Part shown: positions 1-64,000 of the stretch, piece by piece
Layout of the letters: the number at the start of each line of letters is the position of its first letter
How positions within the stretch are numbered: position 1 is the first letter of the stretch
NCBI GenBank assembly: GCA_965371225.1
Contig: CBDUXP010000017.1
Span: 1 to 64,000, forward strand
DNA length: 64,000 nucleotides
From: CBDUXP01 sp965371225 [NCBI: uncultured bacterium]
GTDB lineage: Bacteria; Abyssobacteria; SURF-5; CBDUXP01
Direction of reading: 5' to 3'
Position numbers and translations under genes: made by a program
Notes under the pieces: generated by a model
What the model was told of the DNA's origin: nothing
Database searches by the model: none
Seen by the model: only the letters and a program-made list of their open reading frames with translations

Positions 1-247
1 TTTCTGTAGTTCTCTGTCTTCCTTGGCGTGCTTGGCGTCCTTGGCGGTTCATCCTCACGGCACGGCGCGGCCCCCGTGCCCTACACCGATTGTCCCTTGG
101 TGTGCTTCGTGTCTTGGTGGTTCGTTTTCTGTAGTTCTCTGTCCTCCTTGGCGACCTTGGCGTCTTGGCGGTTCATTGTCACGGCACGGCTTCGTAGCCG
201 TGCCCTACACCGATTTCCCCTTGGTGTCCTTGGTGTCTTGGTGGTTA
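1..247. repeat. Tandem intergenic repeat, two ~125-base copies with hairpins
   Basis: Two imperfect copies begin at 1 and 126. Each carries, in order, a CTGTAGTTCTCTGTC block, several CCTTGGCG-type short direct repeats, a GGCACGG/CCGTGCC hairpin followed by CTACACCGAT, and CTTGGTGTCTTGGTGGTT. In the second copy the hairpin is perfect: GGCACGGCT at 183-191, TCGT loop, AGCCGTGCC at 196-204. In the first it is 59-65 with 74-80. The last CTTGGTGGTTA block supplies the TAA stop (245-247) of the minus-strand gene next to it. Short ORFs called here translate to NHQDTK-like peptides and are artefacts. The left edge may continue outside the window. Confidence 0.85.
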
Positions 248-3200
248 GATCTTTTCCAACAACTCCGCCACGTGCTGCGCGCGGATGGGCGCGCCCATGT
301 CGGTGAACAACCGCTGCGCCTCGCACAACTCCCGCTCACGCGTGTCGGCGTCGCCGGTAAGCCGCGCGAGTTCGGCAAGTTCGACGCGAAGGAACGGTTC
401 CATGATCGCGCCGCCGGTCTCTTGGACGAGTTCCAAGCCACGATCCAGCGCCGCCTGAATCTGCTCCCGCGCGTCCGCACCCTCGGTCCCCAACAGCACG
501 CGCGCCAGCGCGTACTGCGCCTGGCACTCCTGAAACTTCACGCCGCGGTCCACGGCCATGGCCACCGCCTCGTCCGCCGTCGCCCGCGCGCGCTTCAGCT
601 CGCCCCGGCCCAGGTACCCTTGCGCAAGGAGCGCAAGATACTCAGCTTCGAAGTGCCGGACGACCCGGTCGCGACGGGATATCTGTATGGCCTCTCCGAG
701 CACGGCCGTCAGGTTCTCCCAATCCTGGGCGGCCGAGAAGCCGTACGCAAGCCAACCTCTCGCCAGCACCCGCGAGTGCGAACTGCCAATCGTTTCGGCA
801 ATATGCAAGCCTTCCTGCCCGTGCGCCTGCGCCGCCGCGGTCGCGCCCTGAAGGGCCTCGACGCCGCACAAGTAGCCTGCTCCCCAGCCCAGGGTTTCGG
901 TCTCGCCCATTTGGCGGCCCGCATCGAGTGCTTGTCGGCACAAGCGTTCCCCGTCAGACGCCCGTCCTGTAAGCGCAAGGAAGTACCCTGCCTGAACGCG
1001 CGCCAGCACGTGTATGCGAAACCCAACGATCTCGAGATCGAAATCGGGATCCTCACGCGTCAACTCCATGCTGTGCTGCGCCGCGGCGAGAGCGTCATCC
1101 AGACGTCCGATGGCGAAGAGCGACACGGCATCCATCCACGAGTCAAGGCCGCGTGCCTCAGCGATCCGTGCCGCCTCCTCCGCAAACTCCACGTTCGCCC
1201 GCACGTCCCCTTCCGTATACCCTCGAATCGCGCCATAGATACCGTGCAGAAGCCACAAGCCGCGCATATCGTTGAGGCGTGTGGCCAGTTCTTTGCCTCG
1301 CTCGAAGAACCCGGTCGCCTCCTCGGCGGACATGCCGGCGCGCCAGCCCCAGTTCAACATCTGGAAGCAGGCCTCCGCAGCCAACCTGTCCGACTCCTCG
1401 GACTCCGGCAATGCCGCAACCAAGACGCCCACCTGTTGCCAATGGTGCAGGGCGGCCGGGATGTCGCTGCTTCCGATCCACCGGGCGGCGCGGCGATGCC
1501 ATTGGGCGGCGGGGAGGTGGTCGCCGGCGGCTTCGTGGTGGTGGGCGAGAACGGCGGCGCGTTCGTCCAGGTCGTCGGAGTAGAGTGCTTCGATGGCCTG
1601 CGCGACGGCGGTGTGGGTGCGGGTGCGCCGGTCCGTGAGCTGGGAGTGGTACGCCACCTCCTGCGTCAAGGCGTGTTTGAAAATGTACTCGGCCTGGGGG
1701 TACTGGCCGGTGGCGTACAGGAATTGGGCGCCGACGAGCGCGTGGAGCACGGCCTCCAAGTCGACTGGCGCGTCGGCCAGCACACGGCGCAGCACCGGCT
1801 CGGAGAACGTGCGCCCGATGACCGCGGCCGTCTGCAGGATGTCCTTCTGGCCCTCGGGCAGCCGGTCGATGCGGGCGCTCAGCACCGCCTGTACGGTGGC
1901 GGGGATCGTCAACTCCTCAATGGGCCGCGTCAGGGTGTACGCCCCCTTCGCGCCGGCCAGCCCGCCGTGCTCGGCCAGGTCCTGCACCGCCTCCTCAATG
2001 AAGAACGGGTTGCCCCCGGTCCCGTCGCGAATGAGCTGCGGCACCCCGTTCAGGGACGGATCTTGGCCCAACAGATCATCCAGCATGTATGTCGTAGCCT
2101 CAGCATCCAGCGGCGCGAGCGCAATCTGTTGGTAGGTGGACTGCCGCGTCCACTCGGCCTCAAACTCGGGCCGGAAGCTCACGAGCAACAGCGCATGCGC
2201 CCCCGGCACCGCCTCCACGAACGCCTCCACGAACCCCAGACTCGCCGCATCGAACCAGTGCAAGTCCTCGAACAGCAGCACCGCGGGCGCGGTGGCCTGG
2301 CGCATGAGTTGCTGCACCATGCCGAACAACTGCCGCTGCTTGGCCTCCGGGGCCATCCCCTGGGGCACGGGCCGCTGCGCGTCGGGGATGCCCAGGAACT
2401 CGAACAGCACGGGCAGCACGTCATCGAACGCCTTATCGAGTAGCAGCAGCATGCCCGCCACCTTCTGCCGCGCCTGCTGGTCCGTGTCCTGTTCCGTGAC
2501 GCGGAAAAACCTGCGCATGAACTCGAGCATGGGCAAGAGCGGCACCGCCTTGCCGTGCGCCACCCCGTGCGCTTCGTAAACGGGGATGTGCTGCGCGCTG
2601 CACTGCTGCGTGAACTCGTAACACAACCGGCTCTTCCCCGTGCCCGCCAGTGCGACGACGCCCACCACCTGTCCGTCACCGCTGCGCGCCCGCTCCAGTG
2701 CGTCGTGCAACGTCCGCATCTCTCCGTCGCGGCCCACGAACTTGCTGAACCCCCCCGCGCGCGCCACGTCCAGGCGGCTGCGCGCGGCGCCCACCCCTTG
2801 CAGCTCCCGCACGCCCAGTTCGCCTTGCACGCCCTTGACCGTCATGGGCCCCAGGTCGCGCATAGCGAAGAACCCGCCCACGATGCTGGCCGTGTGTTCC
2901 GTCAGGAAGACCGTGCCCGGGTCCGCCATGGTCTCCATCCGTTGCGCGAGTCCGACCGTATGCCCGATGGCCGTGTAGTCCATGTGCAGGTCGTCACCGA
3001 TGGCGGCCACTACGACTTCACCCGAGTTCAACCCCAGCCGGACAGCAAAGTCCAGCCCCTGCTGCTTACGCACCTCCGAGGCGTACCGCTTCACGTCGTT
3101 CTGCAACTGCAACGCGGCGTAACACGCGCGTTGGGCGTGATCCTCGTGCGCAATCGGCGCCCCGAACAGCGCCATGATCCCGTCGCCCGTGAATTGCGTC

Positions 3201-3580
3201 ACGGTCCCTTCGTACCGGTGCACCCCGTCCGCCAGCACGTGGAAGAACCCGTCCATGATCGTGCGCCAGGCCTCCGCGTCCACCTGCTCCTGCAGGGCCA
3301 TGGAGCCGCGCACGTCCGCGAACAGCACCGTCACCTGCTTGCGCTCCCCCTCGATGGCGCCGCGGCTATGCAGAATCTTGTCCGCCAGATGTTGCGGCGG
3401 GGTGAAGGAACGCGGCTCGGGGGTCGCCGCGCCGACCGCCGCGCCGCAACTGTCACAGAATTGGGCATTGATCCGCAGGTTGCTCGTGCACGAGGGGCAG
3501 GTGGTAGTCAGCGCCCCGCCGCAGCCGTCGCAGAACGCTGCGCCCTCCCTGTTTTCTTGCCCACACGCTGGACACCCCAT
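245..3580 (-). CDS. Zinc-ribbon / class III nucleotide cyclase / AAA ATPase / TPR signalling protein
   Basis: Predicted protein of 1111 residues. The N-terminus has CPAC...CDGC and CPSC...CDSC pairs, two zinc ribbons. A class III cyclase domain follows: FADVRGSM and FTGDGIMALFG hold the two metal-binding aspartates, then GHTVGLAQRM. Next is an AAA/STAND-type ATPase with Walker A GTGKSRL and a Walker B-like LLFEDLHWFD, and the C-terminal third is helical and TPR-like. This architecture is common in multidomain regulatory proteins; whether it makes cAMP is inferred. ATG at 3580 is preferred over an upstream in-frame start at 3661 because GAGGGGG lies just ahead of it and the zinc ribbon begins at once. 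The stop codon lies inside the tandem repeat. Divergent from the rhomboid gene. Confidence 0.9.
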   Translation of the reverse strand: MGCPACGQENREGAAFCDGCGGALTTTCPSCTSNLRINAQFCDSCGAAVGAATPEPRSFTPPQHLADKILHSRGAIEGERKQVTVLFADVRGSMALQEQVDAEAWRTIMDGFFHVLADGVHRYEGTVTQFTGDGIMALFGAPIAHEDHAQRACYAALQLQNDVKRYASEVRKQQGLDFAVRLGLNSGEVVVAAIGDDLHMDYTAIGHTVGLAQRMETMADPGTVFLTEHTASIVGGFFAMRDLGPMTVKGVQGELGVRELQGVGAARSRLDVARAGGFSKFVGRDGEMRTLHDALERARSGDGQVVGVVALAGTGKSRLCYEFTQQCSAQHIPVYEAHGVAHGKAVPLLPMLEFMRRFFRVTEQDTDQQARQKVAGMLLLLDKAFDDVLPVLFEFLGIPDAQRPVPQGMAPEAKQRQLFGMVQQLMRQATAPAVLLFEDLHWFDAASLGFVEAFVEAVPGAHALLLVSFRPEFEAEWTRQSTYQQIALAPLDAEATTYMLDDLLGQDPSLNGVPQLIRDGTGGNPFFIEEAVQDLAEHGGLAGAKGAYTLTRPIEELTIPATVQAVLSARIDRLPEGQKDILQTAAVIGRTFSEPVLRRVLADAPVDLEAVLHALVGAQFLYATGQYPQAEYIFKHALTQEVAYHSQLTDRRTRTHTAVAQAIEALYSDDLDERAAVLAHHHEAAGDHLPAAQWHRRAARWIGSSDIPAALHHWQQVGVLVAALPESEESDRLAAEACFQMLNWGWRAGMSAEEATGFFERGKELATRLNDMRGLWLLHGIYGAIRGYTEGDVRANVEFAEEAARIAEARGLDSWMDAVSLFAIGRLDDALAAAQHSMELTREDPDFDLEIVGFRIHVLARVQAGYFLALTGRASDGERLCRQALDAGRQMGETETLGWGAGYLCGVEALQGATAAAQAHGQEGLHIAETIGSSHSRVLARGWLAYGFSAAQDWENLTAVLGEAIQISRRDRVVRHFEAEYLALLAQGYLGRGELKRARATADEAVAMAVDRGVKFQECQAQYALARVLLGTEGADAREQIQAALDRGLELVQETGGAIMEPFLRVELAELARLTGDADTRERELCEAQRLFTDMGAPIRAQHVAELLEKI

Positions 3581-3647
3581 GCCCAATCCCCCTCGGAAGC
3601 CGCAACCGCGCTTGGTCCGTAGCATATCGCAGGCGGGACACGGGGGT

Positions 3648-3676
3648 TTGCTGGCTGGCACCTGTTGGCATATAAT
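3648..3676 (+). promoter_or_regulatory. Sigma70-like promoter for the rhomboid gene
   Basis: TTGCTG at 3648-3653, 17 bases, then a perfect TATAAT at 3671-3676. Transcription would start near 3683, exactly where an ATG lies, so any transcript would begin with a leaderless small ORF that ends on the rhomboid start codon. The -35 match is only partial. Confidence 0.5.
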
Positions 3677-3682
3677 CTCACC

Positions 3683-3835
3683 ATGCCTGCGGAGGCCGTG
3701 GCGGAGGGTCGGACGGGGGATGCCGGCGGGCGGCGCAGGGACACCGCTTCATTGTCGACCAGGATGCACTGTTCCGTCAGCGGCGGCCTGCACAACGCGC
3801 TGCGCCGCTGCGCGGGGGGCCGGGTGGGCGCATGA
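3683..3835 (+). CDS. Candidate 50-residue leader ORF coupled to the rhomboid gene
   Basis: An ATG at 3683, about 7 bases after the TATAAT, opens a 50-codon frame that stops at TGA 3833-3835. The stop overlaps the rhomboid start as ATGA (3832-3835). The product would be Arg- and Gly-rich with two cysteines and no recognisable domain. It could be a leaderless small protein, a leader peptide that couples translation into the next gene, or chance. No Shine-Dalgarno could fit if transcription starts at the predicted base. No homology is claimed. Confidence 0.22.
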   Translation: MPAEAVAEGRTGDAGGRRRDTASLSTRMHCSVSGGLHNALRRCAGGRVGA

Positions 3836-5772
3836 TCCCGTGGGGTGACGACTTGCCGCTGGCCCGGCGGCCGATTGCAACGTATGGGCTGGCAATCGCC
3901 ACCGTGCTGCTGCTTCTGTTTCTGGCGCCGCAGTCGGGGTTCGCCGGTCTGGGCCGCGTCTACGGCTTCGCCCCGGCCGGCAGTGACCTCTGGCGCTTCC
4001 TGAGCGCGATCCTTCTGAGCGGGACGGCGCTGCACATGGCCTTCGGGCTGCTGTTCCTGGTGAGCATGGGACGCCTGGTGGAGGACACGGTCGGGCGGCC
4101 GGCGTTCGTGCTCTATTACCTCATGGGTGGTGCGTTCACGTTCGGGTTCTATTTCGCCGTCTACCCGGATAGCGCGCATCCGATTCTCGGCGCTCCGGGT
4201 GCGGTGGGCGCGATTCTCGCGGCTTATCTCGTGCTGTTTCCCAAGGGGAACGTGCGGTTCATCTACTGGGCGTGGTACTGGCGAGGCAGCGTGTTCGTCC
4301 CCGCGTGGCTGTGTGTGGCGCTGTGGTTCGGTGTGGAGTTCCTGGTGGGGTATCGCGACTTCGTCGCCGGCGGCCCCTACCCCATCGCCGGGTGGGCGTT
4401 TGCGGGTGGCTGTGCGGCCGGGGCGCTCATCGCCTTGCCCCTGCGCTTGATCGCCGCGCGCTTGGCCCCGGCCTTCGTGGAGAGCGAGGATGCACACGTG
4501 CACATGCCGGCAGTGGTACAACAGCAGGCGCAGGCGCAGTGGCGGGCGGAGAGCAGCGGGTCGGGGGAGATCCTGCAGGACGCGGCCGGCGCCTGGGCGG
4601 CCCGCATCAACGACCGGCTCACGGAAGGCAATGCCGGGGGGGCGCTCCGCCTGTTCGAGCGGCATACGGGCACTCACTCGATGAACGCGATCGAGCCTGC
4701 GACGCGCTACTGGCTCACCGAAGCGTGTCTGGCGAAGGGCCGATACTGGCGCGCGGCGACCCTGCTGGAGAGCCTGCTCGCGGGCGGGTGCCCGCCGCCG
4801 CTGGCGACGCGTGCGCACGCGCTGCTTGCCGCGCTGTACGGCGAGCACCCGTATTTCCATGAAAGTGCGATGCCCCACTTGGAGGCGGCTCAAGCGGACA
4901 TCCCGGCGGGCACGCCGGCTGCCGATCTCCTGCTCGAGGTGGCGCGCCGGGTGGAGGCGGCGCGCGAGCATGACTTAACGATGAGCCAGCGCGACCGGCT
5001 GTGTCTGATGCGGGAGACGCAAGAGAGTTACCGCATTGTGGAGGCCGCCCCGTTGGTGGCCCAGGCGACGGGCCGGAGCGTCAAGGAGGTCATGCGAGAC
5101 CTGCGAAATAATCCGGGCATCCTGGCGTGGAAAGTGCCGCGGCAGCGCGCGTTGGATTTGGCCGCGGCGCTGGGGCACGCGGGCATCCACGTGGGGCTGG
5201 TGCCGCTGATGGCGTTGCGCGGCCACGGCAAGACGGAGCCGGTCGAGCATGTAAGCGTGCAAGGCCCGGGCCTCGAATTTGGCCTCGCCGGCGAAACGCT
5301 GCAGGTGCCGTGGGGAAATCTGGCGTTGGTGACCGGCGGCTTTCTTATGCTCACGACCGAGCAGCAGCAGCGGGTGTACGAGGAGGCGCGCGACGCGGCC
5401 CTGCAGAGCGGCGATGCCATGGGCTCGTTCGATTCGATGGTGCGCGAGCTGCGGCATCTGACCCTGGTGGACTTCTGGCTGCGGGAACCGCGGCGGCACC
5501 TGCGCGTCCGCGAACATCCCTTGCGCTTGCCGGAGGCGCAGTTACAAGCGGTCGTGTCCGCCATCCTGCGGGCGGCGCCGGACCTGCCCAAGAACTCGGG
5601 CCTCAATGCCGTGGCGAGCGGCGTGGTACCCGCCGATTGTCTGTTCGACGGGCGCGACTACTTCACGTATTACGGGACCTGGCAGCTCCAGTTGCAGGAT
5701 TGGGACGCGTTACCGGCCGTGAGCGATTCCCTGCTGCACAATCTCACAGCAGCACTGTCGTCCAGCCTGTAG
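3832..5772 (+). CDS. Rhomboid-fold membrane protein, predicted protease-dead, with large C-terminal domain
   Basis: 646 residues. The start MIPWGDD...RRPIATY matches typical rhomboid N-termini and about six membrane segments span residues 17-210. LHMAFGLLFL (TM2) and the glycine-rich TM4 and TM6 fit the rhomboid fold. The catalytic GxSG is GAPG (120-123), putting Pro122 in place of serine (codon CCG), and the TM6 histidine position reads GWAFAGG with no histidine. It should therefore be a pseudoprotease. Residues 215-646 are soluble: a helical TPR-like stretch, then a segment near 400-450 with an AAALGHAGIHVGLVP-type alpha/beta pattern resembling an L7/L12-C-like fold (inference). Function is unknown; binding or chaperoning of membrane clients, as in iRhoms and derlins, is an analogy only. 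Confidence 0.85.
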   Translation: MIPWGDDLPLARRPIATYGLAIATVLLLLFLAPQSGFAGLGRVYGFAPAGSDLWRFLSAILLSGTALHMAFGLLFLVSMGRLVEDTVGRPAFVLYYLMGGAFTFGFYFAVYPDSAHPILGAPGAVGAILAAYLVLFPKGNVRFIYWAWYWRGSVFVPAWLCVALWFGVEFLVGYRDFVAGGPYPIAGWAFAGGCAAGALIALPLRLIAARLAPAFVESEDAHVHMPAVVQQQAQAQWRAESSGSGEILQDAAGAWAARINDRLTEGNAGGALRLFERHTGTHSMNAIEPATRYWLTEACLAKGRYWRAATLLESLLAGGCPPPLATRAHALLAALYGEHPYFHESAMPHLEAAQADIPAGTPAADLLLEVARRVEAAREHDLTMSQRDRLCLMRETQESYRIVEAAPLVAQATGRSVKEVMRDLRNNPGILAWKVPRQRALDLAAALGHAGIHVGLVPLMALRGHGKTEPVEHVSVQGPGLEFGLAGETLQVPWGNLALVTGGFLMLTTEQQQRVYEEARDAALQSGDAMGSFDSMVRELRHLTLVDFWLREPRRHLRVREHPLRLPEAQLQAVVSAILRAAPDLPKNSGLNAVASGVVPADCLFDGRDYFTYYGTWQLQLQDWDALPAVSDSLLHNLTAALSSSL

Positions 5773-5849
5773 CGACGGCGGCGGCTCATGGGTCGGCCGC
5801 AACACACCTGTGGTGAAGCGTCCGCGTCGCTCGACGTACAGGCCGCAGG

Positions 5850-7046
5850 TTACTGCAGCATCCGGCGGGAGACGACGATGCGCTGCACCTCGCCCGTGCC
5901 CTCGAAGATGTCGTACACTTTGATGTCGCGGAACCACTTTTCCACGTACGCGTCGTGCATGAGCCCGTGTGCTTCCATGAGCTGCACCGCGTCGCTGGTG
6001 ACCTCCACCCCCATCCGGCCGCAGTAGGCCTTACACATGGACGCCTCCATGGAGTTGGGGATGCCCTGATCGGCGAGCCAGCCGGCATGCCAGCAGAGCA
6101 GGCGGCCGGTCTGGATCTTCCGGTGCATGTCCGCCAGCCGGACCTTGAGCAGGTGGTAGCGAGGCAGCGGGCGGTCCAGCATGTAGGTGTTCGTCAGGAA
6201 TTCGTGCACGCGTTCATAGGCGGCGCGAGCAATCCCCACGGCGATGATGGCCACCAGGGGGCGCGTCGCATCGAACGTCTTCATCGCGGTTTTGAACCCG
6301 CCGCTCGCCTGCTTCTCGTAGTGCTCTTCCCCGCCCAGGAGGTTTTCCTTGGGCACCACGCAGTCCTCGTACACCAGTTCGGCGGTCTCCGACGCGCGGA
6401 GGCCCATCTTGTCCTCGATCTTGCCGACGCGGAAGCCCGGCGTGTCGTTCGGGACCACGAACGCTCGGTGCGCTTCACGCCCCTGATTCGGGTCCAAGGT
6501 CGCAAACACCACGTTCCACTCGGCGCGCGCGCCGTTCGTGATGAAGCACTTGGTGCCGTTGATGACGTAGTTGTCGCCATCCTTGCGGCAGGTGGTGCGA
6601 ATGGCGGCGGCGTCGGAGCCGGCGCCGGGCTCCGTCAGGGCGTACGCGCCCCAGCGCAACCTATCGTCCTGCTCGAAGGGGCCGAGGAACCGTTCCTTCT
6701 GTTCGGGGGTGCCGGTGATGCTCACGGGCGGGCCGCCCAGACCCGGCCCCGGCTGGGCCAGCGCGATCGCCGCATCGCCCCAGCCGAATTCCTCTGCACC
6801 AATGAGCATGTTGCGGTTGTTGAAGCGCACGGTCGGCCGGCCGTTGTCGCCCCCGTCCGTGTCCTGGCGCTGCCCGCGGCCCGCGCTCTGGCGCATGCGG
6901 GTGATCTGCTGGAGCGTCCGGAAGGTCTCCTCCGGCACCTCCCCCGTGCGGTCGGCTTCCAAGGACGCTGGCCGTAAGATGGACTCGGCGATCTGGTGGG
7001 CCATTGTCTTCATCTGTTGCTGCTGTTCGGAGAGCGTGAAGTCCAT
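5850..7046 (-). CDS. Acyl-CoA dehydrogenase, catalytic-base subunit of a probable heteromeric pair
   Basis: 398 residues, acyl-CoA dehydrogenase fold. It has TEPGAGSD (138-145), which contacts FAD and substrate, and the C-terminal FEGTGEVQR (from 381) with Glu382 at the usual catalytic-base position. It lacks the second set of FAD contacts: the RxxFGxxIxxxQ segment reads TYMLDRPLPRYHLL and the GGxGY segment reads MEAHGL (from 357). A Gly/Asp/Arg-rich insertion lies at about 55-75. Its gene follows 15 bases after the other dehydrogenase. Such split motifs are known in alpha2beta2 dehydrogenases of actinobacterial sterol side-chain breakdown. Substrate is unknown; a bulky acyl-CoA is an inference. 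Confidence 0.9.
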   Translation of the reverse strand: MDFTLSEQQQQMKTMAHQIAESILRPASLEADRTGEVPEETFRTLQQITRMRQSAGRGQRQDTDGGDNGRPTVRFNNRNMLIGAEEFGWGDAAIALAQPGPGLGGPPVSITGTPEQKERFLGPFEQDDRLRWGAYALTEPGAGSDAAAIRTTCRKDGDNYVINGTKCFITNGARAEWNVVFATLDPNQGREAHRAFVVPNDTPGFRVGKIEDKMGLRASETAELVYEDCVVPKENLLGGEEHYEKQASGGFKTAMKTFDATRPLVAIIAVGIARAAYERVHEFLTNTYMLDRPLPRYHLLKVRLADMHRKIQTGRLLCWHAGWLADQGIPNSMEASMCKAYCGRMGVEVTSDAVQLMEAHGLMHDAYVEKWFRDIKVYDIFEGTGEVQRIVVSRRMLQ

Positions 7047-7061
7047 GATCGGTCCTCCTGC

Positions 7062-8198
7062 CTAGGCCAGCAGCGCGTCGGCCAGCGCGATGGCTTGCAG
7101 TTCCGAGATGCCGTGGAGCACTTCTTGCGCGCGGGCGTCGCGCATCCACTTTTCGGCGGGATGGTCCTTGATGTATCCGTGGCCCCCGAGGATTTGTACT
7201 CCCTCACAGGCCACGAACCGGGCGGTTTCCGCGACTTGCAGCAGCGCTTCCGGGACAGCCACGGCGCCGTCGCCTCCCCCGGCCAGCTCCGTGGCAGCAT
7301 GCCAGGTTTGCCATCGGGCGCCGTTGACGAGAATGCCGCTGTCCGCCAGCTTGAACGCGATGGCCTGGTGCTCGCTGATGGGCTTGCCGAACGTCACCCG
7401 GTCCTTCGAATACCAGACGGAGTAGTCGCACGATGCGCGCGCGAGGCCCACCGACCGCGCGGCCCCGAGGACCTGGACTTTGCGCAATGCAGTCTTGACC
7501 GCCGCCAGGTCGGTGGAACCGGCAAGCAGTTCGGCCGGGGTGTTGTCCAGCGCGATGGGGTTGGTGGTCAGCGTGTGCAGCCCGACCTTAACGTCCGCCG
7601 GGTCCACGCTCAGCCCCTGGGCCCCCGCACGGACGACGTACACGCGGATGCCGTCTTCCCCGTCCGTGCCGGCCACGCGGGCGGTGACGAGGAAGTAGTC
7701 CGCCGCCTCGGCGGCAATCACGAGTAGCTTCCGGCCCGTCAGGGTGACACTTTCGCCGTCGCCCGAGGCCACGGTTTCCGTCTCGCCCAGCGTGGTGCCG
7801 GCCACGGGTTCGTGCCACGCCAGGCTCGCCGTGTACGTGCTGTTGGCGGGTTCGGTGAACGGCGTCAGGAGCGTCTGCTGCTGTGCGTCGCTGCCCAACG
7901 TCAAGACCACGTGAATGGGTCCGCCACTGCGGTCCAAGTCGGCCGCTGCGCCCACGTCACCCACCGCCAGTTCTTCGTTCACCAGGACGTGAGCCGCCAG
8001 GTCCAGGCCCTGCCCGCCGAGGGCTTCGGGGATGGCCAGGCTAGTCATGCCGAGTTCGTGGAACGCCTTGCGCAGTTCATCGCTGACCTGCCCAGCCTTC
8101 TCGAACTCGCGCAAGTGCGGGCGCAGCTGTTCCATGGCGAAGTCCGCAACCGTGTCTTTAATGAGTTGCAGGTCTTCATCCAAACCGAAATCAATCAT
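7062..8198 (-). CDS. Acyl-CoA dehydrogenase, FAD-clamp subunit lacking the catalytic glutamate
   Basis: 378 residues from the ATG at 8198, preceded by GGGGGA. A longer upstream frame to 8447 looks untranslated. RVTFGKPISEHQ (267-278) and GGHGY (338-342), the FAD contacts normally given by the neighbouring subunit, are intact. The TEPxAGSD segment is degenerate (LAWHEPVAG) and the catalytic YEGT is LHGIS (361-365), so the base is missing. It is the mirror image of the downstream subunit, and the two genes form an operon. The pair is predicted to assemble shared active sites with one FAD per heterodimer. Alone it should be inactive. Confidence 0.88.
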   Translation of the reverse strand: MIDFGLDEDLQLIKDTVADFAMEQLRPHLREFEKAGQVSDELRKAFHELGMTSLAIPEALGGQGLDLAAHVLVNEELAVGDVGAAADLDRSGGPIHVVLTLGSDAQQQTLLTPFTEPANSTYTASLAWHEPVAGTTLGETETVASGDGESVTLTGRKLLVIAAEAADYFLVTARVAGTDGEDGIRVYVVRAGAQGLSVDPADVKVGLHTLTTNPIALDNTPAELLAGSTDLAAVKTALRKVQVLGAARSVGLARASCDYSVWYSKDRVTFGKPISEHQAIAFKLADSGILVNGARWQTWHAATELAGGGDGAVAVPEALLQVAETARFVACEGVQILGGHGYIKDHPAEKWMRDARAQEVLHGISELQAIALADALLA

Positions 8199-8635
8199 GG
8201 AGTGGTCCCCCGGGGGCCGCTGCGACCGGTGGTGCGTTGCATGCTCGGAGCCAGTATGGGCACTGAAACTGCGACCGAAACTGCGGTGGAGTAAATGGCG
8301 TTTACCTTTACCGCATGAAGTATACCCGGAATCTGGCCCATTGGCCAAATTTAGGTTTCCGCCTGCACCCCACCCGGGCATCGGGCAAAAGATGCGGGCC
8401 GTCACGGCGAAGGGGTACGCCGGGATGAACAGGCGGCTATCGCGCATGCTCCCAGGAAATGCCGGGCCATCCCATGCTTACGAATCTGTATAAGTGGCAA
8501 ATTATATAATTAGTTACATCATACTAATCAATCTTTTACATTAGGTAGGATATCGGCTGTTGGCCCCCGCGGCGCTTCCCGCGGCAGGGCAGGCGGCCGG
8601 GAATTCATTTCCCGCGAAGCGTCGAGATGTGGTTT
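8199..8635. other. Lower-GC intergenic segment
   Basis: No convincing gene. From about 8490 to 8550 the sequence is strongly AT-rich, unlike its surroundings. A small hairpin CGGGAA-TTCAT-TTCCCG lies near 8598-8616 within a larger imperfect inverted repeat (CGCTTCCCGCGG against CCCGCGAAGCG), which could terminate the TfoX-like gene transcript. The part next to 8198 should hold the promoter of the dehydrogenase operon. Confidence 0.5.
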
Positions 8636-9007
8636 TCAACAGGCCCTTACGTATTTTGTGCTTTTGTCTAAAAGCTTTCCAAATTCTTTTTTATCCTCCA
8701 GTATCCGCCTTGGAAGCACCGCATACTCCTTCTTAACATGCCCCTTCTTAACATGCCCCTTCGGAAAATATTTCAAGTGCTTTGCGCCCTGCTCTTTGAA
8801 GGCTTTTTTCAGAGCCTTGTCCCCAAGTCGGAGGGCGATGCCGAATTTTCCACATGAGATGAAAATGGTGCCATTGATATAGCCGCCCACCGCGCCAAAC
8901 ACATTCTTGAATTCCAGTTTGTGCGTGAAGGCCAGGCGGGGACGGGTTCGTCGAAGGAGTCCTTCCAATTTCTGCAAGTAGATATCGTTCATTTGCTCAT
9001 CCGTCAC
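8636..9007 (-). CDS. TfoX N-terminal-domain-like small protein
   Basis: 123 residues if the GTG at 9007 is used; ATG at 8992 (residue 6) has a weak GGATGAG ahead of it and is an alternative. The pattern NVFGAVGGYINGTIFISCG...IALRLG...LKYFPKG resembles the TfoX/Sxy N-terminal domain, found in competence regulators and many stand-alone proteins of unknown role. A 15-base tandem duplication encodes GHVKK-GHVKK. Base composition is clearly more AT-rich than neighbouring genes and the gene sits just past the 3' end of tRNA-Leu, both consistent with acquired DNA. Function is not established. Confidence 0.6.
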   Translation of the reverse strand: MTDEQMNDIYLQKLEGLLRRTRPRLAFTHKLEFKNVFGAVGGYINGTIFISCGKFGIALRLGDKALKKAFKEQGAKHLKYFPKGHVKKGHVKKEYAVLPRRILEDKKEFGKLLDKSTKYVRAC

Positions 9008-9173
9008 GTGCGCATAATTTGACCTGTTATCTACGCAGAGTCATCTAAGAAACCTAATGAATGTGACTGGACGTGGGATTGCTGTCCCACGCAGTGCGCA
9101 GTGGGGCGTGGTCCCGCCGCCTGCCACAGTATTGGTGCCCCGTGAGAAACGTAATCCGCGCGTGAGAGATGGT

Positions 9174-9260
9174 TGGTGCGGAAGGGGGGATTTGAACCCC
9201 CACGACCTTGCGGCCACTAGAACCTGAATCTAGCGCGTCTGCCAATTCCGCCACTTCCGC
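9174..9260 (-). tRNA. tRNA-Leu (anticodon CAG), CCA encoded
   Basis: The minus strand reads GCGGAAGTGGCGGAATTGG... with acceptor stem GCGGAAG/CTTCCGC, an anticodon stem CTAGA/TCTAG around loop TTCAGGT (CAG on the plus strand as ctg 9224-9226), a long variable arm typical of a class II tRNA, and GGTTCAAATCC as the T arm. The body is 9177-9260 and 9174-9176 encode CCA. The apparent ORF reading MAELADALDSG across it is the usual artefact of tRNA-Leu genes. Confidence 0.96.
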
Positions 9261-9314
9261 AGAGGTGTCGTATGTCCGACAGCAGCAGCAGTTTAGGGCC
9301 TGTGCCGCGCGCCG

Positions 9315-11006
9315 TCAATTGGGCTTGGGCACCACGCCGTGAATCCAGAGGGTGTCCCCCTGGAGCCGGCGATGGGGCGGCACATAGATCTCCTCCAGGG
9401 TGGCGAGCAAGGGATATCTTTCAGGATTCGCGCGGATGGCGTCGATGGCGGCCCCGTTCCAGACCGGGCGGTAGTTCTCCTCGTCCGGCGACCGCCAGTA
9501 GTGGGTGCCGTACATGAGATACCGAACCCCGTGGCGTTCCACCTGTGCATCGAGCAGCGCCCCGTCAGTCGGCATGCCGAACACGCGGTGCTGCGCGCGC
9601 CAGCCCAGCTCCGCGCTGTAGCCCACCTGGGTCATCACGGTAGCGGGGGGTTGCGCATTGAGCCAGTCGATGGCCACCTGCGCCTCGACGCGCGCCGGCC
9701 GGAACCACACCACAAACGGCAGCGTCCTGACCGCCAGCGCACACGTGCCCAGCATGACGATGACGATCGCTGCTGCTGCCACACGGGGGGACAGGCGAAC
9801 CCGGTGCGCCCCGGCCGCGGCCGCGCCCGCCACGCCGACCGCCATCAGGGCGGGCAACGGCAGAAACATGCGCGGCCGCTGGCGCACGATTTCCTGCGTG
9901 GCCGGAACGCACAAGACCAGGCCGAGGGCGAGCAGGGCCCACGCGAAGCCCCGCCGTGCCGGCGTCGAATGGCGGGCCGCTTCGTGCAGCAGCCACGCCA
10001 GCCCCCCGCCTGCGAGCAGCGGGCCGGGCGGAATCTGTAGCGGCAGGGACAGGCCCAGGCCGCGAACGGCCCATCGCATGGGACCCAATTCGAAAACGCC
10101 GTAGGCCAACGTGCGCGCTTCGCCCGGACTCGGCCACGACGTGCGCACCTGCGTGAGTTCGGCGGAGAAGGGCAACGCTTGCGGTGTGAGCAGTTGGCGC
10201 AGCCCCACGTGCCCCATGGGCTCCAACATGCCGCCAAGGCCGACAGCGGCTTCCGCTCCGCTGCGGTACACGTGCAACCGCCAGCCGAGCCACACGAGGT
10301 AGACGGCGGCCCCAGCAACCGCCGGCAGGAGCAGACGCCGGTGCCATTGCTGCGTGGTCACCGCGTAGGCGACCACCCCGGTTTGGCAGCCGGCGATGGC
10401 GAACACGCCGTAGTCACTCGCGGCGACCGTGGCGCCCGCCCACAGTGCAGCGAATCCGACTGCGCGCCGGCGCACCACCTCCGAGCCCTCCCCCGCCCCG
10501 GCCGCGGTCAGCCAGGCGCCCAACAAACCAAACAGGCACGCGGTGTAGGTGGTCTCCTTATAGGTCATGCCCGCCAGCAGGTACCACTGGGAACTCAGGA
10601 CCAGGAGCGCCAGGACCGCCACGCGGGAGTACAGCCCCATGCCCGCCCGCCGCACGAGCCGCCACAACAGGAGGCCCGCCAGCGCTTCCATGCCCACCGC
10701 GACGGCCAGACCGGCGAGCGGGAGCGGGAGCAGGGTCGCGGCTATCCGGATCAGGATGGGGAACAGGGGTGGGTGGTTGACGAAACCGACGCCGCCGTAG
10801 AGGGAATAGCCCGGCAGCTTCTCCGCCAAGCCCAGGTAGATGGGATCGTCGAGGCCCAGGAAGTAGACGGGTTCGGGCGAGAGGCTGCGCGTGACGGCGA
10901 ACGCGAGGACCACGGCGGCGAACGCTACGGCGGCGGCGCGCGGGAAGTGCGCCTCGGGGGTGCGGGAACCGGCGGCCTCACCCACCGAGGACGCGCCGGC
11001 AGACAT
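9315..11006 (-). CDS. GT-C (ArnT/PMT-like) membrane glycosyltransferase
   Basis: 563 residues with about 10-12 hydrophobic segments. After the first segment come [15 protein letters not shown] and [18 protein letters not shown], matching the acidic first loop and the HPP.. motif of ArnT/PMT-type enzymes that use a polyprenyl-phosphate sugar donor outside the membrane. The C-terminus is a small periplasmic domain ([23 protein letters not shown]). Its start overlaps the end of the aldolase gene by 29 bases, so the two are likely co-transcribed. Acceptor and sugar are unknown. Confidence 0.8.
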
Positions 11007-12012
11007 CCACCGCGTGGCCCACCTGCGCGCGGTCCACGTCCAGGTGCGTCACCATCCGAAGGGCGGTGGGGCTCAGGGGCAGGCAACGCACGTCGGCCGC
11101 GCCCAGGTCCGCGCACAACTCGTGGGCCGACTTTGCGCACTGGGTCGTATCGAAGTAGACGATGTTCGTTTCCACCCGCCCGCCCTTGATCCTGAGCCCG
11201 TCCACGCCGGCCAACCCCTCGGCGAGAAACTGCGCGTTCGCGTGATCTTCCGCGAGCCGCTCCACGTGATGGTCCAGGGCGTAGAGCGCCGCGGCGGCGA
11301 GCACCCCGGCCTGCCGCATTCCGCCCCCCAGCATCTTGCGGACCTTGCGGGCCCGGGTCACCAGTTCCTCCGAGCCGATGAACACGGACCCTACCGGGCA
11401 GCCGAGCCCTTTGCTGAAGCAGAAGTTCAACGTGTCCACGTGCTGGGCGACCGTGTGCAACTCGACCCCGTGCGCGACGCAGGCATTAAAGACGCGCGCC
11501 CCGTCCAGGTGGACGGACAGGCCGTGTTCCCGCCCGGCGGCGCACACCGCGTCCAGGTCCGCAAGCGGATAGCAACTGCCGCCGCCGTAGTTGTGCGTGT
11601 GCTCGAGCCAGAGCAACCGGGTGCGGGGTTGGTGATAGTCCGAGGGCCGCATGGCGTCGTGAACCTGCGCGGGGTCGAGCAGACCGCGTTCGCTGGGCAC
11701 GAGCGCCATACTGACGCCGGAAATTACGGCGTAGCCCGCCGCCTCGTACCGGTACAGGTGGGACGTGGATTCGATGATGACCTCATCCCCCGGTTCCGTG
11801 TGCACCTTGCACGCGATGGCGTTGGCCATGGTGCCGCTGGGCACGAACAGCGCGGCCTCTTTGCCGGCGAGTTCCGCACACCGCGCCTCGAGTGCGTTGA
11901 TGGTGGGATCTTCGCGAAACACGTCATCCCCCACCTCGGCCGAAGCCATGGCGGCGCTCATCTGCGCCGTGGGTTGCGTCAGCGTGTCGCTGCGTAAGTC
12001 GACCGGAGACAT
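10978..12012 (-). CDS. ltaE: Low-specificity L-threonine aldolase
   Basis: 344 residues. PLP enzyme splitting L-threonine or allo-threonine into glycine and acetaldehyde. The start [25 protein letters not shown] segment ([10 protein letters not shown]), [18 protein letters not shown] and [13 protein letters not shown], with the PLP lysine, all match the family, and length is typical. ATG at 12012 is chosen; a TTG at 12027 is in frame. No clear Shine-Dalgarno is visible. It lies 69 bases after mazG and overlaps the GT-C gene. Confidence 0.93.
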
Positions 12013-12081
12013 GGGGAATGCGAGCAACTCAAATCATAGCGTAGGCCCGCCCGGCGGTGAGCCTGCGCCGGAAGGGGTTGC

Positions 12082-12921
12082 CTAGGGGCCCGTGCCCGCC
12101 TCAGCGGCTTTCGCTTCGTCCCAGAGGGCGTCTAGCTGCTCGAGAGTTGCGCTGTCCATGGCCAGCCCGCGTTCGGCTGCCAGACGCTCCACCGTGCGAA
12201 AGCGTGCTTCGAACCGGTTCGCCGCCCGGTTCAGCGGCCCTTCGGCCTCCAGGCCCAGGTGCCGCTGGAGGTTCACCAGAGCGAAATGCAAGTCGCCAAT
12301 CTCGTGGGCAATCGCGGCCGGATCCGCGGCCGCGCGGGCCTGCTCCAGCTCCGCCATTTCCTCGGCAACCTTGTCCCACACGCCCGCGACCTCCGGCCAA
12401 TCAAATCCCACTTCCGCGGCGCGTGCCTGGAGCGCGTACGCCTTGCGCAGTGCGGACACCTGAGGTGGCAGCCCATCGAGGATCCCACTCCCGTCGGCCT
12501 GTTCCCGCTCCCGCGCCTTGAGTTCGGCCCACTGGCGCACCACACCTTCGGGGCCCTCCACGTCCGCCGCGGCGAAGACGTGGGGGTGACGGCTCACCAT
12601 TTTCGCGACGAGCCCCTTGACGGCGTCCGGCATGGTGAAGAGACCGCTCCGCTCGGCGGTCAAAGCGAAGAAGAGCACGAGGAACACCACGTCGCCCCAC
12701 TCCTCGGCAATGTGCGCGGGCTCGCAGGCGGCGACGGCCTCGGCCAGCTCGCGGCATTCTTCGGTCAGGTAGCGGAGCAGGTCCTCCGGCGTCTGTTCGC
12801 GGTCCCATGGACAACCCTCGGGGCTGTTGAGCATCTCCAGCAGGTCGGCCACGGCGCCCAGCGCTCGGGTCCGCGCGTCCCGTGCGGCCCCAGGGGCGGG
12901 ATCGTGTTCCGGCAACAACAT
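12082..12921 (-). CDS. mazG: Nucleoside triphosphate pyrophosphohydrolase MazG
   Basis: 279 residues, two MazG domains. CPWDREQTPEDLLRYLTEE opens the first, with metal-binding EECRELAEA and EEWGDV (EExxE and ExxD type); the second has EEMAELEQ and HEIGDL. The enzyme hydrolyses NTPs and dNTPs to monophosphates and pyrophosphate, as house-cleaning and in stringent-response control. Length is typical of the tandem form. Upstream are a lipoprotein gene and downstream ltaE on the same strand. Confidence 0.95.
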   Translation of the reverse strand: MLLPEHDPAPGAARDARTRALGAVADLLEMLNSPEGCPWDREQTPEDLLRYLTEECRELAEAVAACEPAHIAEEWGDVVFLVLFFALTAERSGLFTMPDAVKGLVAKMVSRHPHVFAAADVEGPEGVVRQWAELKAREREQADGSGILDGLPPQVSALRKAYALQARAAEVGFDWPEVAGVWDKVAEEMAELEQARAAADPAAIAHEIGDLHFALVNLQRHLGLEAEGPLNRAANRFEARFRTVERLAAERGLAMDSATLEQLDALWDEAKAAEAGTGP

Positions 12922-13021
12922 GGGACCGGTCGTCAGGCGTGCGTCCTCACGCCGCGGACTGATAGCGGCCGCTGCACTGCACGTGGGCCCGGCGCCCTGT
13001 CGGCGTCAATCGCGGGCGCGC

Positions 13022-13537
13022 CTACTCGTAGTGGCCCGGTACCCAGACTTCGCGCATGTAGGAACGGCCGTTCGCGCCGCGGACGGTGTGCGGCTCGTAA
13101 TGCCCTTCGATCCACGCGCGCCCCAGATGCGCCTCAGGCTCCGTGCTTCGTTCCTGCGGGCGCCCGTAGCGGTTGTGGTAGTCTTCCTCGTAGTCGGAAT
13201 CGCGGCCGTAGTCGCTGTCGTGCGAGCCCTCGTGCCGGTCATCGTGGTGGCGATCCTCGTAGCGGTCGTCGTACCGGTCTTCATACCGTTCCCGCCGGGC
13301 GGCTTCTTCCGCTTCCCGCTGGTGTTGGCGCCCGTGGCCGATCACGGAACCGGTGATGGCGCCGATGCCGGCGCCGATGAGCGCCCCTTCCCCCCCGTGG
13401 CCGGATTGATGACCGATGATCGCACCCGCGCCCGCGCCAATGCCGGTGCCCACGGCCGCGCCCCTCTGCGTTTCCGTGCAGCCCCCCGCCAGCAGTCCGG
13501 CGGCAACGATTACTCCCGCGCCTCGCCATCCCGTCAT
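13022..13537 (-). CDS. Glycine-zipper lipoprotein with charged low-complexity tail
   Basis: 171 residues from ATG 13537, with a strong AAGGAG eight bases upstream. A signal peptide ends in the lipobox LLAGGC. Then come glycine-zipper repeats (GTGIGAGAGAIIG, GAGIGAITGSVIG), as in SlyB/OmpA-associated lipoproteins that insert in or line membranes. A hydrophilic stretch of RYEDRYDDRYEDR-type repeats and HDSDY segments follows, and the C-terminus repeats EGHYEPHTV / VPGHYE. Outer-membrane attachment is likely; function is unknown. Confidence 0.85.
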   Translation of the reverse strand: MTGWRGAGVIVAAGLLAGGCTETQRGAAVGTGIGAGAGAIIGHQSGHGGEGALIGAGIGAITGSVIGHGRQHQREAEEAARRERYEDRYDDRYEDRHHDDRHEGSHDSDYGRDSDYEEDYHNRYGRPQERSTEPEAHLGRAWIEGHYEPHTVRGANGRSYMREVWVPGHYE

Positions 13538-13615
13538 ATCCACACTCCTTGTCCTGCCCCCAGGACGCTCACCACGCAGTCTGCAATATCCGCCCCGGCG
13601 GTGCAACCCGGCCGC

Positions 13616-14935
13616 TCACGACGCGGCTTTCCGGGGGGGCTGGGCAGCTCGGGTGAGATCGAGCCCCAGGTCCATGTCTCCCCCCAGCACGCGCAGGATC
13701 TCCACGATGGGGCACACGCCGTCCTTGACCTTGCGCAGGGCGGTCTCCCCGATCGGGGTGAGGCCGGCCTCTTGCCGACCCACTTCGGCAATCGCGCTGG
13801 TCCCCCTGCCAGCGAGGATGGCCTTGCGCACGCTTTCGTTGACCAGCAGTTTTTCCGTGATCGCCGTGCGGCCGAGGAAGCCGGTGTTGCCGCACTTCGG
13901 GCAGCCGGCACCGATACGGAACTTGTACGGCTCCCCGGGAAAAGTGCTTTCGATCAGCTCGATCTGTTCCGGCGTCGGATTGTCGCGAGCCCGGCACTCC
14001 GGACACACGCGGCGGGCCAACCGCTGGCACACGATCACGCGCACGGACGAGGCCACCACGAAGGGCGGGACGCCCATGTCTAGCAGGCGGGTCAACACTT
14101 CGGCTGCGGTCCCGGCGTGGGTGCTCGTCAGAACCAAGTGGCCGGTCAAGCCCGCGCGCATGGCGATCTCCGCGGTCTCGGGATCGCGCGTTTCGCCGAC
14201 CATGATGACGTCCGGGTCCTGGCGCAGCACGGCGCGCAAGCTCGTGGCGAAGTCCAGTTGCTGCTTGTAGTTCACCTGCACCTGCGGAAACATCCCCAGA
14301 TTGAATTCCACCGGGTCTTCGATAGTGATGATGCTCGCGATGTTCCCCTGCTCTTTGGCGACCCGCTGCACGAGGGAGTACAGGGTGGTGGTCTTGCCGT
14401 GGCCGGTGGGTCCGCTAATGATCACCGTGCCTTGCAGGCTGTCCACCACTTGTGCGAGGTCGGCTTCGGTCTCCTTGTCAAAGCCCAATTGGTGCAACGA
14501 CAGGAGCGTACGCTTGGCGTTGAAGATGCGGACGACCGCCTTCTCCCCGGACACGGTGGGGATCACGTTGACGCGGTAGTCGACCATCTTGCGCCCGACT
14601 TGGAGGGTGATGCGCCCATCCTGCGGCCGCATCTTTTCATGCGCCACCATGTCCCCCATGACCTTGATGCGCCCGATGATCCGGTCGTGCAAGTCGATGG
14701 GGAGGCGAGCCGCCTCGCGGAAGGTTCCGTCGACCCGGAATCGGACGCGCGTGGTTTCGCCGACGAAGGTCTCGAAGTGGACGTCGGAGGCGTTGTGGTA
14801 GGCCGCCTGCTGCAGCAGCAAATCCACGCCGTCGCTCACCTCACCCTGGCCGTTGACCAGAAGGTGGGTGAGGACGCCCTGGATGTCCGTGACGTCGATT
14901 TTGCCCGTGCGCGCTGGCTGAGGCGCGGTCGCCAT
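13616..14935 (-). CDS. PilB/GspE-type secretion or pilus assembly ATPase, short form
   Basis: 439 residues from ATG 14935; the open frame to 15238 is likely not translated. It has the N2 domain (SDVHFE), Walker A GPTGHGKT (175-182), Asp box IIDEDPVEF-like TIEDPVE, Walker B VIMVGE (243-248), His box and a zinc site CPEC (311)/CPKC (345). It lacks the ~150-residue MshEN domain of full PilB/GspE. It would drive assembly of type IV pilins or type II pseudopilins, but no pilin, PilC/GspF or secretin gene is in the window, so it is an orphan here. Confidence 0.88.
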   Translation of the reverse strand: MATAPQPARTGKIDVTDIQGVLTHLLVNGQGEVSDGVDLLLQQAAYHNASDVHFETFVGETTRVRFRVDGTFREAARLPIDLHDRIIGRIKVMGDMVAHEKMRPQDGRITLQVGRKMVDYRVNVIPTVSGEKAVVRIFNAKRTLLSLHQLGFDKETEADLAQVVDSLQGTVIISGPTGHGKTTTLYSLVQRVAKEQGNIASIITIEDPVEFNLGMFPQVQVNYKQQLDFATSLRAVLRQDPDVIMVGETRDPETAEIAMRAGLTGHLVLTSTHAGTAAEVLTRLLDMGVPPFVVASSVRVIVCQRLARRVCPECRARDNPTPEQIELIESTFPGEPYKFRIGAGCPKCGNTGFLGRTAITEKLLVNESVRKAILAGRGTSAIAEVGRQEAGLTPIGETALRKVKDGVCPIVEILRVLGGDMDLGLDLTRAAQPPRKAAS

Positions 14936-15203
14936 TGTGCTGCCCCGTATCCCCTTGTAGCCTCGCCCACAAATGTGCGGAGGATAAATCATAGCATAGC
15001 TTCCGGATGCCCACCGCGAAATCCTGCTTAGACAGACCCCCATGTGGGGTGGGGCGCGGAGCTCCCCCGTCGGTCCCCGACACTTCGGCCGCCGCTGCCT
15101 TGTGCAGCGCGGTAGACCCTGCGGGAATTCGAGTAACGGTCGGTGGCTATACTGGTCCGGCACTGAGAGAACGCGGGAGCGCTGTGGACAGCACGGGGGG
15201 AGG

Positions 15204-16439
15204 ATGAACCGACAGCGTTGGCGCTGGATGGGGCGCATCGGTTACGCGGCGGGGGCCGCGTTCGTGTACGCGGGATTTCTCGCGACTCCTTCCGGCCAGC
15301 CGGAAATTCTCTGGTACTCGCGCACCTACGCGGGATTCCTGGTGGTGCTGCTCGGAGTGCTCAGCCTCCCGCTCGGGGTGATGTGGCTCCAGGGGCGGCT
15401 GGGAAGGCGCCGCCTGCTGTTCACTCTGGCGCCCACGGCTGCAGTGCTCGTGCTGGGTTACGGCGCGCTGGCCCAGGTGTACTACGCCCGGCAAACGCAT
15501 CGGTTCGACCCGTTCTTGCAGGCGCCGCCGCCTCGCTTCGCCCGGCCCAGCGCCGTGCGGCGGGGTGGCGAGGTGCGGATCCTCTTTGCGGGCGGGTCGA
15601 CCACGCGCAACGCCCACCTGCCCCAGGGGGAGCGGTATCCGGCGGTGGTGGAGACCCTCCTCCGCCAGCGCTTTCCGGATACTCCCCTGACGGTGTTTAA
15701 CGCCGGGATGGATTGGTGGACGACGAAACATTCCTTGATCAACTACGTCACGTACGCGCGAGACTGGGAGCCGGACGTGGTCGTGGTCATGCATGGGATC
15801 AACGACCTCTACCGGTCCTTCTCGCCGCCGGAGTATGCCGTGCCCGGTTATGACCCGTTGTGGGCGCATTTTTATGGCCCGGCCATGCGGGGCGCGCGGC
15901 CGCCGACGTTTTCGCGCCACCTGTTCACCACGTACTTGGGCGACTTCGCGGACCGATGGTACGCCGCCGCCCGGTATCGCGAAATCAACTATCCCAGCGA
16001 GCGATACGTGTCGGTTCGACAGTTTGGTCACCAACTGGAGCGCCTCGTGCACTACGCGCAGAGTGACGGGGTTCAGCCGGTGCTCGTCACCCAGCCGTCG
16101 CTTTACAAGGGGGAGATGACGCGGGCGGAACGGAACGCCGCGTGGTTCTCGCGTGAGTTCTGCCTCACGCCGGGTGGGTGGCTGCGGCGGGAATACCCGA
16201 GTCCCCTTTCGTTACAGACCGGTATGCGGACGGTCAACGACCGCACCCATCGGGTGGCGGCGGCCGCGAAGGTGCCCCTCGTCGATGCCGCGGCCGCCCT
16301 GCCGAAAACGCTGGAGTACTTCCGGGACGATGTGCACTACACGGCCAAGGGAAGCGCCCTGGTGGCGCAGTTGGTGGTGGACGAAATCGCACGACTGGGC
16401 GTGATGTCGCCTCCGCGTACGCCTGGCGAGACCGAATAG
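15204..16439 (+). CDS. Membrane-anchored SGNH/GDSL-type hydrolase
   Basis: 411 residues. Three N-terminal hydrophobic segments (about 10-85) anchor a periplasmic domain with SGNH blocks: GGSTTRNAH (nucleophile Ser), FNAGMDWW (Gly), MHGINDL (Asn) and DDVHYTAKG (Asp-x-x-His). Such enzymes act as esterases or acetyl-transferring partners on surface sugars; substrate is unknown. ATG 15204 follows GGGGGGAGG directly. It is divergent from the PilB-like gene across 268 bases and ends five bases from the convergent DUF456 gene. Confidence 0.85.
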   Translation: MNRQRWRWMGRIGYAAGAAFVYAGFLATPSGQPEILWYSRTYAGFLVVLLGVLSLPLGVMWLQGRLGRRRLLFTLAPTAAVLVLGYGALAQVYYARQTHRFDPFLQAPPPRFARPSAVRRGGEVRILFAGGSTTRNAHLPQGERYPAVVETLLRQRFPDTPLTVFNAGMDWWTTKHSLINYVTYARDWEPDVVVVMHGINDLYRSFSPPEYAVPGYDPLWAHFYGPAMRGARPPTFSRHLFTTYLGDFADRWYAAARYREINYPSERYVSVRQFGHQLERLVHYAQSDGVQPVLVTQPSLYKGEMTRAERNAAWFSREFCLTPGGWLRREYPSPLSLQTGMRTVNDRTHRVAAAAKVPLVDAAAALPKTLEYFRDDVHYTAKGSALVAQLVVDEIARLGVMSPPRTPGETE

Positions 16440-16444
16440 CGCGT

Positions 16445-16990
16445 CTAGCCCGGCGTCCGCAGGAGCGCGGCGATGAACGTGCCGCTCATGGTGAGGGCGA
16501 TCAGCAGCTTGGCGATGACCGCGCCGGTCCGGCCGAGCATGGCGCCCAGCCCGGCGCGGAGGGCCTCGTTCGGCGTCCGGCGCTGACTGAGTTCCCACAA
16601 AGAGGCGCCGAGGAACGCGCCCGCGAACGCGCCCACGATGGTGCCGACAACGGGCAACAGCATGGTGCCGACGATCACGCCCGGAAAGACGCCGACGATC
16701 GCACCGATGACGCCGCCACGGGACGCCCCGAAGCGCTGCGCACCGATAGCGGATGCCAGAAACTCCAACACCTCCCCCAGCACGGCGAGCACGACCAGCG
16801 CGAGGATCAGGGTGAGCCCGTAGCTCTCGAATCCGGTGAGCACGCCGTACAGCACGATGCTGGCGAGGCTCACCCAGGTGCCCGGCAGGCTGACGAAGAG
16901 CATGAGGATGCCGGCGACCTGCACGATCACCACCAGGATCAGCAGCGCGGCGAAGCCCAGGGCGGTGAGGAGTTCGAGGGTGGCGGCCAT
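16445..16990 (-). CDS. DUF456 membrane protein
   Basis: 181 residues, almost entirely hydrophobic with about five membrane segments and the glycine-rich stretches typical of DUF456 (GVFPGVIVGTMLLPVVG, VGAFAGAFLGA). Molecular role is unknown. It begins seven bases after the recD2 stop and is probably co-transcribed with it. Confidence 0.8.
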   Translation of the reverse strand: MAATLELLTALGFAALLILVVIVQVAGILMLFVSLPGTWVSLASIVLYGVLTGFESYGLTLILALVVLAVLGEVLEFLASAIGAQRFGASRGGVIGAIVGVFPGVIVGTMLLPVVGTIVGAFAGAFLGASLWELSQRRTPNEALRAGLGAMLGRTGAVIAKLLIALTMSGTFIAALLRTPG

Positions 16991-16997
16991 TTCTGCA

Positions 16998-19256
16998 TCA
17001 TACGCCCAAGAGCCGGAGTTGATTCACGTGTACCGGCTCCACCGTGCCCGTGAGGATGCCGGCGAGCCGCGGGGCCAGGCTGGAGTATCGCTGGTGGGCG
17101 CGCTGCTGCCTGACGGCCATCTCCAAGGCGCGCTCCGTGCCCACCAGGACCACGAGGCGCTTGCCGCGTGTCAATCCCGTGTACAGCAGGTTGCGGTCGA
17201 GGAGCATGAAATGCTGCGTCAGCACCGGGAGAATGACCGCGGGATATTCGCTGCCTTGCGCCTTGTGCACCGTGACCGCGTACGCGAGCGTGAGTTCGTC
17301 CAACTCCGCGGATTCGTAGAGCAACGTCTCGGAGTCGAACGCGACGCGCAGCTCCTGCGCCTCGGCCCGGGCCTCCACGACGCGGCCCAAGTCCCCGTTG
17401 AAGACCCCCTTGTCATAGTTGTTGCGCAGTTGGATGACTTTGTCCCCCTCGCGATACACCCGGGCGCCCCGTGTGAGGCTGCGCCCTTCGGGATTCAGGA
17501 GGGCTTGCAGTTGCGTGTTGAGATTCGCGACGCCTACCACGCCCTTGTGCACGGGGCACAGCACCTGTACGTCCGCCACCCGGTCGCACCCGAGCCGGTG
17601 CGGAATGAACTCCGCGTGGAGGCCCCGGATAATATCCACCACTTCTTCGGGTTCGCTCGCCGTGATCCAGAGGCAGTCGACCCCGCTGCCCGCTTCGTCC
17701 ACCGAGTGAATTTTGGGCACGCGCCCCTGCTGCATCTCGTGCGCGTGCGCGACAATGGCGCTCTCGGCCTTCTGCCGCATGATTTCCCGCAACCGCACCA
17801 CCGGCACCGTGCCGGATTCCAGGAAGTCGCGTAGCACTTGACCGGGCCCCACGGAGGGCAATTGATCGGCGTCACCCACGAACACCAGGGCGGCGTGCGG
17901 CGGCAGCGCTTCCAGCAACGCGGCGGCCAACGGCAGGTCCACCATCGAGACCTCGTCAATAATGAAGAGGTCCCCCACCAACGGGTGCTCCAGGCCGCGC
18001 ATGAAGCCGCCCTGCCGGGGGTTGAATTCCAGAAGCCGGTGCAGCGTCTTCGCCGGCAGGCCGGTCACGTCGCTCATGCGATTCGCCGCGCGGCCCGTAG
18101 GTGCGGCGAGCACCACCTGCATCTGCTTGGCGCGATAGATGGCGCAGACGGCGCGGAGGATCGTGGTCTTGCCCGTGCCCGGCCCGCCAGTGATCGCGAG
18201 CACCTTGTCGCTTGCCACGCGGCGAACGCATTCGCGCTGCGCCTCGGTGAGCGTGAGCAGTTCCCGCTCCTCGAACCATTGGATGGCGCGCTCCACCTTG
18301 ATCTCCGGCAGGCGCGAGCGCCCGAACCGCAGGGACTCGAGCGCGCAGGTCAACCGCACTTCCGCGGCGTGCAGCTCGGGCAGGTAGCAGCGGCGTCCCG
18401 GGCCCACCGTGCCGTCCTCCAGGGCTTCCCCTTCACGCAAGATGCGTTGTTCGTCGATGAGCGTCTCCAGTTCCCCGCGCGGATCGCCGCTGTCCTCTCC
18501 CAGGAGTTCGTGCGCCTGCGCGAGGAGGTGGTCCTCGGGCACGTGCGTGTGGCCCTGCTCCGCGGCGGTGACCAGCGCGTGCAACAGTCCGGCGCGGCGC
18601 CGCTCCGGCGCGTCGTGCCCTATGCCCAGTCGCGACGCGATGCCGTCGGCCGTCCTGAAGCCGATGCCGTAGATGTCGCTCACCAGGCGGTAGGGGTCGC
18701 GCTGCACGATGTGCGCCGCCTGCGTGCCGTAGAGCTTGTAGATGCGCGCGGCGAGGCCCGGGTTCACGCCGTGCCCTTGGAGAAAGACCATGACTTCGCG
18801 GATGCCCTGCTGCTCGCGCCAGGCCTCGGCGATTTGCCGCCGGCGTTTAGGGCCGATGCCGCCCACCTCCGCCAAGCGGTGGGCGTGGTTGGTGATCACG
18901 TCCAGCGTGTCCTCGCCGAACGCGGCCACCAGCCGCTTGGCCATGACGGGCCCGATGCCCTTGATCATGCCCGAGCCCAGGTAGCCTTCGATGCCTTCGA
19001 TCGTGCTCGGCGCCGTCGCCTCGCAGTGGTCCGCCTCGAACTGGTCGCCGAACTTCTTGTGCGTCACCCAGCGGCCGCGCACGCGCAGGTTTTCGCCCTG
19101 GTTGATGGGCCAGAGTTTGCCCACGACGGTCGTCAGGCCGCTCTTCCCCGCCTCCCGGAGCCGGAGCACCACGTACCGCGTGTCCTCGTTGGCGAACGTC
19201 AATCGCTCGACCGCGCCTTCGATGGTGGTGCGGGGCGCTCTCGTATTGCTGGGCAT
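16998..19256 (-). CDS. recD2: ATP-dependent RecD2-type DNA helicase
   Basis: 752 residues. 5'-3' superfamily 1B helicase in DNA repair. An N-terminal OB-like domain (TTVVGKLWPINQGENLRV) is followed by helix-hairpin-helix motifs (GIKGIGPVMAKRL, VGGIGPKRRRQI), Walker A GGPGTGKTTI, DExx box IIDEVSMVD, GDADQLPSVGPG, and the C-terminal VHKAQGSEYPAVILP and YTGLTRGKRLVV. Length and order match stand-alone RecD2, not RecD of RecBCD. ATG 19256 is preferred, with AAGG upstream; an in-frame ATG at 19283 exists. Confidence 0.94.
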   Translation of the reverse strand: MPSNTRAPRTTIEGAVERLTFANEDTRYVVLRLREAGKSGLTTVVGKLWPINQGENLRVRGRWVTHKKFGDQFEADHCEATAPSTIEGIEGYLGSGMIKGIGPVMAKRLVAAFGEDTLDVITNHAHRLAEVGGIGPKRRRQIAEAWREQQGIREVMVFLQGHGVNPGLAARIYKLYGTQAAHIVQRDPYRLVSDIYGIGFRTADGIASRLGIGHDAPERRRAGLLHALVTAAEQGHTHVPEDHLLAQAHELLGEDSGDPRGELETLIDEQRILREGEALEDGTVGPGRRCYLPELHAAEVRLTCALESLRFGRSRLPEIKVERAIQWFEERELLTLTEAQRECVRRVASDKVLAITGGPGTGKTTILRAVCAIYRAKQMQVVLAAPTGRAANRMSDVTGLPAKTLHRLLEFNPRQGGFMRGLEHPLVGDLFIIDEVSMVDLPLAAALLEALPPHAALVFVGDADQLPSVGPGQVLRDFLESGTVPVVRLREIMRQKAESAIVAHAHEMQQGRVPKIHSVDEAGSGVDCLWITASEPEEVVDIIRGLHAEFIPHRLGCDRVADVQVLCPVHKGVVGVANLNTQLQALLNPEGRSLTRGARVYREGDKVIQLRNNYDKGVFNGDLGRVVEARAEAQELRVAFDSETLLYESAELDELTLAYAVTVHKAQGSEYPAVILPVLTQHFMLLDRNLLYTGLTRGKRLVVLVGTERALEMAVRQQRAHQRYSSLAPRLAGILTGTVEPVHVNQLRLLGV

Positions 19257-19707
19257 AGAGGGCCTTGATCTTATCCGAGGCATATTCTGAGGGGCAGATT
19301 CTCCATTTTTGGCCTCTTGGGCAAGCACTTTTGGCCTATCGCCTTGGCGGGGGCCCGCGGACCAGGGGTACGGTTCATTAATGGTGCGAAACCCCTGGGA
19401 TTTTCGGCGCCTGGGCCGCTGGCGCACCGGTGATGTGCGCGCAGAGGGCGGCACTGCCGCGCCGGTTGCTCCGCCCGAACCACTTGCCGAGGAACCGCTG
19501 GACTGGCCGCTGACCGCAGAGGCCGCGCTGCCGGACGCGAACGTTCCGGTACAGCCGCTGCGCTGGCAGCCGGTCGTGGCGCCGCCCGCCCCGCCGGCGG
19601 AGGCGCCGGTCGCTCCGCCCGAACCAGCGAACGCGCCATCGAGTCCGTTTACGAGTACCCCGTTCGCATCAGTACCGGCGCGCCCGCGCGTGCGCTACCA
19701 TGGCGCG
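19257..19707. other. Divergent region between recD2 and the YfhO-type gene
   Basis: The plus frame is open from 19309 and from ATG 19381, and would give the YfhO protein a 109-residue Pro/Ala-rich extension. A 15-base direct repeat GCTCCGCCCGAACCA occurs near 19468-19482 and 19613-19627. There is no domain in the extension and no good ribosome site, so it may be non-coding DNA that is stop-free only because of high GC. Promoters for both genes should lie here. Confidence 0.4.
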
Positions 19708-21948
19708 ATGGGAACGGCCCGGGCCGGGGCGAACGGCGACACGCTCCGGCGGTGGCTCGCGCGATTGCAGCGCGATGGGGTCGTCCTCGCCCCCCTGTTG
19801 GCGATCACCCTGCTGTACTTCTGGCCGCTCCTGACGTCCGCCAACGTGATCTACGGCGGGGGGGACATCACGCGCCAGTTCTATTTGGGCAAGCTGGCAG
19901 CGGTGGCGGAGCTGCAGGCGGGGCGGCTGCCCCTGTGGCTCCCGACGGTGTTCTGTGGCGTCCCGCTGTTGGGATCGCTGCTGGACACGTCCTTCCACCC
20001 GTGGGACTTGGTGGCCGGGTTGGCGAACCTGCCCATCCCGGTCATCTTCAACGTGGGCCTGCTGCTGCACCTGATCATCGGGCAGGTGGGGGCGTACGTC
20101 TGGGTGCGGCAAGACTCGCTGCGCCGGTTGCCGGCGGCGTTGGCCGCGTGTTGGATCTGGAATCCGTTCGTCTTGAACTCGATCGTCATCGGCGACAGCA
20201 ACAACATCCGCGCCCTGTTGCTGGCGCCCGCGATCCTGGCGGCGCTCGAACGGGGGTTGGACCGCGGGCGTTTCCACCGTGTGTGGCTCGTGTACGGCGC
20301 GCTCCAGGCCCTGCAGTTCCTGACGGGCGGGTGGCAGTTTGCGTTTTACACGGGCGTCGTGGGTGGCTTGACAGCAGCGGGCACGTTCCTGCACCGGCGC
20401 GGCCGCGAACCGCACCGCACCTATTCCGCGCGCTTGCGGTGGTGGCTCATCGGAACGGCGCTGGCGCTCACGCTGCCCATGGTGCAGTTGCTGCCGGGCC
20501 TCGAGTATGCGGCCCACAGCGTGCGCGGCGGCACGGACATGGTGTGGTCGGAGGTCTGGGGGATCCATCCGGGCCTCTTGCTGAGTTACGTGGCACCATT
20601 CATAAACCCTGAGGATTCCATGCTGGTGTACTGGGGTATCGCCCCGCTGGCGTTCGCCGGGATTGGCGTGGTGGCGTGGCGGCACCCGCGCCGCTGGTGG
20701 TACGTGGGGCTGCTGGTGGCGTCCCTGGTGCTCTGTATCGGGTCGGACTGGTGGATCTCGGGATGGCTGAACTCGCTACCGATTCTGCGCAACCTCCGGG
20801 GCCCGTTCCGGATTGCGCTGATCGCCAACTTGATGCTTGTGCGCCTTGCGGCGGGTGGGATCTCTGCCACGCTCGACCGGATTGAACACCAGCGGCACGT
20901 GGCGCGTTGGGCCCTGGGCGCGCGCCAAACCGCCGCCGTGCTGATTGGCCTGGTCCTCTGCACGCTGGTGTGGTGGCCGCGGTCGGCGTTCTTCGGCCAA
21001 TGGGCGGACGCGCTGCCGACCGCGGTGATGTGGGGCCTGACTGGCGTGGCGCTGGCCGCATTGCTGCGGCGGCCGCGCGTGTGGGTCCTGGCGGGTCTGC
21101 TGGCGTTGGCGCCACTGGATTGGGCGGTGCATCTCGCGCAGTACTGGCGCCCCCAGGACACGGCCGCCTTCAGCGCAGATGCGACCGTGGCGCAGCTCAA
21201 CGAACGGGAGCAGGATGCGTTCTATCGCGTGTGGCTGCGCGGGACACCCGCGGCCAATTACTTCGCCCAGTTCGGCATCCCTAGCGTGGCCGGGCACCAG
21301 CAGGTTCCGCTGCGCCGCGCGGCTACCTTCGCCCAGGCGCTGTCGCTGACGGACACGCGGCTGCTGCACTTGACGCAGACCCGCTACGTCCTGACCTACC
21401 TGCCTCGGACCGATGGGTCCCTCGGGCCGCCGATCCGCGCGGCCAAGGATGTGGAAGTCCGCATCGTCAAAGGCGACCCGGTGGCGCGGTACGACGTGCG
21501 GGGCGTCGGGCGGTGGTTCCCGACGGATGGGCCCCTGTGGGAACATATGCAATCGAACGATTGGGATCCCCGTACGAGTCCGGTGCTGCTTGAGGGGGCG
21601 CCGCCGCCGACACCGCGCGCGCTGGGCGCCGGGGGGACGGTGCAGGTCGCAAGCGAGACGGCTGCGGAACGCCGGCTCCACGTGCAGGCGGACGGCCCCG
21701 GGTACCTCGTGATTGCGGACACGTGGTTCCCCCACTGGTCGGCGACCGTCGACGGTGAGGCGCAACCGGTCCTGCGTGCGAATTACCTCTTCCAGGCGGT
21801 GCCGGTGCCGGACGGCATCTCGACCGTCGTGCTCCGCTACGCGCCCCCGTCGATTCGCATCGGGCTGTTCACTTCGGGGATGGCGCTGTTCGTGTTCGGG
21901 CTGGCGTACAGCAGCGCGCACCGCCGCGACCGCCGTGGCGTGGCGTAA
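19708..21948 (+). CDS. YfhO-family GT-C membrane protein
   Basis: 746 residues from ATG 19708 (alternative ATG 19381). A dozen or so membrane segments follow YFWPLLTSANVIYGGGD, an acidic first loop as in GT-C enzymes. The C-terminal extracytoplasmic domain ends with GYLVIADTWFPHWSATVDG and VVLRYAPPS, the usual YfhO ending. YfhO proteins of Firmicutes glycosylate teichoic acids with polyprenyl-linked sugars; the acceptor here is unknown. A paralogue lies at 36280-38667. The gene converges on the ABC-binding-protein gene, 20 bases between stops. Confidence 0.82.
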   Translation: MGTARAGANGDTLRRWLARLQRDGVVLAPLLAITLLYFWPLLTSANVIYGGGDITRQFYLGKLAAVAELQAGRLPLWLPTVFCGVPLLGSLLDTSFHPWDLVAGLANLPIPVIFNVGLLLHLIIGQVGAYVWVRQDSLRRLPAALAACWIWNPFVLNSIVIGDSNNIRALLLAPAILAALERGLDRGRFHRVWLVYGALQALQFLTGGWQFAFYTGVVGGLTAAGTFLHRRGREPHRTYSARLRWWLIGTALALTLPMVQLLPGLEYAAHSVRGGTDMVWSEVWGIHPGLLLSYVAPFINPEDSMLVYWGIAPLAFAGIGVVAWRHPRRWWYVGLLVASLVLCIGSDWWISGWLNSLPILRNLRGPFRIALIANLMLVRLAAGGISATLDRIEHQRHVARWALGARQTAAVLIGLVLCTLVWWPRSAFFGQWADALPTAVMWGLTGVALAALLRRPRVWVLAGLLALAPLDWAVHLAQYWRPQDTAAFSADATVAQLNEREQDAFYRVWLRGTPAANYFAQFGIPSVAGHQQVPLRRAATFAQALSLTDTRLLHLTQTRYVLTYLPRTDGSLGPPIRAAKDVEVRIVKGDPVARYDVRGVGRWFPTDGPLWEHMQSNDWDPRTSPVLLEGAPPPTPRALGAGGTVQVASETAAERRLHVQADGPGYLVIADTWFPHWSATVDGEAQPVLRANYLFQAVPVPDGISTVVLRYAPPSIRIGLFTSGMALFVFGLAYSSAHRRDRRGVA

Positions 21949-21968
21949 CGCGGTCATCGGCCCGCGCG

Positions 21969-22958
21969 CTACTCGAAGACGGTTGTCGCGCTCTTTAGGA
22001 CGGCAGGCGTAAACGTGTGGCCGATATGCTGCGCGATGCGGGCGTTGAGGATGAGTTGCACCTCCTCAGGCACGGCCACGGCGATATCGGCGGGCGCGGT
22101 CCCGCTGATGACGCGGGCGGCCAGGGCGCCCGCCTGGCGCCCGTTCGCGTCATAGTCCACGGCCAGCGCGAACAGGAAGCCTGCCTTGCAGTGTCTCCGG
22201 GACAGTCCCATGGTCGGCAGGCGGGCCCGCAGGCTGGCCTTCAGAATGATGGTCGTGGTGGCGGGGTTCAGCACGGTGGGATCCGCGACGGTCCAGAGAC
22301 CGTCCACGTCGGCGGCCAGCAGCCGTTCCAGCGCGGCCGGCACGTCCTGCGGCTCGGACACGGCGGCCACCTCCAGGGTGAGGCCGAGCGATTTGGCGGC
22401 GGCTTTTGCTTCGGCCACGAGGCCGCCGGTCTGGTCCGGATTACTGAGCACGCCGAGACGCCGGGCGTCGGGGACCACCTCCTTGAACTTGCGAAATTGC
22501 AGGTCGAACGGAATATCGATCGCCGCGCCGGTTACGTTCCCCCCATGGCGGGTCAGCCGGGGGATGATGCCCGTGCGGACGGGATTCAGCACCATCGCGA
22601 ACACGATGGGGATATTGGGGAACGCGCGTTTGGAAAAGCGGGTGGCTTCGGACCCGATCGCGACCACCAGGGCGGGCTCGTAGGCCCGGATTTCCGCCAT
22701 GGCCGCTTCCCGCCCGCGCTCTTCCCCGTCCAACACGACTTCCCGTAGCTTCAGGCGCATGCCTGAGCTGCGTATGGCCTCCTTCACGCCTCGACCGGCC
22801 TGCCGGAACGGCGCGAGGTTCTGCCGGAGCACCACGACCCGCGGCTCGGTATCGGCGGCCGGTGCGCGACCGACGAACCCGAACACGCACGCCGCCGCGC
22901 ACAGCGCCGCGATGGCGTGTCGGCGCACGGTGGGACATGGGCTTACCTGTCGGGTCAT
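21969..22958 (-). CDS. ABC-type substrate-binding protein (ABC_sub_bind family)
   Basis: 329 residues with a signal peptide ending near AAACVFGFVGRAPAA. The two-lobed fold is suggested by PALVVAIGSEATRF, FAMVLNPVRTG, RLGVLSNPDQTGG and VDGLWTVADPTVL, matching the PF04392-type family that binds small organic ligands. No permease or ATPase gene is adjacent. It starts 12 bases after the TonB-receptor stop, so the two are likely one unit, perhaps handling the same ligand in outer membrane and periplasm (inference). Confidence 0.82.
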   Translation of the reverse strand: MTRQVSPCPTVRRHAIAALCAAACVFGFVGRAPAADTEPRVVVLRQNLAPFRQAGRGVKEAIRSSGMRLKLREVVLDGEERGREAAMAEIRAYEPALVVAIGSEATRFSKRAFPNIPIVFAMVLNPVRTGIIPRLTRHGGNVTGAAIDIPFDLQFRKFKEVVPDARRLGVLSNPDQTGGLVAEAKAAAKSLGLTLEVAAVSEPQDVPAALERLLAADVDGLWTVADPTVLNPATTTIILKASLRARLPTMGLSRRHCKAGFLFALAVDYDANGRQAGALAARVISGTAPADIAVAVPEEVQLILNARIAQHIGHTFTPAVLKSATTVFE

Positions 22959-22970
22959 CCGGTCAGGTTC

Positions 22971-25064
22971 CTAGAACTTCCACAACCCGTTGACGAATAC
23001 GGAGCGCTCCAGCGGCAGGCCGAGCGGATGCTCACGATGCCGATCGTTGAAGAGGTTGAACGCCGTTACTGACAGCTCCAGGTCCGGCTCTTCCAGGCGG
23101 TAGGCCAGGCGCGCGTCCCAGCGGACGTAGCCGTCCACATCCACCACCAACGTCGCGGGGCTGACCGGCGGGGCAAGACTGGGGGCGGGGTTCAACGCAT
23201 CCTCGCGGAGGTTGTCCACGTAGTGGACCTGCACCATGGCGGACCAGCCCGTGTTCCAGTCGGCGAACACGCCGGCGTTCACCTTGTGCAACGGCGCCGA
23301 TCGGATCTTGTCGCCGCGATCCTGATGCCCGCCCAGGACGTCGTCGTTCTGCGCGCGGAAGTACAGCAACGAATAGTTGATGTACGGACGCAGCCACGGC
23401 CTCCAGTAGTACTCCACCTCAATCTCGCCACCGACCTGGTCGGCGTCGCCAACGTTATCGAACCCGAACAGGCCCGGCGCCGGTGAGACGAACTCGATGA
23501 CGTCTTCCAGAGCGTTGTAGAAGACGTCAGTCTTTACGTGGAGCGTGCCGTCCAAGTATCGGCCGTCGTAGCCGACTTCGAAGGAGGTGATTTCCTGGGG
23601 ATCGAGGTTGCGGTTGCCGTTCGCGATGACTTGGAGCGGTACGGGCAGCCCCCCGGTCGGTTGGCCGCCGCTGATGCTGATGAAGTTCTCCACCTGCGTG
23701 GGATCGCGAAACGCCTGGCTGACGGCCGCCCGGAACACGTGGTTGGCCCGCCACTGGTACACCGCCGCCAGGCGCGGCGACACCGTCACGCCCGTCAGCT
23801 GCCGGTGGTCGACTCGCACGCTGCCGGTGAGCGTCAGATCATCCGTCAGCGCCCATTCGTCCTGGAGGAACGCGTTGAAGATGTCCAGGTGCTCGTTCTT
23901 GCCGAAAATGTTGCGGCCGCGGATTTGGTTGTAGCGGTAGCCGCCGCCCCAGGTGATCGTGTGGCGGTCGAACAGCTCGAGCGTGTGCTGGAGCTCGACG
24001 TTGAACACATTGTTTACGAGCTGGGTGCGCCCCTGCGGGTTGACGGGGGTCGCCACCACGCCGGGCGCCGGCACAAGCACAAAGATCGCACCGTTCGGGA
24101 ACGGGTCGAGCAACGCGTTCGACACGTGGCCATCGAAGCGATTGTAGAAGAGCTGCGCTTCCCAATCGCCGTACGTGAGTACGCTCTGAAAAAACGCCTG
24201 CTGCTGTTCGTGCTCGAACCTGCCCAGCCCGGTGAAGATGTTGCCGTCGGAATCGTCAACTCCGGCGCTGATGCGAATGCGCTCGTCCTCGGCGAACTCG
24301 TAGACGTGCGTCGAGTAGACCTTGAGGTTTTCGCGCGCGTTCCTCCTCCGTGGGTCGAACTCGTTGATCTCGTCCCAGCTCGCCACCACCTTGTAGCGCC
24401 ATTTGTCCTGGCTGCCGGCGTGAATGTAGGTTGCGACGTACCGGTCCTGTGTGCCGAAGGTCGTCGACAGCGTGTTCGCCGGATGGGCGTCCGGATCCTT
24501 GGTGATGATGTTCACGATGCCCGCGTACGCGTTGGCGCCGTAGAGTGGGCTGGCCGGACCGCGGATGATCTCGATACGCTCGATGTCCTCCATCACCACC
24601 GGCAGCGCATCCCACAACACCACGCCGAAAAAGTCGAGGTACACCGTGCGCCCGTCGATCAGCACGAGCATCTCCGCGTTGGCGGCGTCGGCCGGAAAGC
24701 GGGCGGCCACGTTCACGTCCGAGTTGCTGATGCGGTTGACATTGATGCCCGGTACGTTGCGCAGCACGTCCGTGATCGTGCGCGCGCCCTGGCGCTTGAT
24801 GTCCGCCGCCGTGATCACGCTGATGCTGGCAGGCGCCAACGTGATCGGTTGTTCGTGCTTCGTCGCCAGCGTGACCGTGGGGATGTCCTGAAAGAGCAGC
24901 AGCTCCGGACTGAGTTCGCCCGCCTCCCCTCCCAACGCGTCGAGATCGAGCAGGCCCTCCAGTTCGTCGCCTGCCCAGGCTATGCCGGGGCCGGCGCCCA
25001 CCAGTGCGGCGAACACCCAGGCCGCAGCCCATCGTCGTATGCCCTGTCGTTTTGCGTTTCTCAC
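22971..25064 (-). CDS. TonB-dependent outer-membrane receptor
   Basis: 697 residues from the GTG at 25064, chosen because AAGGAGG sits five bases upstream and a clean signal peptide follows (RRWAAAWVFAALVGAG...AWA). A plug domain has a TonB-box-like PTVTLATK, ISVITAADIKRQGARTI, LVLIDGRTVY and IEIIRGPASPLYGANAYAG, then a beta-barrel ending in ...VFVNGLWKF with terminal aromatic Phe. It imports a chelate or cofactor across the outer membrane using TonB energy. Ligand is unknown. A ~165-base leader precedes it and an ABC binding protein follows. Confidence 0.93.
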   Translation of the reverse strand: MRNAKRQGIRRWAAAWVFAALVGAGPGIAWAGDELEGLLDLDALGGEAGELSPELLLFQDIPTVTLATKHEQPITLAPASISVITAADIKRQGARTITDVLRNVPGINVNRISNSDVNVAARFPADAANAEMLVLIDGRTVYLDFFGVVLWDALPVVMEDIERIEIIRGPASPLYGANAYAGIVNIITKDPDAHPANTLSTTFGTQDRYVATYIHAGSQDKWRYKVVASWDEINEFDPRRRNARENLKVYSTHVYEFAEDERIRISAGVDDSDGNIFTGLGRFEHEQQQAFFQSVLTYGDWEAQLFYNRFDGHVSNALLDPFPNGAIFVLVPAPGVVATPVNPQGRTQLVNNVFNVELQHTLELFDRHTITWGGGYRYNQIRGRNIFGKNEHLDIFNAFLQDEWALTDDLTLTGSVRVDHRQLTGVTVSPRLAAVYQWRANHVFRAAVSQAFRDPTQVENFISISGGQPTGGLPVPLQVIANGNRNLDPQEITSFEVGYDGRYLDGTLHVKTDVFYNALEDVIEFVSPAPGLFGFDNVGDADQVGGEIEVEYYWRPWLRPYINYSLLYFRAQNDDVLGGHQDRGDKIRSAPLHKVNAGVFADWNTGWSAMVQVHYVDNLREDALNPAPSLAPPVSPATLVVDVDGYVRWDARLAYRLEEPDLELSVTAFNLFNDRHREHPLGLPLERSVFVNGLWKF

Positions 25065-25100
25065 CTTGGCCTCCTTCACCCGGTACCACGCGTGAGCGAG

Positions 25101-25230
25101 CCGCATACGACTGGGCACCCGCTCACGTTCCTCTCAGCGCCGGGCTTCCGCTTCTGTCTCCCTTGGGGCACCACGATGGGCCCCCCGCCTCGCCCCTGGC
25201 CTGCCTTGTATACCGCCTGGGGGTAGCAGT
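25101..25230 (-). promoter_or_regulatory. Structured leader of the TonB-receptor gene, cobalamin-riboswitch-like (tentative)
   Basis: Read on the minus strand, the leader has GGTGCC at 25172-25167, AAGGGAG next to it, then GGAAGCCCGGCGCTGA, GTGAGCGGG and CAGTCGTATGCGG (25113-25101). These resemble, in order, blocks of cobalamin riboswitches, but the core GCAACTG element is imperfect. A GTGAGCG/CGCTCAC hairpin also lies close to the ribosome site and could block it. TPP was considered and dropped because GAACCTGA is absent. A receptor plus binding protein is a typical target for such control. Confidence 0.33.
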
Positions 25231-25236
25231 AATGGC

Positions 25237-25265
25237 AGGATACAACTTCCGTCCGTCACATGCAA
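25237..25265 (-). promoter_or_regulatory. Sigma70-like promoter for the TonB-receptor operon
   Basis: On the minus strand TTGCAT (25265-25260), 17 bases, then TATCCT (25242-25237). Both boxes are partial matches with ideal spacing. The predicted start gives a leader of about 165 bases before the GTG, long enough for a structured RNA. Confidence 0.42.
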
Positions 25266-25381
25266 CGCATAAAGGGCTGGCAGTGCTAGACTTGCTACTC
25301 CGGGCGTAGCGAGACTGCGCCGCCATCCCGGCCTGTCCGCGGACCGTACACGACCACTACCCTGCCCCAAGCCTCACCCCA

Positions 25382-25515
25382 ATCGAACGGCTACTCGTGG
25401 CCGGGGCGGGCCTCATGGGCCTTGGGATAGCCCAGGTGGCCGCCACACCACCTTGCCGTCACCCTCTACGATATCAGCGAGGACATCCTCAGCACCTCCC
25501 TCCAGCATCTGGGCT
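25382..25515 (+). pseudogene. Decayed 5' fragment of a 3-hydroxyacyl-CoA dehydrogenase gene
   Basis: Plus strand from 25382 reads IERLLVAGAGLMGLGIAQVAA, the N-terminal NAD-binding start of 3-hydroxyacyl-CoA dehydrogenases (GxGxxGxGIAQ). After about 25445 the expected continuation, VTLYDISEDILSTSLQHLG, appears in a different frame, so there is a frameshift. Similarity stops near 25515, at the end of the metallophosphoesterase gene. Only about 45 codons remain of a roughly 280-codon gene. It is a relic that shows a former fatty-acid gene at this spot. Confidence 0.75.
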
Positions 25516-25528
25516 GCCCCCCCGCCGG

Positions 25529-26410
25529 TCAGCGAATATCCACCAGCGTGGCCTGTGGCCGGCAATTGAAGCGCCACGGCGTCCAGCGGCCGGAACCGAG
25601 GCCGTGATTGATGTGAAACGTGGTACGTCCCTGGCGAAACGGGCCCCGCGCAAACTTCCGAGGCAGGCTGCTGCGCGTGAGCACGGCGCCCAGGAATGGC
25701 AGCCGCACCTGCCCGCCGTGTGTATGCCCGCCGAAACACAGATCGGGCGCGGCCGCGAGCACGTCATCGTAGTCATGCAGCGCATGACTCAGCATGAGCG
25801 TGAACATGCCGTCCTGCCGCTGGCGCATGGCGCGCTCCACGTCGTGCCAGCCGGAATAGGCGTCATTGATGCCGCAGAGGTACACCGGTTCGGGAAACGG
25901 CGACCGCGCGCCGGGTTCCAGCACGAGTCCGTCATTGCGGAAGATGTGGACGCCCGCGGCCCACAGTTCCTGAATGAGCCGCTTACCATCCGTGCGCGCC
26001 GTGTGGTGGCGCCCGCCGAGCAGCACGTCCCGCGCGATGGCCGCGAAACCGGGATAGAGGAGATCGTGCGCGCCAAGCACGCAGTAGATCCCGTACTTCG
26101 GGCGCAGGGCCCGCAGCGCACGGATGAGGCGGGCGATTCCGCCGGTGGTCTCGATCAAATCGCCGCAGAGCAAGACGAAATCCACGGGATGGGCCGCGAG
26201 GCTGGCCAGGAAGCGCTCCTTCCATCCGTGCGTGCCGGTGAAGTGCGCGTCGGAAATTTGCAGGACGCGAAACGGCCGCGGCGGCCGGCGTACGGGCCGC
26301 AGCTCCACGTGCTGCAGTTCGAACCAGCGCGGTTCGACGTAATAGGCGTAGGTGCCCAGGACGGCCGCACCCGTGGCTCCACAGGTCCCCACTACCGCTG
26401 CTACACTCAT
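25529..26410 (-). CDS. Calcineurin-type metallophosphoesterase, YaeI-like, with altered GNHD motif
   Basis: 293 residues, N-terminal membrane segment (about 2-24). Motifs in order: ISDAHFTG, LLCGDLIE, LGAHDLLY, SHALHD, GGHTHGGQ, matching YaeI/YkuE-type phosphoesterases that act at the membrane. The usual GNHD is GAHD: the conserved asparagine, which ligates metal and contacts phosphate, is alanine (codon GCG). Activity may be altered or lost. ATG 26410 has AGGGG just upstream. Divergent from the M50 protease gene. Confidence 0.85.
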   Translation of the reverse strand: MSVAAVVGTCGATGAAVLGTYAYYVEPRWFELQHVELRPVRRPPRPFRVLQISDAHFTGTHGWKERFLASLAAHPVDFVLLCGDLIETTGGIARLIRALRALRPKYGIYCVLGAHDLLYPGFAAIARDVLLGGRHHTARTDGKRLIQELWAAGVHIFRNDGLVLEPGARSPFPEPVYLCGINDAYSGWHDVERAMRQRQDGMFTLMLSHALHDYDDVLAAAPDLCFGGHTHGGQVRLPFLGAVLTRSSLPRKFARGPFRQGRTTFHINHGLGSGRWTPWRFNCRPQATLVDIR

Positions 26411-26493
26411 CCCCTAGCGTGACCCTCCTCTGCCGCGGCATGATGGTGATGCTTCCGGGGAGTGTAGCGTAGAATCGCGCTCCCTTTCCGCCC

Positions 26494-27597
26494 ATGACCC
26501 AGTCCCCCCTCTCCCCCGGCCCGTCCCTTCCGGAAGCTGCACCCGCCCCCCCGTCTCCATCGCGGAGCTGGCGACGCGAGCCGCGCATCAACGCGGTGCT
26601 GTTCGTACTCACGTGCCTCTCCACTTGGGCCGTGCAGGGCCCTGCGTACGCCGCGGCGCTCATGACCATCTTGCTCTGCCACGAAATGGGCCACTACACG
26701 CTCGCGCGCATACATCGCGTGCGCACCTCCCTGCCGTTCTTCATCCCCATGCCGCTGAGCATTCTCGGCACGTTCGGCGCGATCATCGTGGCGCGCTCCC
26801 CGTTTCCCACGCGCCGGGAGATATTCGACGTGGGCGTTGCCGGCCCCATCGCGGGGTTCGTGGTCGCATTGCCCGCCTGGATCGTCGGGATGGCCCTGTC
26901 CACGACGGAACCCCGGGCGGCGTTCGAGGCACGCGCGGCGACGGGCCTTTCGATCGAGTTTGGGGATTCGCTCATCACGTGGATTACGGCGCAGTGGTTC
27001 TTCCCCGGGTTGGGCACCGACGCCATTATCATTGCGCACCCGCTGGCGATCGCGGGATGGGTCGGCCTCATTCTCACCGCGATCAACCTTCTGCCCGCGG
27101 GCAACTTGGACGGCGGGCACATCAGTTACGCGTTCTTCTGGCGGCATCACCGGCGCCTGTCCGTTCTCACCGCCATCGGCATGGTCCTGCTAGGCAGCCG
27201 CGCGATCGTCATCGGGGCCGGGGCTGGAAGCGCGCTCCCCATCTCCATCGACTTCGATGATCCGCACATCGTGTGGCTGTTCTGGGCGCTGCTGGTCAGC
27301 GTGTTTGCGTTGAACCACCCCCCGCCGCTGGACCCGTACGTGCCCATGACGCGGGGTCGGCGCTGGGTCGCCCTGGCCAGTTTGTGTATATTCATCCTCA
27401 CGTTTGTGCCCGCGCCGCTGCGCATCGCCGGCGAGCCGGGACCAGAGGGAGCCCCGCATGAGTCTGAATTTGAGCACGATCCTGCACCAGAGCGCCGCGA
27501 CGCACCCCGACCAGACAGCAATCCGGGCGGGGGACGTTCACTTGACGTACACGCAGGTCCAGCAATCCGCGTATCGCTTCGCTACCGTCCTTCGTGA
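26494..27597 (+). CDS. M50-family (site-2-protease-type) membrane metalloprotease
   Basis: 367 residues with about seven hydrophobic segments. HEMGHY gives the HExxH zinc site and NLLPAGNLDGGH provides the second, LDG-type motif with the third ligand, so the protease looks active. Such enzymes cut membrane-bound regulators or signal remnants. No PDZ domain is seen. The last ~47 residues (from about GAPHESEF) are read out of frame across the start of the acyl-CoA synthetase gene, a 140-base overlap. Confidence 0.87.
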   Translation: MTQSPLSPGPSLPEAAPAPPSPSRSWRREPRINAVLFVLTCLSTWAVQGPAYAAALMTILLCHEMGHYTLARIHRVRTSLPFFIPMPLSILGTFGAIIVARSPFPTRREIFDVGVAGPIAGFVVALPAWIVGMALSTTEPRAAFEARAATGLSIEFGDSLITWITAQWFFPGLGTDAIIIAHPLAIAGWVGLILTAINLLPAGNLDGGHISYAFFWRHHRRLSVLTAIGMVLLGSRAIVIGAGAGSALPISIDFDDPHIVWLFWALLVSVFALNHPPPLDPYVPMTRGRRWVALASLCIFILTFVPAPLRIAGEPGPEGAPHESEFEHDPAPERRDAPRPDSNPGGGRSLDVHAGPAIRVSLRYRPS

Positions 27598-28996
27598 GGC
27601 CGGTATCGGGCCCGACCGGAAAGTCGCCGTCCTCCTGCCCAACGCGCCGCAGTTCTGCGCGGCGTATTTCGGCATCCTGACGGCCGGGGCGACCGTAGTC
27701 CCCTTAAGCGTTCTGCTCACCGCCGACGAAGTGCAGTATCACCTGGATGATTCCGGGTCGGTGGCGCTGGTGTGTTGGCATGGATTCCTTGAGGCCGGGC
27801 TGGAGGGTTTCCGGCGGTCCGACTCGTGTGAGCAGTTGTTCGTGGCCGGCGCGAATGGCGCGGCGCCGCCGGAGGGCGCGGTAGCATTCGAGGATGCGCT
27901 CGCGAACCTCGGTACAGTGACCGAGGACGTCGAGCAGACCATGCCGGACGACACGGCGGTGATTCTTTACACCTCGGGGACCACGGGCAAGCCGAAGGGC
28001 GCCGAGCTGTCCCACTTCAACCTCTTCTTTAACTGCTACAACGGGGCGCGCGACCTGATGCAGATCGGGCCCGACGACCGCTCGCTGGTGGCGCTCCCCC
28101 TGTTCCACAGCTTCGGCCAGTCCTGCCTCCAGAACACGGCGTTTTCGGTGGGCGCTGGGATCTCGCTCGTACCCCGCTTCGATCCGTATGTGGTGCTCGA
28201 GACCATTCAGCGCGATGCGATCACCGTCTTTGCCGGCGTGCCCACCATGTACACGTACATGCTGAACGCGCCGGATACGGACAAGTACGACGTCAGCTCG
28301 CTGCGCGTGTGCCTCTCCGGTGGCGCGGCGATTCCCGTCCAGGTGCTGAAGGGATTCGAGGAGAAGTTCGATGTGACCATCCTCGAGGGATTCGGCCTGA
28401 GCGAGACCTCCCCCATCGCCATCTTCAACAAGTCCAAGGAGCAACGGAAGTACGGCAGCATCGGCCTCCCGATCTGGGGAGTTGAATCGAAGATCGTGGA
28501 CGATAATGATGCGGAACTTCCGCGCGGAGAGCCGGGCGAGATCGTTATTCGCGGGCACAACATCATGAAGGGCTACTACAACAAGCCCGAGGCCACCGCC
28601 GAAGCCATGAAGAACGGCTGGTTCCACAGCGGCGACATCGGCTACCAGGACGACGAGGGCTTCTTCTTCATCACCGACCGGAAAAAGGACATGATCATCC
28701 GCGGCGGGTACAACGTCTACCCGCGCGAGCTGGAGGAGGTGCTCTTCGCGCACCCCGCCGTTGCCGAGGCCGCGGTCATCGGCGTGCCCGACGAGTCGCT
28801 CGGCGAAGAGGTCAAGGCCTGCGTCGTGCTCAAACCCGATCAGCAGGTCAGCGCGCAGGACATCATCGACTACTGCAAGGAGCACCTGGCCAAATACAAG
28901 TATCCGCGCCACGTGCAGTTCCTCGACGACCTGCCCAAAGGCAGCACCGGCAAGATCCTCAAACGCGAACTCCGCGACCAGTACGGTACGAAATAA
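27458..28996 (+). CDS. fadD: Long-chain fatty-acid/acyl-CoA synthetase (AMP-forming)
   Basis: 512 residues from ATG 27458 with GAGGGAG six bases upstream. ANL-superfamily motifs: phosphate loop YTSGTTGKPKGAE, adenine motif GFGLSETSP, hinge ITDRKKDMIIRGGYNVYP and the catalytic lysine in PKGSTGKILKREL. It activates carboxylic acids to acyl-AMP then acyl-CoA. Substrate is unknown, but the window also has two acyl-CoA dehydrogenase genes. The symbol names the family, not a proven orthologue. Confidence 0.88.
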   Translation: MSLNLSTILHQSAATHPDQTAIRAGDVHLTYTQVQQSAYRFATVLREAGIGPDRKVAVLLPNAPQFCAAYFGILTAGATVVPLSVLLTADEVQYHLDDSGSVALVCWHGFLEAGLEGFRRSDSCEQLFVAGANGAAPPEGAVAFEDALANLGTVTEDVEQTMPDDTAVILYTSGTTGKPKGAELSHFNLFFNCYNGARDLMQIGPDDRSLVALPLFHSFGQSCLQNTAFSVGAGISLVPRFDPYVVLETIQRDAITVFAGVPTMYTYMLNAPDTDKYDVSSLRVCLSGGAAIPVQVLKGFEEKFDVTILEGFGLSETSPIAIFNKSKEQRKYGSIGLPIWGVESKIVDDNDAELPRGEPGEIVIRGHNIMKGYYNKPEATAEAMKNGWFHSGDIGYQDDEGFFFITDRKKDMIIRGGYNVYPRELEEVLFAHPAVAEAAVIGVPDESLGEEVKACVVLKPDQQVSAQDIIDYCKEHLAKYKYPRHVQFLDDLPKGSTGKILKRELRDQYGTK

Positions 28997-29058
28997 GAGG
29001 CCTGACATCACGTCACATCTTCCGCGGGAATTGTTCGGCTAGGATTGGGAGCGCCACG

Positions 29059-30417
29059 ATGGGTCACCCTCTTCGCTCAATGAATGCTGTGAGGGATCAG
29101 TTGGGGGGGCACTACACAAGGATCAAAGAAGACCTTGATCCCAGAAGTAGGGAGCGCGCCAAGGATGCAGCCCTCAAGAGCACACTGCGGACAGAATGCG
29201 GAGCAGCCTGCGCTATAGAAGATGCGTGTCACCCGAGTGGCCGCGTAACTGCGCCCCTTGAGCTGGCGCATCTCGTGCCGGTGCACAGCGGTGGAAGAAC
29301 GGAGCAGTGTAATGTGCTGCTGCTGTGTAAAGACTGCCATAGGAACTGGTTCGAAAAGGGCTGCGTATCCGTGGAGAACATGCGCAGGATCGCTCAACAC
29401 CAGAAACAGGGACGCCGATCCCCGCGCCCAGCAGGCAAGAAACAACGATCGACATTGTCCCCTACAATTACCCAACCCCCCCAGGAAGTTGCCGAAGACA
29501 TCGATGGGATAAAAGAGTTAGCCCGAATCGGGCACAATCGGAAAGCGACGAGTCGAATAGATGCCCTACTAAATCGCAAAAGATGGTCAGAGACCACGAA
29601 ATCATATTTGCTTATCCAGAAGGCAGGCTATAGCCGATGTCGCTCAGCGTACGACGGCTTGGTCACCGCACGTAATATACTCATAGGCCTCCCTACGGAG
29701 ACGATTCGAAATGAAGATCTCGCTCATTACTACTACGAACACGGCTACGTGCTTCGGCTGCTTGGGGAGCATCAACTTGCAGCAAAGTCCATGAAGCGAA
29801 GTGCGACCCTCAGCGAATGCAATCCGCTTGCGAAGGTTCCGGCTCAAGTCAATCAACTCCTGTCCTTGCTTGCCAATACGGAAAACCCTACTGCTTCCGA
29901 CATAGCCAAGTGGCAATCGCTTCTCGCACAATCACGTGAGATCGCCGAGCGATACCCCGGGCCACATGGAGGCGGCTGGATATTCAATTGCGCGTTTCAT
30001 CAGGTGCAGATTCATTTGAAGCTAGGTAACGGCGAAGATGCATCGCAAGCCTTGAAGCATGCAGAGAAGCTTTACTGGAGCTCTGATGTAACTACTGGGT
30101 GGTTTGCCTCGAGCGGCCCACTTTTGGCCTCATTGAAAGGTTTATTGAGGGTCTTGCATCCACGAGCAACTCCTGAGGCGAAAGACGTGGAGCGTGGCGT
30201 CGGTTTGCTGGCTAGAGCCTTTGTCGCAAGGAATTTAAACGGCGTTCGGCCGGAGCTGATTCGTGACATAGGCTACGGTCTTGCCATAGGCTTGAGGAAG
30301 ACCGGAAATCACAAGGATGTCGAAACTGCCCGCGTCCTACAGGACACAATGGACTGCCTGCAAGATGGTACATCGGTAGTTTGGCCGTGGCGCGCTGTAG
30401 ACGACTGCGGAGGCTGA
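29059..30417 (+). CDS. HNH-nuclease-domain protein with long helical repeat-like C-terminus
   Basis: 452 residues. An N-terminal HNH fold is seen: Cys47-x3-Cys51, LELAHLVP with His71, Asn85 in EQCNVLLL, Cys90-x2-Cys93 and His94 (CKDCHRNW). Residues 150-452 are mostly helical with TPR-like spacing (YYYEHGYVLRLLGEHQLAAK, ALKHAEKLYW). GC content and codon use are clearly lower than in neighbours, and there is no operon partner. ATG 29059 has GGGAG seven bases upstream. A nuclease plus a sensor-like repeat domain in an apparently acquired singleton fits a mobile or defence role, but nothing proves it. Confidence 0.7.
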   Translation: MGHPLRSMNAVRDQLGGHYTRIKEDLDPRSRERAKDAALKSTLRTECGAACAIEDACHPSGRVTAPLELAHLVPVHSGGRTEQCNVLLLCKDCHRNWFEKGCVSVENMRRIAQHQKQGRRSPRPAGKKQRSTLSPTITQPPQEVAEDIDGIKELARIGHNRKATSRIDALLNRKRWSETTKSYLLIQKAGYSRCRSAYDGLVTARNILIGLPTETIRNEDLAHYYYEHGYVLRLLGEHQLAAKSMKRSATLSECNPLAKVPAQVNQLLSLLANTENPTASDIAKWQSLLAQSREIAERYPGPHGGGWIFNCAFHQVQIHLKLGNGEDASQALKHAEKLYWSSDVTTGWFASSGPLLASLKGLLRVLHPRATPEAKDVERGVGLLARAFVARNLNGVRPELIRDIGYGLAIGLRKTGNHKDVETARVLQDTMDCLQDGTSVVWPWRAVDDCGG

Positions 30418-30530
30418 CCTCCCGCTTCAATTTGCGGAAGCTCGGGAATAGGCAGATGTCCGCGGACGCGCCGGTCCGCCCCTACATCGTCAGCTAATCC
30501 TTGTGGGCCGCTATGAATTGCGCCTAGGCC

Positions 30531-32549
30531 CTAGTTTCCATACCAGCGAGCCGATCCCTGTTGATAGTTCACCAGCAGCCGGCGGAGCGTTCGGTTCTGC
30601 GGATCGCGGTCGAGGGCGGCGCGCAGGATGGCTTCGCCTTTCGCGACGTCGCCACGCGCGGCGTGGACCATGGCAAGTTTGGCATAGGCGTCTACGTTGT
30701 CGACCGACAACGTAATGGCTTGGTCGAGCGCGTACTCGGCGTTCGCCCAATCCCGATGCCACGCGTACCAGGCGCCGATGGTGCTGCGGCGGCGACTGAA
30801 CGCCTGCCGCGCCTGGTAGTCCGTCGGGTAGTCGTGGCGCCGGAGCAGTTTGTGCGCGATCGCATCCCAGAACTCCCGATCCCGCGCGGCAATGGCCGGG
30901 TCCACACCGCTGACGGGGCGCGGGAAGACGCGCAACAGCATCCCGTGCGGCTGCGCGTTGGCGTACACCCACGGCACGGGAATCCCTTCGTCGTAGAAGA
31001 ACGCGCGCTCCGGGTTCTTCTGTAACAGCTTCCCGAAGAGGTAGCCGTTCACCTGGGCCAGCGGTTCGTGGCCGTACACGGCCGTCGCCCCGGGCGCCAC
31101 TTCGTTGTACGCGGCCAGGTAGTCCGCGTCCGTCGGCCACGTCAGCCCGGGGCGCTGGTTCTCCACTTCCGCCGCGTACGCCGGGCTGGCGAGCCGGTTG
31201 AATGAGACGGCCACGAGGTCCGGATGGTCGCCGGTCACTTTGGCGTAAAGCATGCCGAAGTGCACCGCGCCCGTGCCCGCCACCACCACTGCGTTCTCGG
31301 ACAGGTCCGTGACGATGTGTTGTACGAAATGTTCGCCCAGCACGTTCGCCCGGCGGGACACGCGCGGCGCTACGACGACGGCCTGAATGCACGCCAGCGC
31401 GAGCACCGCGCCGGCCACGTTGCCGCCCTGCCGGGACCGCATGGGCGAGCCACTCTCCACCCACCACGCGATGGCCGGTACCGCGAGCAACACCGCGGCC
31501 AGCCCGGGCAGCATGAAGTACACGGAGAGCACGGCCCGGTTGCTGTTGTCCAGCTCCGTGTTCGCCAGGTACGTGAAGAACACCCCCGCGCCGGCGAACA
31601 CGAGGCTGTGCCCCGCGACCCAGGCCCGGCCGGCCGGCGTCTCGCGCCGCCAAGTCGCGAGGAGTGCCGCCACCCCGGCTAGCACCAGACCCAAATATTC
31701 GATCGTCAGCCACGTGCCGAAGAACCGCAGTTGCGCGACCACCGTGCCCCACTCCCGTCGCAGACCGAGGCTCCGGTACTGCTGGCGCGACAGATGCGCC
31801 CAGAATCCTTCCCACGTCTCCGTATTGCTCCAGTCGACGACCGGATCCCGCGCGGACAGGAGCGGGAGCAGCGCGTACGCGGCAATCCCTACCAGTGCCG
31901 CGTCGCCGAGTGTCAAGAGCAGGCGCGGGCGGAGCGCACGCCGCCAGTCCCACACGAGGGCAAACGCCAGGTACCCGGGCACGGCGAGCAGGAGCGTCTG
32001 GTGGTTTGCGAGTCCGAGTCCCAACGCGAGCCCTACCAGCCCCGCCATGAGCATCGGCGCGGCACCCCGCCCCCAGCTCAACATCGCGACCCACGCAATG
32101 ACGGCCAGCAGGACGTGCAGCGCGTAGACCTCCGTCGCAATCGCCGCGCGCCACGCTTCGGTACTGAAGGCAAACAGCAGTGCGCCTCCCCCGGCCAGCG
32201 CCGACCGTGCGCGCGTGGGTTCCCGCGCGTTATCCAGGTCGATCGCTTTCCACAGGAGCCACGCCACACCGCCGGCGGCGCACGCCATATACACCGCACT
32301 GCTCAGGGCAATCTTCCATGCCGCATCCGCGCCCGGCAGGAGGGTCCACAGGTGCGACAACACGGTCCACACCGGATACCCCGGTGGATGGGGCACCCCC
32401 AGCTCGACAGCCGCCGCGACTAATTCGCCGCTGTCGCCGAATCCGATGCCGGTGCGCAGCGTGATCGCGTACGCCGCGAACGCCACCCCGGCCACGCCCG
32501 GTGCCAACCACGCGGGCGGGGCCGCGCGGCCTATGGGCCGGTCTCCCAC
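30531..32549 (-). CDS. DUF2723 GT-C-like membrane protein with C-terminal TPR
   Basis: 672 residues from GTG 32549. The long frame upstream of it only overlaps the GT2 gene. The DUF2723 start is classic: FGDSGELVAAAVELGVPHPPGYPV, with acidic DSGE and HPPGYP in the first loop. About ten membrane segments follow, then a periplasmic part with two TPR-like units (DAYAKLAMVHAARGDVAKGE). Likely a polyprenyl-phosphate-sugar-dependent transferase. It is the last gene of the glycan run and overlaps the preceding GT2 gene by 19 bases. Confidence 0.83.
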   Translation of the reverse strand: MGDRPIGRAAPPAWLAPGVAGVAFAAYAITLRTGIGFGDSGELVAAAVELGVPHPPGYPVWTVLSHLWTLLPGADAAWKIALSSAVYMACAAGGVAWLLWKAIDLDNAREPTRARSALAGGGALLFAFSTEAWRAAIATEVYALHVLLAVIAWVAMLSWGRGAAPMLMAGLVGLALGLGLANHQTLLLAVPGYLAFALVWDWRRALRPRLLLTLGDAALVGIAAYALLPLLSARDPVVDWSNTETWEGFWAHLSRQQYRSLGLRREWGTVVAQLRFFGTWLTIEYLGLVLAGVAALLATWRRETPAGRAWVAGHSLVFAGAGVFFTYLANTELDNSNRAVLSVYFMLPGLAAVLLAVPAIAWWVESGSPMRSRQGGNVAGAVLALACIQAVVVAPRVSRRANVLGEHFVQHIVTDLSENAVVVAGTGAVHFGMLYAKVTGDHPDLVAVSFNRLASPAYAAEVENQRPGLTWPTDADYLAAYNEVAPGATAVYGHEPLAQVNGYLFGKLLQKNPERAFFYDEGIPVPWVYANAQPHGMLLRVFPRPVSGVDPAIAARDREFWDAIAHKLLRRHDYPTDYQARQAFSRRRSTIGAWYAWHRDWANAEYALDQAITLSVDNVDAYAKLAMVHAARGDVAKGEAILRAALDRDPQNRTLRRLLVNYQQGSARWYGN

Positions 32550-33601
32550 GTGGCGGCGGGCTGCACCTTGCCCCGCATGACATCCGTCCAGGCGAGCAGG
32601 ATGCCGAGCTGCTGCAGGAGCGGAAAGTACGCCCGCGTCCACAGGATGAGGCCGACGCCCGCCCCGGTGCACAGCAGCCAGAGCGGCCACGACAGAACGA
32701 GCACGTACCCCCAGCAGTACAGCAACATGAACGGAACGAAGATCGCAAAGAGCCGCCGGGTGGGAAAGATGAGGCGTCCGTACCAGCCGCCGTTCTTGAA
32801 CAGCATGGGTCCCGTGTACTGAAAGACGGGGGGGATCGAAATGGCGGCCCGCCGTCGAATCTGCGTGAGTTCCCCCCGCCACGTGCTCGCGCCGCGCTCG
32901 TGCACGATAGCGTCCCGCGCGATCACCGCCCGCAGGCCCATCTGCCGCAGCAGCAACGGCAGCACGAGGTCATCCACCGTTGACTGTTTCGGCAGGCCCG
33001 CGATGTCCGACAGGCGCCAGGCCATCAGCTTCCCATCGAGACTGATCGCGGTATCCACGAGGCCCTCCGCGGTGCGCAGTTCCCAGTCGAGCCGGTGATA
33101 GGCGAGCTTGCTCGGCAACCACCACGTCGGGTCCCCATCGATGGCCGCCCAGCCTCCGACGGCGGCGATCCCCGGGTCGGCGAGCGGTTGCACCAGGCGG
33201 CGCAGGGCATCGCGCTCAAGCGTGGTGTCCGCATCCGTCACGACGATGACATCAGTCTCGCATTGCGCGCAGGCGGTGTTGATCGCCGCGATCTTCCCCC
33301 GCGGCGAGTCCAGCACGATGGCGTGGCACATCTCGGCAATCTCCGCCGTGCGATCCGTGGACCCGTTGTTCACGACGAGGATGGTGCGCCTGTCCACCGG
33401 GTAGTCCTGCTTTTCCAAGTCGTCCATCTTCGCCGCGATATTGCGTTCCTCGTTGTACGCGGGGACCACCACGGTAATATCCGGGAGCGGGGAGTCGCCG
33501 GGCAGAGTCTTCCCTGCGGCCATGCGGCGGATGACCTGCGGATATCCGACGGTCAGCCAGACCATGTATGCGGCGCACAGGACGAAGATCGCCGTCCCCA
33601 T
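32531..33601 (-). CDS. Membrane GT2 glycosyltransferase (processive-synthase-like)
   Basis: 356 residues. One N-terminal membrane segment, a GT-A domain with VVPAYNEERNI, VVNNGSTDRT, VVTDADTTLE (DxD) and a QRRRA-like TQIRRRAAIS, then three or four C-terminal membrane segments. This resembles synthases of the cellulose/hyaluronan/PgaC group. ATG 33601 overlaps the previous stop as TGATG, so translation is coupled. Confidence 0.85.
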   Translation of the reverse strand: MGTAIFVLCAAYMVWLTVGYPQVIRRMAAGKTLPGDSPLPDITVVVPAYNEERNIAAKMDDLEKQDYPVDRRTILVVNNGSTDRTAEIAEMCHAIVLDSPRGKIAAINTACAQCETDVIVVTDADTTLERDALRRLVQPLADPGIAAVGGWAAIDGDPTWWLPSKLAYHRLDWELRTAEGLVDTAISLDGKLMAWRLSDIAGLPKQSTVDDLVLPLLLRQMGLRAVIARDAIVHERGASTWRGELTQIRRRAAISIPPVFQYTGPMLFKNGGWYGRLIFPTRRLFAIFVPFMLLYCWGYVLVLSWPLWLLCTGAGVGLILWTRAYFPLLQQLGILLAWTDVMRGKVQPAATWETGP

Positions 33602-34344
33602 CACGCGCGCCGTTCCTTCCGGTACAGGCCGAGCAAGTGCCGAATGCGGAGCTCCCAACAGCGCCAGACGGCCTCACGCACGATGGCGTACGTGATTTTC
33701 GACTCGCCCTGCGTCCGGTCCGTGAATACGATGGGTATTTCCTGGAGCCGGAACCCCGCTACCCACGCGCGGTAAGACAGTTCGATCTGGAACGCATACC
33801 CGTTGGAATGAACGGAGCCCAGTTCGAGGGTCTCCAGCACCTCACGCCGGAAACATTTGAAGCCGGCGGTCGCGTCGGATTGCGGGAGCCCCGTGATCCG
33901 GTGCGCGTACCAGGAGCCGAACCGGGACAGGATCAGGCGCGTCAGGTCCCAATTGATAACACTGATGCCCGTCAGGTAGCGCGACCCGATCACCACATCC
34001 GCGCCCTCCCGCGCCGCGGCCACCAGCGCGGGCACATACTGCGGATGGTGCGACCAATCTCCGTCCATCTCCACGACGAACGCGGCCGACGTTTCCGTTA
34101 GCGCGTACTGGAACCCCCGCACGTACGCGCTGCCGAGCCCCAGGCGCTCCGGCCGGCGGATGACGGCCACCCGGCCCGTCTCCTCGCCCAGGCGTTCCGC
34201 GTACTCCGGCGTCCCGTCGGTCGAACCGTCGTCCACCACGAGGATGCCGCAATCGATGCCGCAATCCAGGGTGGCCGGCAGGAGCGTTTCGAGATTCGGC
34301 CGCTCGTCGATCGTAGGCATCACGATCAGCGTTTCAACGTTCAT
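33601..34344 (-). CDS. DPM1-like polyprenyl-phosphate glycosyltransferase (GT2)
   Basis: 247 residues. VMPTIDERPNLETLL, VVDDGSTDGT, RLGLGSAYVRGF, MDGDWSHHPQYVP and DVVIGSRYLTG match dolichol-phosphate-mannose-synthase-type enzymes without membrane helices. They load mannose or glucose onto polyprenyl phosphate, the donor for GT-C enzymes such as those nearby. ATG 34344 overlaps the methyltransferase stop as ATGA. A close paralogue lies at 60593-61297. Confidence 0.9.
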   Translation of the reverse strand: MNVETLIVMPTIDERPNLETLLPATLDCGIDCGILVVDDGSTDGTPEYAERLGEETGRVAVIRRPERLGLGSAYVRGFQYALTETSAAFVVEMDGDWSHHPQYVPALVAAAREGADVVIGSRYLTGISVINWDLTRLILSRFGSWYAHRITGLPQSDATAGFKCFRREVLETLELGSVHSNGYAFQIELSYRAWVAGFRLQEIPIVFTDRTQGESKITYAIVREAVWRCWELRIRHLLGLYRKERRA

Positions 34345-35144
34345 GCGGTCTCGCGTATACAGACCGCGTAGAAATCGAGTGCCCCGGGGACCAGGCCCGG
34401 CACGAACTGGAAGTTCTCGGGGGTGATGTCCGCCGCGCGAGTCGTGTGGTCTTCCTGCAGCCGGGCGCGCATGCGGCGGGAGGCGAGATCGTACAGCCGG
34501 CGCTTGAGACGCGCGGGCAGGTAGCGGTTGACGCCGAGCGGGTCCCACCGCAAGACGCGCCGCACCCGCTCCTTGTTCGCCATCCAGTATCGCTGGAATA
34601 CGGTATCGCCGACCACGCTGTACAGGGTGACCCGGTCGAAGATGCTCTCGAGCACCGCCTGTAACTCAGGACCGCGATACTCGTGCAAGTGGTACGGATT
34701 CGGCGACAGGGATTCCTCGGCGTTCGGCGTACTGAGCAGCACGGCCCCGCCCGGCAGGACGGCCTCGCGCATCGCTTCCAGCAGCGGACGGGGATCCGCC
34801 ACGTGTTCGATCATTTGGAAGCACACCAGCACATCCATCCGCAGCGCCACGGGCGGGAGGGGCGGCACCTCGGCCACCACGAACGTCACCACGTCGTCAT
34901 CGCGTTCGGCCCGGTTCGCCTCGATGCAGCGCGCGTCGTAGTCGATGGCGATAACTTTGGTCGCGACTTCCGCGAGCAGCGCGGTGCCGGCGCCGCGGCC
35001 GCAGCCCACTTCCGCCACGGTCCGGCCCACCACTAGGTCCAGCGCATTGACATACGCGGCCATCTGGCGCGCGAGGATGGGCGCCTCCGCGGGATTCGAC
35101 GGGTCGGTGCGTTCGGCCGTCGCCGCCAGCTTGGCGTCGGTCAT
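34341..35144 (-). CDS. SAM-dependent class I methyltransferase
   Basis: 267 residues. Motif I VAEVGCGRGAGTALLAE, motif II region IAIDYDARCIEANRA and FQMIEHVADPRPLLEAM are typical of class I methyltransferases in glycan clusters, where they methylate sugars or lipid carriers. Substrate is unknown. It overlaps both neighbours by four bases (ATGA), inside the coupled run. Confidence 0.87.
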   Translation of the reverse strand: MTDAKLAATAERTDPSNPAEAPILARQMAAYVNALDLVVGRTVAEVGCGRGAGTALLAEVATKVIAIDYDARCIEANRAERDDDVVTFVVAEVPPLPPVALRMDVLVCFQMIEHVADPRPLLEAMREAVLPGGAVLLSTPNAEESLSPNPYHLHEYRGPELQAVLESIFDRVTLYSVVGDTVFQRYWMANKERVRRVLRWDPLGVNRYLPARLKRRLYDLASRRMRARLQEDHTTRAADITPENFQFVPGLVPGALDFYAVCIRETA

Positions 35145-36283
35145 GAGGCCACGGCCCGCTTCACGGGCGACTCCGCCAGCAGCCGGTCGATGAGGGTTTC
35201 ATGCTCCTCCACGGTGCGGTCCCACGTGAACCGGTCCGCCCACGCCACCGCTTCCCGCTCCATGGCGCGCCGGTCCGCGTCCTGCGTCAGGAGCTGTACG
35301 ATATGGCGTGCCAGTTGGGGAACGTCGTCCGGGTCGTACAGCAGCCCGGTCTGCCCGTGCTGGATCGCTTCGGAGAGGCCGGTCCCCGCAGCGCCGATGG
35401 CGGCGGTGCCGCACGCGTTCGCTTCCAGAACGGTCAGGCCCCAGCCCTCCTTGCGCGACGGGTTGACCAGGACGCGGGCTTGCTGCATGAGTTGCACTTT
35501 GCGCTCGCCATCCACGAATCCCAGAAACTCTACGCGGCCCCCCAAGCCCAGCCGGTCCGCGTGCGCATGCAACGCCCGCTCCTCTTCCCCTTTGCCGACA
35601 ATGGCGCAGCGCACGTCCGGCACCTCCCGCACCACAAGCGCCAGCGCATCCAGCAATTCGTGAGCGCCCTTGTAGCGGCGCAACCGCCCCACGTAGAGCA
35701 CCAGGAGATCGTCTTTCGCGACGGTCGCCGGCAGCCGGTACAGGGCGTGGTCCAGCCCGTTGTGGATAACGGTAATCTGCTCTCCCGGGACGCCCAGGTG
35801 CATCAGGTCGCTCTTGGTGCCTTCACTGACCGCCACAAACTGCGACCGGCGGTAGGCCCACGGCACCAGCGCTTCGGTGGCGACGACGTACGCCGTCGTC
35901 ACGAGGCCGAAGTCGTCGCGCACCGAGGTTCCGTGGACGTGGTGCACGCGGGTCAGGACCGGGGCCGGCGCGTACAGGGGCGTGTAAAACGGGATTTTCG
36001 TGATCTCGTCCACCACCAGGTCGAATCGCTCCCCCCGGAGTTCCGTCAACAGAATGCGCGGCACCGTGAAATTGAACGTCCAGTTGGTCCCCCGGCGCAA
36101 CACGCGGATACCGTCCAGTTCCGCTTCGGGGGGCTGCGACGCGTCGTGCCGAGAGCAGAGCAGCGTCACCTCGTCGCCCCGGGCCACCATCCGGCCAAAC
36201 ACCGCGTGGATGTTCACCTCCGCGCCGCCCGCGTCCGGGTTCTCCCGGTCGCGCCAGTTGCAGACGAGAATGCGGCGAGTCAC
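35141..36283 (-). CDS. GT4-type glycosyltransferase
   Basis: 380 residues from GTG 36283, which has AGGAGG five bases upstream and overlaps the preceding stop as GTGA. The GT-B fold shows ILVCNWRDRENPDAGGAEV at the start, VLYVGRLRRYKGAHELLDA, and NPSRKEGWGLTVLEANACGT with the EX7E-type sites of family 4. It transfers a nucleotide-activated sugar, retaining, in the cytoplasm. Confidence 0.9.
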   Translation of the reverse strand: MTRRILVCNWRDRENPDAGGAEVNIHAVFGRMVARGDEVTLLCSRHDASQPPEAELDGIRVLRRGTNWTFNFTVPRILLTELRGERFDLVVDEITKIPFYTPLYAPAPVLTRVHHVHGTSVRDDFGLVTTAYVVATEALVPWAYRRSQFVAVSEGTKSDLMHLGVPGEQITVIHNGLDHALYRLPATVAKDDLLVLYVGRLRRYKGAHELLDALALVVREVPDVRCAIVGKGEEERALHAHADRLGLGGRVEFLGFVDGERKVQLMQQARVLVNPSRKEGWGLTVLEANACGTAAIGAAGTGLSEAIQHGQTGLLYDPDDVPQLARHIVQLLTQDADRRAMEREAVAWADRFTWDRTVEEHETLIDRLLAESPVKRAVAS

Positions 36284-38667
36284 GCGGCCTCCTGTGCTGC
36301 GCGGGCCCCGCCCCGGCGCCACCAGCGCGCAGCGGCAGCCCCCGCGCCGCCGGCGAGCGCGAGCCACCCCCCGAGCGTCAAGGCCCAGGGCCAGCGCGGC
36401 GGCGCGTACCACATTTCCACGCGCATGTCGGTGCCCCGCGCCAGCGGGACAGCGCGCAAAAAACCGTCCGCCCGTAACACGGGCACCCGCTCACCGTTTA
36501 CCGTCGCTTGCCAATACCGATCGTACAGGTCGTGTACCAAGAGCATCGCGTCCCGGGAAGCGCTCACGCTAAACACGAGCCGATGCGGGGATTCGTGCTG
36601 GAGCTGTGCCGTCCCCTCCGCCGGCCGGTCGAACACTGCAAGCCGCACCGGCGGCCGCTCTTCCAACAGTATTTCGGCCGCCGGATCAAAATCCGGCTCG
36701 GTCATACGTCGTAGTATAGCGGCCTCACCGATCACGTTGAAATCGCCGACCACTTGGGCGCGCGGCGTCGGGTTGCGCACGGCGGCTACGTACGCGTCAC
36801 CGAAGACCCCCACCGGATCGTGCGGCGGTGCCCCGGGCGGCAGGGGCTGTGCGGACACGAGCGTGGTCACGTGGAACAGTTGCAGCACCCGCCCTGTCGG
36901 TAGGTCGCCACGGCGCCAGGCATCCAAGATGGTGGTGTACTCCGGCGGCCGGCGCGAGGAGATGACATCCAGCGTCGGCACGCCGAAATATGGGAACTGA
37001 TGCGTGACCGCGCGCCGCAGCGCGGGCGACTCTTCCCACAGTTTGACCCGCCCCCCAAGCGGCGGGGAGCGCAACGCTTCCATGAACGGAGTGCGCGCAA
37101 ATGTCGTCGCGGCGTCGTAGGTGCGAATGAAGGGTTGCGCGTGCGTGCCCAGGTCGGCGCCCACGAGCAGCACGCCACAAGCGCCGAGCAGGCCGGTACC
37201 CACGCGCGGCCGCGTCGGCCGGCCGAGCCACCGGGCCCCCGTCAGCAGGGCCCAGGCGATGAAGAGCAGCGCCGCGCGAAACGCTTCGGCGTGCAGGACG
37301 CCGAACCGGAATTCGACTTCTTCCACCGTCGCCTGCCTCCCGCCGAGCGTCGCGTACAGCCCATCGCGCCACCAGATGGGAGCTACCCGCTGCCAGGCCA
37401 CTACCCCGAGCGCCATCACGCCGATGCCTCCCAGTACCACCGCGACGTGCGCGAGCCGGCGCCGGAGCTGGGCGGCCTCGTCCGCCCGGAGCCACGCGTC
37501 TGCGCCGAGCGCGGCGAGTATGGATGTGGCCCACGCGGTCACGAACAGCCACCGGTTGGGATTGCGCAGGGCCGACATGAACGGGAGGGCGTACACCGTG
37601 TGGTACACGGCCGGAAGATACCGGCCGTACGCGAGCAGGAGCGCGCCGAGCGCCAGACCAGCCCACGCGAGGGCCATCCGGTCCCGCCGCACGTACACGG
37701 CGCAGAGCGCGAAACACAACGCCACGACGCCCAGGTAATCGTCCGTGCCTCGTCCCCGCGCCCGGCCCCAGTAGTGGGGGCCGTCCATCGAATGACCAAA
37801 GATGCCGCCGCCCGCGACCAGGGCGAGCGTTTCCTCCGGCGGCAGGGAGAATTCCGTGGCGAACCGCCACTGCTCCACTTCCGTCGGGCCCGCCACGACT
37901 TCCTGGGTGGCGAGCAGATGCGCGTAGTGGTGGATGACCTCGGCGCCGAATCCGGCCGCGAGCGCCACGCACATTGCATGACCGATGACCTGGCGCCCCA
38001 CGGTCGGCAACGCGAGCGGCGGCCGCCCCTCCGCGCCGCGCCCGAAATACCAGTTCAACGCTCGGGCAACGGTCAGCGTTGCGACCACCAACCCGACGTA
38101 ATACGCGAGCTGCACGTCCCCGCCCAAGAGGTGCAAACCCAAGAACGCCCCGGCCCACGCGAACCACGTGAGTTTCCCCGTGTCCTGCGCGCGCCACAAC
38201 GCCAACAGGAGCCAGGGCGTCCAGCACGTGGTGTCGTACTTCCAGAGATGGCCAGCCTGCACCCAGGTGAGCAAGTGATTCGACAGGGGGTATGCCACCG
38301 CGCCGACGGCGCACGCGCCGAGCCGCAGGCGCCACGTGCGCAACAGGAACCACATCCCGAGACTGGCGATGGCCACGTCGAGGGTGAACTGCGCGGCGTG
38401 GAACGCGAACGGCGGCACGAGCACCATGGTGAAGCCCGCATGACTGAGGAACTGGAACTGTTGCGCGAGGCCGGCGTAGTAGTACGGGAACCAGCGCGGG
38501 AAGAACAGCCCCTCGCGAAACGTTTGGATGAATTGCGGCACCCACACGACCAAGTCGCCGCCGCGAAGCGTCAGTCCGGACCAGAGCGCCGGCCCGAACA
38601 TGCACAGGGCGATGCCGACCGCGATCGCGCCCCCCACCAGGTCCACACGGCCGAAGCGCGGTGTCAT
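36280..38667 (-). CDS. YfhO-family GT-C membrane protein (second copy)
   Basis: 795 residues from ATG 38667, coupled by ATGA to the GT4 gene before it. The first loop has LRGGDLVVWVPQ, there are about 12-14 membrane segments, and the C-terminus has MLLVHDLYDRYWQATVNGE and EMWYAPP, the YfhO ending also found in the copy at 19708-21948. It probably adds branch sugars to the glycan outside the membrane. Some members of this family are annotated only as hypothetical. Confidence 0.82.
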   Translation of the reverse strand: MTPRFGRVDLVGGAIAVGIALCMFGPALWSGLTLRGGDLVVWVPQFIQTFREGLFFPRWFPYYYAGLAQQFQFLSHAGFTMVLVPPFAFHAAQFTLDVAIASLGMWFLLRTWRLRLGACAVGAVAYPLSNHLLTWVQAGHLWKYDTTCWTPWLLLALWRAQDTGKLTWFAWAGAFLGLHLLGGDVQLAYYVGLVVATLTVARALNWYFGRGAEGRPPLALPTVGRQVIGHAMCVALAAGFGAEVIHHYAHLLATQEVVAGPTEVEQWRFATEFSLPPEETLALVAGGGIFGHSMDGPHYWGRARGRGTDDYLGVVALCFALCAVYVRRDRMALAWAGLALGALLLAYGRYLPAVYHTVYALPFMSALRNPNRWLFVTAWATSILAALGADAWLRADEAAQLRRRLAHVAVVLGGIGVMALGVVAWQRVAPIWWRDGLYATLGGRQATVEEVEFRFGVLHAEAFRAALLFIAWALLTGARWLGRPTRPRVGTGLLGACGVLLVGADLGTHAQPFIRTYDAATTFARTPFMEALRSPPLGGRVKLWEESPALRRAVTHQFPYFGVPTLDVISSRRPPEYTTILDAWRRGDLPTGRVLQLFHVTTLVSAQPLPPGAPPHDPVGVFGDAYVAAVRNPTPRAQVVGDFNVIGEAAILRRMTEPDFDPAAEILLEERPPVRLAVFDRPAEGTAQLQHESPHRLVFSVSASRDAMLLVHDLYDRYWQATVNGERVPVLRADGFLRAVPLARGTDMRVEMWYAPPRWPWALTLGGWLALAGGAGAAAARWWRRGGARAAQEAA

Positions 38668-39839
38668 CGGTTCCGCCACCGCGCCTCCAGATGCGGCCAC
38701 GATGCCGTCCAGGCCGCATCGAAGATGGCCTCCCAGGTGTACTCCTCCGCCAGGCGCCGAGCCGCGCTGCTCATATCTTCGCGTTGGGCGGTGCCGTTGA
38801 GCAGCTCGCACAGGGCGGCCGCGAGACTCTTCGCGGAGGACTCACACACCATCCCCGCGTTCGCGCGCGCCAACGCTTCGGCGGCGGCCACGGGCACATC
38901 GGTGATGACCGTCGGCAGGCCCGCCGCGGCGTACCACCGCAGTTTGGCCGGGTCGGCGTACTGTTTGTACCCGTCGCTGGTCCGGGCGTACGGCGCCACG
39001 GCCACCCACGCGGGACCGAGGACCTCGTGCAACCGGGCGTCGGGCACGAAGCCCAACCATTGGACGAATTCCGCAAGCCCGCGCCGGTCCGCTTCTTTGC
39101 CGAGTCGCGTGCGTTCCTGGCCCGAACCGATGATCCACAGGGTGGCGCCCGGTACTGTTTCAAGCACGGTGGGCCACGCTTCGAGCAGCAAGTCGACGCC
39201 CTGCTCCGGGACCAGATGCCCCACGAACACGGCGGTAGGTTGCGCCGCCTTCTCGGCGGGGTCGGCCGCCAGGGGCGCTCCCACCGGCACCGTGAACTGC
39301 GGCGCGGCCCGATCCACCGGCAGCCCGCGTTCCGCCCGCGCGGCGGCCATGCGTGCGCCCACGTTCCAGACGCAGTCGGCCCGGCGTGCCGCGAACCGGT
39401 CGAGCGCGTGATAGAGCGCGTTCATGAGGGGGTTGCGGAAGCGGCGCGGCACGTAGTCGATCACGTAGAAGATGACCGTGCGCGTCCGGCCAAGCCAGCG
39501 CAGGAGAATGCCGACCGCGGCGTTGAGATTGTCCACGCCCACGTAGACGTCCCAGCGTTGCGGGCCGAAGAGGAACCGCCGTAGCGTTTCGCCGACGTCC
39601 CGCAGGTAGTAGCTCAGCGCGAGCCCATAGCCGCGCCAGCCCGTGGTTTCGTGGATCCCCTCCGTGCGGCTGGACACCCGCCAGCGACTGCGCGGACCCA
39701 CCCCCCGCGCCCCCTTGAACGGGTGGGCGAGCGTGGCGCAGCAGTCCGCCCGCGCCTCCAAGTAGTCGCGCAGGTTGTCTTCCGCGCCGCCGGTGGGCGT
39801 GTGCGCGTGCTTGACGATGGCGATGCTGAGGGGCCGCAA
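38664..39839 (-). CDS. GT4-type glycosyltransferase
   Basis: 391 residues. No ATG is available near the domain start; TTG 39839 with GGGGGAG upstream fits best, and SIAIVKHAHTPTGGAEDN begins the fold directly. TAVFVGHLVPEQGVDLLLEA and LRWYAAAGLPTVITDVP are typical family 4 segments. A frame open up to 40424 is the shadow of the upstream gene. It follows that gene's stop by 23 bases and ends in ATGA with the YfhO gene. Confidence 0.85.
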   Translation of the reverse strand: MRPLSIAIVKHAHTPTGGAEDNLRDYLEARADCCATLAHPFKGARGVGPRSRWRVSSRTEGIHETTGWRGYGLALSYYLRDVGETLRRFLFGPQRWDVYVGVDNLNAAVGILLRWLGRTRTVIFYVIDYVPRRFRNPLMNALYHALDRFAARRADCVWNVGARMAAARAERGLPVDRAAPQFTVPVGAPLAADPAEKAAQPTAVFVGHLVPEQGVDLLLEAWPTVLETVPGATLWIIGSGQERTRLGKEADRRGLAEFVQWLGFVPDARLHEVLGPAWVAVAPYARTSDGYKQYADPAKLRWYAAAGLPTVITDVPVAAAEALARANAGMVCESSAKSLAAALCELLNGTAQREDMSSAARRLAEEYTWEAIFDAAWTASWPHLEARWRNR

Positions 39840-39862
39840 CCCGTCGGCCGCTCCCCCGCGCG

Positions 39863-40876
39863 CTACTGGCTCCACCCGTGCCGCGCCTCCGCTTGCGGCC
39901 GTACCAACGCGCTGAGTGTCGCCCGCCCGTAGACCACCAGGGTGATCCAACACACGGCGAGGTGGAGGAACCACGCGCGATCCGGCTTCCGCACGTACCC
40001 GAGGCACGCCTGCACGAGCACCGGGACTACCGTGACCGTGGCAAGGATAAAGAGCAGGTAGCCCAGCGGGTTGGTGCGGTGCCGGAAGGTGCGCTGCCCT
40101 TGCGACTTGTAGTACAGGTAGTCGCGAATGCGGCGGCGTTGCTTGCGCACGTAGGTGCGCAGGTCCGGACAGAACAGGTGGACGACGCCGATGGGCACCG
40201 AGCCGAACGTGTCGTGGCCGGCTTCCACGAGGGCCTGCACCACATCGATGTCGAAGTAGTGCGGCTGCGTAGTGACGTCGGCCAGGGCCGATCGCCGCAC
40301 GATGTAGCCGTTCGCGCCCAGGGTCGGGACTGCGCCACCGTGCAGCCGCACCTTCGTGTAACCGGCGCGGCGCTCGACGATGGTAATCGGCTGGCCCGTC
40401 CAGCGCCCGGTCAAGGTGCACCATCGGCCGTAGTTCCCCAGGAAGAGGTGGATGGGGTCGTTCAAACCCATGAGCGCGCAGTAGCGGTCCACAGCCGAAT
40501 CCTCGCGGCGATACGTGAAGCGGTCCGTCTCGGCGGCGCAGATGTCCGGATCGTCGAACGGTGCGAGCATGGTCCGCAGCCAGCCAGGGTGTTCCAGCAG
40601 GTTGTCCGAATCAATGAACGCCACCAGTTCGGTCTCCACCGCCGCGAGGCCGATACTCTTCCCCGCCTCGCCCGTGATGCCCGGATTGGCCAGCACGCGG
40701 TCGACGCCCTGCGCTTCGGCGACGCGCACGGTGTCGTCGTTGGAGCCGGCGTCGACGATGTAGATGCGGTAGGTGTCGCGCGCCACGTCTTGGGCCAGGA
40801 TGCTCTCGAGGCACGCGCGCAACACGCGGCCCGAGTTGAGGGTGGGAATGACGAAGGTGACGCGGGGCTCGCTCAC
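39863..40876 (-). CDS. GT2 glycosyltransferase with C-terminal membrane segments
   Basis: 337 residues from GTG 40876, with AAGGAG eight bases upstream and a GTGA overlap with the preceding stop. VTFVIPTLNSGRVLRACLESIL, IVDAGSNDDTV and FIDSDNLLEHPGW (DxD) give the GT-A core. Two membrane segments end the protein. Acceptor is unknown. Confidence 0.87.
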   Translation of the reverse strand: MSEPRVTFVIPTLNSGRVLRACLESILAQDVARDTYRIYIVDAGSNDDTVRVAEAQGVDRVLANPGITGEAGKSIGLAAVETELVAFIDSDNLLEHPGWLRTMLAPFDDPDICAAETDRFTYRREDSAVDRYCALMGLNDPIHLFLGNYGRWCTLTGRWTGQPITIVERRAGYTKVRLHGGAVPTLGANGYIVRRSALADVTTQPHYFDIDVVQALVEAGHDTFGSVPIGVVHLFCPDLRTYVRKQRRRIRDYLYYKSQGQRTFRHRTNPLGYLLFILATVTVVPVLVQACLGYVRKPDRAWFLHLAVCWITLVVYGRATLSALVRPQAEARHGWSQ

Positions 40877-41847
40877 CGCGTCATCTCCTTCACCGTGAGC
40901 CCGCGCAGAAACCCGGCGGCGTAGACGAGATGCGTCGTCCAGATGCCCAGACCCGCCACGAGGGCGATGGGCAGCGAGGCGGGTGCCGTGCGCCACGCGC
41001 TCAGGGTGGCGAGCGCCCACAGGAGCAGGGCCAGCACGCCCGCCTGGGCGACGGTGAGCGTGCCGGTGAGGAGCGCGAGGAGCCCCCCCGCCAGCGCACC
41101 GATGATGACGGCCGCCGGCAGAAAATAGGACAGCCGGCGCGAAGTTTCCGGAAACGCATTGACGAAGTAGCCCCGATGGACGCCCACGTTGCCGATCTGC
41201 TTCAGGTGGCCGCGGAACAGGGGCCGGCGGTGGTGGTAGACGATCGCCTCGGGGTCGTAGCAGATATGCCAGCCCCCTTGCACGAGGGCCAGGCACAGCT
41301 TGGTATCTTCCCCGCCGTAGAATGTGGAATCCCACCCACCCACCTGCTCCAAGGCCGCCCGCCGCACCAGCAGATTGTAGGCGGGATAGTCGTCGACCAG
41401 GCGCGGCGCGTGCGGCGCGAACCGGTACCGGAGCGGCCCGCTCCCCAGGAATGATTCGTACACGGCGCCGCCCGCCCGCTGCCAGAAATCGTCCTCCGGC
41501 GGCGTCAGGCCCGGGCCCCCGACCGCCCCCACCTTCGGGTTGTCGAAGTGCCGCATCCCGCGGAGCAGCCACTGGGGATGGGGGCGGGCATCATCGTCTA
41601 TGTAGGCGAGGATCTGCCCGCGCGCTACGGAGAGCGCGGCGTCCCGCTTCTCCCCGGGCCCTGTCAGCTCTTTGCCGGTGAGCACCACGTCCGCGCCCAG
41701 CCCGTCGAACGCGACAGCCCGGTCCGACACGATGATGAGCTGCACGTCCCCGGGATACTCCAGTTGCCCGTACGCTGCCAGGTCGCGGCGAAACGTCTCC
41801 CCGTCCACGTGCAACGGAATGACGATGGAGACGCTCGGCAGTCTCAC
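40873..41847 (-). CDS. GT2 glycosyltransferase with C-terminal membrane segments
   Basis: 324 residues from GTG 41847, overlapping the preceding stop as GTGA. VSIVIPLHVDGETF, IIVSDRA, ILAYIDDDARPHPQWL (DDD as the metal site) and YGGEDTKLCLAL (ED base region) fit GT-A family 2. Three or four hydrophobic segments end the protein, anchoring it at the inner membrane. Confidence 0.86.
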   Translation of the reverse strand: MRLPSVSIVIPLHVDGETFRRDLAAYGQLEYPGDVQLIIVSDRAVAFDGLGADVVLTGKELTGPGEKRDAALSVARGQILAYIDDDARPHPQWLLRGMRHFDNPKVGAVGGPGLTPPEDDFWQRAGGAVYESFLGSGPLRYRFAPHAPRLVDDYPAYNLLVRRAALEQVGGWDSTFYGGEDTKLCLALVQGGWHICYDPEAIVYHHRRPLFRGHLKQIGNVGVHRGYFVNAFPETSRRLSYFLPAAVIIGALAGGLLALLTGTLTVAQAGVLALLLWALATLSAWRTAPASLPIALVAGLGIWTTHLVYAAGFLRGLTVKEMTR

Positions 41848-42629
41848 GGGGCGTCCCCCTCCCCGGTGGGCGATGCCTGCCGATCGTAGTGGCGGAGGAG
41901 GTACAGCCGATAGAACAAGGCCATAGTGTCCCACCACGTGGTCCAGATATGTTCCCAGCGGAACGCGGTTTGGAGTCCGGCCGCGATGGGTTCGTTGAAT
42001 TCGATGACCACCGGCGCCTCGGCAATGGCATAGCCCGCCCGGTGCGCGAGCAGGAGTAGTTCCAGGTCGAACGCGAACTTCTTGATGAGCATCTGCGGGA
42101 ATACGCGCGCGAGCACCGCCCGCCGAAAGAGCTTCAGCCCGGTCTGCGTATCGTGCAGGGGCAGCCGAAACAACACGCGTACGAGTAGGAAGTACACGGC
42201 GCTGATGACGCGGCGATGCACGGGGTACTGCAGCACCGAGTCGGGATGGCGCTTTGACCCGATCACCACGTCGGCGCCGGTGTCCTGCATCACCGTGGCG
42301 AAGGTGCCCAACTGCCGCGGATGCAGGTCCAGGTCGGAGTCGAGGAACACCACCAGGTCGTGGGTGGTGTGGGCGAAGCCTTCGCGCAACGCGCCCCCCT
42401 TGCCGACGTTCGTGTCGAGCGGGTGGACCCGCACCTCCGGCCACTCGGCGGCCGCGCGCTCGGCTTCGCTGCGGGTGTGGTCGGTGCTGCCGTCGTCGAT
42501 CACGACAATCTCATGCGCGGTGCACACCTCCGACAGCACGCGATGCGTTTCGCGAATGTTCTCGTACAGCCGCATGCCCTCATTGTGCGCCGGCATCAGT
42601 ACGGAGAGCCCTTCCGCGATGGGGTGCAT
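41844..42629 (-). CDS. Polyprenyl/dolichyl-phosphate glucosyltransferase-like GT2
   Basis: 261 residues. VLMPAHNEGMRLYENI, VIDDGSTDHT, NVGKGGALREGF and VFLDSDLDLHPRQL resemble ALG5/dolichyl-phosphate beta-glucosyltransferases. HDTQTGLKLFRR is a family hallmark. It would make the lipid-linked sugar used by the GT-C enzymes. It starts 12 bases after the flippase gene. Confidence 0.88.
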   Translation of the reverse strand: MHPIAEGLSVLMPAHNEGMRLYENIRETHRVLSEVCTAHEIVVIDDGSTDHTRSEAERAAAEWPEVRVHPLDTNVGKGGALREGFAHTTHDLVVFLDSDLDLHPRQLGTFATVMQDTGADVVIGSKRHPDSVLQYPVHRRVISAVYFLLVRVLFRLPLHDTQTGLKLFRRAVLARVFPQMLIKKFAFDLELLLLAHRAGYAIAEAPVVIEFNEPIAAGLQTAFRWEHIWTTWWDTMALFYRLYLLRHYDRQASPTGEGDAP

Positions 42630-42641
42630 GGGCCGCGGGCG

Positions 42642-43904
42642 TTACACCTGGGCGGTCTGCGCGGCCCGTGGCGCCGGCCACCAGACGGTGAGCAAGAGTA
42701 TCGCGAACGCCGCGGCACTGCAGAGGCCCACCACCGTGAGCACTTGGGGGGCGGATGCGTGCCAGCGGGCGACGGCGAGGAGAAACCCCAGCGCCACGCA
42801 CAGAATCCCGGGGAGGCAGGCCCAGTGCCGGCGGGCCAAGTGATACTGCAGGAGGATTGTGGCCAGGCCCGCGGGGGTCATCACGAACCCAATGGCCCGA
42901 ATGAGCGGCAGGATGGCCGGCTCCGGGGAGCGCACCAACACCCGCGCGAGCAAGCCCGGCGCGAGGAGGCAAACGATCGCCCCGGCGAGCGAGAGGGCCG
43001 CGCCGAATCCGAGTGCGGGCCACAGGTACGCCCGGGGGTCTTCCGCGCGGGCGACGGCGTGCGCCACATTCGGGAACAGGGCGAGGACGATCCCGACGGG
43101 TAAGAACAGAAAGGCCTTGCCGAGAATCATCGTGCTCGCGTAGTGGCCCGCTTCCGCGGTGGACAGGTAATGCCGCGCCAGGATGATGTCGAGATTCGCG
43201 TACGGGGCCAGGGCGATGAAGCCCAGCGAGACGGGCACGGCATATTGCCACACGGGCCGAAAGTCCGGTGCCGGTCCCGCCGCTGCTCCGGTAACCCACG
43301 CCCGCCGGAGGAACAGGTGCGCCAGGACGAGCGCGGCGGCGGCGGCAGCGAGCAGCGCGAGCATGGCGCTTGAAACTGCGCCGCCGAGCAGGACCAGGCC
43401 GATGCCCAGCCCGCACTTGATCGCCAAGGAAACCAGGATGGTGCCCCCCAGGGCGCGGAAGAGGCGCAACCCTTGCAGCCCCGCCCAGAACACGGGCGCC
43501 ATGAGCGAGAGCGCGACCAGCCCGGCGAGCACCACCACCGGCCGGGCATCGTCCAGGTGCAAGTACGCCGCCAACGGTCGCGTGGCGGCCACCACCCCCA
43601 GCCCGGCCAGCCCGGCGAAGACGGTAACGCGGCGCAACCCACCCGTAAAGAACGCGTGAGCGGTGGCGTGCGCCCCCACCGCTGTCTCAGCCGCGATGAA
43701 CTGCGCGAGGCTGGCCTGGATCGTCATCGTCGGGATCGACAGCAGCCACAGCAGGGACACCAGCGCGGTCAGCGCCCCATAGCCGTCCGCGCCCAGATTC
43801 CGGCTCATGTAGATGTGAAAGACGAAATTGCCCACGTTGCCGATCAGCACGACGACAACGAGCAGCCCTTCTTCCTCCCGCAGCCGTCGCCACGCTCCCC
43901 CCAT
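42642..43904 (-). CDS. Wzx-type oligosaccharide flippase / polysaccharide biosynthesis protein
   Basis: 420 residues and about 12 hydrophobic segments. The N-terminus (NVGNFVFHIYMSRNLGADGYGALTA) matches the MATE/MOP superfamily polysaccharide transporters that flip lipid-linked glycans. It has several GLxGLGxxxA-type stretches. It sits between hemW and the glycosyltransferases, three bases after the hemW stop. Confidence 0.88.
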   Translation of the reverse strand: MGGAWRRLREEEGLLVVVVLIGNVGNFVFHIYMSRNLGADGYGALTALVSLLWLLSIPTMTIQASLAQFIAAETAVGAHATAHAFFTGGLRRVTVFAGLAGLGVVAATRPLAAYLHLDDARPVVVLAGLVALSLMAPVFWAGLQGLRLFRALGGTILVSLAIKCGLGIGLVLLGGAVSSAMLALLAAAAAALVLAHLFLRRAWVTGAAAGPAPDFRPVWQYAVPVSLGFIALAPYANLDIILARHYLSTAEAGHYASTMILGKAFLFLPVGIVLALFPNVAHAVARAEDPRAYLWPALGFGAALSLAGAIVCLLAPGLLARVLVRSPEPAILPLIRAIGFVMTPAGLATILLQYHLARRHWACLPGILCVALGFLLAVARWHASAPQVLTVVGLCSAAAFAILLLTVWWPAPRAAQTAQV

Positions 43905-43907
43905 CAG

Positions 43908-45053
43908 TCACCGGAGAAACCGCAGGGCGACTTCATTGGCCACGGGCACGGCGCGTTCGGTCAAGCGCCACCGGCCGTCGGCCGCCTCGAGCAGGCCGCC
44001 GTCCCGGAGCATGGCCACCGTCGCAGCATGCCACTCGGCCAGCGGGGCGCCGAACCGCGCGGCGAACCGCGCATCGTCCACCCCGCCCCGGAGGCGCAGG
44101 CCGCTGAAGATCGCCTCGAACATGAGTTCGTCCCCGCTCAGGATCTCCCGCGATGCGACGCCGCTCCCGGTCGCGGCCACGGCGGCAATGTAGCCATCGA
44201 CAGTGTCCGCGTTCCGCGTGCGGCTTTGGCCGTCGAAGGCCACGGCCGCCGTGCCACAGGCCAGGTGCGGCTCGTGGCGCCAGTAGACCAGGTTGTGGCG
44301 GCACGCGAACCCGGGGCGCGCGTAGTTGGAAATTTCATAGCGCTCCATCCCCGCCCGGGCCAGCGTGTGCTCGACCGCGTTGCGCTGCTCCAGCACCAGC
44401 TCATCCTCCGGCAGGTGAAACTTGCCCGCCGCGGCGGCAACGCCGAAGGGGGTGGCCGGTTCCAGTGTCAGGGTATACGCGGACACGTGCTCCGGCTCCA
44501 GCGCCACCGCGGCATCCAGCGTGTCCCGGAGCGACTGCACGGACTGCTCGGGTATGCCATAGATGAGATCGAGATTGACATTGGCGAATCCTGCCGCGCG
44601 CACCGTGTGAACCGCCTGCACGATCGTTTCCGGCGCATGGCGGCGGCCCAGCGTCCGCAACACGGCGGGATCGAAGCTCTGTGCGCCGATGGAGACACGC
44701 GTGATCCCTCCCGCCCGCCACGCCTCTGCCGTGGCTAAAGTCGTGGTGCCGGGATTCGCCTCGATGGTCCATTCGCACTCCGGCGTGCGGCGATAGGCGG
44801 CGCGTACTGTGTCGCACACGCGGGCGATCTGCTCCGGGGTCAGCACGGACGGGGTGCCGCCACCGATGAAGACCGTATCGAGCGCGTCCGCGCGCGGCGC
44901 CTGCGCTTCGAGTTCCGTGCAAAGGGCGTCCACATAATCGTCCACCCGGTCGTGCACGGTCACGGACGTGAAGTCGCAATACGGGCAGGTGCTCGTGCAA
45001 AACGGAACGTGGATGTAGAGCGCGCGCGGGCGCGGCGCGGGCGCTACAGCCAC
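43908..45053 (-). CDS. hemW: HemW-type radical SAM heme chaperone
   Basis: 381 residues from GTG 45053, overlapping the lepB end by ten bases. The iron-sulfur motif CTSTCPYC (CxxxCxxC) is followed by DF, then VFIGGGTPS, EANPGTT, GAQSF and LIYGIPEQS. The C-terminal CRHNLVYWRHE is the HemW HNxxYW signature. HemW binds heme and aids its delivery; older annotations call it coproporphyrinogen oxidase HemN. The lepA-lepB-hemW order keeps partners often found together. Confidence 0.93.
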   Translation of the reverse strand: MAVAPAPRPRALYIHVPFCTSTCPYCDFTSVTVHDRVDDYVDALCTELEAQAPRADALDTVFIGGGTPSVLTPEQIARVCDTVRAAYRRTPECEWTIEANPGTTTLATAEAWRAGGITRVSIGAQSFDPAVLRTLGRRHAPETIVQAVHTVRAAGFANVNLDLIYGIPEQSVQSLRDTLDAAVALEPEHVSAYTLTLEPATPFGVAAAAGKFHLPEDELVLEQRNAVEHTLARAGMERYEISNYARPGFACRHNLVYWRHEPHLACGTAAVAFDGQSRTRNADTVDGYIAAVAATGSGVASREILSGDELMFEAIFSGLRLRGGVDDARFAARFGAPLAEWHAATVAMLRDGGLLEAADGRWRLTERAVPVANEVALRFLR

Positions 45054-45703
45054 TGGATCCGGTTTGGGGGCCAGTAGATGCACACCGCTTTCCCCAGCAA
45101 GTAGTCCTCCGGCACGGGGCCCCAGAACCGGCTGTCGTTGCTGTGGTCCGTATTGTCTCCAAAGGCGAAGTACTGGCCTTCTTGCAGGTGGATCGCCTGC
45201 GTACCAAACCCGCCGCGCCGGGAGTATTCCCGCCCGGCCAGCTCCGTCTCCCCCGCCGGCTCCCCATTGATGTACAGCACGCCCCGGTCGCTGTCCGTCC
45301 CGTTGGGGACGATGGACACCGTGTCGCCCGGGACGGCGACCACGCGCTTGATCAGATCGCGAGGCGGCTGCAATTGCGGAATATCGCCGGACGTGAACAC
45401 CACCACATCGCCGCGCCGCGGTTGGCCCCACCGGGCCACGTACTTGCCGATGATAGGGAGGCGCAGCCCATAGCTGCACCGCAGGACGAGCACCCGGTCG
45501 CTGAAGCGGTGGCGGTCGGCCCCGTGCAACGTGGGTTCCATGCTGCTGGACGGAATCCAGAACACGCCGATGAAGAACGCGCGGAGGAAAACGGCCAGGG
45601 CGATGGCGTAGATGAGCGTGCGGGCCCATTCCAGGGCGTGCTGCCGCAGGGAGGGTTTGGTCTGCGCGTCGTCCGCCCGGGCCGGCTCGGCGGCCGCGCT
45701 CAT
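45044..45703 (-). CDS. lepB: Signal peptidase I
   Basis: 219 residues. One membrane segment (about 27-47) precedes [10 protein letters not shown], with the nucleophilic serine, and [15 protein letters not shown] with the general-base lysine; [14 protein letters not shown] is the box E. It removes signal peptides from exported proteins in the inner membrane. Start ATG overlaps the lepA stop as ATGA. Confidence 0.96.
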
Positions 45704-47502
45704 GGGTCGCCCACCTGGAAGACGGCCATGAAGGCGTCCTGCGGCACCTCGACGTTCCCCACCTGCTTCATCCGGCGCTTCCCGGCTTTCTGTTTCTCGA
45801 GCAACTTCCGCTTACGGGTGATATCCCCGCCGTAGCACTTCGCCGTGACGTTCTTGCGCATTGGGGCGATGCGCTCGCGCGCGATGACCCGGGACCCGAT
45901 GGCGGCCTGAATGACGACCTCGAAGAGCTGCCGCGGAATGATCTTCTTGAGCTTCTCGCACAGCACGCGGCCGCGCTGGTAGGCCCGCTCCTTGTGCACA
46001 ATGCTGGACAGGGCGTCCACCGGCGACCCGTTCAGCAGCACGTCCAGTTTCACGAGTGGCGCTTTCCGGAACTCGATGAACTCGTAGTCCAGGGAGCCAT
46101 AGCCCCGCGTCACCGACTTCAGCTTATCGAAGAAATCGGTCACGATCTCCGCCAGGGGCAGTTCATAGACCACCAGGGCATTGCTCGTATCGTAAAACGT
46201 CAGGTCGATCTGGGTGCCGCGCCGGTTCTGGCACAGCTCGAGCACGGCGCCGAGATGATCCGCGGGGACGAGGATTTGGGCCCGGATGAACGGCTCACGG
46301 AACTCTTCCAAAAACGTGGGATCGGGCAGGGCGGCCGGGTTGTCCACCTCGGACACGTCGCCGTTGGTCGTCACGATCTGATAGGCCACGGACGGCGCGG
46401 TGGTGACCAGGGAGAGGCCGAACTCCCGCTCGAGCCGTTCCTGCACGATTTCCATGTGCAGCATGCCCAAGAAGCCGCACCGAAACCCGAACCCCAGCGC
46501 CCGGGACGTTTCGGGCTCGTAGACCAGGGAGCTGTCATTCAGCTGCAGCTTGTCCAGCGCCTCGCGCAACTGCGGGAATTCGTCGCTCACCGTGGGGTAC
46601 AGGCCGCAGAAGACCATCGGCTTTACGGGGGCGTAGGGCGCCAACGGCTCGGTCGCCCCGTCTTTGGCCAGGGTGAGCGTATCGCCGACGGTGATCTCGT
46701 GAACGGACTTGATATTCGCGATCACATAGCCGACCTCCCCCGCTCTTAAGGTGGGGAGGGGCTCCGCTGCCGGCCGGAGGACGCCGACCTCGTCGATCTC
46801 GTACTCCGCCTGGGTGCCCATCGCCCGGATCCGCATTCCGGACGCGAGGATGCCGTCGAACACCCGGACGTACGTGACCACGCCGCGAAACTGATCGTAC
46901 ATGGAGTCAAAGATCAGGGCCCGCACCGGCCGCTCGCTGTGGTCGGGCGGCGGCGGAATGCGGGTGATCACGGCCTCCAGGATCGCGGCGATACCCTCCC
47001 CTTGCTTGGCGCTGGCCAGCAGCACCTCGCTGGGATCCAGGCCCACGATGTCCCGGAGTTGCTCGGTGACGAACTCCGGCCGCGCGGCCGGCAGGTCGAT
47101 CTTGTTGATGACCGGCACGATTTCCAGGTCGTGCTGGAGGGCGAGATAGACGTTCGCCAGCGTCTGCGCCTGCACCCCCTGGACCGCATCCACGACGAGC
47201 ACGGCCCCCTCGCAGGCCGCCAGGGACCGGCTGACCTCGTAGGAGAAATCCACGTGCCCGGGGGTGTCGATCAGGTTTAATTGGTAGACCTCCCCGTCCG
47301 CGGCCGTGTAGGCCATGCGCACGGCCTGGGCCTTGATCGTGATGCCCCGCTCGCGCTCCAGGTCCATGCTGTCCAGCATCTGCGCACGCAGCTCGCGGCT
47401 GCTCACGGTCTCAGTCGCTTCCAAGAGGCGGTCGGACAGGGTGGTCTTGCCGTGGTCGATATGCGCGATGATGCAGAAGTTCCGAATGGGAAGGCCGGGC
47501 AT
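45700..47502 (-). CDS. lepA: Elongation factor 4 (LepA), back-translocating GTPase
   Basis: 600 residues, full length. G1 [11 protein letters not shown]2 [10 protein letters not shown]3 DTPGHVDF, G4 NKIDLP and G5 SAKQGEG are intact, and the C-terminal [21 protein letters not shown] matches LepA. ATG 47502 is chosen because [21 protein letters not shown] is the normal beginning; the frame is open to 47646. It is coupled to lepB. Confidence 0.98.
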
Positions 47503-47615
47503 GATGGGGGGCGCAGCGGCTACGGCTACACGGGCAGGAGCGGTAAGTCCAACAATAGCAAGCGATTTTACCACGTGCCCTCGGCCACGGCTACCGCTGG
47601 ATACGCCACCGGGAA

Positions 47616-48296
47616 TCAGGGGAGGAAGGTGGGGTTCAGGACCCACTGGGCGGTGAACGTGGAACTCGTGCTGGTTAGCTCCAGCCTCAGTGCCTGCGTG
47701 GTCGGCTGGATGAGCTCCGGGCCCTCCGGGGTCGGCACCTTCGGAAACAGGATGATGCTCGTGCGCCGCACCTGCGTGCTCTCTACGTAATCGATCTCGT
47801 CGCTCCCGCCGAGCTGGACCGCGGCGGACCGCACCCTCCCCCCCGTGTCATTCCCCAGGGCAATCTGCATATTCCGCAGCGACACCGCATCGTGGGCCAT
47901 CCCCACGTCTTCGAAATCGCTGGTCAGATGCACCTCACAGATGATGAATTGCGCGGCGAGATTTCGGATGCGCCCCGCCTCGAATTCCACCTGCACCGGC
48001 GGATACCGGTAGGCCTTCGCATCGGCCTCCAGGCGCTCCAGCAAGAGGTCCGCGCTGAGCAGCACCGCAAAGCTCTCGGGGGTGAAGAGAGTCGGGTACC
48101 GGCTTCCGGGCTGCACCACGAGGCGGGCCGTCGCGTCGTCGGTCAGGTCCGGTTTGGCGACTTTGGGGAGCGGCTGAGTGAACGCAGACGAGTCCACCAC
48201 AGGGATGACCGTCTCGGTCTGGCAGCCTGGGTGGAGGACCAGGAGGGCGCCAAGCAGAAGCCACCGCCCGGCCAACGATGGGGAATCACGCTTCAT
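47616..48296 (-). CDS. Exported protein of unknown function
   Basis: 226 residues from ATG 48296. A short signal sequence ([15 protein letters not shown]) ends at a cysteine, but the lipobox is poor, with His at -3, so lipidation is doubtful. The rest is a beta-rich-looking domain without a recognised family ([46 protein letters not shown]). The upstream 60 bases are unusually AT-rich and may hold the promoter. No family is recognised. Confidence 0.6.
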
Positions 48297-48389
48297 GTAG
48301 TGAATGAAGGTAGCACTTATAACTCCATATTGATATATCAGATAAGAAATATTCAATGATCCAGCATCGGATGGCCCGCTCACCGAGGT

Positions 48390-49382
48390 TCAGGTGGTGA
48401 GCTGCACTTGATGCTTCAGTATATTCACGATGGCCGCCGCCGCGGCCACCCGGACGTACGGGGATTCGTCCGTCCCGAGCACGTCCCGCAACGCCGGCAC
48501 GGCCGTGGAGCCCCCCAACCGTCCCAGGGATGCCGCCGCGTCGGCCCGCACCCCAGCCTCAGGGTCCGCCAACGCCTCCCGCAGCAGCGGCACCACCATT
48601 TCATCCCCCACTTTGCCCAGGAGCGCGGCCGTCTGTTCCCGGACCGTGGCGTCCTCATCCTTCAGCAACTCGAACAGAGTCTTCATGACCGAGCCGTAGC
48701 CCATTTTGCCCAGCGCCTCGGCCGCACGGAGGCGCATGGGCGTGGAGGCGCTCTCCAACTGCTCTTCCAGCAGCGGCACCCCCGAGTGGTCCTCCACCCT
48801 GTGCAGCGCTTCCGCCGCGCTGATGCGCACGTGGACGCTCGCGTCCTGCAGTTTTGCTTTGAGGACGATCTTCACGTTCCCGTCGCCGGCCTTGCCCAGG
48901 GCCCACACGGCCGCCGCCCGCACCTCCCACGACGTATCTTGGAGCCCGGTCAGGAGGAAGGGGACGGTGTTCGGATCCCCCAGCTCACCCAGGGCTTCGA
49001 GCGCCACGACCCGGAGCTTCGGGTCTTCGTCCTTCAGGAACGCTTCGAGGACCGGCGGACCGGCCTCGTGCTGCCACCGGGCCAGGGCGCGGCCTGCCGA
49101 AATCCGGACGTACATGTTGGGGTCGGACGTGAGCGCCAGCACCGCGGCGACCACCTCTGGGTCCGTCGATTGCTCCAGAACCTCGATGGCCCAGAAGCGC
49201 ACGAAGCTCTCGGGGTCGCCCAGCGCGTTGAGCGCGATGTCACGCGCCTCGGGCCGACCGACGAGGCTAAGGTTCCACAAAGCGGCGGCCCGGACCTTCC
49301 AACTGTCATCGGAGACGGCCCCCGCCAAGACGCCCCAGGCGTAGTTGTATACGTCCAGGATCGCCTCTTGGGTGGTTTTCAT
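48390..49382 (-). CDS. HEAT-repeat scaffold protein
   Basis: 330 residues made of about nine HEAT/PBS-lyase-type repeats of roughly 31 residues (DPKLRVVALEALGELGDP, VHVRISAAEALHRVED, PEAGVRADAAASLGRLGG). Such alpha-solenoids bind proteins; no catalytic site is present and no signal peptide is seen. ATG 49382 has GGGGGT shortly upstream. It lies 49 bases after the lipoprotein gene. Confidence 0.88.
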   Translation of the reverse strand: MKTTQEAILDVYNYAWGVLAGAVSDDSWKVRAAALWNLSLVGRPEARDIALNALGDPESFVRFWAIEVLEQSTDPEVVAAVLALTSDPNMYVRISAGRALARWQHEAGPPVLEAFLKDEDPKLRVVALEALGELGDPNTVPFLLTGLQDTSWEVRAAAVWALGKAGDGNVKIVLKAKLQDASVHVRISAAEALHRVEDHSGVPLLEEQLESASTPMRLRAAEALGKMGYGSVMKTLFELLKDEDATVREQTAALLGKVGDEMVVPLLREALADPEAGVRADAAASLGRLGGSTAVPALRDVLGTDESPYVRVAAAAAIVNILKHQVQLTT

Positions 49383-49431
49383 ACGACCCCCAGCTCCCCG
49401 ATCCCCCCAGGAGCATATCACGGGAGTCCGA

Positions 49432-50295
49432 TCAGTCGGCGGTATCGTCTTCCGCGTTTCGCGCTAAACGGCCCGGATCGAAATCAGCGACCGACAACAC
49501 GGTGTACCCCCGCGGCGGAGTGAGATCAAACGCGCCGTCGGGGATGGAGACGTTGGGCACTACGTCGCGAAAGGTGAACGTCACGAGCATCTCCGCGCCG
49601 GGCCGCGCGACTTGCACGTGGAACGGGAACGCGTCCTCCGGGCCGAGCGTCTCTAGTTGGCGGTAGTCGGCGAAGGTCGTGATCTGTTCCAAGCCGCCGT
49701 CGTCACCGTAGGCGAGCACGCGACTCGGTCGTCCCGTCGCCCCCGTGAACTCGATGCGTTGCCGTATCCGCCAGGGTCCCGCCGCTGACGTGCGTACCAC
49801 TTCCACCAGATGCGTCCCGTCCGCGTGATGGGCCACGTAGCGGACCCCGCCGGGCTGGAGGCCCACCCGCAGCGGGTCGAGCACGCTGCTGGGGACCAAA
49901 AGCTTCGAGCCGGCCTCTTCCGGCCCGCGCTGGCCCGCGTACCACTGGCGCCGCGTCGGGATCGAGAACGCGAACGCCTCTTCATCCGCGATCAGTTCGA
50001 AGAGCACGGGCCCAATCACTCGCGTACCCCGGAGGCGCAGGGCGGCTTGGCCGCGACTGATGAAGAGGAAATCCATCCGCCGGATCGGTTCGTCCGTCTG
50101 CTCGAATTGCAGGATGCCCCGAGCGCGGAACGACTGCACCCCGGTCAGGCGGCGCCCGATGGCGGCCTCGAAGGGCGCCGGGTCCGCCCCGGAGGCGGGC
50201 AGGACGATCGGCGCCACGTCGCGCGACGCGGGCGCGATACGGGCACATCCCGCGCCCGCGAGCGCGATGAGCAGCAGCAGGTGGCGCGCGCGCAT
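49432..50295 (-). CDS. Outer-membrane lipoprotein, LolA/LolB-like fold (tentative)
   Basis: 287 residues. The signal peptide LLLLIALAGAGC carries a good lipobox. LTGVQSFRARGILQFEQ, FLFISRGQAALRLRG and FELIADEEAFAFSIPTRRQWYAG follow the pattern of LolA/LolB or DUF4292-like proteins with an open beta-barrel. A lipid-carrier role is inferred from fold only. It begins three bases after the galK-like stop. Confidence 0.7.
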   Translation of the reverse strand: MRARHLLLLIALAGAGCARIAPASRDVAPIVLPASGADPAPFEAAIGRRLTGVQSFRARGILQFEQTDEPIRRMDFLFISRGQAALRLRGTRVIGPVLFELIADEEAFAFSIPTRRQWYAGQRGPEEAGSKLLVPSSVLDPLRVGLQPGGVRYVAHHADGTHLVEVVRTSAAGPWRIRQRIEFTGATGRPSRVLAYGDDGGLEQITTFADYRQLETLGPEDAFPFHVQVARPGAEMLVTFTFRDVVPNVSIPDGAFDLTPPRGYTVLSVADFDPGRLARNAEDDTAD

Positions 50296-50298
50296 CGC

Positions 50299-51462
50299 TT
50301 AGGCCACGTGAGCGAACGCGCCGTCGCGCGATTGGCAGACCATCGCCTCGGGCCGCCGGCCGAATCGGGAGGCGAACGCGTCCCCCACCTGCGCCAGGAA
50401 GGCGTCCACGCGATCGGTCTCGACGAGATTGGCCGTGCAGCCGCCGAATCCCGCGCCCGTAATGCGGGCACCCAGACAGCCGGGGGTGGCCTGTGCGGTT
50501 TCGACGAGCAGGTCTAGTTCGGGGCAGGACACCTCGTAGAGATCGCGGAGGCTCGGGTGGGACCCGTTCACCTGCTGGCCGAAGGTGCGCAGGTCACCCT
50601 GCCGCAAGGCCGCGATCCCCGCCTCCACGCGCACGAGTTCATCGACTACGTGCTTACAGCGCTTGTACGTTGTCTCCGGCAGCACGTCTCTACATTCCTC
50701 CAACATCTGCGGGCACACGTCTCGCAACGCGCGAACGGAGGGGTGCCGTGTGCGCATCACATCCCTCCCCCGCTCACACTCGGCGCGGCGCGCATTGTAT
50801 TCCGAATCCACCAGCCCGCGCTGCACCCCCGACTGAACTACCACGATTCGCTGGCGCTCCAAGTCGAGCGGCACGTGCTCGTAGGCCAGCGTCCGGCAGT
50901 CCAGATGCAGCACGTGGTCGGCCCGCCCCATGGCGGAAGCGAACTGGTCCATGATGCCGCAGCGGATCCCGACGAAGGTATTATCCGCCTCCTGCGCGAG
51001 CCGGGCCACCTCGGGGCCGGGCAAGCGGAAGTCGAACAGCGCTTGCAGCAAGGCGGCCACCGCCACGTCGACTGCGGCCGAACTGCTGACCCCGCCGCCC
51101 AGCGGCAGGTTGCTGACGAAGTGGGCGCGAAACCCGCCGACCGGCTCGCCGCGCTCCCGGTGCGCCCGGACGATGCCCTTGGGATAGTCGCCCCAGTCGT
51201 GCCCGCGTTCGATGCGCTCCAGCCGGAACGTCACGTCCCCAGGCATGGTGGCCGAAGACAGGGTCACCACGTCGTCCCCCGTCGGTGCACCGGCCACGGC
51301 GATGGCCCGGTCGATGGCCACCGGGAGCACACAGCCGTCGTTGTAATCCACGTGGCCGCCCAGGAGATTGACCCGGCCGGGCGCCACCGCTGTCGCGGTC
51401 GGGTCGCCGCCGTAGCGTGCGTGGAAACCCGCGGCGGCTTTCGTGCGGAGGTGGTCGCTCAC
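50299..51462 (-). CDS. Galactokinase-like GHMP sugar kinase with altered sugar-binding motif
   Basis: 387 residues from GTG 51462, overlapping the hyuB stop as GTGA. GHMP motifs are present: GRVNLLGGHVDYNDG, LPLGGGVSSSAA for ATP, CGIMDQF with the catalytic aspartate and GAGFGGC. In galactokinases the first motif is GEHTDYN or GEHVDYN; here the glutamate that contacts the sugar is glycine (codon GGC). The enzyme may phosphorylate galactose poorly or act on another sugar. It could feed the nearby glycan pathway (inference). Confidence 0.83.
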   Translation of the reverse strand: MSDHLRTKAAAGFHARYGGDPTATAVAPGRVNLLGGHVDYNDGCVLPVAIDRAIAVAGAPTGDDVVTLSSATMPGDVTFRLERIERGHDWGDYPKGIVRAHRERGEPVGGFRAHFVSNLPLGGGVSSSAAVDVAVAALLQALFDFRLPGPEVARLAQEADNTFVGIRCGIMDQFASAMGRADHVLHLDCRTLAYEHVPLDLERQRIVVVQSGVQRGLVDSEYNARRAECERGRDVMRTRHPSVRALRDVCPQMLEECRDVLPETTYKRCKHVVDELVRVEAGIAALRQGDLRTFGQQVNGSHPSLRDLYEVSCPELDLLVETAQATPGCLGARITGAGFGGCTANLVETDRVDAFLAQVGDAFASRFGRRPEAMVCQSRDGAFAHVA

Positions 51463-53045
51463 CGCGGGCGCTTGCGGCGCCTGCCCCATCCGCCGCCGCC
51501 GGGGGTGTGCAGCTCCACCGCATCGCCGGGGTACACGTGGAACTGGCACTTGCTAGGGAGGCGGCGCTTCCGGCCGTCACGCAGCAGAAAGGCGGCACCC
51601 GGCTTTCCCGCGCCCCCGCCGCGCAGCCCGTAAGGCGCCGTGCGATGCCGGTCGGCAAGCAGGCTGACCGTCGCGGGCGCCGTAAACCGCATCGTACGCA
51701 CGAGGCCGGCCCCGCCCCGGTATTTCCCGCGCCCGCCGGACCCGCGCCGCACCCCATACCGTTCGACCAGCACGGGGAAGGTATGCTCCAGCGCCTCGAT
51801 GGGGGTGTTCATCGTATTCGTCATGTGCGTCTGGATCCCGTCGACCCCCGGGCGATCCGGCCGGGCCCCGAGGCCGCCCGCTACAGTCTCATAGTACGTA
51901 AACGGCCGCCCGCCTGGGTGCACGCCGCCGAAGGCGAAGTTCGTCATCGTGCCGGCGCTGGCGGCGGGCACACGGTCGGGGCACGCCTGGGCGAGCGCCC
52001 CGAGCAGGACGTCCACGATTCGTTGCGACGTTTCCACGTTGCCTCCCGCCACACCGGCGGGGAACCGGGCGTTTACGAGGCTTCCCTCGGGGGCGACGAT
52101 GGTGAGGGGCCGGCCGATCCCGGCGTTGGACGGCACCTCCGGCGGGGCGAGGCACCGGAACACGTAGTACACGGCGGAGACGGTAATCGCGTATACCGCG
52201 TTGATGTTGCCCAGCACCTGATCCGCGGTGCCTGTGAAATCAATCGTCGCCGCGCCCCCGCGGATGATGATGCGCACGGCGATCGTCGGTCCCGGCCCCC
52301 CCGCGCCGTCATCGTCCATCTCGTCGCTGAAGGTGTACGCCCCATCGGGAATTCCCCGCAGGGTGGTGCGCATGAGCTGTTCGGCATACGCCATCAGCGC
52401 ACGGGCGCACAGCACGGCCCGCGGCCGCGATCGCTCGGCGACCAGCGCGCGCACGCGGGCGATGCCGGTGTTGATGGCTGCAATCTGGGCGGCCAAGTCC
52501 CCCCGCCGCTCCTCGGGAGCGCGGAGGTTCGCCAACACCAAGTTGAGCATGTCCGCATCGAGCGTCCCGCCGCGGACGATCCGCACGGGCGGAATGATGA
52601 GGCCTTCCTGGTACAGCTCCTCCGTGGGCGCCATGGAGCCCGGCGCGCTCCCCCCGATGTCGGCGTGATGCGCGCGGTTGGCCACGTAGAAGTCTGGCCG
52701 GCGGCGGCGCTGGAGATGCACCGGCGCCACCACGGTCAGGTCCGGCAGGTGCGTCCCGCCGCGATACGGGTCGTTGACCATGGCGACGTCGCCCGGCGCC
52801 AACTTCAGTTCCTCAATCGTCCGCTGAACGGTGAGTGGCATGGACCCCAGGTGGACGGGAATGTGCGCCGCCTGCGACACCATCTCGCCCGCCCCGTCGA
52901 ACAGCGCGCACGAGAAGTCCAACCGCTCCTTGATGTTCGGGCTGAAGGCCGTGCGTTGCAGGGTGACGCCCATCTCCTCGCAGATGGAGGCGAAGCGGTG
53001 CTTGTACAGCTCAAGCAAAATGGGATCGACGCGCGCCGTAGCCAT
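51459..53045 (-). CDS. hyuB: HyuB-type hydantoinase/oxoprolinase subunit B
   Basis: 528 residues from ATG 53045, two bases after the hyuA stop. VDPILLELYKHRFASICEEMG, LFDGAGEMVSQAAHIPVHLG, NDPYRGGTHLPDLT and HTPGGGGWG match the B subunit of ATP-dependent N-methylhydantoinase, 5-oxoprolinase and acetone-carboxylase-like enzymes. The frame up to 54605 is a shadow. The exact substrate cannot be told from sequence. Confidence 0.92.
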   Translation of the reverse strand: MATARVDPILLELYKHRFASICEEMGVTLQRTAFSPNIKERLDFSCALFDGAGEMVSQAAHIPVHLGSMPLTVQRTIEELKLAPGDVAMVNDPYRGGTHLPDLTVVAPVHLQRRRRPDFYVANRAHHADIGGSAPGSMAPTEELYQEGLIIPPVRIVRGGTLDADMLNLVLANLRAPEERRGDLAAQIAAINTGIARVRALVAERSRPRAVLCARALMAYAEQLMRTTLRGIPDGAYTFSDEMDDDGAGGPGPTIAVRIIIRGGAATIDFTGTADQVLGNINAVYAITVSAVYYVFRCLAPPEVPSNAGIGRPLTIVAPEGSLVNARFPAGVAGGNVETSQRIVDVLLGALAQACPDRVPAASAGTMTNFAFGGVHPGGRPFTYYETVAGGLGARPDRPGVDGIQTHMTNTMNTPIEALEHTFPVLVERYGVRRGSGGRGKYRGGAGLVRTMRFTAPATVSLLADRHRTAPYGLRGGGAGKPGAAFLLRDGRKRRLPSKCQFHVYPGDAVELHTPGGGGWGRRRKRPR

Positions 53046-53047
53046 GC

Positions 53048-55030
53048 TCAGCGTCCCCGGCGTTCCAGCAAGAGGTTGCCGTACGCATCGACGCGACACG
53101 TGAAATCCGGCGGCACCACGGTGGTCGCGCTCATTTCCGCCACGATGGCCGGCCCCGGGAAGCGGTGCCCCGGCTGCAACCGGTCCCGTTCGTATACCAC
53201 CCCCGCGCGCGCTCTGCCATCGAACCACATGCGTTGCTCGCCAACGCGCGCGGTGCGGATTGGTTGCGTCCGCACAGGCAGCTTTCGGACCCGCGGTGGC
53301 CGGACCCGCCCGCGGACCCGCACCCGGACAGTGACCACCTCGACGGGACGCGACGGATCCGCGTGTCCGTACCGCCGCTCGTGCGCGGCGTGGAAGTGCG
53401 CCGCCGCCCGCGGGCCGGCGGGGACGGACAGTTCGTATGCCTGGCCCACGTAGCGCATATCCAGGAGGCGCTCGAGCGAGACTGCTTTCGGTAGGAACCC
53501 CTCGCGCACCATTGCCTCGCGCGCCGTCCGTTCCAACGGCGCGAAGGCGCTCCGGCGGGCCGCGGCAGTGAACCGGTCGTGCGGCGTCAGAATCGTGCGG
53601 GAAAAATCCTTCACACTGTCCGCGCAGAGCATGCCGAAGGCCGAGAGCAAACCGGGCTGGCGCGGCACCACTACCGTGCGAAAGTGCAGCGCGCGCGCCA
53701 AGTCGCAGGCGTGCAGGCCGCCGGCGCCGCCGAAGGCTACGAGCGCGAACTCCCGCGGGTCGAAGCCACGCTCGACGCTGATGACGCGGATCGCCCGCTC
53801 CATGTTCGCGTTGGCGACACTGACCACTCCTTCGGCCAGCCGCGGCGGGGCCAGTCGCGCCTGGCGCGCCAGCGGGGCCAGCACTTTCGGGATGCGGTCC
53901 GGGCTCAACTGCATGCGGCCGCCCAGGAAGCGCGCGGGGTCCAAGCGCCCGAGGAACACGTGCGCGTCCGTGACGGTCAACCGCGTCCCCCTGCCGTAAC
54001 AGACGGGGCCCGGGTCGGCCCCCGCGCTTTCGGGACCGACGCGGAGCGCCCCCCCGGCATCCAGCCGGGCCACGGACCCGCCCCCGGCGCCCACCGTATG
54101 AATATCGAGCATGGGCACGCTCACCGGCAAGCCCCCCACTTGCGTGCCCGCCGCCGTGGGCACCCCCCCGTCGCAGAGCGCCACGTCCGTGGAGGTGCCC
54201 CCCATGTCGAACGTGACGACCTTGGAGAATCCGGCGCGCGCGGCGACGGTGAACGCGCCGACGACCCCGCCGGCCGGGCCGCTCAGGATGGTGTGGACCG
54301 GTTCCTCCCGCGCCTGGCGCGCGCCCAGGCGGCCGCCGTTGGATTGCATGATGCTGAGCCGCGACTTGGGCAGCGCCCGCGCCAGGGTGCCGAGATAAGT
54401 GGACATCTTCGGCATCACGTAGGCGTTCACCACGGTGGTGCTGCCCCGCTCCACTTCGCGAAACTCGGGGTGTACGCGCGACGAGAGGGATGTGGGAATG
54501 CGCAGCCCCGCCAAGAGCCGCCCCACCGCCTCCTCGTGCGCCCCGTTGGCGTAGGCGTGCAACAAACAGACCGCCACCGCCGCCGGGCCCTTCCGCTCCA
54601 GCCAATGCCGCAGGTCGCGCAACGCGGTCCGCGTCAGCGGGCGTTGCACCGTGCCGTCCGCCAGGATCCGTTCGGGCAGCCCGTACACCAGCGCGCGCCT
54701 GACCAGCGGTGGCGGCCGCTCCGTGAACAGGTTGTACAGCTCCGGACGGGTCTGCCGCCCGATCAGGAGCAGGTCCTCGAACCCCACCGTCGTGATAAAC
54801 GCCGTGCGCGCGCCGCGCCGTTCTAGCAGGGCGTTGGTTGCGACTGTCGACCCGTGGATGACCTCATCGGCCGGCGGGCCGTCGAGCACTGCGGCGAGGC
54901 CCGCGGTCACCGCGCGGCTGGGATCGGCGGGGGTGGACAACAGCTTGTGGAGCGTCAGCGTCCCGCCCCGGTCGAGCACCACGTCGGTGAACGTGCCCCC
55001 CGTGTCGACGGCCACGATGCGCCTGCTCAC
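53048..55030 (-). CDS. hyuA: HyuA-type hydantoinase/oxoprolinase subunit A
   Basis: 660 residues from GTG 55030, overlapping the endonuclease V stop as GTGA. Actin-like ATPase motifs: VAVDTGGTFTDVV, GSTVATNALLERRG, FDMGGTSTDVA and AFGGAGGLHACDLA. This subunit binds ATP and activates the cyclic amide before ring opening by subunit B. Hydantoin or 5-oxoproline are the usual substrates; neither is shown. Confidence 0.93.
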   Translation of the reverse strand: MSRRIVAVDTGGTFTDVVLDRGGTLTLHKLLSTPADPSRAVTAGLAAVLDGPPADEVIHGSTVATNALLERRGARTAFITTVGFEDLLLIGRQTRPELYNLFTERPPPLVRRALVYGLPERILADGTVQRPLTRTALRDLRHWLERKGPAAVAVCLLHAYANGAHEEAVGRLLAGLRIPTSLSSRVHPEFREVERGSTTVVNAYVMPKMSTYLGTLARALPKSRLSIMQSNGGRLGARQAREEPVHTILSGPAGGVVGAFTVAARAGFSKVVTFDMGGTSTDVALCDGGVPTAAGTQVGGLPVSVPMLDIHTVGAGGGSVARLDAGGALRVGPESAGADPGPVCYGRGTRLTVTDAHVFLGRLDPARFLGGRMQLSPDRIPKVLAPLARQARLAPPRLAEGVVSVANANMERAIRVISVERGFDPREFALVAFGGAGGLHACDLARALHFRTVVVPRQPGLLSAFGMLCADSVKDFSRTILTPHDRFTAAARRSAFAPLERTAREAMVREGFLPKAVSLERLLDMRYVGQAYELSVPAGPRAAAHFHAAHERRYGHADPSRPVEVVTVRVRVRGRVRPPRVRKLPVRTQPIRTARVGEQRMWFDGRARAGVVYERDRLQPGHRFPGPAIVAEMSATTVVPPDFTCRVDAYGNLLLERRGR

Positions 55031-55710
55031 GCCAACCCCTGGTCGGCGCGGCGCAAACGATTCACCAGCGCATGGGCCCGTCGCGTCGTCTCCGGCAAGC
55101 GGTAGCCGCGGGCGCACCGCAAGACGAAGTCGCGCGCTTGGGCGGGACTGACGCGATGGCCGGGGGAGACGTAGAGCGGTTTGACGTTCCGGCGGGTTCG
55201 CAGCAGGTACCCCACCCGTTTCCCCGCGTAGGTCAAGACGCTCGCGGCGCCGCGTTCGGCTGCGGGTTCGGCTGCCTCCCCCACCAGCCGGCTTTTGGCG
55301 CAACCCACCGTGGGCCGGTCCAGCCAGAGTCCCAGATGCGACGCGATGCCCAGGCCGCGCGGGTGCGCGATCCCCTGGCCGTCGCAAATGATCAGGTCCG
55401 GCGAGGTGCGCAGGCGCGCGAAGGCTTCGAGCACCACGGGCAGCTCGCGGAAGCTCAGCAGGCCGGGCACGTACGGGAACGGCATGTCGACGCACGCCCC
55501 CGCTTCTTCGAGGAGGTGGAGGTCGGGAAAGGTCAGCACGGCCACGCCCCCGTAGCCGCGGATATCGCCGCGGGTGTAGGACACGTCCACTCCCGCCACG
55601 GTGCGCACCCGGCCCCGGTACCGCGACACCCGCACCTGGGCGCGCAGGCGCTTTTGCAGGGTGATCGCGTCGTGCGTGGTGGTGGGCCAGGGATGGCGGA
55701 CGCCGGTCAC
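55027..55710 (-). CDS. nfi: Endonuclease V
   Basis: 227 residues. Deoxyinosine-specific nuclease in DNA repair. VAGVDVSY with the metal aspartate, PYVPGLLSFRE, DGQGIAHPRGLGIASHLG with the second aspartate, and GCAKSRLVG with the catalytic lysine are all present. ATG 55710 overlaps the tldE stop as ATGA. Presence inside a metabolic operon is unexpected but the gene is complete. Confidence 0.95.
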   Translation of the reverse strand: MTGVRHPWPTTTHDAITLQKRLRAQVRVSRYRGRVRTVAGVDVSYTRGDIRGYGGVAVLTFPDLHLLEEAGACVDMPFPYVPGLLSFRELPVVLEAFARLRTSPDLIICDGQGIAHPRGLGIASHLGLWLDRPTVGCAKSRLVGEAAEPAAERGAASVLTYAGKRVGYLLRTRRNVKPLYVSPGHRVSPAQARDFVLRCARGYRLPETTRRAHALVNRLRRADQGLA

Positions 55711-57041
55711 GTGGTTCCAGACACGCTCGAGAAGGTGAAGTCCTCAATGACCATGGCGGGCACGAATCCCCGCTCGACCCGTTCGAGCGTGTCCGACATC
55801 GCCGCGATGCGCGTGAATGCTTCCAGAATGCTTTCGTTATAGCGGAAATCCTGCACCCGTGGGCCGAGCGCGCCGTTGCGGATCCGAAAGGTGCCGTCCC
55901 GCGTCAAGCCCGTGATGAGTGTCCGGCCCGGGTCCACCACCCGGTTGTACCACAGGCGCGTGACGAGAATGCCATCGTCCACCTGTGCGAGTAGCTCGTC
56001 GCGCGGGGTGTCGCCGGGCGCCATGACCAGGTGCAACGGGAGCGGGCCAATGCTGTTCGGTTGGGGGAGGGCGTGGCCGGTGGAGGGCGCTTGCGCTTCG
56101 GCCCCGGTGGTCGTGTCGTAGGCCACTGCTCGGGCGATGCCGTTCTCGATCAACGGCAACCGGTGCCGCGGCACGCCCTCATAATCGCACGGCGCCCCCG
56201 GCATGCCCGGATGGTGACAGTCGTCGACGATGGTGACCGCGTCGCCGGTGATGCGCGTGCCGAGCTTGTCCGTCATGAAACTCGTGCCGTCCAGATATTG
56301 GCGCGCGCCCAACCCTAGCCACACGAGGAACTGGAGGAGTTCGCCCACCGCCGCGGGCTCCAGCAACACCATGTACTTCCCGGGGGGCAGCGTTTCCACC
56401 TGGGCCGCGCGCTCCGCCTTGTCGAACACGGTCGCGTGCGCGCCGTCCAGGTCCAGAGTCGCCACATCCACCGCGCGGCGTTCCACCCACGCGGACCCAC
56501 CCTCGGGCCGCATGAGCGTCGCGCTGAAGTGGGCATCGGTCCAGCGATGCTCGGTCGCGATCCCCTGGGAGTTCGCGACGGTGAGACTGAACGTGTCGGT
56601 GGCGAACGCTCCCGCCGCCGTCAGTCCCCGTTGGGTAGCGGCTTCCGTAAAGCGCCGCACCGCCCGGACCCGATCATCAGGCTGCGTACTCGCAGTCTGG
56701 GCGCAGTAGTTGTCCATGGGGAGGGGGGCACCACCCGGTCCGGGCAGGCCGCTGGGGGCGCCCGGTCCGAAGGCGGACCCGGCCAGCGCCTGCGCACAGA
56801 CGCGGTCGAACGCTTCTCGCGCATCCCCTTCTCCGCGGCCGGTTAGGGAGGCCACGCCGCATCGTCCGTCCGCGCAGACCCGCACGGTGTGATGCGTCCG
56901 CGAGACTTCGGCGTGTTGGTGCACCCCATTATTCGCGAACCGAGTGAGGCCGCCTTCCCGGTGGCGCACGACGCACTCGGTAGCGTCCCCGGTGTCGCGC
57001 AACGCGGTGCCCATCCAGTCGGGCAGTTGCGCCTCAGCCAT
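55707..57041 (-). CDS. TldE/PmbA-family subunit of the TldD/E protease
   Basis: 444 residues from ATG 57041, overlapping the tldD end by eight bases. It lacks the HExxxH motif, as expected for the non-catalytic TldE/PmbA partner. SFMTDKLGTRIT, DDCHHPGMPG, CDYEGVPRHRLPLIENG and VTGLTRDGTF-like segments (ITGLTRDGTFRIRNG) are family markers. With TldD it forms a ring protease that cleaves small peptides and leader sequences. Confidence 0.9.
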   Translation of the reverse strand: MAEAQLPDWMGTALRDTGDATECVVRHREGGLTRFANNGVHQHAEVSRTHHTVRVCADGRCGVASLTGRGEGDAREAFDRVCAQALAGSAFGPGAPSGLPGPGGAPLPMDNYCAQTASTQPDDRVRAVRRFTEAATQRGLTAAGAFATDTFSLTVANSQGIATEHRWTDAHFSATLMRPEGGSAWVERRAVDVATLDLDGAHATVFDKAERAAQVETLPPGKYMVLLEPAAVGELLQFLVWLGLGARQYLDGTSFMTDKLGTRITGDAVTIVDDCHHPGMPGAPCDYEGVPRHRLPLIENGIARAVAYDTTTGAEAQAPSTGHALPQPNSIGPLPLHLVMAPGDTPRDELLAQVDDGILVTRLWYNRVVDPGRTLITGLTRDGTFRIRNGALGPRVQDFRYNESILEAFTRIAAMSDTLERVERGFVPAMVIEDFTFSSVSGTT

Positions 57042-58491
57042 AGCCCACCCCCACCTGCACGTTGCGGAAGCGCGCGGGCGCGGCCCCGTGGCCGGTATGC
57101 GCGATCTGCATGGGCTGCCCCTTGCCGCAGTTCGGGGTGCCCCAGATCGCCCACTCGGCGGGGCCGGCGATCCCATCGCACCCGTTCCAGAACGTGGGGG
57201 TCACGCCCCCGTAGGTCGGGTTCTTGAGCATGGCGCCGCGTTTCCCCCGCTTGATCTCCCAGCCGATCTCCGTACCGAATTGAAAGTTGAGACGGCGGTC
57301 GTCGATGCTCCAACTGCGGTTCGTCTCCATGTAGACGCCGTCGTCCACGCCGCCGATCAGTTCCTCCAGCGAACTGGTGCCCGGCAGCAGGCTCACGTTC
57401 GTCATGCGGATGAGCGGAAACCGGTCCCAGCCGGACGCGCGCATGGCGCCGGTCGACGGTTCGCCGAGGACGGTTGCCGTTTCGCGCGAGGTCATGTAGC
57501 CCACGAACCGGCCGGCGGTGACGACTGGGGTGCACTGGGCGGGCACGCCCTCATCGTCGTACGCGAAGGAGCCGAGGCCGCGCGGGTGCCCGTCCCACGT
57601 GGCATCGGCTACGAGGTTCACCAGGTCGGATCCGTACTGGAGCGCATGATGCTGGTCGAGGGTCAGGAAGCTGGTGCCCGCAAAATTGGCCTCGTCGCCG
57701 AGCACGCGATCGAGTTCGATGGGATGCCCGCAGGATTCGTGCACTTGCAACGCCAGTTGGGACCCGTCCAGGACCACGGTGGTTTCTTCGCGCGGACACT
57801 GCTTCGCCCGGTGCAAGGCGACCGCCTCTTCCGCGACGCGCGGGGCATGGGCGGCCAGGTCGAGCGCGCGCACGACTTCAAAGCCCCCGCTGAGGAACTG
57901 GCCGCGGAAGGAGTTGGGGTACGAGCGGACCTGCACTTCCCCGTTCAGGACGGCCGTCGCCGTCATGCCCGCCCCGCAGTGCAGGATGCGCTGGCGAATG
58001 TTCGCCCCCTCGCTGCTGGTGAACAGTTGGTCCGTGGCCCACGCGGAGTAGTGGGCTTTGCGCATGGTCACGCCGGCCACGGTGCCGAGGCCTTCGTCCG
58101 CGGCGAGCAACAAGTCCGCTTTGGTGGCGAGGCTGACGGTGAACGGATCTTCTGTAAACGGCGTCGCCCACTCGTCTGTCACCGCAACTGCGGGCGCCAG
58201 CTCGACTCGGCGGCCCATCGCTGTGGCGCTCGCCTCGGCGACCGCGACCGCGAGCGCGGCGACGCGGTCCACCTCGTGCGCGCTCAGGTCATCCGACGCG
58301 GCAAACCCCCACGCGCCATCCTTAAGCACGCGGACGCCGAAGCCGATGGAGGTTGTATCCCCCATCGCGTCGATGTGTCCGTTCCGCGTGTCGATAGTCT
58401 CATGCCGGTCGGTCCGCACGCGGACGTCCGCGTACGCCGCCCCCCGGGCTGCGGCGGTGTCGAGCGCCCGTTGCGCGAGGGCGGCGTCCAT
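57034..58491 (-). CDS. tldD: TldD-family zinc metalloprotease, catalytic subunit
   Basis: 485 residues. The zinc motif HESCGHPIE (HExxxH) lies mid-protein, and the C-terminal TPNCGKGQPMQIAHTGHG supplies the conserved cysteine ligand. FGVRVLKDGAWGFAAS and the TMRKAHYSAWATDQ region are typical. With TldE it degrades unfolded peptides and matures microcin-like peptides. ATG 58491 overlaps the dehydrogenase stop (TGATG). Confidence 0.94.
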   Translation of the reverse strand: MDAALAQRALDTAAARGAAYADVRVRTDRHETIDTRNGHIDAMGDTTSIGFGVRVLKDGAWGFAASDDLSAHEVDRVAALAVAVAEASATAMGRRVELAPAVAVTDEWATPFTEDPFTVSLATKADLLLAADEGLGTVAGVTMRKAHYSAWATDQLFTSSEGANIRQRILHCGAGMTATAVLNGEVQVRSYPNSFRGQFLSGGFEVVRALDLAAHAPRVAEEAVALHRAKQCPREETTVVLDGSQLALQVHESCGHPIELDRVLGDEANFAGTSFLTLDQHHALQYGSDLVNLVADATWDGHPRGLGSFAYDDEGVPAQCTPVVTAGRFVGYMTSRETATVLGEPSTGAMRASGWDRFPLIRMTNVSLLPGTSSLEELIGGVDDGVYMETNRSWSIDDRRLNFQFGTEIGWEIKRGKRGAMLKNPTYGGVTPTFWNGCDGIAGPAEWAIWGTPNCGKGQPMQIAHTGHGAAPARFRNVQVGVGYG

Positions 58492-59453
58492 CAGCCGGTC
58501 GCTTCCATATCGAGGAGCACCTTCAGGGTTCCGGGGCGTGCGGCATGCTCGAGGGCGTCTTCCGCCTCATCGAGCGGGTACACCGCGTGGATGAGCGGTT
58601 CCACCTGGATGCGGCCCTCCGCCAGGGCCGTGATGGCCGGGGCGAAAGGCCCACAACGGGAACCGACGACGGTGATTTCGTTTACCACGACGGGGACGAG
58701 CGGCAGGGCGTCGGCTTCGGCCACGGTCGACTTGACGACGAGCGTACCGCGTGGCTCGACCAACTCCACGGCGCGCCGGCAGCCGGCGGCGCGCCCCGTG
58801 GCTTCCACCACGAGCGGCGCCTGGGGCGGTGCGGGGTCCGTATCGCGCAGCACGCGTATGCCCCAGTCTTCCGCCAGGGCCAGCTTGTCCGCATGCCGGC
58901 CGATGAGGGTCACCTCCGCGCCCGCGTCGCGGAGAGCCTGCGCGCACAGGAGGCCGAGCTTGCCGTCGCCGAGGATCGTAGTGGGGAGGCCGGGTGGCAC
59001 GGGCACCTGCTCGCGAATTTCGAACGCGGCCGCCACGGGTTCAATGAACGTCGCCGCCCGGTCGGAGAGCGTCTCGGGGATGGGGTGCAGGTTCTCGGCC
59101 GGCAGCGCGACCCAGTCGGCGAACGCGCCGTCGCGGCCCAGGATGCCCAGTACGGTCCGCTGGGGGCAATGGCGGCCCAGCCCGCGCGTACACCAGGCGC
59201 ACGCCCCGCACGCGGCGTTGATCTCGCCGGCGACGCGGCGCCCGGCGAGCGGCGTGTCCGCTTCCGCCGGGACGTGGCCGACGAACTCGTGCCCGAGCGT
59301 GCCGCGGAAAGTCATGTAGCCGCGAATCAGTTCCAGGTCCGTGCGGCAGATGCCCGCCATGCGCACGCGGACCGCGACTTCGCCGGGACCGGGCGCGGCG
59401 GGCGATACATCCTGCAGCGTTGCGCCGTCCGATCCGCAGACGAGGCCGCGCAC
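58491..59453 (-). CDS. Zinc-dependent MDR alcohol dehydrogenase
   Basis: 320 residues, a little short for the family. Catalytic zinc ligands are in GICRTDLELIRG and GHEFVG; the structural zinc site is CGACAWCTRGLGRHC. The NAD(P) site is ILGDGKLGLLCAQ. It fits sugar, polyol or threonine-type dehydrogenases; substrate is unknown. It starts seven bases after the prs stop. Confidence 0.88.
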   Translation of the reverse strand: MRGLVCGSDGATLQDVSPAAPGPGEVAVRVRMAGICRTDLELIRGYMTFRGTLGHEFVGHVPAEADTPLAGRRVAGEINAACGACAWCTRGLGRHCPQRTVLGILGRDGAFADWVALPAENLHPIPETLSDRAATFIEPVAAAFEIREQVPVPPGLPTTILGDGKLGLLCAQALRDAGAEVTLIGRHADKLALAEDWGIRVLRDTDPAPPQAPLVVEATGRAAGCRRAVELVEPRGTLVVKSTVAEADALPLVPVVVNEITVVGSRCGPFAPAITALAEGRIQVEPLIHAVYPLDEAEDALEHAARPGTLKVLLDMEATG

Positions 59454-59460
59454 GCCGGGC

Positions 59461-60432
59461 TTACCGGAACATGGCGCTGATGGATTCGCCTTCGTGGTTG
59501 CGGCGAATCGCTTCGGCGAACAACTGGGCGACGGAGAGGACCGTGATCTTGTCCAGGCGTTTCTCCGGCGGGATGGGCAGGGTGTTCGTGACGACCAACT
59601 CCGCCAAGTCGCTCTTTTCGATGCGCTCGATCGCTTCGCCCACGAGTACCCCGTGGACGATGCCGGCCCGGATGTCCTGGGCGCCGAATTCCTTCAGGAG
59701 GCGGACCCCTTCCACCAGGGAGCCCGCCGTGCTGACTTCATCATCAAACACGATGCAGTCCTTCCCTTGCACCTCACCGATCACGTTGCGCACTTCCGCG
59801 TGATCGTCGTCGGCCGAGCGGCGCTTATCGATGATGGCCAAGGGGAGCTTCAGGCGCTTGGCGTACGAGGCCGCCATCTTGGCGCCGCCCGCGTCCGTCG
59901 CCACGGCCACCGTGTCCGAAAGGTCGCGCTGGCCGAAGTAGTCGCAGAACAAGGGAAGAGCGAGAAGCTGGTCCGCGGGGATGCGCGCGAACCCCTGAAT
60001 CTGCGGCGCGTGCAGATTCATGGACATGATGCGGTTCGCGCCGGCGGTTTCGAGGAGATCGGCAATCAGGCGCGCGGTGATGGAAATGCGCGGTTCGTCC
60101 TTTTTGTCGGACCGGACGTACGGGTAATAGGGGCAGACGGCGGTGACGTGCTCGGCGGAGGCGTGCTTCAGCGCATCGATCGTGATCAGCATCTCCATGA
60201 ACCCCTCATTGACCGGTTCACAGGAGGGCTGGATCACGTACACGTCCGCGTTCCGGACGTTCTCCTCGATCTTGATCTTTAGGTTGTCGTTCGCGAACTT
60301 GTGGACGTAGAGGTTCCCGAGCGATACGCCGAGAATGGCGCAGATCTCTTGCGCCAACTCCTCGTGCGCGGTGCCCGAGAAGATTTGGAGCTTGCCGTTG
60401 GTCCCGTTCGAACTACCCGTACCGGACGTCAT
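59461..60432 (-). CDS. prs: Ribose-phosphate pyrophosphokinase
   Basis: 323 residues. Makes PRPP from ribose 5-phosphate and ATP. IFSGTAHEELAQEI and FANDNLKIKIEENVRNADVY begin the protein; FDDEVSTAGSLVEG is the PRPP loop (DDxxxTAG). Some positions differ from the usual class I motifs: the flexible loop is YPYVRSDKKDEPRI and the DLHAxQIQG block is NLHAPQIQG, as in a divergent prs group. ATG 60432 has GAGGGGTGG upstream. First gene of the long coupled run. Confidence 0.93.
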   Translation of the reverse strand: MTSGTGSSNGTNGKLQIFSGTAHEELAQEICAILGVSLGNLYVHKFANDNLKIKIEENVRNADVYVIQPSCEPVNEGFMEMLITIDALKHASAEHVTAVCPYYPYVRSDKKDEPRISITARLIADLLETAGANRIMSMNLHAPQIQGFARIPADQLLALPLFCDYFGQRDLSDTVAVATDAGGAKMAASYAKRLKLPLAIIDKRRSADDDHAEVRNVIGEVQGKDCIVFDDEVSTAGSLVEGVRLLKEFGAQDIRAGIVHGVLVGEAIERIEKSDLAELVVTNTLPIPPEKRLDKITVLSVAQLFAEAIRRNHEGESISAMFR

Positions 60433-60592
60433 GGTCCACCCCTCAGGTCGCGTCCTACTTCGCTACAGCCCGCCGCGGAGCAGCAGTCTATCACAGGGGC
60501 CGCACCCGTTCCGCGGCGCCGCGGTAGGGTCCGAACGGGGCCGTGAGCCGCCGGGGCGATGGCCGCTTCGGCGCGGGATGCGCGAGCGGGCG

Positions 60593-61297
60593 CTACCCCC
60601 ATAGCCGAAGCTTCCACACGGCCGTGGCGGCTTCGAGCATGATGGCGCGGGACATCTTCGTCTGCCCGTCGCGGCGTTCATAGAAGATGATCGGGCATTC
60701 GCCCAGCCGGAATCCGGCGCGCTGGGCCCGATACTTCATGCCGATGAGGAAGGCGTACCCGCGCAGGGCGATGCTGGCGTAATCAATGGTCTCGAGCACG
60801 GTTCGCCGATAGCCGCAGAAGCCGCTGGTGCAATCGCTGATGCGCAAGCCCGTCACGGCGCGCGCGTACCGATTGGCGAAATAGGAGAGCGCGAGCCGGT
60901 GCAGCGGCCAGTTGACCACGCTGATCCCCTGCATGTACCGCGAGCCCACCACCAGATCCACCTCGTCCAGTTTCGCGACCATCGCCGGCAAGAAGCTGGG
61001 GTCGTGGGAGAAGTCGGCATCCATCCCGATGACGGCCTCGATGGCGGGGTCCTGGAGCACGTGGCGGAAGCCTTCGATGTAGGCGGTGCCCAGGCCGAGC
61101 TTGCCCGCGCGCGGGTACAGCGCCACCCGGTCGTCGGCCTCCGCCAGGCGCCGCACGATGTCGCCGGTCCCGTCCGGCGAATTATCGTCCACCACCAACA
61201 CGTTCGCTTGGGGGACGACGGCGCGGACGGCGGTCACCATGCGCTCGATATTCCCCGCCTCGTTGTAGGTGGGGATGACAACGGCAAATCGGTCCAC
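60593..61297 (-). CDS. DPM1-like polyprenyl-phosphate glycosyltransferase (GT2)
   Basis: 234 residues from GTG 61297, with AGGAG about 12 bases upstream. VVIPTYNEAGNIERM, VVDDNSPDGTGDIV, KLGLGTAYIEGF, MDADFSHDPSFLP and VVGSRYMQGI match polyprenol monophosphomannose synthases. Paralogue of the gene at 33601-34344. It follows mlaD by 25 bases, so lipid transport and lipid-linked sugar genes are probably co-expressed. Confidence 0.92.
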   Translation of the reverse strand: MDRFAVVIPTYNEAGNIERMVTAVRAVVPQANVLVVDDNSPDGTGDIVRRLAEADDRVALYPRAGKLGLGTAYIEGFRHVLQDPAIEAVIGMDADFSHDPSFLPAMVAKLDEVDLVVGSRYMQGISVVNWPLHRLALSYFANRYARAVTGLRISDCTSGFCGYRRTVLETIDYASIALRGYAFLIGMKYRAQRAGFRLGECPIIFYERRDGQTKMSRAIMLEAATAVWKLRLWG

Positions 61298-61322
61298 GGC
61301 GGGGGGGAACTCCTGGCCGGAA

Positions 61323-62357
61323 CTAGTTGAAGGCGGAGGCCGCGCCCACCAGGGCGCCGGTGAAGGTGGCGATGGGGCCCTGCTCGCGCGCGTTCTCCGC
61401 CGCATCGCCCACCGCCTGCATGGCGCGGGTGGCTTCGACGTACAGTTGGTCGTCCGTCAGCAGTTTGCCGATGGTGCCCTCCCCCGCCTCCAGACGCGCG
61501 GTGATGCGATCGATACGGGCGATGGTGTTCTGAATCTGCGGGCCGGCGTCGGCGAGCGCCCCGAGCGCTCCGCCCATGCTGCCTTCCCCGTCGCCCAGGA
61601 AGTCGCCCAATTTGTCCGACGAGTTTTTCATGCTCCGAATCAGGGCCAGTAAATCGTCGTGCAGCGCGGAATCGTACACCAACTTGCCGATCGTCCCCTC
61701 GCCACCCTGCACCTGGGCGGCGATCGAGTCCAGCCGCTCCAGGGTCGAGTTGAGGCGGGGCCCAATGTCGCCCAGGCTCGCCATCATCTGGCTGAGTTCC
61801 TTCTCGTTCTGGCCGAGGATGCGGTTGACCGTGCTGAAGGTTTCCTTCGCCTCGTCCACCGTGGCGCCCAGGCGCACGAAGAGGTCGTCCTGGTTTGCGT
61901 CGAACCGCTGCACCAGCACCCGGACGTCGTCGGTCATGGCGCTGACACTGTCCACGAGCTGATCCAGGTCGGCGGACCGGCGGCTGTCCAGCGTAGTGCC
62001 GGGCCCCGCGAGGGGGGCGTCGGCCGTGCCCAGGGTGAGGTCGATGATCCGCCCGCCGAGCAGGCTCTCCGTCTCGAGCCGCGCGATGGAGTCCGTACGT
62101 ACCGGCTCGTCGGCGCGAACGCGCATACGCACGCGCACGCGGGCGTCTTGCACCACAATTTCCTGTACGCGGCCGATGACCACGCCGGCCAAGCTGACGT
62201 CATCCTCCACTTCCAGGCCGGCCACATTGTCGAACGTGGTCTCGAGTATGTGCACGGACTGTCGCCCCGGTCGCCAGTCTTCGGAGTACAGCACGAAGGC
62301 GGCGAACAGCACCACGGCCACGCTGAACATGAATCCCACGACGGCTTCTCGTCCCAT
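61323..62357 (-). CDS. MlaD-like MCE-domain protein
   Basis: 344 residues. One N-terminal membrane segment (about 5-24), then an MCE domain (TFDNVAGLEVEDDVSLAGVV, IGRVQEIVV), and a long helical tail with GEGTIGKLVYD and GEGTIGKLLTD repeats. It is the periplasmic substrate-binding ring of an Mla-type phospholipid transporter. It lies 10 bases after the mlaE gene. Confidence 0.92.
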   Translation of the reverse strand: MGREAVVGFMFSVAVVLFAAFVLYSEDWRPGRQSVHILETTFDNVAGLEVEDDVSLAGVVIGRVQEIVVQDARVRVRMRVRADEPVRTDSIARLETESLLGGRIIDLTLGTADAPLAGPGTTLDSRRSADLDQLVDSVSAMTDDVRVLVQRFDANQDDLFVRLGATVDEAKETFSTVNRILGQNEKELSQMMASLGDIGPRLNSTLERLDSIAAQVQGGEGTIGKLVYDSALHDDLLALIRSMKNSSDKLGDFLGDGEGSMGGALGALADAGPQIQNTIARIDRITARLEAGEGTIGKLLTDDQLYVEATRAMQAVGDAAENAREQGPIATFTGALVGAASAFN

Positions 62358-62367
62358 GGGGATCTCC

Positions 62368-63144
62368 CTATACGGTTGGTTGGAGGACCATGATGTGTGA
62401 GAGGAAATAGTTGGCGACGATGATCAGGATAAACCCCAGCACGACCGCCTGCGTCGTGCTGCGGCCGACTCCCTCGGCCCCATGGCGCGTGGTCAGGCCC
62501 TTATGGCAGCCCACGGTGGCCACGATCCCGCCAAAGACGACCGCCTTGATCAGCCCGTGCAGTATTTCGGTCCGGCTCAGGGTCTGGAACAGGTTGTCCC
62601 AGTACTGCTGCCAGCCGACCCCAATATACGACGTGGCGATCAGCCCGCCGCCGAGACACCCGACGGCCATCACGTACATGGTCAGGGCCGGCACCATCAC
62701 CAGGGCTGCCAGAATCCGCGGCATGACCAGGTATTCCACCGGATCGATGCCCATCACCCGCAGCGCGTCGATCTCTTCGGACACCGCCATCGTACCCAGT
62801 TCCGCGCTGATGGCGGCGCCTACCCGGCCGGCGACGAGATAGCCCGTCAGCACCGGCGCCATTTCCTTGGCCATGCTCAGGCCCACGATTGCGCCGACGA
62901 TCTCCTGCAGGTTGAACTGCAGGAGCTGGTACCCGGTCTGCAGCGCAACCACCATCCCGACGAACAACCCCATGAGCAACCCGATGGGCAGGGTCTCTAC
63001 GCCGATGAACTGCATCTGCCGCGTCCAGAGGCGGAATTCGCGCGGCAAGAACCGGAGCGCGAGAAACGCATCGCGGGCCAGGTACAACAGGGCGCCCAGC
63101 AGGGCGAAGAGGGCGATCAAGTGGCGGCCGATGAAGCTGAACAT
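62368..63144 (-). CDS. mlaE: MlaE-type lipid ABC transporter permease
   Basis: 258 residues from ATG 63144; the frame open to 63405 is a shadow. IGVETLPIGLLMGLFVGMVV, VLTGYLVAGRVGAAISAELG and EEIDALRVMGIDPVEYLVMPR are the MlaE signature. About five membrane segments. It moves phospholipid between inner membrane and MlaD. The ATPase gene (mlaF) is not in the window. It starts two bases after the stop of the WPF-repeat gene. Confidence 0.93.
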   Translation of the reverse strand: MFSFIGRHLIALFALLGALLYLARDAFLALRFLPREFRLWTRQMQFIGVETLPIGLLMGLFVGMVVALQTGYQLLQFNLQEIVGAIVGLSMAKEMAPVLTGYLVAGRVGAAISAELGTMAVSEEIDALRVMGIDPVEYLVMPRILAALVMVPALTMYVMAVGCLGGGLIATSYIGVGWQQYWDNLFQTLSRTEILHGLIKAVVFGGIVATVGCHKGLTTRHGAEGVGRSTTQAVVLGFILIIVANYFLSHIMVLQPTV

Positions 63145-63146
63145 GC

Positions 63147-64000
63147 CTAGGTGCCCACGTGCGACGGCAGCCCGTCCTCCTGGCCGGCCACGCGCGCCGG
63201 CTCGGCCCGCCGTCGCCCGAGTGGGATCTTTATTATCCACGCCAAGCGCAGCGACCGCACGCCCTGCTCGCGGCCGATGCCCAGCAGCCCACCGAGCAGG
63301 TCGAACCGCCGCGTATCGGCTGTGGCGTCGGCGGCGTACCGCACCAGCGGCCCCACCCGCCATTCGTTGCGCTCCGCCGTGCGCTCGTGCCGGTACAAAT
63401 TCCACAGGGCCCAGGACAACTTGCTGCCGTCAGGGTGCCGCTCGTGATGATACAGCGTGAAGACGGGCGCGTACTGATAATCGAAGCCCTGGGGGTCCCG
63501 GAACCACAGGGGGGAGAGCAGATTCGTGCGGGAGGACCCGTCCGGCCACTGCTCGTAGTTGAAAAAGGGCCAGACGCGGGAGTAGAGGTACTGCTCGTCC
63601 CGTTCGTGCCACACGATACGTTCCTCGCGCAGGAACAGCGCGACGGACGTTTGCGACCGCGTCACCCCCACCTCGCTCGTGTCCTTCGAGTAGAAGATGA
63701 ACGGCCACGCGACGTGGTGCGTCTCGCGTCCCCCGCTCGTGAACCCGGTGAACAGGGGCCAAACCTGGCGCTTGCGGCTGGCGCCGTCCCGCCGGACGAA
63801 GAACGGCCACGGCGCGGCCACTTCGCGGTAGTTGCCCTGATGGTGGTCCAGCACGCTGAAGAAGGGCCACAGCACTGAGCGATAGTCCCGCCTGGCGGAA
63901 TGTTCGTAGGTCCAGAAGGGCCAGGTCATGCCGCGGCGGCCCGGCTGGGCGCGGTGGAGATCGAACTCTTCCCGGTACACGAATGGCCACGCATAGAATC
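63147..64000 (-). CDS. WPF-repeat protein beside MlaED (5' end outside window)
   Basis: At least 284 residues; the frame continues past the window edge (FYAWPFVYREEF is read just before the first in-window start at 63980). A WPF or WPL motif recurs about every 20-30 residues: TWPFWTYE, LWPFFSVL, PWPFFVRR, VWPLFTGF, AWPFIFYS, VWPFFNYE, then degenerate ones (LSPLWFRD, YAPVFTLY, WALWNLY). Between them are hydrophilic turns and alternating aromatic residues, as in a beta-rich or barrel-like repeat. No family is recognised. It is the upstream neighbour of mlaE with a two-base gap, so a lipid-transport partner is plausible. Confidence 0.7.
   Translation of the reverse strand, partial: FYAWPFVYREEFDLHRAQPGRRGMTWPFWTYEHSARRDYRSVLWPFFSVLDHHQGNYREVAAPWPFFVRRDGASRKRQVWPLFTGFTSGGRETHHVAWPFIFYSKDTSEVGVTRSQTSVALFLREERIVWHERDEQYLYSRVWPFFNYEQWPDGSSRTNLLSPLWFRDPQGFDYQYAPVFTLYHHERHPDGSKLSWALWNLYRHERTAERNEWRVGPLVRYAADATADTRRFDLLGGLLGIGREQGVRSLRLAWIIKIPLGRRRAEPARVAGQEDGLPSHVGT

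What the first reader, a model, noticed from the sequence alone, without database searches (positions are those of the whole stretch)
5850..8198. Two adjacent acyl-CoA dehydrogenases with complementary broken motifs
The downstream protein keeps TEPGAGSD and catalytic Glu382 but has lost RxxFGxxIxxxQ and GGxGY. The upstream protein keeps RVTFGKPISEHQ and GGHGY but has lost TEPxAGSD and the catalytic glutamate. In homotetrameric dehydrogenases these two sets come from neighbouring subunits to form one FAD site, so each gene here appears to encode one half. Alpha2beta2 dehydrogenases of this kind are known from actinobacterial sterol catabolism; a matching pair here would extend the arrangement to another lineage and maybe another substrate.
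Basis: partly seen in the sequence, partly recalled or inferred. Interest (0 to 1): 0.72.

Follow-up and report, generated by a model that had tools for sequence, protein, structure and literature searches.

The report
Two-gene split acyl-CoA dehydrogenase
Two neighbouring genes each carry half of the cofactor site of a fat-burning enzyme, so they probably work only as a mixed pair; the same pair turns up side by side in many bacterial phyla and has a little-studied counterpart in mycobacteria.

Summary
U (window 7062-8198, minus strand) keeps RxxFGxxIxxxQ and GGxGY but has lost TEPxxGSD, TNG and the catalytic Glu (His here). D (5850-7046) keeps TEPxxGSD and Glu382 but has lost the other two motifs. 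It is not local decay. U lies directly upstream of D in 80 of 85 D-loci read (window included), in eight named phyla; in the other five genomes a U-type gene lies elsewhere. The exchange is absolute: full TEP..GSD in 85/85 D and 0/80 U; R+F+Q in 80/80 U and 0/85 D. A heteromeric enzyme (D: flavin, base, substrate; U: ADP half of FAD) is by far the best reading, though no complex was modelled or measured. It is not new in kind. Synteny puts actinobacterial members at the fadE24-fadE23 locus, already called a complex in M. tuberculosis. It is not the steroid type: D's base sits at the MCAD position (21/21), while steroid/pimeloyl-type alpha subunits use the isovaleryl position (9/9), and the trees keep the groups apart, though one AU test does not exclude a shared beta-subunit origin. 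The substrate is unknown; ordinary fatty acyl-CoA is likeliest.

The parts
7062..8198 (-). U: acyl-CoA dehydrogenase homologue, predicted beta-type subunit (ADP half of FAD), 378 aa
   Evidence: ORF; three Pfam ACAD domains; U clade; model pLDDT 95.4, MCAD fold
5850..7046 (-). D: acyl-CoA dehydrogenase, predicted catalytic alpha-type subunit (flavin, base, substrate), 398 aa
   Evidence: ORF; three Pfam ACAD domains; D clade; model pLDDT 89.2, MCAD fold
7054..7059 (-). AGGAGG, likely ribosome-binding site of D, inside the 15-nt U-D gap
   Evidence: sequence
6612..6635 (-). D: intact TEPGAGSD (residues 138-145)
   Evidence: T, E, G, S, D in 85/85 D, all five together in 0/80 U
5901..5903 (-). 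D: catalytic Glu382 at the MCAD position
   Evidence: E in 85/85 D
6153..6188 (-). D: lost RxxFGxxIxxxQ (TYMLDRPLPRYH, residues 287-298)
   Evidence: R+F+Q together in 0/85 D
5961..5984 (-). D: lost QIxGGxGY (QLMEAHGL, residues 355-362)
   Evidence: the double G in 3/85 D
7365..7400 (-). U: intact RVTFGKPISEHQ (residues 267-278)
   Evidence: R, F, Q in 80/80 U
7173..7196 (-). U: intact QILGGHGY (residues 335-342)
   Evidence: GG.G in 80/80 U
7791..7814 (-). U: lost TEPxxGSD (HEPVAGTT, residues 129-136)
7113..7115 (-). U: His362 where the catalytic Glu would be
   Evidence: E at this column in 36/80 U

Best explanation
U and D are the two subunits of an obligate heteromeric acyl-CoA dehydrogenase, most likely alpha2beta2 with two FADs per tetramer. 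D holds the isoalloxazine ring (TEPxxGSD, TNG, EGT), the catalytic base Glu382 and the acyl-CoA pocket. U is catalytically dead and lends the neighbouring-subunit half (RxxFGxxIxxxQ, QIxGGxGY) that grips the ADP part of FAD. Shown here: motif exchange, its conservation, fixed gene order, co-occurrence, fold of each subunit. Inferred: the complex, its stoichiometry, and the reaction (alpha,beta-dehydrogenation of a fatty acyl-CoA, electrons to ETF). The pair belongs to the subfamily that, by synteny, is represented in mycobacteria by FadE24-FadE23, apart from the steroid/pimeloyl-type heteromers.
For: Exchange with no exception: full TEP..GSD+Glu+Thr in 85/85 D; R+F+Q and GG.G in 80/80 U; R+F+Q in 0/85 D; TEP..GSD in 0/80 U. 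U directly upstream of D in 80 of 85 D-loci incl. window; in the 5 others a U-type gene is elsewhere in the assembly. From the U side, 12 U places in 9 of 37 genomes of the Myxococcota group; 11 of the 12 were read and 11 of 11 have D adjacent. Median U-D gap 32 nt, 74 of 79 under 100, start codons chosen by script. U and D distances correlate (r 0.92 over 77 loci; within-clade permutations 0/1000). U and D are each a clade and join (SH-aLRT 99) with one intact enzyme, also with motif columns removed. Both models take the full MCAD fold. Published precedent: alpha binds flavin, Glu and substrate, beta the ADP-ribose of FAD (PMC11153573 passage).
Against: No complex was predicted or measured. 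36 of 80 U proteins still have E at the catalytic column, so 'U has no base' is lineage-specific. Two genomes (of L053 and L061) carry an extra D without its own adjacent U. PMC11980559 (passage) says the FadE23-FadE24 complex has a catalytic activity other than acyl-CoA dehydrogenation. Of 10 operon-like neighbours scanned from 7 loci, 6 have nothing to do with beta-oxidation, and no neighbour gene in the window names a substrate. The loci were fetched by similarity to D, so they are not an unbiased sample.
Confidence: 0.85

Rival explanations
1. The pair does form a complex, but catalyses something other than acyl-CoA alpha,beta-dehydrogenation.
For: PMC11980559 (passage) states this of FadE23-FadE24; the reference at the end of that sentence is a nucleotide-binding survey. 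The pair is free-standing in 46 of 80 loci by crude gene calls, and 6 of 10 scanned neighbours are unrelated to beta-oxidation.
Against: Glu, TEP..GSD and EGT are kept in 85/85 D; D's nearest fold is MCAD; one Bacillota locus (L023) reads U-D-ACAD-FadB-like-thiolase; FadE23 and FadE24 rise with beta-oxidation enzymes in starved BCG (PMC11250799 passage).
Confidence: 0.12
2. D acts alone as a homomer with an altered FAD grip, and U is a regulator or stabiliser without part in the FAD site.
For: Orphan D paralogs in L053 and L061; U diverges faster than D (34% vs 53% mean identity to the window in its clade).
Against: U keeps exactly the residues D has lost, R, F, Q, G, G at 80/80; a mere regulator would have no reason to. 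The two genomes with orphan D also hold a full pair.
Confidence: 0.06
3. U is a decaying duplicate of an ordinary homotetrameric gene.
For: U has lost its own flavin site and evolves fast.
Against: Open frame, tight spacing, and the same loss and retention across eight phyla are not decay.
Confidence: 0.02
4. The split shares one origin with the steroid/pimeloyl-type heteromeric acyl-CoA dehydrogenases.
For: Same division of motifs; the AU test does not reject U plus the RxxFG-type subunits of those pairs as one clade (p 0.257); on the alpha side rejection is weak (p 0.038).
Against: Trees with and without motif columns keep the two sets apart, intact enzymes between them; base at the MCAD position in 21/21 D but at the isovaleryl position in 9/9 of the other alpha subunits.
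Confidence: 0.2

Closest known systems
FadE24-FadE23 (Rv3139-Rv3140) of Mycobacterium tuberculosis
   Same: Called a complex (PMC11980559 passage). Locus order impC-pflA-fadE24-fadE23-fadB4 (PMC2834668 passage) resembles hisN then U then D in Tsukamurella (directly) and Rhodococcus (two opposite-strand genes between), whose proteins fall in the U and D subfamilies.
   Different: The window pair is from another, unidentified lineage; 31-34% (U) and 40-41% (D) identical to the Acinetobacter, Nocardia, Tsukamurella and Rhodococcus members; window U lacks their N-terminal extension if the 8198 start is right. The M. tuberculosis sequences themselves were not compared here.
ChsE4-ChsE5, ChsE1-ChsE2, IpdE1-IpdE2, Tcur3481-Tcur3483 steroid heterotetramers; fused CasC
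   Same: Two ACAD subunits or domains, one with flavin site and base, the other needed for FAD binding (PMC11153573, PMC8399759 passages).
   Different: Base at the isovaleryl-type helix position (chain 4x28_A, ChsE4 by recall, reads NHER there and FGGGT at the MCAD position; 9/9 relatives); separate part of the tree; steroid substrates.
PimC-PimD pimeloyl-CoA dehydrogenase and proteobacterial dicarboxylate homologues
   Same: Adjacent pair with the same TEP/RxxFG exchange in below-cut-off relatives L094, L095, L097, L100 (GGxGY of the partner was not matched by my pattern); heterotetramer suggested in print (PMC12543098 passage).
   Different: The window scores far below the curated cut-offs (D pimC_large 63 of 624, U pimD_small 72 of 653 bits) and lies elsewhere in the tree.
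MCAD/SCAD homotetramers
   Same: Fold and base position.
   Different: Each homotetramer subunit carries all motifs; here they are divided.

Membership tests
Acyl-CoA dehydrogenase superfamily | N, middle and C-terminal ACAD domains | tested here: met
   both proteins over Pfam cut-offs
Acyl-CoA dehydrogenase superfamily | ACAD fold | tested here: met
   (best Z 46.4 for D and 50.0 for U, both MCAD)
Heteromeric (alpha2beta2) acyl-CoA dehydrogenases | two adjacent ACAD genes with complementary halves of the FAD site | tested here: met
Heteromeric (alpha2beta2) acyl-CoA dehydrogenases | both subunits present together | tested here: met
   80/85 adjacent, the other 5 genomes hold a U-type gene; 11/11 read U loci, of 12, have D
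Heteromeric (alpha2beta2) acyl-CoA dehydrogenases | physical alpha2beta2 complex with two FAD | not testable with these tools
   single chains only; needs co-purification or a structure
Steroid/pimeloyl-type heteromers (ChsE, IpdE, CasC, PimCD) | catalytic Glu at the isovaleryl-type position of the alpha subunit | tested here: not met
   T at that position and E at the MCAD position in the window; 9/9 of their alpha subunits have E there
Steroid/pimeloyl-type heteromers (ChsE, IpdE, CasC, PimCD) | same clade | tested here: inconclusive
   trees separate them; AU p 0.038 for the alpha side, 0.257 for the beta side
Steroid/pimeloyl-type heteromers (ChsE, IpdE, CasC, PimCD) | NCBIfam IpdE2, pimC, pimD curated cut-offs | tested here: not met
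   56 of 450 (U), 63 of 624 (D), 72 of 653 bits (U)
FadE24-FadE23 subfamily | U and D fall in the clades that hold the actinobacterial pair near an inositol-phosphatase-family gene | tested here: met
FadE24-FadE23 subfamily | sequence relation to Rv3139 and Rv3140 themselves | not tested
   those sequences were not fetched; the link rests on synteny

The most novel reading that the evidence does not exclude
The split acyl-CoA dehydrogenase was invented at least twice. Beside the steroid/pimeloyl lineage there is a second, general lineage built on an MCAD-type scaffold with the MCAD-position base, spread over at least eight bacterial phyla as a two-gene unit for ordinary (perhaps long-chain) fatty acyl-CoA; the window shows it in an unidentified lineage.
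Probability: 0.55. Interest if true: 0.6.

Novelty: new member of a known kind. Interest (0 to 1): 0.43.

Why it matters
In the papers I could read, heteromeric acyl-CoA dehydrogenases are mostly told as a steroid-catabolism speciality. Here one is a common two-gene module of bacteria, with no steroid gene seen among the window ORFs tested. A tree with intact relatives, two split lineages and fused forms makes it possible to ask how a homotetramer divides its cofactor site between two genes, whether it happened twice, and what is gained. Practically, both genes are likely to be annotated as plain 'acyl-CoA dehydrogenase', and either one expressed alone would probably look inactive.

Tried and rejected

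Whole genome of the window: not held. Lineage: LepA is at most 61% identical over near-full length in the 20 genomes searched; searches in the groups of G002 (1 genome) and G014 (52 genomes) at a strict limit rang nowhere, which shows nothing by itself. Host left unidentified.

Steroid substrate: considered and not supported. No steroid gene was seen among the window ORFs tested against Pfam, 25 of 47 called, and the base position differs. Conserved operon partner: none found. By crude gene calls the pair has no close same-strand neighbour in 46 of 80 loci. Neighbour clusters, named by me from one representative each: an ABC-type ATPase in 14 loci, an SDR in 13, a thiolase-like one in 10, an enoyl-CoA hydratase-like one in 8; there is no control for chance. 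Of 10 operon-like neighbours scanned from 7 loci, 2 are beta-oxidation proteins (both in L023), 2 are SDRs (L025, L026) and 6 are unrelated. The Acinetobacter neighbour L001:7326-8555 looks AlkB/AlkM-like by recalled sequence; Pfam says FA_desaturase, NCBIfam nothing at 1e-20.

4x28 did not appear in the 50 entries listed for either model; Tcur3481-Tcur3483 chains did for U (ranks 44 and 50). With the U profile the best solved chain scores 345 bits (1ukw), below the 386-488 of U places; with the D profile the best is 334 (1ukw), members' own scores with it not measured.

Test of U+D as one clade without the intact L005 enzyme did not finish. Trees are quick searches with SH-aLRT support only. 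Papers: Wipperman 2013 and Yang 2015/16 are not held; known here only through other papers' words and recall. Literature searches (open-licence library, listings seen) showed no paper on this cross-phylum family; that is not proof of absence. Of PMC8593149 only reference-list hits were seen; passages of PMC6851490, PMC8296198 and PMC6429209 added nothing decisive.

Rows dropped: L009, L022, L026 (short U) from the distance test (77 loci); U and D thinned by hand to 21 loci each for the tree, and not all fetched split pairs were used (89 rows); L005 is an intact enzyme and not counted as D. One of 12 U places (in G034) was not read. Of 19 lower-scoring loci read (L142-L160), all keep a TEP..GSD-type motif; 15 match my RxxFG pattern, 2 more read RKTMG..I...Q, one RKQFE..I...Q, one RKTFG without the Q.

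Full report
What is there. On the minus strand, U (8198-7062, 378 aa) is followed after 15 nt and an AGGAGG by D (7046-5850, 398 aa). Both carry the three acyl-CoA dehydrogenase domains over Pfam's cut-offs. Neither reaches any NCBIfam cut-off in the list returned, so those models do not name the pair. A longer start for U at 8447 exists; the close relative L007 has a Met at the place of the 8198 start, which I take as the start.

The motifs. In a joint alignment with nine ordinary enzymes, window D has TEPGAGSD, FITNG and FEGT but TYMLDRPLPRYH and QLMEAHGL where RxxFGxxIxxxQ and QIxGGxGY belong; window U has RVTFGKPISEHQ and QILGGHGY but HEPVAGTT, LVIAA and LHGI. Nothing is merely shifted. 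Which motif touches which half of FAD is recalled knowledge of MCAD structures; the division itself is described in print for ChsE4-ChsE5 and ChsE1-ChsE2, where alpha binds the isoalloxazine, base and substrate and beta the ADP-ribose of FAD (PMC11153573, passage).

It is a conserved pair. tblastn in the plasmid collection put U and D on neighbouring genes in Acinetobacter, Nocardia and Tsukamurella records, and the Rhodococcus hit for D has a U-type neighbour; both proteins of all four were read. An alignment of these four and the window D (A1) found 80 loci in genomes, the best 80 of more. Of 85 loci with D (window, 4 plasmid-collection, 80 genomic), 80 have U directly upstream. Of the five others, L031 and L046 begin at a contig edge and L010, L053, L061 have no U beside D. 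In all five assemblies a U-type gene was found: on other contigs for four, two of them (Gordonia, Williamsia) with a complete second pair, and on the same contig about 19 kb away in Dadabacteria. The adjacent pairs carry titles from Myxococcota, Nitrospirota, Planctomycetota, Bacillota, Actinomycetota, Pseudomonadota, Schekmanbacteria and Spirochaetota.

From the other side, a U profile over 37 genomes of the Myxococcota group gave 12 places at 386 bits or more in 9 genomes, the next at 358 (cut set after seeing the gap). Eleven of the 12 were read and 11 of 11 have D adjacent. Nineteen lower-scoring loci read out are enzymes that keep TEP..GSD.

The exchange is absolute. Full T/S-E..G-S-D plus Glu plus Thr: 85/85 D; TEP..GSD: 0/80 U. 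R, F and Q together: 80/80 U, 0/85 D. GG.G: 80/80 U; the double G: 3/85 D. One point goes against the simple story: 36 of 80 U proteins keep E at the catalytic column, though without the rest of that site; the window U has H. Gene spacing is tight (median 32 nt, 74 of 79 under 100, starts chosen by script), and U and D distances track each other (r 0.92 overall; 0/1000 permutations in either clade reach the observed value), with U evolving faster. Shared descent adds to such correlations.

Structure. AlphaFold2 models of D (pLDDT 89.2) and U (95.4) take the complete ACAD fold, closest to MCAD (Z 46.4 and 50.0). A complex could not be modelled.

Relation to known heteromers. In a tree of 89 proteins (quick search, SH-aLRT) U is one clade (99), D is one clade (99), and they join (99) with one intact enzyme, L005; the steroid, pimeloyl and fused types fall elsewhere. 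Leaving out the motif columns gives the same picture (U 98, D 99, joined 99). AU tests reject a joint clade for the alpha side weakly (p 0.038) and not for the beta side (p 0.257). An independent character agrees with separation: the base is at the MCAD position in 21/21 D, while 9/9 alpha subunits (7 separate, 2 fused) of the other types have Glu at the isovaleryl-type position and Gly or Ala at the MCAD one; 4x28_A (ChsE4 by recall) shows the same in the printed alignment. I therefore think it likely, not proven, that the split arose twice.

What is already known. FadE24 (Rv3139) is described as part of a FadE23-FadE24 complex, repressed by cholesterol, with the remark that it has an activity other than acyl-CoA dehydrogenation (PMC11980559, passage). 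In M. tuberculosis the order is impC-pflA-fadE24-fadE23-fadB4 (PMC2834668, passage), resembling hisN then U then D in Tsukamurella, and in Rhodococcus with two opposite-strand genes between. FadE23 and FadE24 rise with other beta-oxidation enzymes in starved BCG (PMC11250799, passage). Heteromeric ACADs for bile acids, some suggested and one confirmed, are in a review (PMC8399759, passages) and a dicarboxylate pair is suspected (PMC12543098, passage). So the kind is known; the window adds a member, and the cross-phylum spread and base position are what I found beyond the passages I could read.

Function. The window gives no operon clue: the pair stands between a rhomboid-like membrane protein gene on the other strand (recalled by sequence) and a TfoX_N gene. 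Elsewhere it has no close same-strand neighbour in 46 of 80 loci, the window counted. One Bacillota locus (L023) reads U-D-ACAD-FadB-like-thiolase and two actinobacterial MAG loci have an SDR next, but 6 of the 10 neighbours scanned are unrelated. Fatty acyl-CoA beta-oxidation is the best guess (about 0.6, inference); chain length is unknown.

Noticed in passing
window 29059-30417 (+), region 28001-32000: 452-aa ORF with low third-position GC (0.56) in the window's GC-poorest 4-kb block (0.617); no Pfam hit at 1e-5; its N-terminal third reads like an HNH nuclease (recalled motif). Probably acquired DNA.
   Followed up: partly
window 8636-9260 (-): A GC-poor TfoX N-terminal-domain gene (8636-9007) beside tRNA-Leu(CAG) 9174-9260, possibly an integration neighbourhood.
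   Followed up: no
L053, L061: Gordonia rhizosphera and Williamsia sterculiae carry an extra D-type gene without adjacent U, besides a complete U-D pair elsewhere; does the orphan share the other pair's U?
   Followed up: partly
L010 and L127: In a Dadabacteria genome U and D are unlinked, about 19 kb apart on one contig.
   Followed up: partly
L161, L162: Two genomes of the Myxococcota group (G045, G055) hold two U-D pairs each, the second with TEASAGSD or TEANAGSD in D; a third (G034) has a second U that was not read.
   Followed up: no
L001 (NZ_CP104448.1): Record titled 'plasmid unnamed1' of Acinetobacter baumannii is 4.09 Mb, probably a mislabelled chromosome; its pair lies beside an AlkM-like (by recall; Pfam FA_desaturase) gene and an AraC-type regulator.
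   Followed up: partly
L001-L004 U proteins: The U proteins of Acinetobacter, Nocardia, Tsukamurella and Rhodococcus have an extra N-terminal segment of roughly 70-100 residues absent from the window U; role unknown.
   Followed up: no
window 245-3661 (-): 1138-aa double-zinc-ribbon, guanylate-cyclase and AAA_16 protein, a large signalling protein.
   Followed up: no
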